NCBI GenBank assembly: GCA_019914995.1
Contig: CM034127.1
Location: 806,001-870,000, forward strand
Direction of reading: 5' to 3'
DNA: 64,000 bases
Origin: Acanthochlamys bracteata
Lineage: Eukaryota > Streptophyta > Magnoliopsida > Pandanales > Velloziaceae
The translations under genes and the position numbers were made by a program. A model generated the notes under the pieces. The model searched no databases and was not told the DNA's origin. It saw nothing but the letters and a program-made list of their open reading frames with translations. Numbering within the stretch: the first letter of the stretch is position 1; every line of letters begins with the position of its first letter. Positions 1 to 64,000 of this stretch are shown piece after piece.

Positions 1-1116
1 AATCTTCTGAGTGTAAAATACCACAAACATATTTACCTAGAATTTATTTAGCTCTAATAGTACATACATCCAAACAATGGATTTTTCTTATCTCATGCAT
101 GCACCTCTTCCGTGAATTCTATGAATGCTACCTCCTACACTCCCGATTTCATACCCTATAAATGTATGGACTCTAGTACCACATACAGTACAGCGATTCT
201 GTGAATGCTACCTCCTAATTTGTCCACTTATAGCATTATTCTATAAGGTCACGCAATCAACACATCCTATGCCTTCCATGAAATTACTTACTGTAGTTAG
301 ACCATGCATGTTACATAGGTGATTTTTAATATTAATACCATCGATTCTTTAAAACTCCAAGAGAGTGGCCAATATGAAAGCAACAAAGAGTTGTTAACTT
401 AGATACTCATAAAGAAGGATCAAAGACCCAAACAGCTACTTGCAGATCTACCAGAAGATCCTATGCCACAAGACGAAGTTATCCAAAAACAAACGTCTAT
501 CAAATTTAAAAGAAAACAAAATGCACAAAAAAGAAAAAATCGTTGACATCTGATCCATTACCAAATGTGAATGCATAAACTGAATAACCAATGTATCTCC
601 TTATTATAGCAATACGGACTTTACTAAATACAACAATCAAACAAAATACAACCTTAACCAAAAAAACCATAACTTTTATGTACGAATTATCCACATTGAG
701 GCTAAAAACACAGAAAAAAAAACAAAACCATCTACCTGAACCAATCAAATTGACAGAACTAGGGGGGAAAAAACAATAACATAAAACGAATTTTCTTCTG
801 ATAAAAACCTAATTCCACAAGGACTAATAAAATATCTTAATTTTCTTAACAGAAACCTTACCCCAATGCAGTATAAACAGATCACTTACTCCCGTAAAGC
901 CCAAAAAGAAGAACCCAAAAAAAAAAATTCACGCCACATAACGAACCCAAAAGGAAACAGATATAACAGAAAAACAATTCCAAACCAAAAAAGATTCTAA
1001 ACCAAAATAAAAGGAAAGAAATATATTCAAAAACAAAACCACAAACAAACCAAATTCTATCGATTAATATTCAATGGATTCAATTCTAAAAATACAATCA
1101 AGAACTCACTCACCAT

Positions 1117-1480
1117 CTCATGATACCGCTTCTGTGATCCCTCCCCCTTCGCCGCAGAATCCAAATCCAAACCTAAAATTCTCAATTCCTTCAACCTCCT
1201 CCCCTTCGAACTCTCTCAAATTCGGTCCCACATTACCTTCCCTCTCACGATTCCTTAAGAGATCCAGAAAAACAAAACCAATTCCTTCCCGCCACACAAC
1301 CAATCACTTCCCGCCAGAAACAACAAAGAAAAAACAAGCAAGCAACAGAATGAAAATAAAATAGTTTCTAGAAGAGTTGACCGAGGAGAAGTTTTCCGGC
1401 GAGCGGTAATCCGGCGAGCGGAAGGAATTGTTTGGAACGCGGAAATCGGATAAAGTAAATGGTTGAAAACCAAAAACAGG
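1117..1480 (-). other. Probable 5' UTR exon of a minus-strand gene lying off the left edge
   Basis: Read on the minus strand this stretch is less AT-rich than its surroundings and ends in a good splice donor (GAGATG followed by gtgagtga, exon edge near 1117). There is no long reading frame. This is what a 5' UTR leader exon with a long first intron looks like, and the coding part would lie to the left of position 1. The exact transcription start is not visible; 1480 is a rough limit where sequence becomes AT-rich. An alternative is that it is simply a promoter or an unrelated non-coding stretch. The interval 1-1116 would then be intron; I see no coding exon in it. Confidence 0.3.
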
Positions 1481-1990
1481 CGAAAAGAGCGAGTTATTTA
1501 TCGGGAGACGTATTCAAATAAAATTAAAAAACTAATTTTTATATTTTACGGATTATTTAATTAAAGGAGAGTGTGCGGTTGTTGGGTTGGTTAGACCAAA
1601 GGCTTTTCATTTAAAAGACAAACCTCTCGGTTATTTCCCATACCACGTTTTACAATAAGCCCTTGATTTTAATTTAATTTACAAACAATACCGTCATTTT
1701 ACCAAAATATACCGTATAAATAAAAGGGTAGTATGATCATTTAGGTAACAGAAGGACCACATAACGGCGTCACAGAAGAAAAAAACAACAGAAACGCCTT
1801 GGATCCGAAAGTGGCGGGAGAGAGAAGTAAAAAAGAAAAAAAGTTAAATGAGTACCCAAAGAAGTTGTAAATCCGATACGTGGCAGATTAAGCAGCTGCT
1901 AACCCGTCAGATCGTACGAGGCGTCAGTGGACGGAAACACTCACTTGTCCAAGAAAAGACCAGCGGCTGTTTGAATTTGGTTAAGAAATT
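1481..1990 (-). promoter_or_regulatory. Putative promoter of the left-edge gene, with ABRE/G-box-like ACGTGGC
   Basis: Upstream of the probable leader exon. An ACGTGGC core (ABRE/G-box-like) lies at 1878-1884. Assignment depends on the neighbouring 5' UTR call and is inference; no TATA position could be fixed. Confidence 0.2.
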
Positions 1991-2929
1991 TTTTTATTCA
2001 ATTTTAGAAAATAAATTTCAGTAATTTGATTTAAAATAATAATAAATAATAAGTAATATTTTATTATGTCAATTTTTATATTTTCAAATTTCAAATAAAT
2101 TTATAGATTATTATAAAAAACCAAAAACAAAAAAATAGAAAGACTGATAAAAACTTTTTGAATAAAACGTCAAACAGAGCTTAGCTTATGTGGCCCCACT
2201 CAAGGGACACCTGGCGTTGGTGACCCTTGGTGTGGGATACCTGGCGGTGAAATTGGGACCACAAGAGAAAGACAGCTAGCGGTCAGTTGAAATTCACACG
2301 CGTAGTGATCAGAAACCGCTACCGGATCGCCGGCTGTTTTCTTATCCTGTTTTGTAGCATTAGACCGATTGTATTTATAAGTTAGATCAGAATTGGATAG
2401 AATTATATATTGTCTCGTTAGGAATAGCAACGCATTACTCTAACTCGATTTATATATTTATAAAAATCAAAATTTTTTAATTTTATAATTAAATAAATTA
2501 ATTTTAAATTATATTTTTCAATCAGATTATGTATTGCTGTCACTAATATGAGGTTAGGTGTTGCGTATATATTCATGAATCGATTTAGAATTAAATCAAA
2601 CTATCAATCTAAATTGTCACTGACGGACTAGATCGAGACTAGCTGATTAGCCTATGCTACATCAAGAGTATGCTTACATATCATATAAATTTATTTTTTC
2701 TCTTAGTAAAAAAATTATTTCACATTTAAAATAAAATAAATAAATAAAATTAAACTCAATATTAGATAAAAATTTAATTTCAAATGTTAAAATTAAAGTA
2801 AAGATTTGTTAACTTATTAATATAAAATATAAAAATTTATTTATTATTAAATTTATATGCTTAATAAATATGCCTAAATAAATACAAATTCTTCTTTCTT
2901 TTTTCTTTCTTATATGTTTTACGAAGAAC

Positions 2930-3150
2930 GTGTTTACCAACATTCTAAATATTTTTTTAAATTCACTTTTAATATAACATACATATAAAATTTAAAATAA
3001 AATTTTTTTATTACTAAATCTTTTTAAAAAATTTAATTTTAAAATTTACTATAAATATTAAAGTAATATATAATTTTATTTTTTATTAAATATTTTTTAT
3101 TTGATTTTTTTAATTGATTTTTAAAAAATTCACTTCACTCACTTAAACAC
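2930..3150. repeat. AT-rich MITE-like element bounded by gtgtttac ... taaacac
   Basis: About 220 bp of nearly pure A/T that begins with gtgtttac and ends with cttaaacac, the ends being roughly inverted. Internal text (cacttttaatataa, tattaaatattttttat) recurs at 25134-25348, which has the same type of ends (ggtgttta ... ccaaactta). This suggests two copies of one small non-autonomous element. The family name is unknown to me. Confidence 0.35.
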
Positions 3151-3267
3151 GCCCGATGCTTTTGGAGCTGGTGTTAATAAATAAAATAAAATTTTATTTT
3201 ACTGCATTGCGGTGCAATGTTAATTATTGAGTGGAAAGTGACAAAAAAAACTGTGAAAATTATTTAG

Positions 3268-3445
3268 AGTGCATTCAAAAAGATAATTTTTTAAAATATA
3301 AAATATTTTATTTTATTTTAAAAAATAAATTATTTTAAAATAATAATAAAATTTTGTTAAATAAATTTTTTATATTTCTAAATTTTAAATAAATTTTATA
3401 AATAAAAAATTATTTTCCTAAAATAAATATGAAAGAGTTCCTTAA
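3268..3445. repeat. AT-rich MITE-like element (taaaatatttt type)
   Basis: Low-complexity stretch with alternating blocks of tttta and aaaat that can fold on itself. It resembles elements at 6761-6985, 16560-16757, 21616-21855 and 59690-59895. Boundaries are approximate. Confidence 0.3.
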
Positions 3446-6400
3446 TAATATGACAGCACGTTCCTCCATGCAACGAACAATTCAGGTGTGCGAGCGATAG
3501 TGAAGAGAGACACGCTGCCCAACGCTTGTACTTCCAGTCCGCTCCTTCACTTCATTATTATTACGGAAGTAGTTAAGAAACAATACTGACTGCTTCTATC
3601 TTTTTCTCTCTATTCCTAGATAGATGCGAGGCAAATGTTTGAAAAGACTTCTATCAACTTTCTAAAGTTATCATTTTTTCCAAAAATAATAGCTTTTTCT
3701 CTATAAATTGTTTTTCTTGCGCCGTTCCAAACGTGCTATGGTGAGTGGATTTTAACGTGCTAATATGTTGCGTTTCACAAAAGATAAATTATTTTTTTGT
3801 TAAAATATTCTAACTAATTATACATTATTATCTCTCGTATCATTTAATTGATGTTTGATACTACTTACTTTTTAAAAATATAAAAGCATATTTAAAAATT
3901 TTGCGTAAGCAATATAAAATTAAAATGAAAGTAAAATAAATACAAAGACAAAAAAATTATGTGAAAAAAATAAAAAAATTTATGAAAAAGTAAACTAACA
4001 TAAAATATTTACTAAATTAAAATAATTACAAACTCTTATGTTATATTTTCAGTGTGAACTCTTACGAAAATATTTTATTTTTATCTTTCGCATTTGATAT
4101 TGTAAGTGATATAAATGATCTTGATCATATTCCAAATAAATATATTTCATTATATATATAATGCCACAAATTTTTTTTATTTTCAAATAGTTGTCCTTCT
4201 ATTTTTCATTAATTATCAAACTTTTTTTGTCTTTCATCTTCAAGAGATATTTCAAAATTTTTGACACTTTAGTTTTCCAATTTATTGAGTAATGGTTCAT
4301 ATTTTTTAACATTTGGTATTCAATGTGAATGCATATTTAAGTTTTTACATTCTAATTAACTACTAATTTATATAGTGATTTTATAATCTCTAATATTTAT
4401 TACTAATTAAAACTCAAATTCAAGTCTTTTATAAATTTTTGTATAGTATTTTAATATTTTTTAATAGTCTCAAATATATATAAATTATGAATACAGTATT
4501 TTTTATGTATAATTTTTATAAAACCTAATAAATTTTTTTAGAAAAGTTTTTCATTTTTAAATAGGTTTGGATGCTTATAAAATAATTTAATTTTAAAAAT
4601 TCTTTTAAAAGTAAGCATAATTTTAATCTCATAAACATCATACAAATTATACATATAAAAATTTCATAACATATAATTTTTTGTACATTTTAAATTCTTT
4701 AAAAAATTATAAATATGGAAAATTTATTTAAAAAGTGAAGTATTTATTTAAAATGGCTAACATCGCTTTCTTTTGTATAAAAAGTAGTATCTTTTTTTCA
4801 TATTTTTGTTATGTGAATTAGACAACATAAATAAAGTAGCATCTTCAAGCAGCTACCAGTTAGTAGTCAAATGCATGATATAACAACTTTTTCTAAAAAG
4901 CCAACAAAAACACCACTGAGAAAAACATGAATGCATTCAAAAGTCCTTTAAAAAATTACACCACCTAGAAATTGAATTATTAAATAAACCCAATTATTGG
5001 CTAATGACAAATGATCGACTCCTTCAAAAAAGTTATTCTGGAAGCAATTATTTTTAATCGATTCTAATGGCGTTAACTCATCGATAAGCTTGCGTGCATA
5101 ATATAAAATTAATTACTTATACAAACATTTGAATATTAATTCTAAAGTCATGTAAAGAGCACGTTTAATTAGTAAACGAGTGAGTTTAATAAATTAAATT
5201 CGATAAAATTAAATTTAGCAGCAAAAAAGTAAATTCTGATTAAAGGTACGTTCTTTTGACTTTAAAATGAAGTTTTTAAAAATAAATTTTTTAAAATGAG
5301 TTATTAGAAGTTGTTGAAAGTGAATTGAATTATTATATTTTTTTGTAATTGAAAGTAAATTTTTGTATTCTTTTGTGTTATTTTATATTTAAAAATGAGT
5401 TATTAAAAATAAAAAGAAGTGATTTTTTAGATGAAAATAATATATACTAAACTGAAATGAGCACTGAATTAAAATGAATCTCAAAGTGGTCATCACTGCT
5501 CCACTAGTGACTAAGTTTAAATTAGAACATAATTATTGTATAAAAAAGTCACATAAAAAAAGAGAGGAATCTTTTGATATCCATGAAACTAATGTAATAA
5601 AAGTAATCAGTAAGTAATTTATTAAGTAGTTAGTGTTGAGAAGCTTCACTAGCGGTCGGGTCCTAGCAGTTTTCTTGTTCTGTTATACCTTAGGCATGCA
5701 TCAGCTACCAAAAAGCAGTATTTTAAAAACTAATCCCGTGTTTTATTCGAAAATATTATCGCATCACCGATTAACTCATCGAATCATGCATTGATCTATT
5801 AGATCAAATCAAATTTATTAAATAAATATTATATTATAAATATATATATATTATATAATCTATTATAATAGTTATTTAAATTTGTTTTAAATATAAATAT
5901 ATATATTAAATATTAAATATATATTTTTTATTTTCTAAGCAGTAGTCTTCGAGAGTCAAAAAAATAGCCCAAAAATCTAAAATATAATAAAATTTTAGTA
6001 TTTTAAATATTACAAATTAGTTACACTATATATAATTATGCATACTTTTTATAGTTTTATATGTACAAAAATAATTTAGAAGCAACAAAAAAACTCAACG
6101 AACGAACGTATTTTTATATATATTTTTTTAAATAATAATACCGAGTCAATATATTTTATTGGATCACCGAGTTACTTAAAATCGGTCGAATCGATTCAGA
6201 ACATAATACCTAAAATTGATGGCGAATTGCCTGATTTTGGATCGACCCATCCAGATTGGTTTTAAAATACCGCAAAAAATGGTCATAAAATTTAGTCGCC
6301 TAATGCATTTAAAGCACTGTATTCATAAATGCTAAAAATTAACACTTGCCGCAAAATTTTCATATAAATTGAGTGGGTTAATTACACAAATTCTTGTACA

Positions 6401-6760
6401 AAATTGAGTGGGTTGAAAAAGGAAATTTTAAAACTAAGATTATAAATTACTAAATAATAAAATAAACATACATTTACAACTCTACAGATAATTAAAATAT
6501 ATAAAATTTTTAATTTAAAATTTTGATAGAAAAAATAAAATTTTGAAACAGGATCACACGCAGAAAACTTTCCTCTTTTTTATCTCATTTTGTTCTTTTT
6601 GTTCCCGGTTCTTTAGAGGGGTAATCACATCACATGACACCTGGTGCGAAGAACGAAAGAAGAAAAAAAAAGACAAAAGAAAGAACACAACACAAATGGC
6701 AAGCAGTGGAAACCTGTCCGGCTGTTCCTTTTACTTTAGTTTGAGATTCTTTTCTGCCAG

Positions 6761-6985
6761 TACAGTGTTTGGTTCATAAATTTTGAAAGAATATTTTTAA
6801 AATAAAAAATATTTTACTTTTTTATAAATAGTTTTTTATTTTTTTAAAAATAAAAATATATAATAAATTAAAATTTACTATATAAATTTTTTTATATTTT
6901 TTAAAATTTTTATATACGTATAAAATATATATTAAAAATTAAAAAATTATCTATCTGATAATTTAAACTAAACGAGTTCAGAATT
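6761..6985. repeat. AT-rich MITE-like element starting at gtgtttggtt
   Basis: Starts at gtgtttggttcat and continues as taaaatatttt, tatataataaatt and tttttatattttttaaaattt blocks, matching in order the blocks of the 16.6, 21.6 and 24.4 kb copies. It ends near aactaaacgag. Boundaries are approximate and no clear target duplication was found. Confidence 0.35.
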
Positions 6986-9395
6986 TTATTTAACTCCATT
7001 CTAAAATTGTATATTTTTATAATATTTTATAAATTTTATTTAAAAATTAAAAAATATAAAAATTTTATGTCATAACATTTTATTAAAATAAATTAAAAAA
7101 AATTATTTTATAAACATTGACCACGACGAGCCATCAGTATTTCCAGTTTTGGGTTTCCAAGTTAATAGAACGAGAAGATGAACAAAAAAATAGGTCATCA
7201 ATAATTGGCAAAACAAAAACACCACGTGTTTCAGTTTCACTACGTCATTTCACTGTAGATAGACAAACGAAAAACAATCGACAAACAAGTACGGCATCCC
7301 GCTAGCCCTTTAACGAGTCGAACACTCAAACTCTCTGGACTTTGAAATGTTTTTGCTTTTGATTTATATTCAGAGCTTTTGAATTGAAAAGAAACTACAG
7401 ATATTATATTCGGTGATTTAAAATAAGTATCAAAATCGAAAAAGATCAGATTAAGTTTTTTCAACGCAGCCGACATGTCCACAAAAGATCGTTATTCCAA
7501 ATGTCAGCTTCTTTTGTAACGTATGTAAATAAGCATCAAGCAGAAAATTTGGACCAAGTTAAAACTACGACCATGACTTTGAAAAGTTATGCGCCTGTTG
7601 TGACTCCAAATATAGCAGCTTTTTTATGTATTTTTGAAAAAAAAGATGTGTTCTTTTTATCGTTAAGTAATTTAAAAAAACATATAGAAAAGAGTAAATT
7701 TTTTTCAAAAACCTATTTTTGGAAGGGAAAAAAAAAAAAAAAAAAGACATCCTAAACTAAATGAAGGACCAATCATGAAGTTATTTGAGGCGGTCAAAAG
7801 TAACTTGATCTTATCATCAAGTCCCTATTTTGAGTAATTTTTAGAAAGAAATTTAAGGATTATGTGTTTAGGAAAGTGATTGCTCTTGTTTTTCCAAGTC
7901 CAAAACCCATGGTCAAGAACACATTCAAACCTAAACTCCAGCTCTTTGTTAGCCACCGCAGAACATTTTCACCAGAAAATCAAAGTAAACATTCTGGTCT
8001 GCGCGCTGGTGAACACAGATGCGATCCACAACTTTTTTGAAGAAAAAAAAAAAAAAGCTTAGCATTCAATATGAGAAACACAATAATAAGTTAAAGCGGT
8101 CAATTTCGAACCTAAATCCGCATAAAAGATGACTGATTTGATTTTTATCACAATGATTGAAGTCTCAGTGGTTGTCTAAAATTGTACTTACTTAACAACC
8201 CAAAGACAAATCGTTATATTCACCTCATAACAATAGAAAGATAAAACAATGCGATAACTTAAAAAATGATAGATGTTTTCGAATGTTTGTGTTTTGGCTT
8301 GAAACGAAAAGTTGTAATGTTTGGTTTTATTATATGTTATCATTAGGGATGGGGTTGGTAGGAGATTTGTACCAAATATCTATTGGTTCGGTTTTTTCCT
8401 TTCTTGTTTGGCTGAAATTAGGTTAATATAGAGAAGACCCTAACTAACAGTTCTCTCTTTCTAAATATAATCTTAAAACTGAAAAGTATAGCAAAGACTT
8501 GCAACTGAAATTTGAAAAGTCTGATCCATAATAAAAAGTTCAATTTAATTCAAAATCTTAACAAATAATTTATAAAATTCTCGAACACATTAATTCTATT
8601 TTTATTTAATATGAAATGAATCTACTCGCTCTTTCAATCCGATATATGCTGCGCTCCTATTTAAGTGCAATTTTTTGTTTAATTATAGATTATTTCCAAG
8701 ACTAAATAAAGAAGTTTGCTTCACTTCCAATTTCTGATTATAATTTTTTTAAATAAAATGTATTTAATGCTAATATATTATAATAGTTTGATTAGAAAAA
8801 TCTGTAGAATCTGAAAAGTAGAAGGTTGAGTATCTGAATATCAGATCCTGATTCTGAATATCGCATTGTTTAAATTAAAGCAAGACTTTTTTTAAAGCAA
8901 AAAAAAAGGCGAAGTTTTAGCCCAGTCCAGTGAGTTCAACTGTAACGGATTAGTTATCCGTAGCGGGCCATTAGAGTACATGCCAAATGTTGGCCCAGTT
9001 TGGATAGGCCTGTTTAAATTTGAAATCTTGTGAGTAACAGAGCTCGATTAAAATTACGTGAGACTCACGTGATGATGGCACGATTGCAAATAAAACAGTC
9101 TTGTTGTTTCCTATGTGTTCTCGACTTTTGCGGATTAATCAAGCTCTCCTGTAACGCGAGAGATTTCTCATCAATGTAGATTTTGAGATATTAATCAAAT
9201 TCGGATCTCGATTTGAAGCTCTGATTTGTTCCACTTCAATTAATAATTCGTTAGTTTCACCTTAATGCTTTTTGATCTTCTTCCCTGATCTTTTCGCCCA
9301 CCAGGCATTCGATCGATTACCTCAGCGCCAACAAACTTCAATTCATCATCGACATTGACAGATAACGGAGAAGAGGAACTTCAAAATTTCCCAGC

Positions 9396-9740
9396 TTGCC
9401 TCTTATCCATGACTATGTTCTAGCCTCAACGATTCCCAGAAGAATTGCTACAGAGACGTTAGTCTTGCATGGTGGTTGCCTTTATACGATGACAACTGGT
9501 GGCATGGAGCACCATGGGGTGATTTTGTGGTCGTATCTTGGAGCTGGTATGGAACACTTGGACATCAACAGAGGAGCGAAGATCTGGTCGATGAGGAGCT
9601 TAATCGGGTCACTACCCCTAGACTTGGGTTGTTTGCCACCGAACTGGTTATTAACACGCAACCGTAAATTGCTTACAGCATGCAAAGGACCTGTAGATGC
9701 AGGCATTAAAAACTGTAGTAATTTCACAAACTTCAAATAA
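9396..9740 (+). other. Unidentified transcribed-looking segment with two overlapping reading frames
   Basis: Base composition here is balanced, unlike the AT-rich DNA around it. One frame is open from 9396 to 9740 (114 residues). A second, shifted frame is open at least from 9476 to 9667 and is strikingly rich in Trp (WWLPLYDDNWWHGAPWG). The second frame is also open upstream of its first Met (CYRDVSLAW), so it may be a coding exon or remnant joined to the first frame by a frameshift. A polypyrimidine stretch plus cag near 9300 could be a splice acceptor. I do not recognise the product. It could be a pseudogene fragment, the 3' exon of a small gene or a non-coding RNA, lying tail-to-tail with the RraA-like gene. 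Confidence 0.25.
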
Positions 9741-10095
9741 TTCTGGAAACTGGTAAGTTATTTTCATGTTTGTTTATCCAGATTCACTGCTATTCAAAGT
9801 AAAACTTCCCTCCGTTTTGATGAACAAGAGATGAATACGTAAAAATCTATTAAAGCATGGTTTCTGTGAAGAAGTCCTACGCACTCAGACAGAAAGACAG
9901 TAATTTCTTAACATCCAGCAGAATCATCTCGCATAAACATTTAATACCGCCTTTTGTTGCTCTAACTGCATTGCACATGAATATCACAGGAACAACATTC
10001 CATTACCAACTAGGGATCTGCATGTTTTATATGAAACTTATACAGAGACAGCAATGTTAGACATACAGCATGGGACAGAGAACACCACCGGAGGT

Positions 10096-12060
10096 TCACA
10101 CTGATAACTCCGTCTTAGAAATCAGAATACCATCAGTATCAGCATAAAGCCACTCGCCATTGCAAATTCGTGTCCCTGCAATATGCACAGGAACATATTT
10201 CTCTCCAATTCCTTTCTTGTAAGCTTTCATGGGATGAGATGCCAGAGCTCTTACTCCGATATCACAACCGTTAATCTCATCTACATCCCTAATGCAGCCA
10301 TTTATTATGATCCCTGCCCATCCATTATTTTGGGCTTGTTGAACTGGATTGCCTCCCAATATTGCGCACCGCATGCTTGCACCTCCGTCAACCACCAAAA
10401 CTCTACCATTGCCTTTCTCTTCCAGAAACTCTCGCACGAGAACGTTATCCTCAAAGACCTTAAGTGTTACAATCTCTCCAGAGAAAACCTGCCGTCGACC
10501 ATAAATTTGGAAAACTGGTTGCAATGCACGAAGCTCACCATTTGCGATCGAATTAGAATTAGCATCACAAACTTCAGCAGTTGCAAGAGGCAGGCCAGCC
10601 ATAGATAGTTCAGTACCTGATTTAGAAAGTACATGGGTTATTTAACCTTATTCTTGATTAACTATTTCCACTTCAATTGATAAAAGCAACATTTGAAATA
10701 AGAATTACTCCTACTAATCTTAACAAAAAATTGCAGAGCTTCAAATGGTGAAAACAAAAAGCAATTATTGGCAAACCCTGAGAGGAAAAAGCCAAATGCA
10801 AGTAATACCATAGGAGAATTATCCTATGGGTTATCAATACAAAAAAAGGGTTCAAAAAGTGCATCTCTCTGCAACTAAAAATTGGCAGTCTACATTATGA
10901 AAACCACACAAATGACCAAAATCTACGATGTCAAGAAAGAACTAGGATCCAAATGCAAAAAGGAGGTCTAGTTGGAGACTGGGCTGAAGGCGTTTAAACA
11001 TCATCAACCATTTATATTCTCAATTTTAGATTACCACTTTTACTTATGTTTGGCTCCGCAGAGTAGTCAATCTACAAACATCTTGCTGCGAACAATCACA
11101 AAAGAAGCTTTAAGACATCTCTAACCAAGGAAACATGCAAAATATCACCTTGCTCAAATCAAAAGAGCTCTACTAGGATTGAATACACAATACTTTGAAA
11201 AAACAGAATGAGAGCAATTTAGACAAAAAGTATTTGAATATCACTCCGACTATAAGCTGCACAATTCTTGAACAAGATCCATATTGCAATCCCAGTGAAA
11301 GAACCCACTGTGAAGAAAAAGATATCAGAAGAATCCCCATGATTTCTTCAAGATCTTTTTCCTCATTTTTGTTTAAATAACCAAACAAGACCGCTCTCTT
11401 CCTTGATCTTTGTCTATAACTTATAACTACATATACTCGAAACAATCCTCAAATCCAATTCTGTAACCAATATGTAGGCCGTGGTGTTATTCCACAAAAA
11501 TGAATCTCTATACAAAGAATGACCGGATTATAGACCATAACTGCTCAAACATACCTAGAGACAACAATAACAAATACAGAACGACAAAATAACTGCTTCA
11601 TAAATTTAGGTAAAATCTCATAATACAAGCTCGAAGAAAACAATTAACGACAACAATTCCTTGCTTTATCCTCCTTTTTTTCAAATCCCTTGTAATTATT
11701 CTATATTATCAACAACAATTATCTACAGAGGAAAATGAGCAGTCTTCATCATCAACATCTCAAAACATTCTTCTAAACAACTTACGAATATCGAAAATCA
11801 AAGAAGTAATAAAAAACTTGGAATAATTTTATCAATATAAACTCTAAAACCCATTAACAAAGATTACCTGTTCCGGTTGATCGACGGACGCGGGCTTCGT
11901 TGATCTATATGAAGAATTAAATCAAGAATTAATCAATTGATCGAGATTTTTTTGTTCTTGAATTCAACTCACACGAAAAGAAAAGAACTGGATTCGATTG
12001 GAACCGTGGGAAATGACAAAACCGATTTGCTTGCTTTTTAGATCCAAGAAAATAAATAAA
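10096..12060 (-). CDS. RraA-like protein / 4-hydroxy-4-methyl-2-oxoglutarate aldolase type
   Basis: The whole protein (168 residues) is encoded in one exon, 10602 down to 10096. A leader exon (11868 to about 12060) joins the coding exon across an intron (10617-11867; donor CAG|gtaatc, acceptor ctaaatcag) that leaves the ATG 14 bases inside exon 2. The protein matches the RraA / menG-like fold in length. It has the GGNP motif at 83-86 followed by GCIRD at 102-106, where Arg105 and Asp106 correspond to the substrate/metal site of class II HMG aldolases. Plant members are soluble trimers annotated as RraA-like regulators of ribonuclease activity or as HMG/oxaloacetate aldolase; the physiological role in plants is unsettled. 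There is no transit peptide. The gene is divergent to the DUF760 gene. Confidence 0.88.
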
Positions 12061-12435
12061 TAAAGAAATCGCTGAAAACCCCAACAAGTTGGGTAGGATA
12101 AATTTTAACCGTTATTTTTTTTAACTAAAACGAATATTGTAACTGTTTTTTAACGAATAAATCAAGCCGATCAGTTCAACCAAACCGGATTTAGCTGGCA
12201 CCGATAAGGAATTAAGGACAATTGATTTAGATGGGCCTTTGATGGGCTATTGATCGGCTTTGTCTATAGACATTGCAAAAGCCCAAAGCAAGCGGAAAAA
12301 TATCCAATCACCCATTCTTCATCTGAGAAAAAATTGGTTACATTCCTATGGAAATCGAAATTTGATTCAATCTCTTGCTTAGAGAGAGACCGGAGAAAGA
12401 AAGAAAGAAATTATTTTGATTCAAGTTTGTTGAGA
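12061..12435. promoter_or_regulatory. Short divergent promoter with three site II (TGGGCC/T) elements
   Basis: This interval of under 400 bp separates the leader exon of the minus-strand RraA-like gene from the start of the plus-strand DUF760 gene and must contain both promoters and a 5' UTR. TGGGCC lies at 12232-12237, TGGGCT at 12243-12248 and the inverse AGCCCA at 12280-12285. Site II motifs of this kind are bound by TCP factors and are common in promoters of plant housekeeping and divergent genes. Joint regulation is inference. Confidence 0.5.
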
Positions 12436-15400
12436 ATGGGAATTTGGAGTGTGAAGATGCACGGAATCGTAGTTGTTGTCTCGCGAGAGTGCTCAAGTTA
12501 TGGATTCCGGTCACCGCCTGTAGATAGCTCGCCGCTGCTTCCCTACTCGAACACCTTTCACCACAGGGTAATCATACAGGTAGTTAAATCTGCTTCTTCG
12601 TTTTGTTTGATCTTATCCTTGAATTTTCTTTTCGTGAAAAGTGAGAAACAATTGGTTTGGAGATTATATGGAACCTACTGATTTGAAATTTGGAGCATCA
12701 AAACCCTGGAAAATACTATTAACACTCAGTGTGAAGGATTAGGTTTTTTTGAGTAGTCGTAGGAAAGTGTAACTCCCTGTCCGCAAGTTTGTGTTGGTTA
12801 AATATGAGTTAGCTGCTTGTTAGCAACAAGTTAGAAAGCTGTTGGCTGGTTTTACTTATTATGATTGAGGAAATAAGCTACTGTTGTAGAAAACATTGGT
12901 TTAAAGGATGGAATAAGAGAAACGAAAAAAGACGGATGGACTTAATTGCTAGCACTACTACCTAGCTAAACTGCTTATATGCGTCCAGAGAAGAGCCTCT
13001 GAACTTTATAAATGTATTCGGGAAAGTTGAGATGGTTCCACTTTTCCGGCTCTCTTTTAGGAGTTGTGCGTGCTGGGTACCTTGCTATTTCTCACTTTCC
13101 ATGACCTTTTCTTTTATTATCAAATGTAAGAGTAGAATCACTCATCCTGTGATTCTAATTGATCTACAGCAAATCAGGAAAGGGCTTGAAGATCTTGATA
13201 AATGTGGAAGTGATGCTAGACTAGATTTAGATAAGAAGAATAACAAAGAATTCAAAAACAATAAAATAATATACAGTTGTGATGAAGAGAACAATAAAGA
13301 ATACAGAATGCAAATTTAATTCATATTAATCAATCAACAATTAGACTGATGATTGCAATATATTGGTCCAACAAATGGGAGTTATACGAAAGGTAAACGT
13401 ATTAAAGTAAATCTTACATAGGAACTCTTACTCAATGAGGCCATCAAACCATAATTCCTCATAATTGCCACGAAGTATGTTTAAAATAATGTGTCTAATA
13501 ACATGTCTTTTATTACCTTGGTTGGTCTTTACTTCATTAGTTATCTGCTGACCGTTGTCAGTTGGCTGTTAACCAGGCCTAAATCCTTATATTTAACAGT
13601 AAAACAAACTAAAGATAATGACAAGAGCCATATGTTCTTTTGGCTTTTGGCATTCCATTAGATATAGTGTAAAATTTTGTTTGAATAAAGATCTGTAAGT
13701 TTATGTGCACTTCCAGCCTGTCCGTGGTTTGCAAATGCTTGGGATTTGGTGTCTTGATTATACGCTGATCTACTAGACTCATGCATTTGCAAATGCAAGT
13801 TTGAAGTTTGTTTTTCAATATCTGATCTGCATGGTCATTTGTGTCACAGAACTGCCCATCAATTGCCTGGATGAAGAATGGCACTCGTGTTGTGAATCAC
13901 CAAGCAAGATGTTTGAAAGTTAGAGCATTAGGAAATTCTGAGAATAAGGCACCTGTAGCTCCTCTCCAACTCGAATCTCCAGCAGGACAACTTCTGTCGC
14001 AAATAATGCAGACCCATCCACATCTACTTCCAGCAGCCATTGATCAGCAACTCGAAACCCTTCAAACAGATGGAGATGCTAAGAAGGAAGATAAACCTCC
14101 TGCACCTCAAGACCTTCTTTCCAAGTTGGTATCAAAACCTTATCTTAAGCAAGCTTGATTTTGCAAACTGCAAATTCATGATTCTTATTGTATCTTGAGT
14201 AAGCTAATGAACTGCACAAGTGCCGTGCTTCTTAAACTTAGGTGTATCATACTAAAGAAAACACCATAAGCACAGAACATAAACGGCCACCTTCAAAATA
14301 ATTGTGAGCAAGTAAAACTCTCCGATACTCTGGCTACCAAACATTAACATTCTGATGACAGCTAATGAGTTGAGATAACTTAGCTAGAGGATCATAATGC
14401 TATTGCTCTTTCCATTTTGCTATTTGTCAGATACTTGCTGATGTATTGTTTAGTTATTCTCTGCTTTTCTCGTGGGTAGAACTTACAAAATTACAAGGTC
14501 AGGCTGATTTGAACTTGTCAATATCTTTTCTTAAATGAGTTTTTGATCAGCTAAAATTTCTTATTCAAATTCAAATATGTGATTCTTTACCTTCACATTA
14601 ATGCTTTTGCTTCTGATAACATAGTTTGTTTTGCAACTGAAATCTTGCATAAAAGCATTTTTTGGGTTTTGATTGCTACATTGTTCCAGTTGTAAATCTG
14701 TAAGTATATTCTGCTTCCATGATCTTTTTCGCAGCATACGAATTGCCATATTTACTTTAGCTTTTACGTAACAATGCAGATAACAAAAATCTTACAAGCT
14801 TTCTTTCTGTTATTTATTTGTTTGATGGTGTGATCTAATGACATAATTGATTTCCAGGAGAATTGCTGAAGTCAAACAAAAGGAAAGACAGAAGGCTCTA
14901 GAGGATATCATTTACTGCTTAATTGTGCTGAAATTCATGGAGAATGACATCTTAATGATTCCTCCAGTCTCGATGTCCTCTGAACCAGTGGATTCATGGC
15001 CAAACCAGGAGCAGAAACTGGAAGGAGTTCACTCCCCTGATGCACTCGAGATGATACAGAGCCATCTCTCACTCATTCTCGGGGAGAGGGTCATAGGACC
15101 ACTGAGCTCTATTGTCCAAATTAGCAAGCTCAAGCTTGGAAAACTCTATGCCGCATCTATTATGTATGGCTACTTTCTTAAACGGGTAGATCAGAGATAT
15201 CAGCTAGAGAGAAGCATGAATACTCTTCCAAAAGCTGTCAGCGAGCAGAAAATTCTAGGTGATATTCAACCTAATCCCTTCTGGGACATGGAATCGTTGG
15301 TACAGATCTCACCCGATTCAGAATATGATGGTGGGGATATTTCAGATCCTAGTGAAGATGGCAAGTCGTACAGGTTAAGGTCGTACGTGATGTACTTGGA

Positions 15401-15659
15401 CGCAGAGACATTGCAAAGATATGCAACCATAAGGTCCAAGGAATCCATCTCATTGATCGAAAAGCAGACACAGGCCTTGTTTGGGAGACCTGATATAAAG
15501 GTAACAGATGATGGATCCCTTGATATATCAAACGATGAGGTGGTAAGCATAAGTTTCCAAGGGCTTACAATGCTTGTTCTGGAGGCAGTGACGTTTGGTT
15601 CCTTCCTATGGGATGCGGAAGGATATGTAGAATCTAAGTATCATTTTGTGACGAACTAA
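12436..15659 (+). CDS. DUF760 protein, similar to chloroplast UV-B-induced protein At3g17800
   Basis: Three coding exons: 12436-12579, 13850-14124 and 14858-15659, giving 406 residues in an unbroken frame. Exon 1 could instead end at 12567, since a second in-phase donor lies 12 bases upstream. Exon 2 ends at AA before gttggt so that Lys is completed by the first base of exon 3. The N-terminus is Ser/Arg-rich with few acidic residues, as in a chloroplast transit peptide. The DUF760 region runs from about residue 90 to the end, with SPAGQLL, then KRIAEVKQKERQKALEDI, then SHLSLILGER and KLGKLYAASIMYGYFLKRVD. The C-terminal part holds SYVMYLDAETLQRYA and the final FGSFLWDAEGYV. Arabidopsis At3g17800 is about the same size. 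The molecular function of DUF760 is not established. Confidence 0.85.
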
Positions 15660-17456
15660 GATATGTATTTACAGTACACAAAGTCGGTGGATTTAAGATA
15701 CAAGTGCCATCCACTCATGCTGAAGATAATTTTTAAGTTTTAGTGTAGAACTTAAATACCAATAAGTTCTTTCAGTAGGTTTCTATATTCTTACCAATCC
15801 AACTCTAAGCTTCCTCCACTCCCTCTAGTCTCCATGGTAGCTGAATAAAACTGTTCTCACTTTAATTAAAATTGTAGCTAAGTCAGTCAACAGAGGAGGC
15901 AAAACAAGCTATGATTGTGACGAACAAAAACATAAATAGATCATTTGTTAGTTAGTAACTTGTTCAATGAATCAAAGTCTACTTGCATCACTTGGTATCC
16001 TTGTCAACAGTAGGAAGAGCCAGCTAATAGTAACTTTACAAGAAACCTCATACTCATAGCTGTCACTTAACAACCTATATGAAAACAACGATAAGCTCAC
16101 ATTCCGTTTTCAATCATGCTTGAATCTCGATAAGATTTTATAAGTGAAGCATGAAAGATTTTATAAGGCAAGTGATCAACATCAAAAAAAAAAAAAATCC
16201 AGCTAAGCAATTCATGTGCACAGTTGTCACATGATAACATAGTAACCAACCCTTGCGCAAAAAGATTAGTCTTTTGCTCGTGTCCTCTTTGATGATTGTG
16301 TTCTATAATTGATAGTGAACCCCAGCCTAATCACCTGCATAATAATCACTCTTAAAAATTAAATATAATTAACTAAGTAATGCCAACAGAGCGAATGTTT
16401 TGCACGCGACAGATCGTTGTCAGCCAAAGAAATGTTGCCACGTCGGACGGTGAAGGACAAGGTCAACGGGTTTTGTTTGATTGGTTTGGCGTGCTAGTTA
16501 GGGACCTCTCGGGACAACTAACAAAACATATGAAGGAAGCCAAAATTGGTAACCAAATGGTTTTATTCTTCGGACTTTTTTAAAAGTATTTTTAAAATAA
16601 AAATTTTTAAAATAATTTTTTTATTATTTTAACAAGATTTTTTTTAAAAATAATAATAAATAAATAATAATAATATTTTACTATATATAATTTTTTTATA
16701 TTTTTTAAAATTTTAAATAAATTTTTTAAATATTTATAAAAAATAATGTCAAACGCATACAGAGTCTCCAGCTAACTAACGGACAAGTTACAATGACATG
16801 GTATAGCTAGCTAAGGTAATGTTTCAATTACATTAAAAAATCATATATAGAGTCAATAAAAATAGAATCTAAAATTATAAATACGTAAAGTAAAATTTAA
16901 AATATAATTTAGTAAAATTAAAATTAAATATATAATAACTTTTAAGAATAGAGTGATAATAAAAAATATTTAAAATTTGAAAAGATGAAATAGAATTCGG
17001 TGCTATTGAAATATGTTATTATTGAAAACATGGGAAGAGTAGTAATAACTTAAATGCAGCGAGCAATCCATGAATCATCAATAACATCAACAACTAACTA
17101 ACTTTGGATGAATGTTATCATGAGCTTACTTTCTTTCACAAGCTAACCTGGCATTGATAGAGACCTGTGATATCGCAAATAGCAAAAACAAAAACCCTAA
17201 TTTGTATTATCAATTCTTTAATCTCCAATTAGTATATAATAACAAAAGCAGCTCTACTTAGAGTTCGAATTATAATAATAATGAGTGATCTTCTCTTTTT
17301 TTCATATATCTCACATATATAAATGTAGTTTTATTCAGATGTTTTTTTCTATCAAAATAACAAACAAATCTATACAACGAAGGATAACAATTTACCTACA
17401 TGGTACGGTATGGTATAAATAAACAAAAATATTGAAATTCAACAAATTGAAACCAT
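15660..17456. other. Intergenic, between 3' ends of the DUF760 and XTH genes
   Basis: The two neighbours converge here. The first 200-300 bp are probably the DUF760 3' UTR and the last 100-200 bp the XTH 3' UTR. A short open frame at 16380-16583 has no recognisable content. An AT-rich MITE-like element occupies 16560-16757. Confidence 0.5.
16560..16757. repeat. AT-rich MITE-like element ending at caaacgc
   Basis: Blocks taaaataaaaatttt, aataataataaata and ttttttatattttttaaaatttt occur in the same order as in the copies at 6761 and 21616; it ends with gtcaaacgca. Boundaries are approximate. Confidence 0.35.
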
Positions 17457-19329
17457 TCACATGATCTTTGAATCACTAGTAGTTGTAGCGGTAGTATAAG
17501 CACTTCTATTCCGGCGTTTCGATCGCCGGCGCCGGACAGACGCCAAGGCATTCTGATAAACTTTCCGTTGCTCTGATTGGATCAGTTCGCAATCCGGCAA
17601 AGGGTTCGGATATCTGGAAAGATCATAACAGTGTGAGTATGTCATGTACCGTTCCCTGTACCGTAGCATTGCCTGCCGTTTCTCCGGTGACATGTTTGCG
17701 AACTTCGCATACTTGAGCCGGTCCTCCGCTTCCGCGCACTGTCTTTCTGATGGAACCTGCTCGATGGAATCGGTGCGGCAACCCTGGAGCACTAAGTTGG
17801 AGAATTCTGCTACGAATGGCCCGTACTTGTAATTGATTTTGTACTTGCCGTTGTCTGTTGCCCATGTCGATCCGTCCCATATTGTCGCGTAGATTGACAT
17901 TGGCTTCGACGGGTAGTCGCCGCCCTTGCTCCGGCGAACTTCTCTTATCGGCGTCTCATCGATGTAGAAACTAATCAACGATCACAGAATTAAGACAAAC
18001 AATTCATTACCATGCATGAAATTCAAAGTTGTCGGAAACTGAATCCACGCAAGCGACTTACATAATATTTTCCGAAGTCCAAAGGATGGAATATGTATGT
18101 GTTTCTTGAGTTGGATCAAATGGTAGGAGATAACGTTCCTCCCTTCCTCTACTAGTACTTCCATTTCCATAAACGTTGGTTTGAATTCGCCATTCTTCTC
18201 CCTTCTTATTGCCAAGAAACTCGAAATCGAGTTCGTCGTGGTTCTTCGCGAACACGTCGCCGTTTGAAGTCTGCAATATTTTCGGACGAACAAAGTATGA
18301 TTTTAATAGTGATATAATTAATGATGTAGCTCTAAAAGACCCATTAAATCCAGTTACCCAACTGCTTTTGGAAAAGTTTTTTTTTTCTGGGCAAAGGTTT
18401 CGAATGATTCATATGCGTTGTACGCATAAGTTTGTTATTCTCACTCCCACTTTTTTTACAAAGTCTTCTAGAACTTTAAGTTTTATTTATTTTTGTTAGC
18501 TTTTTAGATTCAACCACCAATAACAAGAGTCTTTTTTTTTGGTGAGATATCTTTAGAAAATTTCGAAATTTTTGTAAATCACTTTCTAAGCATTAATTAT
18601 TATTGTCAAAATTGTAGTAATTATTTCTTGTAGCAAACGTTGAATGACAGCGGCTAGCAAATTTGTCCTAACTCTCTACATAAGACCAAGGTTTTTTTTA
18701 TCAATCATATCAACTAGAATATTCTCTGGCATGGAACGACTAGAAATTTATGAATAATGCAAGTAGGCAAAGACTTAAATATATCAATCAAAGATATTGA
18801 AATAAGGTGGGTGAGAATATCAACGAGTTAACGAGAAGAAGACGAGAAGTTAATTAAGTAAAATTTTAGAAGAAAGTTTTTTTTAAAATCCTTTTACTCA
18901 CATAGAAAGCGACGACGACGCCGGCGGTATAGTCGGCAGGAAGCTTGATAGATGCACTAAAGAAGCCATGGTGATACATATCCGATGATATAAATCCAGA
19001 ACCTACATACACAAATATTCATTCATCAATTAACAGACTCTACATTGAAAAAAAAATTATCTAAATCTGAAAAACTTAAGCAAGTAGATATAAAATTAAT
19101 TAGGGTGCTTACCTGTGTAGCGGGAAAGGAAGAGCTGAACAGAGTTGCCATTATCAGAACGAACAAGATTGTTGTCTCCAAAGAGACGAGTGAAGCCTTC
19201 GTCGAACGATATAGTCGTTACGTCGAAGACAGACTTCCCTACAGTTACTGGCATCATAACTCCGGCGAACCATAGCACCACTGCTGCTACTGCTGCTGCG
19301 ACTTCTACTAACTTCTTCTTCTTCTCCAT
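17457..19329 (-). CDS. Xyloglucan endotransglucosylase/hydrolase, group III (XTH27-30-like)
   Basis: Four exons on the minus strand: 19329-19113, 19002-18902, 18270-18062 and 17970-17457, giving 346 residues (GH16). The enzyme cuts and rejoins xyloglucan in the cell wall. Residues 1-32 form a basic start plus hydrophobic segment (signal peptide or anchor). The catalytic motif [10 protein letters not shown] is at 117-126 with nucleophile Glu119 and acid/base Glu123 intact, followed by the conserved N-glycosylation site NGS at 142-144. The C-terminal XET_C domain has [15 protein letters not shown] and the paired cysteines. A strongly basic tail ([10 protein letters not shown]) is typical of group III. 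An in-frame upstream ATG at 19362 would add 11 hydrophobic residues, so the start is not certain. Splice sites are all canonical and the gene looks functional. Confidence 0.93.
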
Positions 19330-22130
19330 AGAAACTAACACAAGAAGAGAAAGAACATGCAAGAAGAAGATGTTGCTCTGTTTTTTGAGTGTTTTAATTT
19401 GTAGTGAAGCAGAGTGGTATAAATTAAAGAGGTGAAGGAGAAGGAAGGGTTTGTTTTAATATTTTTTGTGCTAATAAGTTTCTAAATTTTTTTTAAAGTT
19501 TTATTTTTTGACGTTTCTTTAATTTCTTTGGAAGATGATCTGTCTTATAGGTGGCAAAATTGTTCCCTACGTATGAAAAAACACATCCAAAATTTTTGAA
19601 AAGAAAAAAAAAATTAACGATATATAATTAAGATTATGAATGTTGTTGCTTAACGATATATTATTAGTTTTTTTCCCGTAAAAGAACGTTTATTTATTTT
19701 TTTTATAAAAAAGTTTCGAGAGTCAGAAGAAGAAACCAAGAAGGATTGGTTGGATTTTTCAATCTTTCGGGTGAAGTCACAATCTTGGTTACGTATGAAG
19801 AAAGGCACTTGAACACAAAGCTACGCCTTGTTTACGGACTCATTAAACTTATTTCTTTTTAATTTATTTTTAATAGAAAATAAAATTATTTTTTTTTCAA
19901 AATTTATTTTTTAATACAAAAAAATATAAAATTTTATTTTTAGTAAATATTTTTAATTTTATTTTTAACTTATTTTTAAAAATAAATTTATTTCAAAATA
20001 ATATGTATATACAAAATAGATTTGATCTTTTTATTATTTATTTTTTTCTTCAAATTTCACTCTTATTTCTTCAAATTTCTAGAGATTTTTGCTTAAGAAC
20101 ATGTTTCATTAGTAAAAAATAAATTTTGCAAAACTAAATTTAATAGAACTAAATTTAAAATCGATGAAAAACAATATTCGATAAAACTGAAACAAGCATT
20201 AAATATTGTAGCTATTATTAACAGAAACGAGGCTAATGATAAGCTAAAATTTAAATGAATAATTCATAATTTTGTGAAAAAAATCAAACTATTTTATTTA
20301 ATTGGATGCAAACTGTTTACCTACTAGGCGTAAGAAGAAAGGAAGAACTTTCAAGGACCACCCCTGCAATTTAAAAAAAATAAAAATAGAAGTCTCGACG
20401 AAATTTTGGCGGCTATATTATTAATTTGTTCTAAACTATAATAACTTTTAGTTGTTTTATTTTTTATAGAGTTCAATAAAACTTCCATGTTGAGAATTTT
20501 CAGAGCAGGTGGGTTCAATAAAACTTTATATTAAATTACGAGAAATGATAATAACATATTAATTTATGGTCGTTATTATACCATATACTCAAATCAATTA
20601 TTTTAGTTTTATTATTAAAAACATATGTAATGAAGTCTTGAACATATACATACATACACTAATTAAACTATATTGGCAAAAAAAATTGTTAAGACAAAAA
20701 TTTAGTCAAACTATTTCACATATAGTTAGGAGTTCAATTGTTAGAAATCCTAAGGATTGTTTTGACATTATATTCTACACAATTTTTTTTATTAATTTTT
20801 TATTTTTAATAAATTTATTATAATAGTATATAAAATTTATTTTAAAAATATAAAAATTTTACGTAAAATAATAAAGTTTATTTATAAAAATTGAATAAAA
20901 AATATTTTAAAAATTTTTATTTCATAATATTTCTAAACGGTCTCTAAGAGTTTGAGTTAGTTAGAATTTTTATAAGAGTTGAACAAACTAGAATTATTTA
21001 TTAGAGTGTAATAAGATAAAGTTTTCTAACGTTAACAAAAATATATTCTAATATAATAGCGATCCGATATTTATATATAAAACCGTGATATGTTCCACAC
21101 GCTCAATCAATCAAGAATATAATTTTTCATATTCTTCTATTTTATTTTATTATGTTAAAGTCGACTAATTTGTTTACCGGAGGCAATTCTTGGCATCAGT
21201 AAATATAAGACTTGTAAGGAAACGTTCAAAATTATGTAAAATAAGATTTTTAAATATATATACTTTTGAAATTTTGAAAAAATATTTGAAAATTTTTAAT
21301 TACTATAAATAATTATTAAAATGGTGAAAGAAATAAACTGAAACGGACTACTGAGTTTTTACGTTTGCCCAAATAAAAGAACATCCAATGAGTGAGATAT
21401 TGATAAATAGTATATTTCATACTTTCCCTGCAAAATTTCCCATATCTTAGTTTGTCACTTACTAATGAATCCTTTGAAAATCTAAAACTTAAAACATGTT
21501 CTACACTTCATTGCTTCCTTTTTAAAAAAAATTAAAATTTCAAAAAGTTTTTATCAAGAGTATGTTCTTTTTATTTTGACCACTCAATCTTTTTGTTACT
21601 AAAATGTTATACTAAAGATACGTTTTGAAAATACTTATTAAATAAAAAAATTTTAAAATAAAAAATATTTTTATTTTTTCAAAAATAAATTTTATTTTTT
21701 ATTTCTAAAAAATAATAAAAATATATAATAAAAAATTTTATTATATAATTTTTTATAAAATTTTTAAATAAAACTTTTAAATATTATAAATATATATTAA
21801 AAATAAAAATAAAAAATAAAGATTATCTTTTTTGATAAGCTCAACCAAACGCAACCTAACTCACTCGCGATCCAGCTGCATAAAATAACATAAAATAAAA
21901 AAAATCACTATTTATTTAACTCACTTAATAATTCACTTGTATTCTAAAAAGACACACCCCCAATCGATGTTAAAATTCCGAAGAATCACGAAAGCCTGCA
22001 GTTGTGGGCCCCACCTTTCAAATGGGCCTCCACTATCAAATCAGCTAATATAAATTTAGTGGCCTGATTTTGCAATATTATTTCTCTGCAACGGTAATAT
22101 AGCCGTTGAAGTTTTTTCATTCATTCGCTT
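19330..22130. other. Intergenic AT-rich region between XTH and the 22.5 kb gene
   Basis: The two flanking genes diverge, so both promoters lie here. The XTH leader is probably within 19330-19420. The rest is A/T-rich and contains MITE-like stretches at about 19830-20010, 20800-20945 and 21616-21855. An 85-codon frame at 20566-20823 has only A/T-driven composition and is not credible as a gene. Confidence 0.55.
21616..21855. repeat. AT-rich MITE-like element ending at ccaaacgc
   Basis: Starts near atacgttttgaaaatac and ends at ctcaaccaaacgcaacc. Its internal blocks (taaaataaaaaatattttta, tatataataaaaaatttt, aaatatatattaaaaat) match those at 6761-6985 closely in order and spacing. It is one of the clearer copies of the dispersed family. 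Confidence 0.4.
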
Positions 22131-22140
22131 GTTCTATAAA
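22085..22140 (+). promoter_or_regulatory. Promoter with two MSA-like AACGG elements and a TATA box
   Basis: AACGG occurs at 22090-22094 on the plus strand and again inverted (CCGTT) at 22103-22107. The inverted copy fits the M-phase-specific activator consensus YCYAACGGYYA at 10 of 11 positions. A TATA box (ctataaa) ends at 22140, about 30 bp downstream. MSA elements are bound by three-repeat MYB factors and drive G2/M expression of cyclin B and similar genes. A 5' UTR follows, with an intron at about 22252-22479. Confidence 0.5.
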
Positions 22141-22504
22141 TCTTCCTCCTTCATTTCTTCTCTCTACTCTGTCAACAATCGAATCGATTACGATCAGCAA
22201 GATCTCTCCTTCTTGAGGAGATTCTCCATTTTTACGATCGAATCGGTCTCAGTGAGTTTCTTTCCTTTGCGTTCAATTGAAATTTGGAGGTGAATTTCTT
22301 CTGTTGAAATCTTAGAGGATTTCAATTTTTGCATTGTTCAGGATTTCTGTCGATTGATTTCTGTTTTGTTGTCTTGTTAGATAAACCAGAAACTTGTTTC
22401 CAAAAACATTAGAATTCGTTTGTTGTTTTTGTTTACCGTAGATTTTCTTCAGTAATCAATGGCGAATACTTTATTTCAGGCTTCAGGAATTTAAAACAAA
22501 TTCA

Positions 22505-23718
22505 ATGGAGACTCCATCATCAGCAGTGAGACCTCTCCCCAGTTCCCAATCCTCCGCAACTCGTAAGAAACAAAAATTGTTTTTTCTTTGATTTCTCGTG
22601 TTTAAGATTTGTTTTCAATCTACAATTCTTTCTCTGCTTCAGTGAAGAGCGTGAAGAAGCAAGGTGATTCCGTTTCCAAATCAAGAACCACATCTGACCG
22701 GCCCGTATTACTCGACATAACCAATGATTCACCGATCGTCGGCCTCGCGAAAGACAAGACTCCTGCGGCATCTGTGGTGAAGATTCGACCTAATCCAGGC
22801 CGAACGCCAGGTTCCGGCGAAGCACTGCTTAGAAGCCAGGTCAAGACTCTGCTGCAAAGAGTTGAAGAAGAAGAAGGGGAGGCAGTGATTGCCGGGAGGA
22901 TTGCTTTCGGAGTCAATGGTCAAGGCCGCTTGCCGCCTCTTGGGTTTATTAATTCCCCGTCGCAGCTTCTTGCGCCGACTCCGGCTAACACGCCGCAGGT
23001 GCCTAATCTATCTGGACTCGAAGAAGGTAGCATTCCCATGGCTGTAGTAGTGGAATCTTGCAGGGTTCCTGAGCAGCAAGACAATATTTTCCCTCAGGTT
23101 ATTTCGTCGAACGCATTCTAAAACTTGAATACTTCTTTTGGTCTGAATTTACTGATCCTTAATTCAACTTTATCTATTCAATTTGTTATTGTACAGGTTG
23201 TAAGTTCTGTGAAACAACAAGATCAGCAACTCAACACTACTCCAGAAGAGTGCCTGATCAACAGAATGCTGTTCTTCGACTCCCCGGGGAAATCCGAAGC
23301 CTCATCGACGTCTTCCTGTGCACCCTATTCTTCATTGACTTACCAAACAAGCGGCGACAAGTTCTCAGAAGACGATAATTCATCGGCGTGGTCCATTCAA
23401 GTCAATGCCTCAAGCACTCATGAATTTGATGATAAAGACTTCGAAGATGATCATGAGCTTGACAATGACTGTCACGAAGAGTTCGACGGCAGTGATGATG
23501 ATGGCTGTGTGGATGATTTATGTGAAGTTTTAGGGAAGATGACGGTGAAGGATCATCAGCAAGGGAGGCACACAAGGTTTCTGTACAACAGTGATGATGA
23601 AATCGAAGGTGAGGAGGAAGTCGGAGGCCAGTCACCGGGAGTTGTTCTGCTCAAGGGAGTTCCGGTGCCGAAAGGAAAGCATATAAGGTTCCCTGAGGAG
23701 GAAGAAGAAGAAGTTTGA
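22505..23718 (+). CDS. Unrecognised acidic plant protein with destruction box and SP/TP cluster
   Basis: Three coding exons: 22505-22562, 22643-23097 and 23197-23718, giving 344 residues; an additional intron lies in the 5' UTR. I do not recognise the family. What can be seen: RPVLLDITN at 39-47 fits the APC/C destruction-box consensus RxxLxxIxN. Proline-directed phosphorylation sites occur at S49, T59, T74, S124, T132, T136, T186, S200 (SPGK, full CDK consensus) and S317. A helical stretch at 79-97 (SGEALLRSQVKTLLQRVEE) may be a short coiled coil. The C-terminal half is very acidic (245-285). Near the end the two related motifs GRHTRF (294-299) and GKHIRF (331-336) occur, the second fitting the PP1-docking RVxF consensus. 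No signal peptide or membrane segment. With the MSA-like promoter this suggests a mitotic regulatory protein, but that is inference. Reading through intron 2 would give a 178-residue form ending VISSNAF. Confidence 0.8.
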
Positions 23719-24017
23719 ATTAATATCCACTGATGAAACAGTTGTTGGTGTTGTTTTTTTGAAAAGAGTTGAAGTAGTAGTTACATGGTTGTCAAACCCT
23801 GACACCATCTATCCAGATAATTAGATTGTTTTTACTTATGTAGTTTGTTTGAACATTTAACAGATGATTATTCATTGTTGTTTCTTAAAATTTTCTCTTG
23901 CTTTCTTAAAAAATGAAGCCTTTTGCTATTCAAAATTACAAAAGTTTGTACCACAGTCTTGCCTTCTGCTTCATCACATAAAGATTTGGTAATGTTATCC
24001 CATGAGCCTATATAGTT

Positions 24018-24200
24018 ACAAGTAATTGGTGTTCATTAGTTTTAGCATAAGAACTAGTGAACTAGTTCATTGGTTCCAGCACAAGTAATTGGTGTTCATT
24101 AGTTTTAGCATAAGAATTCATGAATTTGTTTTAGCACAAGTAATTGGTGTTCATTAGTTTTAGCATAAGAGTTCATGAACTAGTTCATTGGTTTTAGGCT
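24018..24200. repeat. Direct tandem repeat, three copies of a 35-bp core
   Basis: The 35-bp core beginning acaagtaattggtgttcatt and ending agcataaga occurs at 24018, 24081 and 24136, so the spacing is 63 and then 55 bp. Spacers share aactagttcattggtt. Degenerate continuations (gcataagaattcatgaa) run to about 24320. The three cores are near-identical, which suggests recent amplification. Confidence 0.85.
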
Positions 24201-24409
24201 TTTAGTAATCATGAGCTTGTTAGTTCAATTGTTATAGCTTGAGAACTCATGACTTTAGTTTAGGCATAAGAATTCATGAATTATTAGTTTATTAGCATAA
24301 GAATTCATAAGCTGTTGTTGATTGGCACAAGATTCTGGCCTTTGAATTATGGCCACTGAGTTGTACGTAGAAGATGCCAGCGTATGATTAGGGTAGTTTG
24401 GGATTGCGT

Positions 24410-24595
24410 TTCCCACGCTACTTTCTAATTTTTTATTTTTAAATATATATTTAAAAAATTTATTTAAAAATTTAAAAAATAGAAAAATTATACGCAGTGA
24501 AATTTTATTACATATTTTTATTATTTTTAAAAAAATAAAAATATTTTTTATTTTAAAAAATTTTATTTTATAAATACTTCCAAACGTCTATATAT
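24410..24595. repeat. AT-rich MITE-like element ending at ccaaacg
   Basis: A/T block series ending with ataaatacttccaaacgtc. It looks like a copy of the 21616-21855 element type in inverted orientation. It is flanked by the tandem-repeat region. Confidence 0.3.
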
Positions 24596-25133
24596 TATCT
24601 CGCACAAGCTTATATGACTAATTTGAGTTATAGCGAATGAATTATAGTTCTTAACTTTCAGCAAAACAGTTCCATGAGTTATAGTATACGAATTGTTGTT
24701 CTTGGTTATAATTCATAAGTCATTAGAGATGATAGCCTTTAAGTTCATGAGTTTTACTACATGGATTATATAGCTCATGAGTTATCACGAATCATAATAC
24801 AAAATTGTATGAATGTATCCTATCGGCTTTATAGTTTTTAGCATAAGATTTTATGAGCTGTAGAAGATGTAATGAAGCGATTGAGTAGTGGGCCTGTTGG
24901 CCCATAAGCAAGTATAAGTATCTGGAAGAATGTTAGCCCATGACTAGTTATCCCTTGTTTAGTGTTATGTTATCGTGGCCCAAATGTAAATGGATCCTGC
25001 AGATTATGAATTAGAGGCCGTGATTTGTAATACATGAATCCGGACTCCGAACTACGAATTTGTCCATGAGTTATAGTACATGGGTATTTCACGAGTTATA
25101 ACCAAACAATTCATAATTCAGATTAGACTTAGA

Positions 25134-25348
25134 GGGTGTTTACTAATATCTCAAACTTCACTTTTTCTAAACTTATTTTTAATACAAAATAGATATAAAT
25201 TTTAACATAAATTATTTTTTATAGCTTTTTTTTGTCAACATTAATTTTAAAACTTACTTTTAATATAAAATTAATATAAAAATTATTTTTTATTAAATAT
25301 TTTTTATTCGATTTTTTAAATTTATTTCTCAAAACTCATCCAAACTTA
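25134..25348. repeat. AT-rich MITE-like element bounded by ggtgttta ... ccaaactta
   Basis: Same design as 2930-3150: an initial gtgttta, internal cttttaatataa and attttttattaaatattttttatt, and a final ctcatccaaac. The two may be copies of one element family. Confidence 0.35.
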
Positions 25349-26200
25349 AGTTTCGGGTCTCGGTAAATACGCCCCGTTTTGCTTATGGAAACTTTTCCAA
25401 AAATACTTAATTTTATATTTTTAAATAATTTTTTATAATATTATATAAAATTTATTTTAAAAGTTTAGAAATTATAAAATATTTATACTTTATAAGAGCT
25501 TATTATTATTCATTATTATTATTTTTAAATAAAAATAAAATTAATTTTTTGAAATAGAGCAAAACTAATTTTCATTCTAGAAGAGATCTATTTCATAAGT
25601 ACTTGAAAACATAATTGTTATGCTTTGCAATTTTAGTTTGTTTGAAGACTTGGGGCTGTTTGGATTTGCTAAAAATAAAGTACTTTAAAAATAAACGAAT
25701 TGGTTAGCTTATATAACATTTACGATTTAGTTCCAAATTTTTTGATATTTAAAAAGTTATTTTTTATAAATTATTTTTTAAACAATAGAGGATAAAAGAC
25801 GGCCCCCATAAATTCACTTGCCAATAATTCGTCGGTTATATACAGACACAAAAGAAGTCTCCACCTTTAAGAAGAAAACAATCAAGTCCTCACCACTATA
25901 CGCCAAATGTTTGACAATAGCCTTCACGTTCTAGTTACATAACTTTGTGCCATATTTTGGTTCTCACATAAAGCACAAGATCAGATAATCAAGAAGAACA
26001 AAGCTTTTCTTATCTTATTTTAAATAATATTCACATATATATTACAAAATTTCAACACCTATTTCACTTTACAGAAAAAATGAATGAAGCCCGAATCCAG
26101 GAAGAAAACACCCAATGGTGGAAGAGAAACTGTACACTGTACTCCGAAGCATTTGCCAGATATACTGTTTGCGAATCACCACTCAAGTATACTGTTTCTA

Positions 26201-29200
26201 CTATGACCCCTGTTCCTGCTTTCCGTTGGAGTTGGCTGCAGATACATTAGAAGGCAGCCTAGCAAGAGCACTCTGGGGCTGTGGTGCTGTCAGAGCATAG
26301 GTCAGCCTCGAAGATGAGCTTTCTATGAGACCGGCAACTCCAGCAGCAGCAGATTGGGCATTTGATGGAAGGAAAAGATCATGTTTCTGATCTTTATAGG
26401 CACTCCATACCTATAAACAAGAGCAACCTATCAATGCTTGTGCACAACTTAAATTGCATAGATCTCACATCACGTACACATACTTCGTTCATCATGCAAC
26501 CTACCACTCGCAAAAGGTTGGCAAACATTGCTAAAGTCACAAAGAGAGAGATATCACTAGTCAACTGACACCGACTTTAATGGTTAAATTAAAGTTGAAC
26601 AACTTAGAAGTTAGATAAAAGATGTCACAGTGAGAAAAGATTTATATATATAGTTAATAGAAAAGCGGTAGTGAAAAAAGGCATACTAGATTTCAGAATG
26701 ATATATATATGATGCCAAAATCTAGTTAAAAGAAAAGAATACTGGTGGTGGAAAAATGCATGGAACTGCACATGAAAAGGTCCAGAGAAACAGAGAACAG
26801 GATTATCGCCTACCAGCATAGGAGTACCAGAAAACTTCAAACAAACCATTAAATACCACTAAGAGCAAGCTAAGGGAAACATCATTCACATTACATTAAC
26901 CACGTAAGCAAATCACTGACAGGAAGCAAAACTCAAATTTTCACCATCATACATGATTTCAAAAAGAAAGAGAAAATACAAACAAACAGAAGATTGTGAG
27001 GCCTTTCCACTAGTATCCCTCTTTCTTACAATATCTACATTCGATCTCAGGAAAGAGATTACTATCTTGAACTTGAATAGTATTTACACAAGACAACCAA
27101 AACCAAACAAAGATGCGTATCTTTTGTCGTGTCAAACGAAAGCAGCAACAATAGCAAACAAGCACAGTAAAACTGACTAATGATACAAATGGAAAAGAAC
27201 ACAAGTGCTGACTTACATCAGAAGCACTTAATATCTCCCGAACTTTAGCACAATGGGCACCATCACTTGCAAATGCATGCAGGACCTAGAGACAACAAGA
27301 ATATCATGTTAGTGTGCCCAGAGAATGGTATCCTCGAGCATGGATTGAGCGGTAGCCACAATGTCATGCTAAACAATAAAGGAAAAGTTAAAATAGTACT
27401 TCATAAGTACTTAATTTTTTTCTGACATCAACAAAAGATTCTACCTCAGTTACGGAAAAGCTAACCTTTTCTTTTATAAATTAGGTCATATGAAGCTTCA
27501 CATTTAGTGGAAATGACCAGGTTTAAACCTCGCCTTGACTGGTAGTAAGGTCCTTACCAGTTATCACAATAATGACACAATAAACTATTAAAATTCATTC
27601 TTAGTGAATGAATTCACTTTATTCGTCTGCTTGCTCATCATTTAGGTTAAGCATATACGCAACATGATTCTAAATTCCTCAAGCTTCTATCTCAGCACTA
27701 AGGAATGTTGGCAATGTCTGATTATGTTGAAGTACATAAAAGAACAGATAGCCATATGTTGTGTCATCACATTGACATATGTACATGTCTAAATAATCTT
27801 GCAGTTTTGTTTTCTTAGCTCTAAGGACATCGAATAGAGTATCTTTTGCATATGATGAGCATTGAAAGATGGTAGGTGATTACACTGACGCTGATAATTT
27901 TTTTAAACAATGCTAACCTCTAGATTTAACATGGCAATGCAAATAATAATCTTGAAAAAAAAAAAAAAAAAAAAACTTGCTGGATGTAGTCATAGCAAAG
28001 AGCAATGATAAAATGGCATGAAGAAATAAACTCTGACAGATTCACCATAAAGCAGCAGTCAAATAGCAAAATGCTAACCTCCACTGCAAGCACACGCCCA
28101 ATTGAAGCTTCAGATTCATTCCACTTCATTTGCGTGGAAAGCCCATGCCTTCCCCCAGCTCTCCAGTCAAGAATGCCAAGTAGAACTTCCACTAGTCCAA
28201 CCCTACAGTCCCCGTAATTGTGTATATAAAATTAGTAACAAGGCAGTTCACTATTAAGGTAGAAATAAAGATGACAAATAACAATGAAACAGAGGCAAAA
28301 GTGTGACTTTCTTTAAACTCAAAGCCGTGACTTTATTTAATAGACTTAACAAATAAACAGAGAGACACCAAACCATCAGTAACCTCCAGAAATTGGACTA
28401 TTACCACACAGGCAAAAGTGTGAAAATAGTGTCAATTGAATATTAGCCTATAACAAGCATGACTTAGTGACCGGAACAGATTGTATTGCATAATGTGAAT
28501 GCAGGAACTCAAACAACCTAGAACCCCCTTTCATTCTGCAGTTGGCTTAAGCCTTCATGATTCAAACGGAAGATAGCAAGAAGGACTTAACCTTCAAATA
28601 AGGAAACTATTCTAGGTACCAATCATCGCTACAAAGTCATAGATTCAAAATTTTCTTAAGCTACTAGTAAGCAATAGATACATCATATACAGCCTCACCA
28701 ACAATGAACATGAGCTTACTCAAACAAACTAAGTAGTGAAATATTTAAAGAAAAAACACTTGATAGATCGAGCGACAATATGTACCTTCCCACCAGTGTA
28801 AAAGGATATACTGTGGTCTAAATCTGAATATATGTTTTAAATGATCCAAGAGTTTGCAGTTCAAAATAGTCTTCTCCCAAGCCAGAACATCACATAATCA
28901 GCTATCCAGATAAGATAGCAGACTATTCTTTCTAGTCATTTAAGACAAGTTTTTCACTTTCTGCTACATATTAATAATTCAAAATGCAACAATAACTCAA
29001 CAACCCCTAGACAAACGAATGACGAGATTTTGAAATACCACTCACCTGTAAGTGCCATCATGCAAACATATGAAGCCAACAAATATTATAACTTGTTTAC
29101 GAAATGAATTTTTGTAAGTGAACTGAAAAACTTCAAAAGTAGTCTCCTTCCAACAATTATTTATTTTTGGGTTGAATTTCTGCGTGGCAATGTAATAATA

Positions 29201-32200
29201 GTTCAAAAATCAAAAATCTGATGACGACTTACTTCAACCCTTGGGCAACAAGAGCATCTCTTGCCCTATTTCCAGCAACAACAACACGTTTTAGCGTCTC
29301 CAATGCAAGTATACTTCCACCTTGCCAGCCAATTGCCTTCATGAGCAATGGAACAACCTACAAACATGATCACCATGATAAGTGTCACATAGGAGCATGC
29401 ATGTTACCAACTTACCATCTGCTGTTACAGCACCTCGATGCAAAATCCTATCAAGTAGTAAGCTACTATATAAAGCATGAAACAAGAATGATGAAGTCAA
29501 TTCTGAAACTGTCACATGATACAACTGAGCCTAAGTAGTAAGTTTTTCATGGAAGGACCCAAGAATCCACTCCATTATTACTAATGTACATGAAATAATC
29601 ATCAGATGTAGTGGAACATTATTGACTAAATAACAATGGCACCTTCAATTTTAGTCCTTGCTAGATAAAGAAATCGAGAGCAAAGAAACAATGTGCTTAG
29701 TAGACTTTTGAAAAGTAATCCAAACACCAAGACAGTAATGAACTTAATCTAAAGACTGCTACATAAGATTCATACCCATGTGTCTTAATACTCTATCTTA
29801 GGTAAGTAACTTATAAAATTATAAAATATAGTTGGTACCTAACTTACAATATGTACTCTTACAACATTAACATGTTCGTAGTTAAGCAAGACATATAAGC
29901 TCATCATATCTGAGAAGATTTTGTTCTCATATACCTGGGGAGTTCCTGCACTTGTGGTAGCCATAGCTTCAGCACAAGTTGTACTAGATGCAAGTTGATG
30001 CAGTACTCGCAAGCAACTAAGACGCACACGCTCCTGGGGTGTCTGTTCATTGGATTCTGATGCGCTATTATTCCCATTTGTATCACCAACTTTAACCTCT
30101 CCAGCCATTGTTCCCCGCCTTCCTTCATAGGCCATGGCAGAGACAAGCTTGGGCACATACCCAAGATATCCAACATGGTCCGCAAGAGCAGGATGGACGC
30201 GAAGCAAGGACACTAACGCAGCAGAAAGCAAGAGAGGGAGCTCAGAGTTGAGGCTTTGAATGTCATAATGTGTCGCAGCAATTGATGAGACGTACTGATC
30301 AAGAAGTCCTTCCAAAAATCTCTTGGGATTCCTCAATGGAAATTTCGGGTCCTTCAAGAAGAGCCTTACATAAATTCCTCCAACCTGCAAGTACATGGAG
30401 GATTTGAAATCTTCCCTTTCTTAGAGAATCACAATGAGCTGAAATTTTCTGGCTTACGCGAAAACATACCTGAGGTTCATCCTTCATTACGTGCTGGCCA
30501 GATGCCTGCTCTGGCACATCCCAATCAACAACACTTCCCTTCATCTGCTCTTGGTAGAGGTCCAACGCCATGGTTGCTAACTGTGCCGATAAAGATGCTG
30601 CCATAGCTGGTGTCCACACGAGCTCAGGTGTTTCAGTTGTCTGGTCAAGAGCTGCAACCACAGCTTCACCAGGTCCATCCCTAATTGTTGATACCAAACC
30701 GTCAGGCAAAAATCTTGCTAGTGTTATTGCCACTCTAGGACCATGCATTGGTTGTCCCACCAACTTTCCTAACAAGGAAGCTGCTGCTGCTCTTTGCTGC
30801 AAAGGGACTTCTTCTGCTAGAATAAATTATTAAGCAAAGAGGATATCAGGATCTCCTCTATAAACAAATTACACAGCAAGAAGCTACTAGCAAATTCTGG
30901 TATACCCTTGTCATGTCGTGTATAAATAAGGAACAAATAAACTATATTTCAAAAGAACAAGGGCTATGCGTGCTAATATCAGACAACAAGAACTAAAAAT
31001 TGAAAGGATCTATCCTTCCTCTTTTTGGGGTATTACAAGGCCTCTCATTTGTTGAAAAGCAATTTACCACATATGCAGAGTATGTCAAATCTTCGCGAAA
31101 TAGATTCATTACAAAAAGTTTGAACGTACCATACTCCCCACTTAGTAAGAAATCGATTGTTGATGAAGAAGTAGAAGAAGAAGCAATTATAATAAGATAT
31201 GAGCAATAACATTTTACCTTGGAATGGTAGAACAAGTTCAAGAATATAGACCACACCACCATGCTTGGCAACAGCCCATGCAAGTTCAGGGGCCCCCGCT
31301 AAAGAATAAAGAACAGCAAGAACCCCATCTCTACAAGCAGGATTGGTATGAAGTAGCTGCAGCAGAAGGATAAGGTTGGACCTGTCTGCTACCATAGCTT
31401 CCAGGCAAGGAGCATATGCAGTCAAGAGCCCCAGCACACTAAGAGAAATTTGACGGATGTTACTTTCAGCTGGGATTGGTACAGAGAGGCATTGAAAAAG
31501 TGGTGCGAGTTGTTCTTTTGTTGTGAAAACAGCTGCCAGAGTAGGATGAGTTATCAATAAATTCTGCAGAAAGACCAAACATCATTATCTGAGAAAAAAG
31601 ACAAAATCCATTCAACGGTATATCTTTCAAATTATAAGGAATCAACTAAACCTGAAGAGAAGTTAACCCAGTTCGAAGGTTCTCAACAATTACAAGTTCC
31701 TTGCTTATTGGTTTCTCTTTCCCAGACAAAACCGAAGATTCACCAACTTGTTCTTCATTATTTGCTCCATTTGCAGCAAACTCATCAGTATCAAGAGAGA
31801 ATGATTCAGCTGAAGAGTCAACACTCTCCAGATTCTCTAGATCACTGGAATCAGAAACACCCAAATTTTGTACTAACTCAGCGATGTATTTAAGCAGCGC
31901 AGTACTGAAGGACTCTGGTTCACTTATCTCAAAATCTGGTTGGTCATTATACACCCTAAGGTACACATTACCAACATTTAATTCCTTCGACAAAGCTTTG
32001 TACAAGAAGGAATGCGACCCAGCCATGTCATATGAACCATCAGGGCCTTGGCTAGCACGCTGTTGATCTACAAACTTGAGCAACTCTGCGCGAGTTGACG
32101 AATTCCAAATAATCTGTCTCAGCATCATAGAAAAATATCATAATCAGAGACAAAAAGCAAGCACAAAATAAAAACTTCAAAATTCAACTGAGATAATATC

Positions 32201-35200
32201 AGATTTGAAACTTTTCAATACAAAATTGCATATCCATTGTGTGTCGCCTAGCAGACTCTAATTGGACTTTATGTACTTCAACAAAATGTAAAGAACATGA
32301 GGGGCACTGCATGACTCAAAAGCTTCAGATGCAAGCCCAACTGATCAACATAAGGCATCATTCAACCTTGCATTCACCACTTTAATATAAGGATCTCCTC
32401 GCAAAGTTCCTGGTATGACTATCAAAATGGATGGACTCAATTATTTAAGATATATTGGTGGAACTTACTGTAACCGCATAGAGTACAAGCCACTTTATGA
32501 ATCAATAAAACCAAACACTTGAGTTCTAACAAGAATGCAGTGACATTTACCTCTGGAGATTCCAGATTTGAGTTTAGCTTTACTAGAAGGTCCTTTGTAT
32601 CCTGGCTTTTCAGCATATTGGCAAGCTTGGGCGTAAGCAAAGCTTTTAGTGCAGTAGCTGCTGAATGATTATACGGTGTTGATACCCCATCTTCACAAAG
32701 CCCACAAAGTCTTGAAAGAGCGATAGTAGCACGTGCAGCATGTTGGTTCTTAGCAATCTGTACACTAGCACCCACACCGTGGGTCTCAGTTTCATCACTC
32801 TCTTCTGCAGTTGAATCATACTGAAGCAAAAGCGGCAAGAGGTACCTGAAACAGTGAGAACAAGTTAAGGGCAATGGTCAGAGTGCTCTAGGAAAAACTA
32901 GGAGGAATAAGGCTTCTAACTCCACTAACAACACTGGAATAAAATCAAAGTGAGAATTAGGGTGCTTGTTCAAGATACCATAACAACCCAGCCTTAAGTA
33001 AAGCATCCTGCAATTCAGATGACACACAAGCATTTGCTGCAGTTTTTATGGCGGCATCAACTGCAGATGGTGTGAGTTCTAGCTCAGTACAGTGCACAAT
33101 ATCCTCTACCAGACCACCAAACTCGAGTATCTCAGATCTTGCGCTCTCAAATTGACTCAAGACAGCAAACGTTCGCATTATGTTTGTAACTATGATAGCT
33201 GGTGGTTCACTAGCAGGAGTCATAGGCTGAACAACTCCCATGCAACGAGAAAGAAGGTTTGCCAGAAGTGGTATACCACCATCTCGTATAAGCTCCTCAC
33301 CGTTCAATGAAGATGAGGCACATCTAAAAGACACAAGAAAAAAGTGGTGATTACTTGCAGCACAAAAATGGAAGAACTATTAGAGGATTTAGAGCTAGCT
33401 AGTTACGTCAGCCAAATCAACTCTGAAGCAGCAACGAGAAGAGATACTCTATCAGAAGAAAGAAAATTGTTATCATCCTTGTCAACAGTAACTGCATTGA
33501 GAAGCATTGGGTAACCAGCATATTTAAATGGTTCCAACACGTCGTCATAACGTCTATACAAAATGCACTGTCCCTTCAATAAAAGCAGCAACCTCCAGAC
33601 CTGAGGACCTTGTAGCCCTTGCATGCTTGCCTGTAGTATAACTGAGTATTATGATATCTATAAAATGCTAAAGCAAATTAAAAGTAGTAGCAAATTTACA
33701 ACCAAATCGTGAGAAACATGACGAATATGATCCTCCTAGCAGCATGACTTGTACAACCACAACCCCACCAAAGATGCACATAGTTCAACATTTCACTCAA
33801 AGCCCAGAAGACTCAAGCTCATCATCCAAAGATGATACTAATTTCTTGCTAGAAATACAGTAACAGATCTGAAAAAGACATTTACACCTAAAAACACCAA
33901 GACTACCTGCAAACGCTCGTACGCTTTCTGTACTGCAACAAATTTCTCCCTTCCTTCAGGATTCTTATCAGGATGGTATTTTATTGCCAATTTCCTATAC
34001 TGCCTTTTAAGTTTTTCCTCATCTACGTTAAGAGCTTGCATTGGTGCACTATGACAATCACCATTTGAATCAATAGATTTTCCATTTCCAGAATTATCAC
34101 CAATCACAATATCATCTAGGGATATCTCCAAAATCTTGCAAGCTTCTTCTTCAGAAAGATCCATCGGTTTCCGTGTTAACTCTTCACGCCACATTGCTAA
34201 CAAAGACTGCAGAAATTCAACATGCTCAACGATAGGCCAATTTGGAAACCTTATTTCATCACATAAGTTGCGAAGATAGTAACGATGACACCACATCTCA
34301 TCTTTCAGCTCGGGATATGTTACAGGAGGCATTGGGGCATAATCATATAATGAGTGGCAATGCTGTGATAACTTCTGTGGAAAATCACCAAGATGCTGCA
34401 AAACCTAAAGAAAACAGGGTATGAAAACAGGTATAGGTTTCCAGGGTGAAAATGTAGAAAAAACTGCGTCATGCCAATTCATTTTACTTACCTGATGAAT
34501 AAGCTGTTCAGCACGCATCTTATGTGTCCAAATGATCTCAGGAGTATCTGAATCAGAAACCATGGCTGCAGCAAATGCAGCAGGCCCACTTCGTTCCAGC
34601 ACATACAACAACGATTCTGGAAGAAGTCCTCCAAGGACACTACGCTTTGCCAAGGGCAATGAGGAGGAAACGGCTGCTTCCTCACCACCATGAAAAGCTT
34701 GGTGGACATGAGTTACAGAGAACAAATTTGCAATAGAAAGAAGGTTGGAACCAGGATATGCCAGAGCAAAGTAGAAAGCACCAGTGCTGTAGAGCCGTAT
34801 CATGGCCTTGGGATTCCTAGTTACAATAGCCTTCAGCAAAGCTGCGGCGCTCTCAACAATGCTTGGTTCACCAGTCAGCATAGCCTAAAATAATCAAAAG
34901 AAATAAACAAAGTACACAGCACAAAAATCCACAAGAACAGGTGTCAGAGAGAACCATACAACCTGCCTATATCCATAATGATGAGGAACTACCAATTTCC
35001 TCAAAGTAAAATAAAGTTCCTATCTTTCCGCAAAGACAAGACATGTGAGCATGAGTTTAACAGACAAATAAGGCCCTGTGAGCTATAGGAATAGCATGCT
35101 CTAATAACTCGTTTAGAGGTGCACGGCTCTTAAGCAAACTACATGAGTTATGGAAACCTGATTAGTTCTACAGGTTGAAATTTGCCTTAACTATTTCATA

Positions 35201-38200
35201 TAGCCAAAAGCATCAATTCTTCAAAAAGTGCTCATAAGATAATGTTGATCTTATCATCAATCCGAAGTATAATTGAGGAAGTATAACAAAAAGATTTTAT
35301 GCCACAATAAGTTGCATCTATTGAAAGATCAACCCATCAACTAAAGAGGGAACACTCACGATAAAAGAATTTCTAACAAAGTGTTCTGATCATCATTTCA
35401 AAGTTGTCCCTCTAAACACTAGGGACTTCACATACTATTAGAATTAACCATATTAAAACTCGATAGATTACCTGAGCAATATGCGGAAGGCATCGAGGAC
35501 TTGACAAAATCCTTTTCACTCTCGGTGTAGGAGTCACGATCTCTCCAGCATCATCAAGATCAGAATGAGCAGAAACCATGTGATGTAATATAGACAATGC
35601 AGCCTCACCAACCTGGAATTTGAGATATTAACAATGACATGATATACAAGAAAGAAAGACTTCACATTCATTTACGTTCAGTGTCACAGCCTCAAAATAT
35701 CAATGATCAAACAAGTTGCAAAGCACAGTTACACTTCAATCTTATTATATTGCAAAAAGCAATAGAGGGAATCTAATAGAGGCAAAAGTTACGTAAGATT
35801 TATAACTACATGTAAAACTATCTTAAAGCATGTCCCAAAATGCAAACAGGACATGAAAAAGCAAGAGCATAGACCTAATAGAAAGAGCACTAGTAGTCCT
35901 TATGACTCTTCCCGACATGGTGAAAGAGTACGATTGGTGTGTATAAGTGATGGTTCATTCAATCATGCTTATGATTCATGGTGGCTACACTCATGACAAA
36001 CAGAAATCTAGCATTATAAAAGGAAATGCAAAAGCAAAACTACGTCAATAAGATGAATATTCTCTCATGTTCAGAGATCCTTAAAAAATCCCAACATCAT
36101 CAGATATCTTCATAAGTAACACTACCTGCACAGGTGTGAGAACAGGAACACGCTGTGCCAAAGCCCATCGGAGCTCACGTATATCACGCAGTCGCTTCCA
36201 ATCGAGCATACCAGATGCCCAGCATTTTGATGTCCAATCTATGTTCTTCTTTGACCAGAATCTTCTAATAGCGTCTTTCTCAACAGGTCCAAGCTGTGTG
36301 CCTTCCTTGTCAATAACCATCCATTCCTTAAGAGGCTCCATAAATGCAGTTGCCGCAATTAAATTAGATTGTAGTGGTATAGACGTCCTCTCACATGCCT
36401 CATGAGCTACAGTTATAAGATCAACGGCCAAAACACATCCTCCAACCAAGACACAAGCTTCCACATTCGATAGTTCCTTCATTAAGACCTAAATTGTCCA
36501 GAATGAATGAGTTCATCTAATATATATTGTAGTATTGCTCAAGAAATTAGAAAAGAATACTTGAGTTTTCAGGTGTACTTACTGCAGATAATATGGTTAA
36601 CAGGAAATAATAATCTAGAACAAACAGATGACCAGGAGCTATGCAGCTTCAGCATTTACAACAAGCATTGCTAAATGATGAGTGTAAAGTTGAATCATCA
36701 TCCAGATCTCTTACATAACTCAAGGTGAGTAAGAAGATAAATTGTACCAATTTCCATTTTGTTCTTTAGGAGAAAAAATAAATGCTAAAAACCTCTATTC
36801 AGCTAACCTCTCATTTTTCTATGGCAAGAGTAGTATTAGAATCAACAATATGCTGATCTTAATGACTGTTTCAGGAAATAGAATGCATATGAAACATTAA
36901 CCTAAGCATACCTAACATTCCATTGCTACTGTTACTGATGATGCAAAAATAAACTGCAGGCATCTAAATGCAGAAACATTTAGCCAATAAATGCATTCTC
37001 TAAAAGTACTTTCTAGGTTTATTATCACCAGAAACCTGATTGTCAGTTACATACAAAAGATTCTTCAAGCAATTTGGGAAGAGCATCATTCTTTAGAAGA
37101 CAAATTTTACTGTGGTAGCTAAGAGTTCAAATTGTTTATATAAGCATTTGATTTTATAAGCATACCTTCAAAAGGAGTAGTAGACGATGCCTCAAAGCTC
37201 GATCATCAGTTCTATCTAATAGAACTGTAATATGGGCAGTACCATCAAAAGGGCCTATTGTTTTATAGTGCTGTTCGTACACAATAGTCATTGCCCTGGC
37301 ACACAGTTCTCTGACTGATGACCCTCCCCCACCACCAAATCCATCCAGCCGGCCCATATCACACCAATCATCAGAAGATCCTAACTCATCAGGAACAGCA
37401 CCGGCCACAGTAAGGCCAATATCTGCATCACACAAGAAACGGTGATATAACGCTCTAAAGAATGCAACTGGATCACGTAGAGGAAAATCCTGTGCCCGAA
37501 AGTTGCCCCCACTATCAAGCAACAAGCGGAGATAATATTGGCCAACGCAAACTTCTTTTGACAAGCTTGGGTAGCTAACTAGAAATTCGGCATAGTTCCA
37601 TGACAACTGTGGTGGATTGTCTTCCCCAGTCTCAACCTCATTTAATGCACCACCTGCAACAATATCTTCTGTCCTCTCTTTTTCAACATCTAAGTTATGA
37701 ACTTCTGCTTGAAGGGCTTCTCGCAGCTCCTGTCTGGTGCGTTCATTCCATATTAGGTCAGCTCGGTTGTGATCTAACCCAAATGCCCTCCAGAACTCGT
37801 ACCAGTTACATAATAATCTACCAGATCCTACAGGCGTATTCTCCACAACAACCTGAGCAGGTGCCGGAATATCAGAACTTAAAGGCCCAACCACATTCAC
37901 ATTAGAGCCAGCTGAATCTAGTAACATTGAGCCTACTACATGAGAGGTACTAGCTTGAGAAAAACCGTCAGTAGAAACGGGCACTGAACCAACATTCTGC
38001 TGCACTGCAGGATAAGGCGATTCATTCAAGAAGTTGCCTCCAAGATGACCATGAACAGGTGCCATATATTCAGAATCCTGGGTAGGTTTTTTACTATTTT
38101 CAGCAACTACAGTTGCAACTGTTGTTATCTGTCTTACTGCATCTCCAACATCTGCATTACTAACTAGAGGATCTTCTTGTTCCTGTGAAAGCACAAGACG

Positions 38201-41200
38201 GCCCCTTTTCTGCTGAAGTACTTGTCTCTGCCTTCTATTCAAAGGTGCTTCTTCACTATAATGGCCTTGTGAGTCCTCACCATCTAAGCGGGTATGCAAA
38301 TACGCTACAAGCCCAGGAGGAAGAACCCTTGAAAGCAAATCAAGAGCAGGCTGATAAGAATCTGCCCAAAGCGCAACAAGCTGCTGACTAACATCCCGAC
38401 GCTCACCAGCAGGAAGGAAAAAGGCATGCAGCAAATGCCGCAATAGAGCACCATCTCTTAAAGCAGCATCACGCATTGAATCTGCAGCAATTGCATCCTC
38501 CTCCGCAATAGTACGCATTATGACAGCTACCGTCTCTCTCACACTTACTGCAGGATGTCCGAATAGCGCAAATAAACGTCGTTTTAGCCCAGCAACTTGC
38601 CTTAGTAATTCAACAAAAGTAGTGTGTTGGGTTGTCTCGCCATGGGGATTGCAAAGCATAGCTTCAAGAACCTCCACAACAGACATTGACAACAAAGGTG
38701 ACACTGATGCAGGCCTCAACCTGTTCACAAGAATGGTAGTGTAACTCTGATTAGCAAAAAGCACAGACTTAGCATGCATATAAGTCGCATGTTGCTCTCC
38801 TTTTGAATCCATCAGAATATTAGTATTGCGAGGACCCCCACCAATAAGCATAGCAACAAGTTCAGCAGCCTCTGCTGCTATACCTTCAGATCCATTTCTC
38901 AAAAGGCCCATTATTCTCCCAACAGCAGCAGGAAATGACATTACATGGGAGGCAGCGTTTCTTGATGCTAATAGTCTGCGTAAACATGCAACGAATCCTG
39001 TCACTGTTGCAGCTGCTTTTGGTGATGGTGGTGGAGGCGGAGGAGCCTCTGGTGGCAAGTTCGGAGTAGCTGGAAGCATTGTGATCAAAGCCATTAAAAC
39101 TACTTCAGGCACTTCTATATTAGGAGGTACCCCTGTATAAGGCACACAGGCATTGAATTCCCTTATTCTACGCCATAGCTTTGCTCTGGAACCAGGAACT
39201 GATCCACCTTCAGCTACAGCATCTTTTGCAGTTGCAGCTAGGTGCTTTAGAAACATAGATGCAGTGTCGACATCAATAAGAGGGCGGTGTTGGCCAAGAT
39301 GATACTGTTGCAAGTGAAAATAGGCACTTCCACATGGAGGATCTATCAAATGACCAGGCATAGTCAACCTCGGTAATACTGGAACTGGACTCTGTCCCTG
39401 AATAGAATACCATTGAGAAAATAGTGTGATTGGTGTCCGTACCATATCATAAAAGCCAAAGCACATATACAAAAGAATACTGTGGTCAGTGCCAGTACAA
39501 GTATAGGGGATAAAGTACCTACTTCTATTTGCAAAACATCGCGAACAGCAGCCAGCAAACTATCCCGTGATGTACTTGCATAGACCTATCAATATAATTG
39601 TCAATAATGTCAAGAAGGGGAAATTTCGCAAAACACAGATATGTCAGATGGCAGGTGCTTTACGTGAATAGGACAGCCATCATTGAATTCAAAGGCAAAC
39701 ATCTGCGGCTCTTCCAAAAATCGAACAAGAGCAGATACTGCAGATAGAGGTCTAACAATAACAGCCTGCAGAACCACATTAAGAGATAACTAAGTAAATG
39801 ACATAAACTTCAGTTCAATGGAAGTACAGCATGCTAATAGAGTGAGTCAAAATCAAATGTGATTAAGATCTGGCATTTCAAAGAGTCTTTGCGCCTGGTG
39901 AGACTACAAACAAGGAAAGAATGCAGACTTGGAGGAGATATACACTAGTTCAAGTGGTTAAGCATATAGGACGGTTCATCCTACAAAACTATATTCCAAG
40001 TAGCACATTGGAACTCAGCCACGTCATACAATTTTGTAAGTTATGAGGCTAAAATTCTAAAACTTTTTATATACTTCTAGCAAACAATGAAATAACCGTA
40101 AGTACAAAGAGAGCATTGCAACCTCGTAGTTCTCTGGCCGCCTTTCAACAAGTGACACCTTTGTAAGAATTAATTGACGAGATACAGCATTACCCTTTTC
40201 CCCAAGCCCACCTTTTGGCCCAATCCCCAAGGTTAAGCTCTCCACATTAGCAGTTCCATGAGCAGCAGATCGCAGCCTTGCCACCAACCACCCTCCAACA
40301 GGTGTTTCCTCGGCCCCAACTGCCTCCTTCGCTGCAAATTAAGTAAACTATTGAAGAAATTAACCCCACAATTTGCACGTAACTGCAAATGAAATGCCAC
40401 AATAACAACAGGGTTTTATATAGCTATCTACATGTTTATGACTTTTTCTTCTCAAACTCTTCAAAAGCAAAGTGGTTAAGCAACAAGGTAAACAAGCAAT
40501 AACCTGAGAAGGTAAACCTGCAGGAATGTCCAATCATCGGAACTATGATTGATAATAAAAAAGTTGAGCATTTTATTGAATGAAGGGTTAATCTACGTGT
40601 ACTACAAGGTAATCATTTCCAGTCTTCTAAGCACCCTACAACTGCATTAGATTTTTATGGTAGAAACCTTTGGTTGGAGATTTGATGCCCTTCATATAAT
40701 ACTAATGGAAAAAAAGCTACTTCCTCAACCAACTTTTCAGACAATAATATCTATGCATATTTTCTTAACATATAGTTATATTAACATGCGAATAATCATC
40801 GAGATACAAGTGCCGACATAGTAATTCTGTCGATTATTGAGTAAATTTAATGTTTAAGTAAACAATGTGACATATATTGTATTTCCATATTCAGCTTGTA
40901 TTTTACATGTGCACTACCATGCAAATTCACTTATCACTTCTTTCTTTTGTTAGACTGAAGCCTACCATTTTGTGCATAAAGACTGCTTCGCCGGAAGTAT
41001 ATGACATAAATTATGCAAACCTACTGAAAACAATATCGTAGCATGAATTACCACCTCAGAGTAAGCATACCTCTTCGTGTCATATATTCTGTTGTTGTCA
41101 GTGATTGAGAACTGTCAACGGATAAAAGGATGCCAACAGTTGACTTTGCAGTTTTAGTCTGGCATGAAACTCAATAATCAGGTTCATGCCCAAAAAAAAA

Positions 41201-42452
41201 AAGTAGCCATAAAAAGAAAAGAACTGAAAGTGCAAATAACTTACCAAATATGATATAATTGCACTATTTGAGGCACCAGAAGTAGCCATAAAAGCCTTAC
41301 TTTTCCTTCCATAGAGGGGACACAGAACAAAACCTCCATGATCAGAAGTCCTCATTCCATATATGTCAGCCAAGAGCAAGATTGCTGGAGCATTCATATC
41401 CCTATACTCCAAGCACCAGCGTGGATCACCAGACCCTTCAAGAAGTTCCACACCGATACTTGTAACTTTCAGTTTCTGCGCATTATGGATATATACGCTC
41501 ATAAGGATATGTCAAAAATAAGATATTCTCGCTCTATAATCACAAAACACCGAGAAAAACAGAGAATAAAGCTTTTTGTAGAAGAACATATACTCACCCA
41601 AGAATGGAAGAATGAACTAGATAGACTGCTAAATCATGCAAAGAACATAATGGAACCAGCTATATTCACTACAATCATCAATGTTTAGTTTAAACCGCAC
41701 TCTTTCCACTGAACGAAAAGGCTTTAAATTTATGAAGATGAAGATCAAGGCAACTACTAAGAACAGAGCTCCCCCTCTATGAACAAAGGCAAGACTGGGA
41801 GAAGAAACGATTTTGTTTATACTTGGGTTATAGACAAAATAAGCCAAACTACTGCACTTAGCTCATTAACAAAAACATTGAAAAGTTCACATAGCGAAAA
41901 ACGCTCCGTAACTCATCAGACACGGTCCAATAAATTCAGCTAGTAGAAGAACCAGAGAGAATATCTTACATAAGGTATCCACTCGCCAGTCCGCCGCCTA
42001 AGGTGCAAGACGTTGAACTCGCCAACAGGACTGCCGGTAAGACTCTTCTCCAACCTTAGCCGATGGAGCTCAGTAAGAATACTCGCCCTTAATCTCGACG
42101 AGAACTTGATCGCCTTGAACTTCCCCTTCCCATCAGTTCTTACGCTGATCGTGAACTCTGTCGAATCGTCACGATTAAGAACCGGCGCAGCAGAATCGAA
42201 ATCTCCAGCGGCATCGTACGAATTCGTCACGGCAAGCGTGTTCGGGTCGAGCGTGATTATTCCCGAAGTCGATATACATAGAATTCTCTTGTACTTCCCT
42301 CGCCATGAATGCTTGATCACCATGTACCGAGCAAGGTACTCAGGTTCTTCCAGCGGTTGATTCGGTTGTGAAGATGAAGGCTGGTGTTGTGGGACCGGCG
42401 GGTGGTCGGAAGAAGAATGATTGGAGCTGACGTGGCGGCTAGCGAAGTCCAT
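26201..42452 (-). CDS. GRV2: DnaJ homolog GRV2 / KATAMARI2 (RME-8 type), complete 22-exon gene
   Basis: Exons (minus): 42452-41970, 41475-41245, 41158-41071, 40331-40123, 39765-39664, 39585-39523, 39397-37166, 36488-36126, 35612-35472, 34884-34492, 34404-33907, 33630-33407, 33323-32979, 32845-32551, 32113-31652, 31563-31218, 30813-30470, 30384-29935, 29357-29233, 28202-28079, 27285-27217, 26410-26201. All join in frame to about 2598 residues, close to Arabidopsis GRV2 (about 2550). The N-terminus is PH-like ([20 protein letters not shown]). Exon 8 has a GYF_2-type domain ([14 protein letters not shown]). Exon 11 ends with the J domain, with HPD at about 1579-1581. Four IWN repeats ([32 protein letters not shown]) lie near 940, 1420, 1890 and 2220. 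GRV2 works on endosomes in vacuolar trafficking and gravitropism. The start could instead be the in-frame ATG at 42551 (33 residues longer). Confidence 0.96.
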
Positions 42453-42751
42453 GTATGAAGAAGTAGGAGGGGGGATGGAGTCGAGAAGAGAAGGAAGGCG
42501 TCGGCGTGGAAGGAAAAAGGAGGAGAAGATGAGATCTATAGTGGAGCCCACCGGCGCCGGAGCGGCGGGGGTAGACTGCTGAGCACCCAGGTTTACGGCA
42601 ACGACGCGATCGTGTTGTCGTCGCCGTTGCCGGCGATCGGTTTGATTGTTATTGTTGCTGCTGTTGCTGTTGATAATAAAATAATTGGCGATGGAGAAGG
42701 GATCGAAGTTGAGCCGATGGAGAAGGCATCAAAGATTTGGTCCCGGAAATG

Positions 42752-42774
42752 GAGAGAGAGAGAGAGAGAGAGAG
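42752..42774. repeat. GRV2: GA/CT microsatellite in the GRV2 leader
   Basis: An uninterrupted run of about 11 GA units on the plus strand, hence CT on the GRV2 sense strand, about 300 bp upstream of the GRV2 start. Length polymorphism is likely. Confidence 0.9.
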
Positions 42775-44745
42775 CGGAGGTGCACGCGGCGGTGAAGGAG
42801 ATGGAAAGGAATAGGAGAGAGAATGGAGTTCGGGTTTGGTCTGTGTTGTGTCCGAGTTGGACAAGCACTTGATAGCTGGCTCTGGATTTACTAATCGGTT
42901 AACTGGACCCGGTCGGTTAGATTTGTTTAGGCGGCTTCTTCGTTTGTTGATTAACTCTTTCACCGATTCGTAAATACTTAGGAACGTTTGGCTTAGTTGA
43001 TTAAATATTTTATATTTTAAAAATTTATTTTATATTTTTAAATAAATTTTATGTATTATATAATATTTAAAATCATATCTAAAAAAGGGAAAAAATATAC
43101 TTAGTGAATGTTTGAAAGAACTTATTATCTTTTTTTTTAATTTTTTAATAAAATTTTTAGAATATTTTTTAATTTGAAAAATATAGAAAAATTAATATGA
43201 TGAGATCTTATCATTAATTATTCTTTTATGTAAAAAAAATAAAATTTATTAAAAAATTCTTAAAATAATTTTTTTTAAAAAAATCTTTTTAAATAAGCAC
43301 TTCTAAATATCTTTTACGCTCTTAAGTATATTTCACAACATTTTGGACTCTGAATCAAACTCAGAAAGGGGGAAAAATATTGCATGCATGCTTGTAGTTG
43401 TAGATATTCACTACATAAGTTTCCTAATATCTTTTAATAGACCAAACAAAAGACACTAAACAAGCAAGATAATGCGGAGCCAAGGAAGCCATCACCATAT
43501 CCTCAACTGAGCATTTAAGAACTGTGTTTCAAATGCAGTGCATTTGGCGAAAATAGTTATAAATTTTCTTTAAAAATAGATTTAAAATAGAGTTTAATTT
43601 TTATTTTATTTTTCAATTATCTTTTGAAGCGTGATGAAATTGAAGTTCATTTAAGAAATTAGAAATCAACGCAGAATTTTAGAATTTTGCTATAATAAAT
43701 TGAAAGTATAATTTTCAATTCAGTATATATTTTAAATATATAAACTGCTTTCGAACTCTAATTCTAGCAAATAAATTTAAATTTTTGAATATTTAAAACA
43801 TGCTCTAGGATAATCATATTATATTTTTTTTGCCTGAATAAATACAAGGTAAAAGAAACGCAACCTCTCTCAAGTACTGAAGGCAAAAGCTCAGGTTTCT
43901 TAGGCGTTCAATATGCAGAAACTCCATGAAGATGCTGGCATAAAACATGCAGGTGGTGAACGACTCGACATTGAGAAAGCAAGAAATTGTGCAATCAAAG
44001 AGCTATTAGTCAGATTTTACTAATCACAAATATAGTTTATCAAGACAACCGGGTGTAACTTAACTTAGCAACTGATAACCAAAGGCAAAACAGCAATCTG
44101 CATGTTAGTGAACTAGGCAATGGAACGCATAGAAAGCAGTGTTGTAGCTTAAGGGGGGCACTCTTTCATACATTGATAAACACACAGATGCAGTTTTTCT
44201 AAGGAGAAATGGAGGAAATTATGAAATTCTATCAAGCAAATTTAGACACCTACTCTACTCTTACTTGCATTATTCTTATATAAAGCTTTACCTTAAACAA
44301 TGGATTTGAGAATATGGAGAAATTAATCAATCCATATGCAAAGATTACAACTTTGGTCTAGATTCAATAGGACGACGAGCAATGAGTTCAAGTCATTGAG
44401 CAAATCACAACCAAGATATAAATCTAACTTAATATATTCGCAAACCTAGTGTTGAAAACAAAAATCACATATGCAAGATGTACAGATGGAGTTAGAAAGG
44501 CAAATTCTCCGGTTATATAGAGGACTAATAACTTTCACCATTGCATTAGGCTGATTCGAAATTCTTTTGAAACCATTTTTTCACTCAATACCTAAAATTT
44601 AAACACACGCACACACCAAGAGAAGATAGCAATCCGATAACAGCTACCAAATAAAAGCACAGTAATTAATACTTAGAAACAATATATTCTTGCGAACACT
44701 CCACGAGCAGAAAGGATTCAGTAAATTAGAAACAATTATGAAACA

Positions 44746-45015
44746 ATGAAAACAGAAAATGGATACGGTAGGAGTTTGGGAACCGCTCGCTTCGATGGAC
44801 AATTTGTTCTGGTGGAGATTGACGAAGAGATTACCGATAGAATGGTTCCTGAAACGATTGATGGAAATTCGTTGGTTCTTTTACTAAATTTAATTCGAGA
44901 GATCTTTTCAGATGATGAAGAAGAAGAGAGAAACCGATTTGCGAAGACAGAAGACGAAACCAGAAGTCAAAATATTGAATTATACAAGAAGTCTAATTCA
45001 GAAAATTCAAAATAA
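44746..45015 (+). other. Doubtful 89-codon open frame
   Basis: An ATG-started frame with an acidic middle (SDDEEEERN) and no recognisable domain. The region is T/C-rich on the opposite strand, so it may equally be the leader of an unidentified minus-strand transcript. I would not call it a gene without RNA evidence. Confidence 0.15.
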
Positions 45016-45990
45016 TTTATGAATCCAATTTGTAAAAACAACTTATTTAAAGAATATTTCTTATTAATAATCATGAATCGTTATTGTGATTAACGTGGTT
45101 ATAAGTTGAACTTTAATTTCAAACAATCATTTTTATTTTGAACATACTCATCAAGTCATCAAATTAAAATACTATTGAGTTCCAATCCAATCAACATCAG
45201 TTATCTATAAACAAATATTACTTAAATAATAACACTAGTAATAATAACAACTATGCACGCAATGAGAGAAGCCAATGAAGATGAAGAAGAACAAGAAAAA
45301 TGAATTGAAAGAAAACAAGAGGCATCATGATCATCTCTGTAGTATGCAATAAATTCTTTCGAAGTCCCCAAAAGCCATTTATATTTCACACAGTAGTTTC
45401 CAAGAACTCCTGTATACGGCTACTACTGCTACTCATCAGCATTCAATCCTCACTCAACCACCAACAGCTTGCAGTAAATTCAATTCAATTCCAAAGCCCC
45501 CCCAAAAACCTATCAGACATAGCACTGTTCTCTTTTTCTCCTTCACTTGCATTCATTCATTTCAACGGAAGAAGAAGAAGAAGCAAACAGCAATACATGA
45601 AGAAACACTGAAGATTTAATTAATTGTCACAGGATACAGAAAAAAGCAAAGGAAGTCAATTCCCGAACCAAAAAACCAAAAGCATCTGGTGCGCTCTTGA
45701 CTCCCCTGCAATGCCTAACACTACTAGTACTACTGCTACTTTGACTACTTTTTAATAAAAGTTCATTAGACCTCCGAACCCCTCCCTAATCATGTCCTAC
45801 TTTATTTTCAAACACTAGCCAAAATACAATACGAATACCCGAAACGCCCTCATAATATTAGTACATATTCCTCAAAATGAACAAAATACTCTTGCCATTC
45901 AAGGGTATTTTAGTCATTTTGTGGTGCTTGAGTTTCTTAAGGAAGAGAGCATACAGCATTTTGGCAATTCTGTTAAGCACCATTCGTTGA

Positions 45991-48900
45991 TCACCGATCA
46001 ATAGTGAGCTGCTGTTGCTGCTCGGCAGCAGAATCAGTTCCATCAGTACCACCATGGATGTTTCCATTTAACGCAGAAGTTATATGGTGAACGGCATTGC
46101 TTATCTGACTGTTAATGGATGCCACACTAGAAAGATTTAGCTTTGCAGAGGGGACGGCGCTAGTCAGCACTTGAAGACCTATCGTCATTAGGCATCCAGC
46201 AGTTTCAGCAGCAGTAGCAGGAGCATTGTCGCCGTTGTTACCGTGATCATTTAGAGCTGCTGCTGTTGGAGAAATGAAGAAGCCGACAGGTAAAAGAGGG
46301 ATGTAAGAAGGGTCCTCTCCCGATATCGCCACCTGGACAGAGTCTACATCGACAGTTGCGTAAACAATGAGGCTACCGCCGGCAGGGTGTGTGCTGCTCT
46401 CTTGAATAAGGAGCTCTACGTTCTGAGAAGAGTTGCTTGATGCCTGTTTTCATAATCACCATATGTCAATGCATGCACACCATGACACCAATGCCTTAAC
46501 AGTCAAAAACTGATCAAACTCCAATGGGAATCGTTACAACTGAAGGTGAAAGTTTAGGAGGAGAAAATTTTCAATTCATGAATGATCCTAAAAAGTAAAC
46601 TACAATCAAAGGGAATCTAATTATCTGATATTAAGATTTGGAATAAGAGTATTAAATTATTAATTCAATTCATTCATAATACGAATTAAAGAATGAGCAA
46701 ATACGGAATGATTCAGAAAATACATATGGATCATTTTATTTTTTGAGGGAATGCTAAATATGTAAAGCAATACTCACATTAATGCGAAAAAGGGAAACAC
46801 AGTTCCTGGGATGCGATCCATTCGCAATATGAGCAATCTCGTGCAGTGAGTTCCCATTGCTTAGAACATCGATCTACATAACATAAAGAGTCATGCGATT
46901 ATTTTCATATATAGACATAGAAATGAAAAGGATGGTGAAGTTATAGATACCTGTGGCCTTTTTTGTTCATCTGTTAGGAGATTGAACACTTCGTCGTGAG
47001 AGAAAGGTAGCCATGTTGTTGAAACAGCGGTGAGAATCAATCCATTTGGTTGGCCTGGCTCTGTGTTCTTCCTGTGCGCTACCCTGACAGTTTCTTCAGC
47101 TGATTCAGACAGCGCCGTCCACGATTGCTGCATTGAGTAGCTAACATTTGCACAGAACGTCTTCACCATCCGTTGCGAAAGCTTCATCATGTTAGTTCTT
47201 GCTTCCGGCGAGGGAATGACTGCAACATAAACATACGCTTAACTTAATAACTCTGTACATATAATCGCATTCTTTGGGTCGTAATATTGAAATTAACCAA
47301 CAACGGCTCCGGAAGCTGAAAATTAGAAACCAATACATCAATAAGCAGAAATCTAAGTGGAGATCTAACACGTACCCCCAAGGTCGGAAATGTTTCTTGA
47401 CATGAGACTGGCAAGGCGTTCGCATTGCCTTTGCAAGACAGCAAGCCAACGTGTGGCTCCGAAGGCGAATCCAGTGTTCACAAATTGTTCGAATATTTGA
47501 TGCACAGGTTTGTCTTCGGCCAATTCAGCATGCTCAATCCATACCACCTGAATATAATACACGCACAGTTTAGTCATGAGTTTTTCTTATTTAAAAGTTG
47601 CATTTCATAAGGTGGGAATGAAATTGTTACCCTTGAATAACCATTGGGTTGGTCTTGAATCAAACACCCAGATGGTCGTCTCCGATACCGATTAGATAAG
47701 GGCAACTGAAGTCCATCATGGATGGCATCTATCGGAAAATCAACAATTACCCATGTCCCTTGCTCTTGATTGATCTGCTGGCAATATCGGAGAAAATGTG
47801 TCTCGCGAGTTGGCACTAATGGTGACAGCACTTGTAGCTCTGCATACATCTGCATGCCAAGAAAGATTCATGTAGTTAATTAATAAGAACACATTCAACA
47901 ATGTCCAAGAATGAAAGAAGAATCAAGTACCAGGTGAAGGGAACCATTGCCATGGCCGGATAGTACTCCAGGGCTCACAATCTGAAGTGTTTTTGTTTTC
48001 GATACAATCGACGGAAACAAATCCATCCACTTGTTCTGCAACAAAAATCTTCAGATAAAGCTTCTTGCTCAATGAAGACATAAACTAAAAAACAAATAGA
48101 TTAAAATCAATTGAAGTCTTAATTACGGCATCAAGGAAGGCATCAACAAGAGTGATGCTATTCATGATGACAAACTCAGTGTGCCTAGTTCCTTCAACCC
48201 TGAACTGATCATTTTGATCTCCATGATGCTTCAACTCAACAGGCCAAGTGAAATTTCTCTCATATTCCTCGATGTCAAGAACTTCTCCGGCAAATCTACT
48301 GGACCGGACCCATAATGGTTCTCTGGCATTGCACATCTTGACTAGATGACCAACTGCCGCTACCGCGAGATCGAGTGCCAATGCCTTTTCATGGTCAGAG
48401 AGAATAATGCCGCCGTAGGTACCATCGATGACTGAAGTAGAAAATGGCGGCGGAGGCGGTTGTGGTATGGTGTCGCTGTCGGAGGTTTGTCCACCGGGGA
48501 TTATATCAGTAGCAGTGCAACTGGTTAGTATTGGCTCAGTAAAGTTTCTCGCGTAGACGCCCATCTCAAGATCTAGAGAAGGTATCAAGACCGGCTGCGG
48601 CGGTGCCGGTCCGATTGGTTGCAATGTTGCACGCTCCCGCTGTTGTCCATATCTTGAAGCAATGCAGGACAGTCGTTGCAGCTAAAGCACATGATCAAAC
48701 ATTATTTCACAACACAATCATGCACATTATACTGAAAACTTTCAACAAAGATTAACTATGAAGTGGTTCTAATTCCATGTAAACAAATAGAGCATGAGGT
48801 TTTTGAACACGTATACGAGCCACTGTGATTCTGTAAAGAACTAGGGTTTGTAATAATTGTAATAGTACTACCAATACTGGCAAAGATTGCCGGCCGGTAG

Positions 48901-50038
48901 CCGGCGTGGTGGTTGAAAAGAACTTTACCTCTTCTTTGAGCCGGGCGTTATCAAGACGCAGATGCTGCTCCTCAAGCGACATTTCACCCAGAACAGCAGC
49001 ACCTCCGCAACTCGGACAGATCACATTCCGTATCGCCGCCTGCAACCGATAGTTCTCCGTTTTCAAGGTCTGGTTCTCCGCTCTCAAAACAACATTGTCC
49101 GCCCTGTCCTGCTGCGCCTGTCCTCCACCATCAAACAAGCAATTAAACAAAGAAACCAGAAAAAGACAACAAAAACGTGTGTATATCAAAAGCTATAGCA
49201 AGAAAAAACAAAAGAAACAAAATGTTCTTTTCTTGTTCTTGTTTGTTGTTCGTTTCTATTATTACCTTCATCTGTGTGCGGCGGTTTTGGAACCAGAACT
49301 TGACCTGGCGCGGTTTCAGGCCAAGTTCTTGGCTGAGTTTTAGTCTTTGCTTGTCGTCAGGGTGCGGACATTCCTTAAACAGCCTGCAACAACAAATTAA
49401 CATGCACAAATTATTTTCTCAAAACCAATGGTTTTCCATTTGACATGTATATAGAAAATTTTGTCATACTTACGCTTCCATCTCTTGGATCTGATGAGCA
49501 GTGTGTCGGTGATACCGTTTCTTCTTCGCAGGCGGTTGATCTCCTGCAGCCGCTGTATTCGTCTGCTTTCGTTGGTTTTGGAGTGGCTGGTTAACTTGTT
49601 CTTCGCCGCAACTGAGACCATCTAAGTTTCCACTTCCTGATCCACTCTCCATTTCGTCATCTAATAGTTTCCTTCCCATCATTAATCCTCCTCCCATCAT
49701 CCCCATCATCCCTGTTTCTTCTTTCTGCAGCAAAAAAAAGGTAACAAAGTTCGGTTCTTGAGAAGAAAACATTTCCGACGGGAAGACCAAAAGCCTTAAC
49801 AGTCTGTGAAAAAACTTTTCATATACCACAGAAAATATATAGATGTAGGAAAGACCGTTTCATCTGCTACGTATAGCTAACTTCAATATAACTTATGTTT
49901 TGTCCTTATTGAACTCACCGGAACGATAGTAGGAAACTGAACTGGGTGGAAAGTAGGCATTCCGGCCATGAAACTCATCCCTCCGGCATTATGGATCGAC
50001 GAAAAGAACGGATCAGGACCTACCATTTCCTGAAACAT
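45991..50038 (-). CDS. HDG5: HD-ZIP class IV homeodomain transcription factor, HDG5/ROC3-like
   Basis: Eleven exons (minus): 50038-49919, 49724-49474, 49383-49266, 49117-48929, 48681-48127, 48035-47931, 47849-47631, 47547-47376, 47219-46951, 46873-46778, 46443-45991, giving 848 residues (Arabidopsis HDG5 is about 820). An in-frame stop lies just upstream of the ATG, so the start is secure. The homeodomain is at about 107-163 ([16 protein letters not shown] ... [13 protein letters not shown]). It is followed by the class IV leucine zipper-loop-zipper at 164-226 with CPSCGG at 197-202. The START domain begins near 322 ([12 protein letters not shown]) and runs to about 560. It contains [14 protein letters not shown] and [15 protein letters not shown]. 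The C-terminal SAD region ends with [13 protein letters not shown]. The [11 protein letters not shown]-terminus points to HDG5 rather than ATML1/PDF2. Expected role: epidermal (L1-layer) differentiation. Confidence 0.95.
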
Positions 50039-50272
50039 CTTCGTTTTTCTTCTCTAAAGTTAGCTAAACTATATATTTCGCTCACTTCTTCTTCCGTCAA
50101 TCTTGCAGACCAACAACAACACCCATATAACAACAACACTACAAGGTAAAGAAACAGAAGAGTCTCTCTCTCTTCTGTTTCTCTCTGTTGTTGCTGTTTT
50201 TGTTTTGTTGAGCTTATATGTGAGAGTTGATAACAATTCAACAATTTGTACTTTTTCTCCTTTCAACGGAGC

Positions 50273-50319
50273 AATTACTGCGGTAATTACTGCGGTCACG
50301 CGTTCCTGTGGTAAATGCA
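50273..50319. promoter_or_regulatory. HDG5: Tandem GT2-type repeat and L1 box upstream of the HDG5-like gene
   Basis: A perfect tandem 12-bp duplication (aattactgcggt twice, 50273-50296) creates GCGGTAATTAC at 50280-50290, which fits the GT2-box core. An L1 box, TAAATGCA, lies at 50312-50319, about 275 bp upstream of the start codon. L1 boxes are the binding sites of HD-ZIP IV proteins and mark epidermis-expressed genes. Function here is inferred from motif and position. Confidence 0.55.
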
Positions 50320-53300
50320 TTAACAATAAATCCGCTTTGGAGAAGATGGTGGGTAAAAGTAAAACCGATACAATGGCACAACACCAGCTTGACTGCAACG
50401 TGTCAGTAGATGACTTTTTTTGTGCGACCGTTTCGTTTTTTCTTTTTTCCACACTCACTCAACCAAAGTCAAACGCTTGTCCTCCTCTGGGAATTACTTT
50501 TCTACCCTTTCAGATATCATCTGTTGGAACTTTGACGGATAATTGTATATTTATGAAAATAAGTGTAGTTTTAAGGGTATTTAAGTTATTTGGAGGGGAA
50601 ATACATGTGCTCCTACGAGCCCGGTGCAAGAAGAAAACAGTTTCTCTTTTGTGTTTATTTAGTAATTTTTATTCTTTTTCCTTCCAGAGAAAGGGATTTT
50701 AATTTTATTAAGTTTGTTTTGTTGGATTTAATTAGGAAAATAATACTCTTTAAAGATTGGATTAACATTTGTGTACCAATTTTGATGACAATTAATTTTT
50801 CAATGATTAGGACTCACATTAATATTCTACAACATTTTTCGAATTGCACTTATCCGAATTTTCATTTTTATCTGAAATGTAATCTGGATTATGTTAAAAC
50901 CTTAAATAATATAGTAAAATGTCGAATGAAATACATATTATTACAATTCTGTGAATGCAAATAAAAGCGATCGATATACTTACGGAGTCTATACATACAT
51001 TAAACTGTTCTTAATCTTATTTGAACGACCGTAATTCTAATTTAGAGATAACTTTGTGAATTTGCACTAATTACACCAAGTCTTAGGGAGCATTTGAAAA
51101 TGTCAATGATTTCATACAAAGAGAATATACATATAACCTATGTGTTACGTACACTATCTGTTATATTTTAAGCATTAGAAGAAGTTAGCATGACTAAAAC
51201 TTATTATTATTTATATTTAATATTTTTTTGAAATCAAAATAATAAAATTTATTTATCAAAATAAGATAAAAATATTTTTTGTTTCATAAAAATTCTTCCA
51301 AACAAACCTAAATTTATCTATAAAAATTGATAGAACTTTTAATTTATTATATTTTTTGAACTAGAATTGAGTAGGGGTGGCAATATATGACCCAATTCGA
51401 AAATTTAACCCATGTTTAATCAGAATTAGGGTTGAAAATTTTGACCCGTATAAATATATAAATTGGGTTAGGGTTGAACGAATTTGATTCGATTATTAAA
51501 TGGGTCGATCCGAGTTAACCCGAAATGTCATCTTTTGAAGAAACAAATGTTGATTTTTTTCTTACTGTATAATAAAATATTGGTAATAAAAATAATCGAT
51601 AATAGTTATTTATAAACTATTAAATTATATTGTATTTATAATTAATTTTTTATTTTTATATCTTAGTAAAATAGTGTAAGATGAAAATTATAATATTATT
51701 GGAAGTATTACTATATAGGTATTTATAATGATGAATTTAAATTTCGTATAAAGATTTTTATGAAACTTTTGTTAGATAGATATGTTTATTAAAATTTTTA
51801 TCGAAATTATTAATATGTATTTATAATCATAAATTTCAGCTGTTATCATATATTTTCAAAAAATAAAAATAACAATTTTTCTTTGATATTTTAAAGACCG
51901 ATGAAAATATTAAGGAATGCATATTTTGTCGGACATAATTATATATAAAAATATCGTGCACTTTTATTCGAACTGATCTTATAATTTTACTAAAGCTTAA
52001 AAATATAAAATTAATAATTAATAATTTTAATTATTAAATGGGTCGATTCGAATTGACCTGATCATTAGTAGGTTAGGCTAGGATTGACAATTTTGACCGA
52101 TATAAATTTATGAGTTGGATTAGGGTTGAACAAATTATTAAATAGATCGACCCGAAATCGACCCACCAATCTATATTGCAACCTCTATAATTGAGTTGAA
52201 ATTGAATTAAATTATTAATAATAACATTATTGATAATGGATTTAATTCGTGTGTGTTTTTATAAAAAGAGATGAAATAAAATAATTAATACATTTTTTAT
52301 AAAATTTAAAATAAGTTAAAAATAATTTAAATAAAATTAGTTATTAGATTGAAAAGAACACGGTGATATTCATTGAATGAATTGTGAAGGGAGAATAGAA
52401 GAGAAGAAGGGACCGACTGTGAAAGTGAACGGTGCTCACGTCAATACATGATTGGAGTTCCCAATGCCATGCATTCAAGACACGGTTTCCTTCCTGTTAT
52501 TTATTCCATGCTGTCGACGTCTACGCGCTTCTGAACTTCACGCATTTCAATTGAGCAGCTGGATTGCATACATTTTTCTGCATACATACATATACACATG
52601 TATACAGAAAAGCTCATACATATAGGTCTACGGTGTACTTAGCAAATTACGTTACTCGATGGAGTTCTTCGTGAATTTCCGACCGAAAATTGAACTACGT
52701 ATTCATGTAAATATCAAATTCAATTATGCAAAAAACCGATTCATGGAAGAGTATATAACTCCGGGCATGATCCCAGTTTTGATAGGGTGAGAGTGACAGC
52801 TCTAAAACGAAACTATTCCTCCATATGTTGATGATCTGGACAACATCTGTCCAGAGCCTGAGAGAAATTAACATAACATTACCAACCACACTGATGGCAA
52901 CTGGCAACATACAAACTCGGTCATGTTTCTTCGTACATCGCTTTCATATCAAAGAGCAAAACTTTTGTTGACATAAATAGATACACAGACTACAGAGTTC
53001 AACAACAAATCTTGTCACCTTCGCAATATATATAACTGTGCTAATATTCTCTTGTTAAACAAAGTTTAAGACTTCATAGAAGAAGGGTAAGTTCAGCCGA
53101 GACCTCTTTCCAAATTGTAGCTGACGCTCTCCCATCTCATCAGAGGTTGGACAGAAGTCTCAAACAAAAGCACCACAATTCAGGCTTTCTCGTCCCAGTA
53201 TTCTAACGGAAACATTATAGCGTAGCAGATATATAGCTACTCAGCTCTATTGGTTGCTCGAGCAAATTCCTTTAGCAAAAGAGTATCATCTACCAAACTA

Positions 53301-53339
53301 TTCTATCATCATCAATGGATACGATGTTGAACTTACAGA
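50320..53339. other. Intergenic region between the HDG5-like promoter and the ALG2 3' end
   Basis: Contains the distal HDG5-like promoter, an AT-rich stretch at about 51225-51305 ending in ccaaac, the hAT-like element, and from about 52700 to 53339 sequence likely to be the ALG2 3' UTR. An antisense frame of about 200 codons at 50103-50702 is compositionally poor and not supported. Confidence 0.5.
51372..52188. mobile_element. hAT-like non-autonomous DNA transposon (817 bp) with TIRs and 8-bp target duplication
   Basis: The left end TAGGGGTGGCAATATA and the inverted right end TAGAGGTTGCAATATA match at 14 of 16 positions. The flanks are gaattgag (51364-51371) and taattgag (52189-52196), an 8-bp target duplication with one mismatch, as expected of hAT elements. 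The interior has no transposase frame. It carries a diverged direct repeat (ggattagggttgaac and aaatgggtcgat/cgacccg phrases) near both ends, at about 51400-51525 and 52030-52165. The TSD mismatch and A/T drift indicate an old insertion. Confidence 0.7.
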
Positions 53340-56300
53340 TCAGTCCATTCTTTGGTGATAAACATTAAACAAATAGTGATTCAGCTGTTCCCCAAATCTT
53401 TTCCTGGAGAAAAATTCTGAAACGTGGCGCCGTGCTTCCTTACCCATTCTTACTGCCTTTTCAGCATCCATTAAGAGTTCGGACATAGCTCTTGCAAATT
53501 CCTGTGGAAAGGGATCACAGAGAAACCCAGTCACCTTGTGCTTAATCGTCTCAACTGGGCCACCGCTATTGCATGCTATAACAGGCTTTTGCGCTGCCAT
53601 TGCTTCCAAGGGAACAATACCAAAGTGTTCATCCTACATCAGAAGCAAAGCAGATAAATCTATAAGTAAGACAACACTAGATAATAGAATATTAGACAAG
53701 TAATTTGTACATGATGTTTTTTCTCATTAACGCCATGTGAGATAAACATGCTAACAATGTCTAGAGAAAGATTGTCTTTGTGAAGGGGCAAAGATGATCT
53801 AGCCAACCAAATCTTTGGATAGTAAATTCATTTACAAATGCTACTATTAAGGGCATCCAATTTGTGGGTTAATTCCTAATACTGTCGGTTACCTTGAGAG
53901 AATATTTTACAAGCTGAAAGACGAAATGACATGGCAGTTAACACTTGGAAAGTACATGAAAACAGGACTTCCAAGCAAACAAAGTCTATAGGTACACTGT
54001 AACTCTCCTCAGGTTGGAGAAATTTTCTCATACCTCTCATTCCGGAAACAGAAATGATGGAAATAAGTACGCTATCTTCCTTACATTACCATCCTTATAT
54101 ATTTTCATTATAAAAATTGAGAAAAAAATTATACAAAGGTACGCTTCATACTTCTATAACATCGTTTGACCTGCAGAAATGATATTTGGACATTTAGGGA
54201 ACTACCTACTACTATCAAGATGAAGCCTTTGGTACTTATGTTTGCAAGAAGTAAGATCACTAGCGTATATAACATTTTTCTCCATTAAATTCTTTAAATA
54301 ATTATGTGGAATAAAGCAATTTCTCAGGCCTCATTCTCAAACAAATTCCTAAAGGTTACAGGAAAAGTTGAGTAAATAACATCTCATCACTACCAATGAA
54401 CATTCACTATCACTAAGCTGACATTATGCTGAACTTAACCAATTTACCTTCGGAGTATAGAGCACACAGATGCATTCTGAAAGAAGTAAATTTCTTTCAG
54501 CAGTTGAGCAGGAAGTGAGGAATCTAACTTGATCAGATATTCCTTCATTATATGCCAATTTCTTGAGCTCTTCTAAGTACTCAACATTCTCCCTGAGACG
54601 CTCATCATAGCCTCCTGAACAGGGGGTGCAGATATTAGCTACCACAGATAACTGAGAGCGTCTAAAATTATACAATAGTTATGAAAATTAATGCCCATTT
54701 TAAACATGACGAAAATAGTTCTTGCTAAATGACTGCACACATGCAAAAAAAAAGTTTAGCAGTCATTAGAAATTTCTGTTTATAACCATTTCTTGACTCG
54801 GTAAAAGAAACGGAACACAAGTTTGGCACAATTAGATCTCCACAACATTCCAAGATTCTCCCTGATCTTTCAATTTCCAGATGTAAAAGCATCTTAACTA
54901 TGCTATGGAAGCTTTATTATTAGAGAAGAATTCCCATTCCAGTTAAGGTAATAGCTTAATAGGAAACAGAGAAAGCAAAGTTATATGATAGTCAAGAATA
55001 AGTGGGACGTTAGGGAGAACGCACTCCCACTGTCCCCAATTTATATTATTTGTTTATTTGATGTTTCAATCTTTTTTTTTAATATTTAGACAGTGCAGGT
55101 GAATTGTAAGTTATTAAATCTATAAAGTTTTTTTTTTTTTTTTTTAGGTAAAAGAGTACAAGCTCGTTTCCAGAAAAGCTCCAACATAAGCTCCTTCTTA
55201 GAAAAGCTCCTTAGTTTAAGCACCCCAACGTGTAACAACGCATTAATAAAGCATCATTGAAGCATGAGAGACACATGCAATGGCCCAAAGAAGAAGCTAA
55301 GCTAATAGGTAAAAATGAACCTGCAACTCCTCAAGGAAAATCCAGGAGCTATAATCATAACAAACAAAGCTATATGATGAAACGCAAAGCACTACCAATT
55401 AACCGTTGTTCCTCTAAATTTCCAGTTTCCAAGCTAGTAAAAGTATCTCCCTACAGTCTTAACCTAGAGTATGTCATCGCAATTGATTGTGCATGAGGAA
55501 AACTACCTGCAACAGTCAAGGTAGCTTGAATTAACTGGTGACCTGGAAGAGTACTATCAGAACGAAGAGTAGCAAATGCTGAAATTGCTAATTCGAGATT
55601 CTTTTTCCTTTCAAAGCGGTTGATAGAAAGGAAATTCAACCTGCAAACAAAAAGGATGCAACTGTTATAAGAGAAAAGTGTACGTTCCTTTTGGTTCAAA
55701 ATAACAAGAACAAGCGGAATAGATTCTATACTAGAAGATATTTAGAAATATACAAGCTTGTGGTTACTTATAAGAACTTGGCACATTGAACTGTTCGACG
55801 TTGACTGCTGGATAAAGAACAGAAGGCAGTTTTCCTTTTGAATGAAGACCTTTAAATGTCCTAGCAAATTGAGTTGCAGTAAATCTGCTATTAACAAGTA
55901 TTTCATCTGCCATACCTGAGGATCCAGAAAACATATGTTCTAAGCTTGCAATATATATCAATCTAGGAAAAGAAAAGCAAAATTGGATTAAGTATGGTTT
56001 GGAATGAACCAGTTGTTACTTCTTCTATAACATCGATAGGTTTACGGTACATTCTCCGGACAGCAGTTGTATGTTGTGCAAGCAACAAATCTGGAAAATG
56101 ACAGTAAAATATTACCTATAGAGAGACAGAGACGATCAGTACCAGTAGCAGGACTAAATATACTCGATTGATGTCGAAAAGGTAATCACCTTAGTAGCTC
56201 TTTTCAATTTCAGCACTGAAACTACTACAGATACTTGGTCAGCCAGTATGATGTCAAAAGAAGGCCACATAAGAAGTACACAGAGCGCAACAAAGATACA

Positions 56301-57488
56301 ACGGACATATGCACATACGGCATGGAAACGATAGAATACGTGGCGTGGTAGAAAGTCACCATACACTTTCACTTTAAATGGACCTGAAACAAAAAAGGTT
56401 AGAGATATATACACAAACAACAAATATTGCACATAATAACTCTTCATGAAAATTAATTCACTCCAAAGGAATCTTGGCATATTCAATGTTTCTACTTTCA
56501 GGAAAAATGCACAACCACTTTCCCAAATGAGCACGAATTCTCCAAATTTTCGCTCATCTCTCTCATGCACCACTCATCCAACCTCATAATTGTGAAGAGA
56601 AATACGTCCAATATTCAATGATATGTAGAATGCAGCTTTAAAGAACACGTCTCCTGCTACTTAAAGTGAAACTAGTTCCAAAACAACTCTATATTTAACA
56701 TATGGAGGAACAGATGCATAAAAGGTTAGCATAAAGTATGAAACTTATTGTCCATCTCTCACCCATGCATTATTCATCCAATCTCACAAAATCATTAACA
56801 AGTTCAATATAGTATATAATGCAGCTAGAAACGATATCATGATAAACATGTCATGTACATTCACAGGGTCAGCAGCTCATCATACACAATTGAAACAGAG
56901 AAATAAACAAAGGCATGCAGAAAACTGGGATCACTGCATCTACAACAGGCGAAAATTTTTATCATAGCGTAGCTACTCAAAATACTAGAACTTGTTATCT
57001 ACGCATTACCATCAATCAAACTACAAGAGATTACCAGATATAGTCTCCTCAAAGCATCGTTTCCTGTCATGATGTGCTGTGAAAACATGTACATCATGGC
57101 CATGCGAAGAAAGTTCAACAGCTGCATCAACAATCAACCTTTCGGCGCCGCCTACAGAAACATCGATAGGTTCTAATATAAGCATTATTCTGAAAGCAAT
57201 CTTCAAGTATTATAAATAGAATGTTTAATCGACAAACATCCTTGAAACACCAGTAAAAATTTTATCATATAATGAAGTGCAAATTTAATTACGAAACAAA
57301 ATTTTATAAGTTCAATTTCTGAAACTTAGAGATCCGATCGTTCGAATCTGGAAATCGTGAAGAAATCGAGCGATTGGAAAAAGGAACGATTATGGAGGGG
57401 AAGAGAGAGGGAGAGATTGCTAACCAATTCCAAGATCTGGATGGATGATTGCGATCTTCAGCTTCTTCGTATCGCTCTTGTTCTCCAT
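53340..57488 (-). CDS. ALG2: ALG2, alpha-1,3/1,6-mannosyltransferase of N-glycan assembly
   Basis: Eight exons (minus): 57488-57425, 57151-57035, 56383-56190, 56115-56010, 55915-55768, 55640-55507, 54614-54448, 53633-53340. They join in frame to 407 residues, close to the Arabidopsis protein (about 403). The enzyme adds the second and third mannoses to the dolichol-linked oligosaccharide on the cytosolic ER face. Visible features are HPDLGIGGAERL at the N-terminus (GT-B glycine loop), a hydrophobic segment in exon 3 (YVRCIFVALCVLLMWPSFD), FYCHFPD, and LNFLSINRFERKKN. The GT4 EX7E motif is DEHFGIVPLEAM, with Glu312 and Glu320. All junctions are canonical. The gene appears single and intact, with a short 5' leader starting soon upstream of 57488. 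Confidence 0.95.
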
Positions 57489-57499
57489 TTGATCGTTTT

Positions 57500-60000
57500 C
57501 GATATCTTTTTTCTCCTAGAAACGAAACAGTAATTCACTTAATTTGTTGAGATTTGTTTATTTGGTTCCCTGTTCTTACTCCTCTCAGTGAAATTAATTT
57601 CATTCCTTAATAAATAATAACTGCTTCATTGTTGCATGTAAATAAGGAAAATGTATGTATGCAATATTATTACATTAGATGACCATTTCTGCAAATATTA
57701 ACCAGTAGTCCAAACTAACACCTTCACCTGGGCCACCCGTTCCCAATCTGCTCCTCACACCTTGAAGCAGATCACGACTTAACCGTTCCGACTAATCACG
57801 AATATAAGAAGCTAAGTATTTGCTCTAACAATTTCAACGTAAATTTCATCCTATTGAGCCGATTAAGTGAAAAGTCGCTATAGACAATTCGGTAAACTAA
57901 TAAGTCCGACCACTCGTTGAACAAAAAATCTGATGCAGATAAAACCAACAATGATTTTATCATAGTCTATCCCATAAATGTACGGTTATTATCTACCGTA
58001 TAGCAAATAACGAGTTTGTTCCACAAAAATTGTTGTTAACTCTAACCCAAATTTTTAGTAACAAAAGTTGTGTTTGTGAAAGCGAATTAAAGATGTACGA
58101 AAGCTAAGAACGAAAAATAACGCACGGATCGAAAAAATATGTATGCAAACAATTGGAGTTTTAGAATCCACCACTAATGCCTCTAATTTAATCCTTAAAT
58201 AAATATGATAATAGATTATGATGATTGTGAAGATCTTGTATCTAATACCTTGGTCCAGTTCTTAGATACAATTTCTAATTATGATTTTAACTTTGGTCCA
58301 GTATAAAATCACCTATCGTTAGTGATATTCTAACTCCTTGTTTAGAAATTACTAACAATGCATTAGGTTCTGCGAAATCATAAATCATGTAGTTATATTC
58401 ACTTTGATCCAGTAAATATTAACTACAATTGTTAATCCTGTAAGTCGTAAATTATGCTCCGATTGGTCCTCGCAAACACAATTAATATAATAATTTAGAT
58501 ATCAAACTCAATGCTAATCATGCATGCGAATTTAAAATCTAAACATCTTTTCAAACAAGAATTAACAACTCACATAAAATCAACAATTCATAGATCACAT
58601 AATATTCAAGAAATAAATTAAACTTATTAGGGTTTCATCCTAACTCCAGTTTAGAGAACTTAGCCACTCATATTAATACACACAATAATATTGTATAGAA
58701 AATAAAACATAAGGAAAAGAGAAGAAAGCAAATCTAAAGAATTTTTCGTCTCTAATTTGATCTTCCTTCTGTCTTCCGTCGGCTCTCTCTAGAATTTTCG
58801 TCGGCCCTTTGTTGACTCTTTGTTGGTTTTTCGTTGCTCCTTCGATGCCCCTTTTGGCTCTCCATTTACCTCTTTTTATAGTAGAACTTTCTCCCACAAA
58901 ATTAGGTAAAAAATATCTTCAAAATTTTCGGATTAGATTTGATATAAATTTGTTGCTATATTTGATGCTAGATCTTTGATTTAGATTTAATTGGTCAAAT
59001 ACATCAATGAAGATCGCCGCTTGATATTTCCTTCCATGATTAGCTCTTTTATTTTATTCCTTCAATAATTTGCTTCTTTATTTACCTATACTTCACAAAA
59101 TAAAATAAAATAATTCATATTGTGAATAAAATTTTAATAAAAATCTAATATTTATTATAACAATAAGATATAATAAATATATCACATTATACATTATCAA
59201 ATCCTTCGAATAATTTTGCAAGAGTGAACCTACTACTGTTTCTTATTACAAATTCAAAACTATGTTTGCCTCTTTTGCAAAATGTTTACCGTATTATCAT
59301 ATGATCATGGAATGATTCTTACCAAGAAAAATACTTGGCAAGCACTAGACATGCAGTTTGGAATTGAAAGGTGTTGTCCATTTTAACATTCTAGTGAAAG
59401 GTCAAAGAAAAGTGATGTACACAACCATTCATAACCGTTCATTCGCAATCTTGAGTTAATCGATATTGTCGAATTTTGAGTTTCACCTCTTCAGTTGTAG
59501 CAGATTTAAATTTACATGGCCAAGAAATATTGAAACTTAAAAAAAAAAGAAACATGTATTATTATCTAAGTGAGTGATAGTTATCCTCGTTCTAGTGCAA
59601 GTCTTTACTTATCTCAGTACCAATACCATGGAGGTCAAATAGCATATTCTTTACACATAATAGTTACGCTTGTTCTTGTGCATAGACCGTTTCGCAAAGC
59701 TTTTCAAAAAAATTATTTATTAATTTTTAATTTATATTTTTAATATATTTTATATTTAAAATTTAAAAAAAATTTTATGTAATAAATTTTTTTATTATTT
59801 ATTTTATTATTTTAGATAAAAAATTATTTTAAAAAATAAGATTACTTTTTAGAAAAAATTTATTCAAGAATATTTTCAAACGCTCCAAACACAGAAACAC
59901 AACGATAATTCGTAGCTTTACATGAACTTACACTTGCAAATGTTTTACATTCGTCCTGTTTCTGCAAAATCCCAATAAGTTATTATTAAATAGTTTCCCA
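57500..60000. other. Intergenic region between ALG2 and the fibrillin gene, partly repeat-like
   Basis: The two genes diverge. From about 57900 to 59160 the sequence has a texture different from its surroundings: the phrase ttggtccagt recurs with variation near 58250, 58292 and 58402, and a long T/C-rich and G/C-richer block lies at 58740-58870. No coding frame, LTR pair or terminal repeat could be defined. It may be an old non-autonomous retroelement. An AT-rich MITE-like element lies at 59690-59895. Confidence 0.35.
59690..59895. repeat. AT-rich MITE-like element ending at caaacgctccaaac
   Basis: Series of tttta/aaaat blocks including taatatattttatatttaaaattt and ending tattttcaaacgctccaaaca. 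It lies only about 160 bp upstream of the fibrillin start codon, so it sits in the proximal promoter. Confidence 0.35.
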
Positions 60001-60058
60001 CTCTCGTTCTAATTCACCGAAACAGAAAATCAGAACAAAGAAAGAAAGAAGCAGTACA

Positions 60059-62849
60059 ATGGTCACCGGTTTGCTCGCCGTCTCGCGTCCGCCGCTCTAT
60101 AAATATCCCCTTAATTCTCTCACCTCATTCTCTTCTTCTTCTTCGTCTTCTCAATCCCTAAACTCAACGAACTCTCCACTTCTCTTCCTCCGCCGCCGCC
60201 GTTCCTTTCCGCTCCGTCGCATCTCCGCTTCCGCCGCCGGTGAAGATTCCGGCACTCCCGAGTCTCGTAAACCTCCACGTGTCACCGACGAGTGGGGGGA
60301 ACCGATCGAAGCTCGTGGAGAAACCCCGTCGCAGCCTGATCCTCCGCAAGGCGAGGATGAAGATGAGTGGGGGAAGCAGGCTTCTGGTTCAAGTGATGAG
60401 TATGTCGCCGGAGGAAACGGTACTGCGGCTGTGGCAGGGGATGATAGGTTGGTGCAGTTAAAGCGTTGCTTGGTTGATACGTTGTATGGGACGGAGTTGG
60501 GGTTTCGCGCTTCGGCTGAGACACGGGCTGAGATTTTCGAGCTGGTTGCGCAGCTTGAGGCGGAGAATCCCAACCCGGCGCCGACTGAGAGATCGGACCT
60601 GCTTGATGGAAACTGGATTCTGCTGTGAGTATTTTTTATTTCTTTTAGCTGGATTTTATTTTGTTTTTATAGCCGTGATGATTACTCTTGTGATGGGATT
60701 GATGCTGTTGAAATGCTTGTTGGATATAGGCGAAGGTGTTTTCTGCATTTTGAGGCTTGGTTGAGTAAAATAGGCCCCCTTCTGAGTTAGCTTACTTTTT
60801 CTAATGTGCGAGTCAGCTCAGTTTATATGATGGTTTTGAAAATGTACTTGACTTTGCTTAACCAGATGTTTGAAAGAATATGGAACTTAAGAGGAACACA
60901 CCATATGCTCTTTGAGGGGATTGATAGGTGATTGCTAAATAGATCCTGCTTTGAGTTATCTTTTGGTTGAATTGTTTGTACTTAATTACATTATTCTATT
61001 CTGGAGTTCTATTTGAAAATTTGAATTTGAGGCAAGTGTCTTTTCTTCACTTTGCAAGGTTAACAAAAAAGTAAATCTTGCTGTGGGGATCTATTTATTT
61101 AGCTGAGTATCCTTGCCTGGAAGATGATTGTTGCTTGGAATTTATCTACTGAGATCTATAATGGAATATTCATTGGATTGTGGGGGGATAGATGAGTATA
61201 GGTCTTACTATATTTGCATCTGAATTTTCAAGCAATTAGATAATGCTTGCGATGATAGAATGAATGTGATTGAAGTTCTTGCTTGGTTTACGCAACACGC
61301 TTTCAGACATGTGAAATGCTGGACAATGAGCAGATCATGATGTGCTGCTAATGATCTCCCGCATCTCATAATTCTTTCGCTGAACTTTGATCACCAGTGG
61401 CACAATATGCATCAAACTATTTAGCATATAATAGTTGTTGAAGCACTGTTATTATTTAATGCATGCACACGGTGTATTAGGTTGGAGTTAAGTTTACGAG
61501 TCGCTATCTCAATTTTCTAATGAAGTGATGATATAGCATATGCTTCTGAACTATGTCACGGTACTTCAAACATTTATTTTATTTCTTGTACTTAAGACTG
61601 CAAATTTCCTTTCTCTGCTCATCCTGTGAATGATTATCTGTCAAATATCACAGGTTCACTGCATATTCTGAACTTTTCCCTGTTGTGGCCATTGCAAATA
61701 CACCTCTGTTAAAGGTGAAGGCAATATCACAATCAATTGATTCAACTAGTATGACAATAGTGAATGCGACTACACTTTCTAGTCCTGGCTCCACTTTTTC
61801 CTTTAGTGCAGTTGCATCATATGAAGTTCAAAGCCCATCAAGGATACAGGTAGTTTGAATTTTATGGTAGTGGCTTATGGTTTGTCATGAGCTATGCATT
61901 GGGTAGGCAAACATCTGCAATATTTAGATATAACAGTTGCATCCAACTCAGTTAGAGAAGACACATATGAATGATCACATGATTTTTTTGTTTTAAATGT
62001 TTCTGCTCTTGACTTGTCTTGATATTTTTGACTTTGCATTAAGGATAGTATATTGCTGGATAGCAATTCTTTTTATTTGCTGCAGTAGCTCTAATTATGT
62101 CTAGATGTTAGTTTTATAGTTTTTTGATTGATTATGTATGCCATACTTAATTTAAACAAAAAATAAAAGGTGTCTGTCTATTTAACATAGGCAAGCATGC
62201 TTAATTTGGGATAGAAAGCTCAACGTAGGCATTGTCAAAATTTTGGTTTCTGGTTTTGAGTCAGAACTTCTGAGAGGCATAGCATTATCCAGGCTTAGGA
62301 TTTGTATGCGCTTATGCTAACCCATGGAAATGCGTAACTTGTGCATGAACAGCATGTAAATGCATGCACGCATAAATCTTGCTATTCACCTGTACAATCA
62401 TGCTCATGACAACTGGCAGAAGTAAGGTCATAATATCTACTTTTTGTTTTGCTATTTTCATCTCACCGCTATCTGGCAATGTTACGTAGAATTTATCTCC
62501 ATATGTATTGACCAATCATCTGGTTTTGCAGGTCCAGATCAAGGAAGGAAGCATTAAGCCTCCACAGATATCATCAAGCGTTGACCTACCTGACAGTATA
62601 GATGTATTTGGTCAGAAGATTGATCTTTCACCTGTTCAGCGAACCTTGAATCCTGTGCAGGGAGCAGTGGCTAATGCGACTCGTTCAATTTCCAGGCAGC
62701 CTCCTCTCAAAATCCCGATTCCGGGAAATAGGCCGAAATCGTGGCTTCTGATAACTTACCTCGACGAAGATTTTAGAATTTCAAGAGGTGATGGTGGGAT
62801 TTTCATTTTAGCAAAAGAAGGGAGCCTGTTGCTAGATCAAATCTCATGA
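60059..62849 (+). CDS. Plastid-lipid-associated protein / fibrillin (FBN2, PAP3-like)
   Basis: Three exons: 60059-60624, 61654-61849 and 62532-62849, giving 359 residues. Fibrillins coat plastoglobules and thylakoid lipids and respond to light and oxidative stress. Residues 1 to about 57 are Ser/Arg-rich, ending in LRRISASAAG, a clear chloroplast transit peptide. An acidic spacer follows with two related motifs, TDEWGEP and EDEWGK. The PAP/fibrillin lipocalin-type domain starts near 128 (LVQLKRCLVDTLYGTELGFRAS) and includes LLDGNWILLFTAYSELFP. It ends with the conserved RISRGDGGIFILAKEG. The acidic DEWG spacer and length suggest the FBN1/FBN2 clade, more like PAP3/FBN2; the subclass is inference. 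Introns are large (about 1.0 and 0.7 kb). All splice sites are canonical. Confidence 0.92.
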
Positions 62850-63520
62850 ACTCAGTGTTGGCAATAAGAACATGCACTTCTCGAGAAACTTGTGAATTTC
62901 ATTGAGTTCTTTTAAAGTGCATTTATACTACTTTCACTTTGTTTTGGTTCTATTTGGACTTCTTTGCCCATAGTTTCTAAAAACTGTAGTGAGCAAAAAG
63001 CATAACATGCTACTGAACAGATTGCTGTATAATTGGATTCAAGTGTACAATGAAATTTCCTTTGCGCTTCATGGAAATTGAGAACAATTATTGAAGTGAT
63101 AAAATGTCGAAGGCATCAACTACTGCTAGAAAAAGAATTCCGCTATGATAGGATTCTGTATAGGATCTGATCAATTCGATGTATTCGTAATTCCCGTGCC
63201 GTATCTGTAGCATCATTCATTAACATCTACAGAAACCCACAGTGTCTCTCGTCGGCATTAATCAATCACACATGAGAAAATAAACAGTCTACAAACAAAT
63301 TTAGTCACATTGTTGTCTTATATTCCATGGGATACGCAATCTGGACAATTTACAATTTAGATTAGCTTCTGGCTAATCTAATCGCTATGCACATTCAGCA
63401 CATTAAACAATTACATAATAGACATGATATCAGCTGAAGTTATTAGACTGCTGCAACATTTCAAACAATTTAACTATTGATGCTGTGTGGATATCAAAAC
63501 CAAAGGTTTCACTGCCATAC
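62850..63520. other. Fibrillin 3' UTR and short intergenic stretch
   Basis: The first 100-250 bp are probably fibrillin 3' UTR. The rest shows no coding frame or RNA gene that I can support. Confidence 0.45.
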
Positions 63521-63732
63521 TGCACATTACAGGACAAGGAGTTGGAAACAGCTCAGAAATTCCTGCCAGATCCAGAACTGGAGGATGAGGAAGATTATTG
63601 CTTTTTTAATTGAAGAATCGATGTCAGTAACAAGCAGAACCAAACCAGATAAGGATCTAATTATGCAAAAGCCTTGTTACCGCTTTCAAGGAAGCATCTT
63701 GCAGGCTTGAAACACTGCTGCAAGCAATCCCG

Positions 63733-64000
63733 ATAACTGTTCTGCTTAGCTTCTTTCAGGAATGACAGTAATGATGACGCATTCCTCTTGTTACTTGAAA
63801 TTTCTCCTGTCATGTTTAAGACAGCTGCCTGCATCTTTATGCTGGAAGCTCGGCGACTGGATTTGAAGAAGAAGAAGTATTTCAATATGGAAGAATTAGC
63901 AGCTCCCATCTTTTCTGATAATGGACATGAACAGAGCATTTTCCATATGGTAGGTTCGTCAATACGAAAGCAACGAATAAAGAAACACCCTTGCACATTT
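63733..64000 (+). other. Unidentified partial coding segment at the right edge (strand uncertain)
   Basis: On the plus strand a frame is open from 63733 to the window end. A good acceptor (tgcttagcttctttcag) precedes G|AATGACAGTAATGATGAC, giving NDSNDDAFLLLLEISPVMFK and later KKKKYFNMEELAAPIFSD, then HEQSIFHM before a possible donor gtaggt at 63950. A nearby candidate exon at 63533-63609 encodes DKELETAQKFLPDPELEDEE and ends CFFN-stop, but does not join obviously. On the minus strand a 111-codon frame (63996-63661) is also open. The plus-strand residues look more protein-like, but I recognise neither. It could be an exon of a gene continuing to the right, or a pseudogene piece. Confidence 0.25.

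Follow-up and report, generated by a model that had tools for sequence, protein, structure and literature searches.

Does the gene at positions 22505 to 23718 of this DNA encode a plant regulator of mitosis, and if so, of what kind? The initial annotation of the window, by which we mean the whole 64-kb stretch analysed (C2:806001-870000), had read the product of this gene as a candidate undescribed cell-cycle protein, matched to no named family, that carries a destruction box (D-box) and CDK sites and docks the phosphatase PP1. Here we examine the gene model, its intact and degraded copies in the genome, the promoter and the short motifs of the protein, and weigh this reading against its alternatives.

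The gene, its homeologue and its degraded copies

Splicing of the three plus-strand exons (Table 1) yields a 344-residue frame ending at TGA, and the two introns between them (22563-22642 and 23098-23196) both have GT..AG ends. A further intron in the 5' leader is probable, being predicted from splice-like ends in both intact copies. The protein is acidic, with 59 Asp and Glu against 31 Lys and Arg. Its charge-hydropathy score is negative over residues 176-325, positive over 51-200 and about zero before that, the last 19 residues being unscored; because the score is positive over 51-200, disorder is not uniform, and the composition suggests a protein that is probably disordered in good part, but unevenly so.

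Table 1. Features of the gene in the window and its degraded copies elsewhere in the genome
Feature	Position	Strand	Remarks
27-bp promoter block TCTCTGCAACGGTAATATAGCCGTTGA	22083..22109	+	AACGG at 22090-22094; CCGTT at 22103-22107
TATA-like box TATAAA	22135..22140	+	Read from sequence; start site unmapped
Probable 5' leader intron	about 22252..22479	+	GTGAGT..TTTCAG; splice-like ends in both copies
Exon 1	22505..22562	+	Coding from ATG; homeologue has matching exon layout
Exon 2	22643..23097	+	D-box, TPGSGEALLRSQV, series of conserved SP/TP sites
D-box RPVLLDITN (aa 39-47)	22699..22725	+	Read from spliced frame
Exon 3	23197..23718	+	SPGK (aa 200-203), acidic stretch, GCVDDLCEVLGKMTVK, GRHTRF
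Exon 3 (continued)	23197..23718	+	SPGVVLLKGVP, GKHIRF, acidic tail, stop
GRHTRF (aa 294-299)	23563..23580	+	Sister of KHIRF motif
GKHIRF (aa 331-336)	23674..23691	+	Loose RVxF-type match (KHIRF = 332-336)
Degraded partial copy	C2:8246783-8247467		Insert with stops at intron 2 place
Degraded partial copies, two adjoining pieces	C14:2451707-2452169		
Degraded partial copy	C7:7547315-7547530		

The genome searched comprises 195.5 Mb in 557 contigs, and our counts of relatives are lower bounds. Besides the window gene there is at least one intact relative, at about C1:765465-766702 on the minus strand. It lies inside a collinear block that pairs window 12-64 kb with C1 777-730 kb in reversed order, and is therefore most simply viewed as a homeologue left by whole-genome or segmental duplication. 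Degraded pieces with stops are found at at least three other loci, on C2, C14 and C7; the C2 copy is not retrocopy-like, since it has an insert at the place of intron 2. Just downstream of the window gene, at 24020-24300, degenerate tandem-like runs of 'agtaattggtgttcattagttttagcataag' are visible by eye. Elsewhere in the window, at about 33800-42600 on the minus strand, lies an RME-8-type gene (DnaJ and RME-8_N Pfam matches), which we take to be GRV2-type. Blastn against 80 kb of the homeologous C1 stretch found no match to it, and the gene appears to have been either lost from that stretch or gained in the window.

All statements on conservation rest on one intact relative, the homeologue, with which the window protein has 258 of 342 aligned residues in common. 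The pairwise dN of 0.137 against a dS of 0.452 (NG86; 0.140 and 0.397 by YN00) indicates a protein constrained on average; its least constrained part, residues 141-235 (dN 0.18, dS 0.20), holds the S-P-x-K site. No invariant run is longer than PNPGRTPGSGEALLRSQV (18 residues), which is followed by DGCVDDLCEVLGKMTVK and SPSQLLAPTPANTPQVP (17 each). The expectation that the D-box and KHIRF would prove the most conserved residues was not borne out in this comparison with the homeologue: the run containing KHIRF (13 residues) comes fourth, and LLDITNDS (8 residues) is tied ninth to twelfth among the twelve runs listed.

Destruction box, SP/TP sites and an inverted AACGG pair in the promoter

The sequence RPVLLDITN, noticed earlier as a D-box match at residues 39-47, is indeed part of the spliced 344-residue frame. 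Chance rates for this and the other motifs were obtained from 20,000 composition-preserving shuffles of the window protein. A bare RxxL arises in 65% of shuffles, RxxLxx[ILVM]x[ND] in 2.3% and RxxLxx[ILV]xN in 0.76%, while the 0.02% obtained for RxxLxDIxN is a flattering figure, as this pattern was narrowed to the observed sequence. The best D-box form, RxxLxx[ILV]xN, is present in both intact copies, as RPVLLDITN and RPALLDITN. Eight of the nine residues have been kept in the homeologue despite three silent codon changes (R39, P40 and L42), and protein-level selection is therefore plausible there. SP/TP sites number ten in the window protein (3, 49, 59, 74, 124, 132, 136, 186, 200 and 317) and not nine as first counted; ten or more occur in 0.6% of shuffles, whose mean is 4.4. 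The SPGK among them, also recognized at the outset, occupies residues 200-203 and is the sole S/T-P-x-K/R site of the protein. The homeologue retains eight of the ten sites, in one case with S in place of T, and where the window protein has SPGK it has SPWK, which is still S-P-x-K. By these rates, chance readily accounts for neither the complete D-box nor the excess of SP/TP sites. A pattern search of the two intact copies for a KEN box, or for DEN, the variant of the KEN box in PANS1/RSS1 securins, found neither.

The promoter adds evidence of a different nature. The two intact copies have TCTCTGCAACGGTAATRTAGCCGTTGA in common some 400 bp before the ATG, with its AACGG cores inverted, and the block at 22083-22109 is the best conserved of the promoter, 26 of its 27 bases being equal in the homeologue. 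In the 195.5-Mb genome the 21-mer CAACGGTAATNTAGCCGTTGA is present just twice, once in each of the homeologous promoters. Two AACGG cores within 150 bp compare with 0.13 expected from the density in the window (P about 0.008). If neutral identity is 0.60-0.70, a promoter block as good as this has a P of 0.002-0.06, so that its conservation is suggestive and no proof. The TATAAA of the window gene has no equivalent at the corresponding position of the homeologue promoter.

According to the passages cited, the MSA element bound by MYB3R has AACGG as its core (PMC8964727), and the Arabidopsis G2/M gene SCL28 has AACGG cores in both orientations in its proximal promoter, with reporter activity lost once all four cores are mutated (PMC8964727, PMC10905365); in PMC8964727 the mutation turned AACGG into ATTGG. 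AACGG cores in the proximal promoter, a feature of MYB3R-type control, are found in both copies here, the transcription start being unmapped. How unusual is such a pair? Among the 56 cores of the 64-kb window, two pairs of neighbours lie within 40 bp of each other, and of these the promoter pair alone is oppositely oriented. In 80 kb around the homeologue, 67 cores give eight pairs at this spacing; five are oppositely oriented, and one of these five is the homeologous promoter pair. Oppositely oriented core pairs are not rare, and the promoter pair therefore stands out by its place and conservation. The full MSA consensus, YCYAACGGYYA, has no strict match in the window or in the 80-kb stretch that contains the homeologue. 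Taken at face value, the conserved inverted pair favours transcription in G2/M.

A genome-wide count of AACGG-N8-CCGTTG (48 places forward and 47 reverse, with 16 and 32 for a reversed control) was dropped as a marker because one repeated sequence makes up many of the places. Among the matches listed for this pattern, AACGGTAACACTACCGTTG is found, in one orientation or the other, on at least 11 contigs; if it is a dispersed repeat, it could be a source of MSA-like sites in many parts of the genome.

A repeated C-terminal motif and the case for PP1 docking

As initially annotated, KHIRF at 332-336 fits [RK]x[VI]x[FW], a looser pattern that it satisfies in both intact copies, and it is followed by an acidic tail, PEEEEEEV. 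The canonical RVxF motif is given, in the passage cited, as [KR][KR][VI]{P}[FW] (PMC5874294). KHIRF misses it through the H at its second place, and neither intact copy contains a match anywhere. The optional upstream SILK motif, [GS]IL[RK], has no match either, VLLK at 321-324 agreeing at two of four positions, and another looser match, RIAF at 105 of the window protein, is absent from the homeologue. In shuffled sequences RVxF-like matches arise in 7.2% of cases for a restricted pattern, 12.4% for [RK]x[VI]x[FW] and 20.9% when an optional spacer is allowed, and KHIRF alone is not clearly above chance; the D-box and a restricted RVxF occur jointly in 0.16% of shuffles. That KHIRF is kept in the homeologue says little, because the 13-residue invariant run around it holds only one silent change.

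KHIRF also has a sister. GRHTRF and GKHIRF have the form G[KR]HxRF in common, and we know of no motif class to which such a pair, each member followed by acidic residues, would belong. RHTRF fits no RVxF consensus, as it has T where V or I is needed, and KHIRF may therefore belong to some other class of repeated motif. Two arrangements may be envisaged: KHIRF could dock PP1, RHTRF being a version of it that has decayed or been diverted, or both could bind another partner. The latter alternative, in which residues 294-299 and 331-336 would form a binding module for a non-PP1 partner such as a basic or chromatin protein, is somewhat unlikely in our estimation; it draws on the conservation of both motifs and their acidic flanks in the homeologue and on the unsuitability of RHTRF as an RVxF, but, in this comparison of two sequences, one motif could be a genuine RVxF of which the other is a decayed copy. 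Such a module is compatible with a role in the cell cycle. Docking of PP1 through KHIRF is, on these grounds, possible but weak.

Could all of these motifs be accidents of composition? The protein, acidic and in part disordered, might reside in the nucleus or cytoplasm with a role that is constitutive or related to chromatin, its sequence, rich in Ser, Pro and Glu, having produced the matches by coincidence. The ease with which RVxF-like matches appear on shuffling (7-21%) speaks for this view, as does the absence of both the D-box and KHIRF from the three longest conserved runs, two of which do contain TP or SP sites. In addition, the pair, at 75% identity, agrees at every position in 33% of all 5-residue windows and in 13% of all 9-residue windows, whether or not they contain a motif. 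The rarity in shuffles of the full D-box and of ten or more SP/TP sites stands against coincidence, and so does the position of the inverted AACGG pair in the best-conserved block of the promoter. We regard this explanation as somewhat unlikely.

A proposed role and its known counterparts

We tentatively propose, from sequence, that the gene encodes a plant protein that is transcribed in G2/M, phosphorylated by CDK and targeted by the APC/C, and that possibly docks PP1. MYB3R factors would switch the gene on in G2/M through the conserved inverted AACGG pair. CDKs would then phosphorylate several of the SP/TP sites, chiefly the S-P-x-K at 200, and the APC/C would ubiquitinate the protein through RPxLLDITN at mitotic exit, as suggested by a D-box that exceeds chance and has been kept through silent changes. 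The second G[KR]HxRF-acidic motif of the C-terminal half may dock PP1, a weaker step, which would make the protein a short-lived mitotic phosphatase adaptor or inhibitor that works like RSS1 and need not be a member of its family. Our confidence in the link to the cell cycle is higher than in the link to PP1. Of the earlier reading, the cell-cycle part is thus strengthened by the conserved AACGG pair and the kept D-box, but the PP1 part is left weak by a non-canonical KHIRF that may be one copy of a different, repeated motif.

Searches of families and literature yielded no named group for this protein. Both intact copies returned no family from Pfam, up to E 10, or from NCBIfam, and the window protein alone gave two chance-level matches among PDB sequences (E 1.4 and 2.2). 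In prokaryote and viral collections, tblastn detected no relatives among the 538 and 101 stretches fitting two peptide patterns per scan. Peptide strings of the window protein and guessed variants of them had no full-text match in open-licence PMC papers, and RVxF, D-box, mitotic and Arabidopsis were not found together in these papers; a description may exist under some locus number that is not linkable to the sequence of the gene.

The nearest counterpart by description is rice RSS1. In the passages cited, RSS1 possesses a D-box and a KEN box (PMC8058418) and is a disordered protein with RVxF motifs (KTVIF at 103-107 and HVLF at 165-168) and an Asp-Glu-rich region, and it binds PP1 and is linked to the cell cycle in the meristem; its wheat orthologue TdRL1 is likewise disordered, has RVxF motifs, inhibits PP1 and is located at the mitotic spindle (PMC12109034). 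The window protein, compared by description only, also contains a D-box, an RVxF-like motif and an Asp/Glu-rich region; in contrast to RSS1, it has no KEN box and a single loose RVxF match at its extreme C-terminus, in addition to the looser RIAF. Its likeness to TdRL1, equally by description, extends to its probable disorder and its loose RVxF-type match, a D-box of TdRL1 not figuring in the passages concerned. The protein therefore remains undescribed within the libraries and open-licence papers searched, but its set of features is not new, since RSS1 already combines D-box, PP1 docking and acidic region. It is probably a regulator of an already known sort, RSS1-like on paper, with a function that is predicted.

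An adaptor unrelated to RSS1 and PANS1 would be a more novel solution. Made in G2/M, it would be barred from PP1 by CDK acting on S317-P, would recruit PP1 through KHIRF in anaphase and would finally be destroyed through its D-box. Here the parallel is Repo-Man (CDCA2), the animal mitotic PP1 adaptor, a comparison that concerns the presumed mode of working, with an RVxF-like site and SP sites in one protein (PMC5874294). S317-P lies 15 residues before K332; the window protein differs in lacking any Pfam or PDB family match. A resemblance of LSGLEE to the B56 motif LxxIxE of Repo-Man, as given in that part (PMC5874294), was dropped as evidence and carries no weight, because B56-like matches occur in 61% of shuffles. 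We judge such an adaptor distinctly unlikely. If it were true, the protein would be a plant counterpart of the Repo-Man-type PP1 recruiters, with an RHTRF-type second site for another partner.

A divergent plant securin, inhibiting separase and destroyed by the APC/C, is very unlikely. In the passages cited, RSS1 is put forward as the monocot equivalent of PANS1, the securin of Arabidopsis (PMC12164589, PMC8058418), which is itself an APC/C target (PMC8058418), and the layout of D-box, RVxF-like motif and Asp/Glu-rich region that the window protein has in common with RSS1 would suit this family. An approximate PANS1 sequence has an N-terminal D-box of the same LxDITN type, and a single BLASTP comparison with it aligned 23 of 82 residues around the D-box at E 4e-4. 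However, the alignment is restricted to the D-box side, the other four stretches spanning 5-11 residues at E 14-87, and the window protein is 344 residues long against 193 for the approximate PANS1 and has neither KEN nor DEN. The approximate PANS1 had no match in the 195.5-Mb genome, a result that settles nothing. Because KEN and DEN are absent and the similarity does not reach beyond the D-box side apart from chance-level fragments, we do not accept membership of the PANS1/RSS1 securins.

The GxEN box is a feature of OSD1, of which UVI4 is a relative. OSD1 is likewise a plant D-box protein and, in the passage cited, binds APC/C activators through its D-box and MR-tail (PMC8058418), but an OSD1-like inhibitor that would use the D-box as a pseudosubstrate and escape degradation is most improbable here, as neither copy has an MR tail, an I/L-R terminus or a GxEN box, their C-termini being EEEEEV and EEDDEA.

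What would a G2/M-transcribed, APC/C-targeted protein of this kind mean for plant mitosis? To our knowledge, few plant APC/C substrates and few mitotic partners of PP1 are known. Should the mitotic reading prove false, the gene would be an example of how readily short motifs suggest mitosis in a low-complexity protein. If the conserved promoter pair and the D-box do what their sequences suggest, the gene would be a ready candidate, with two intact copies in the genome.
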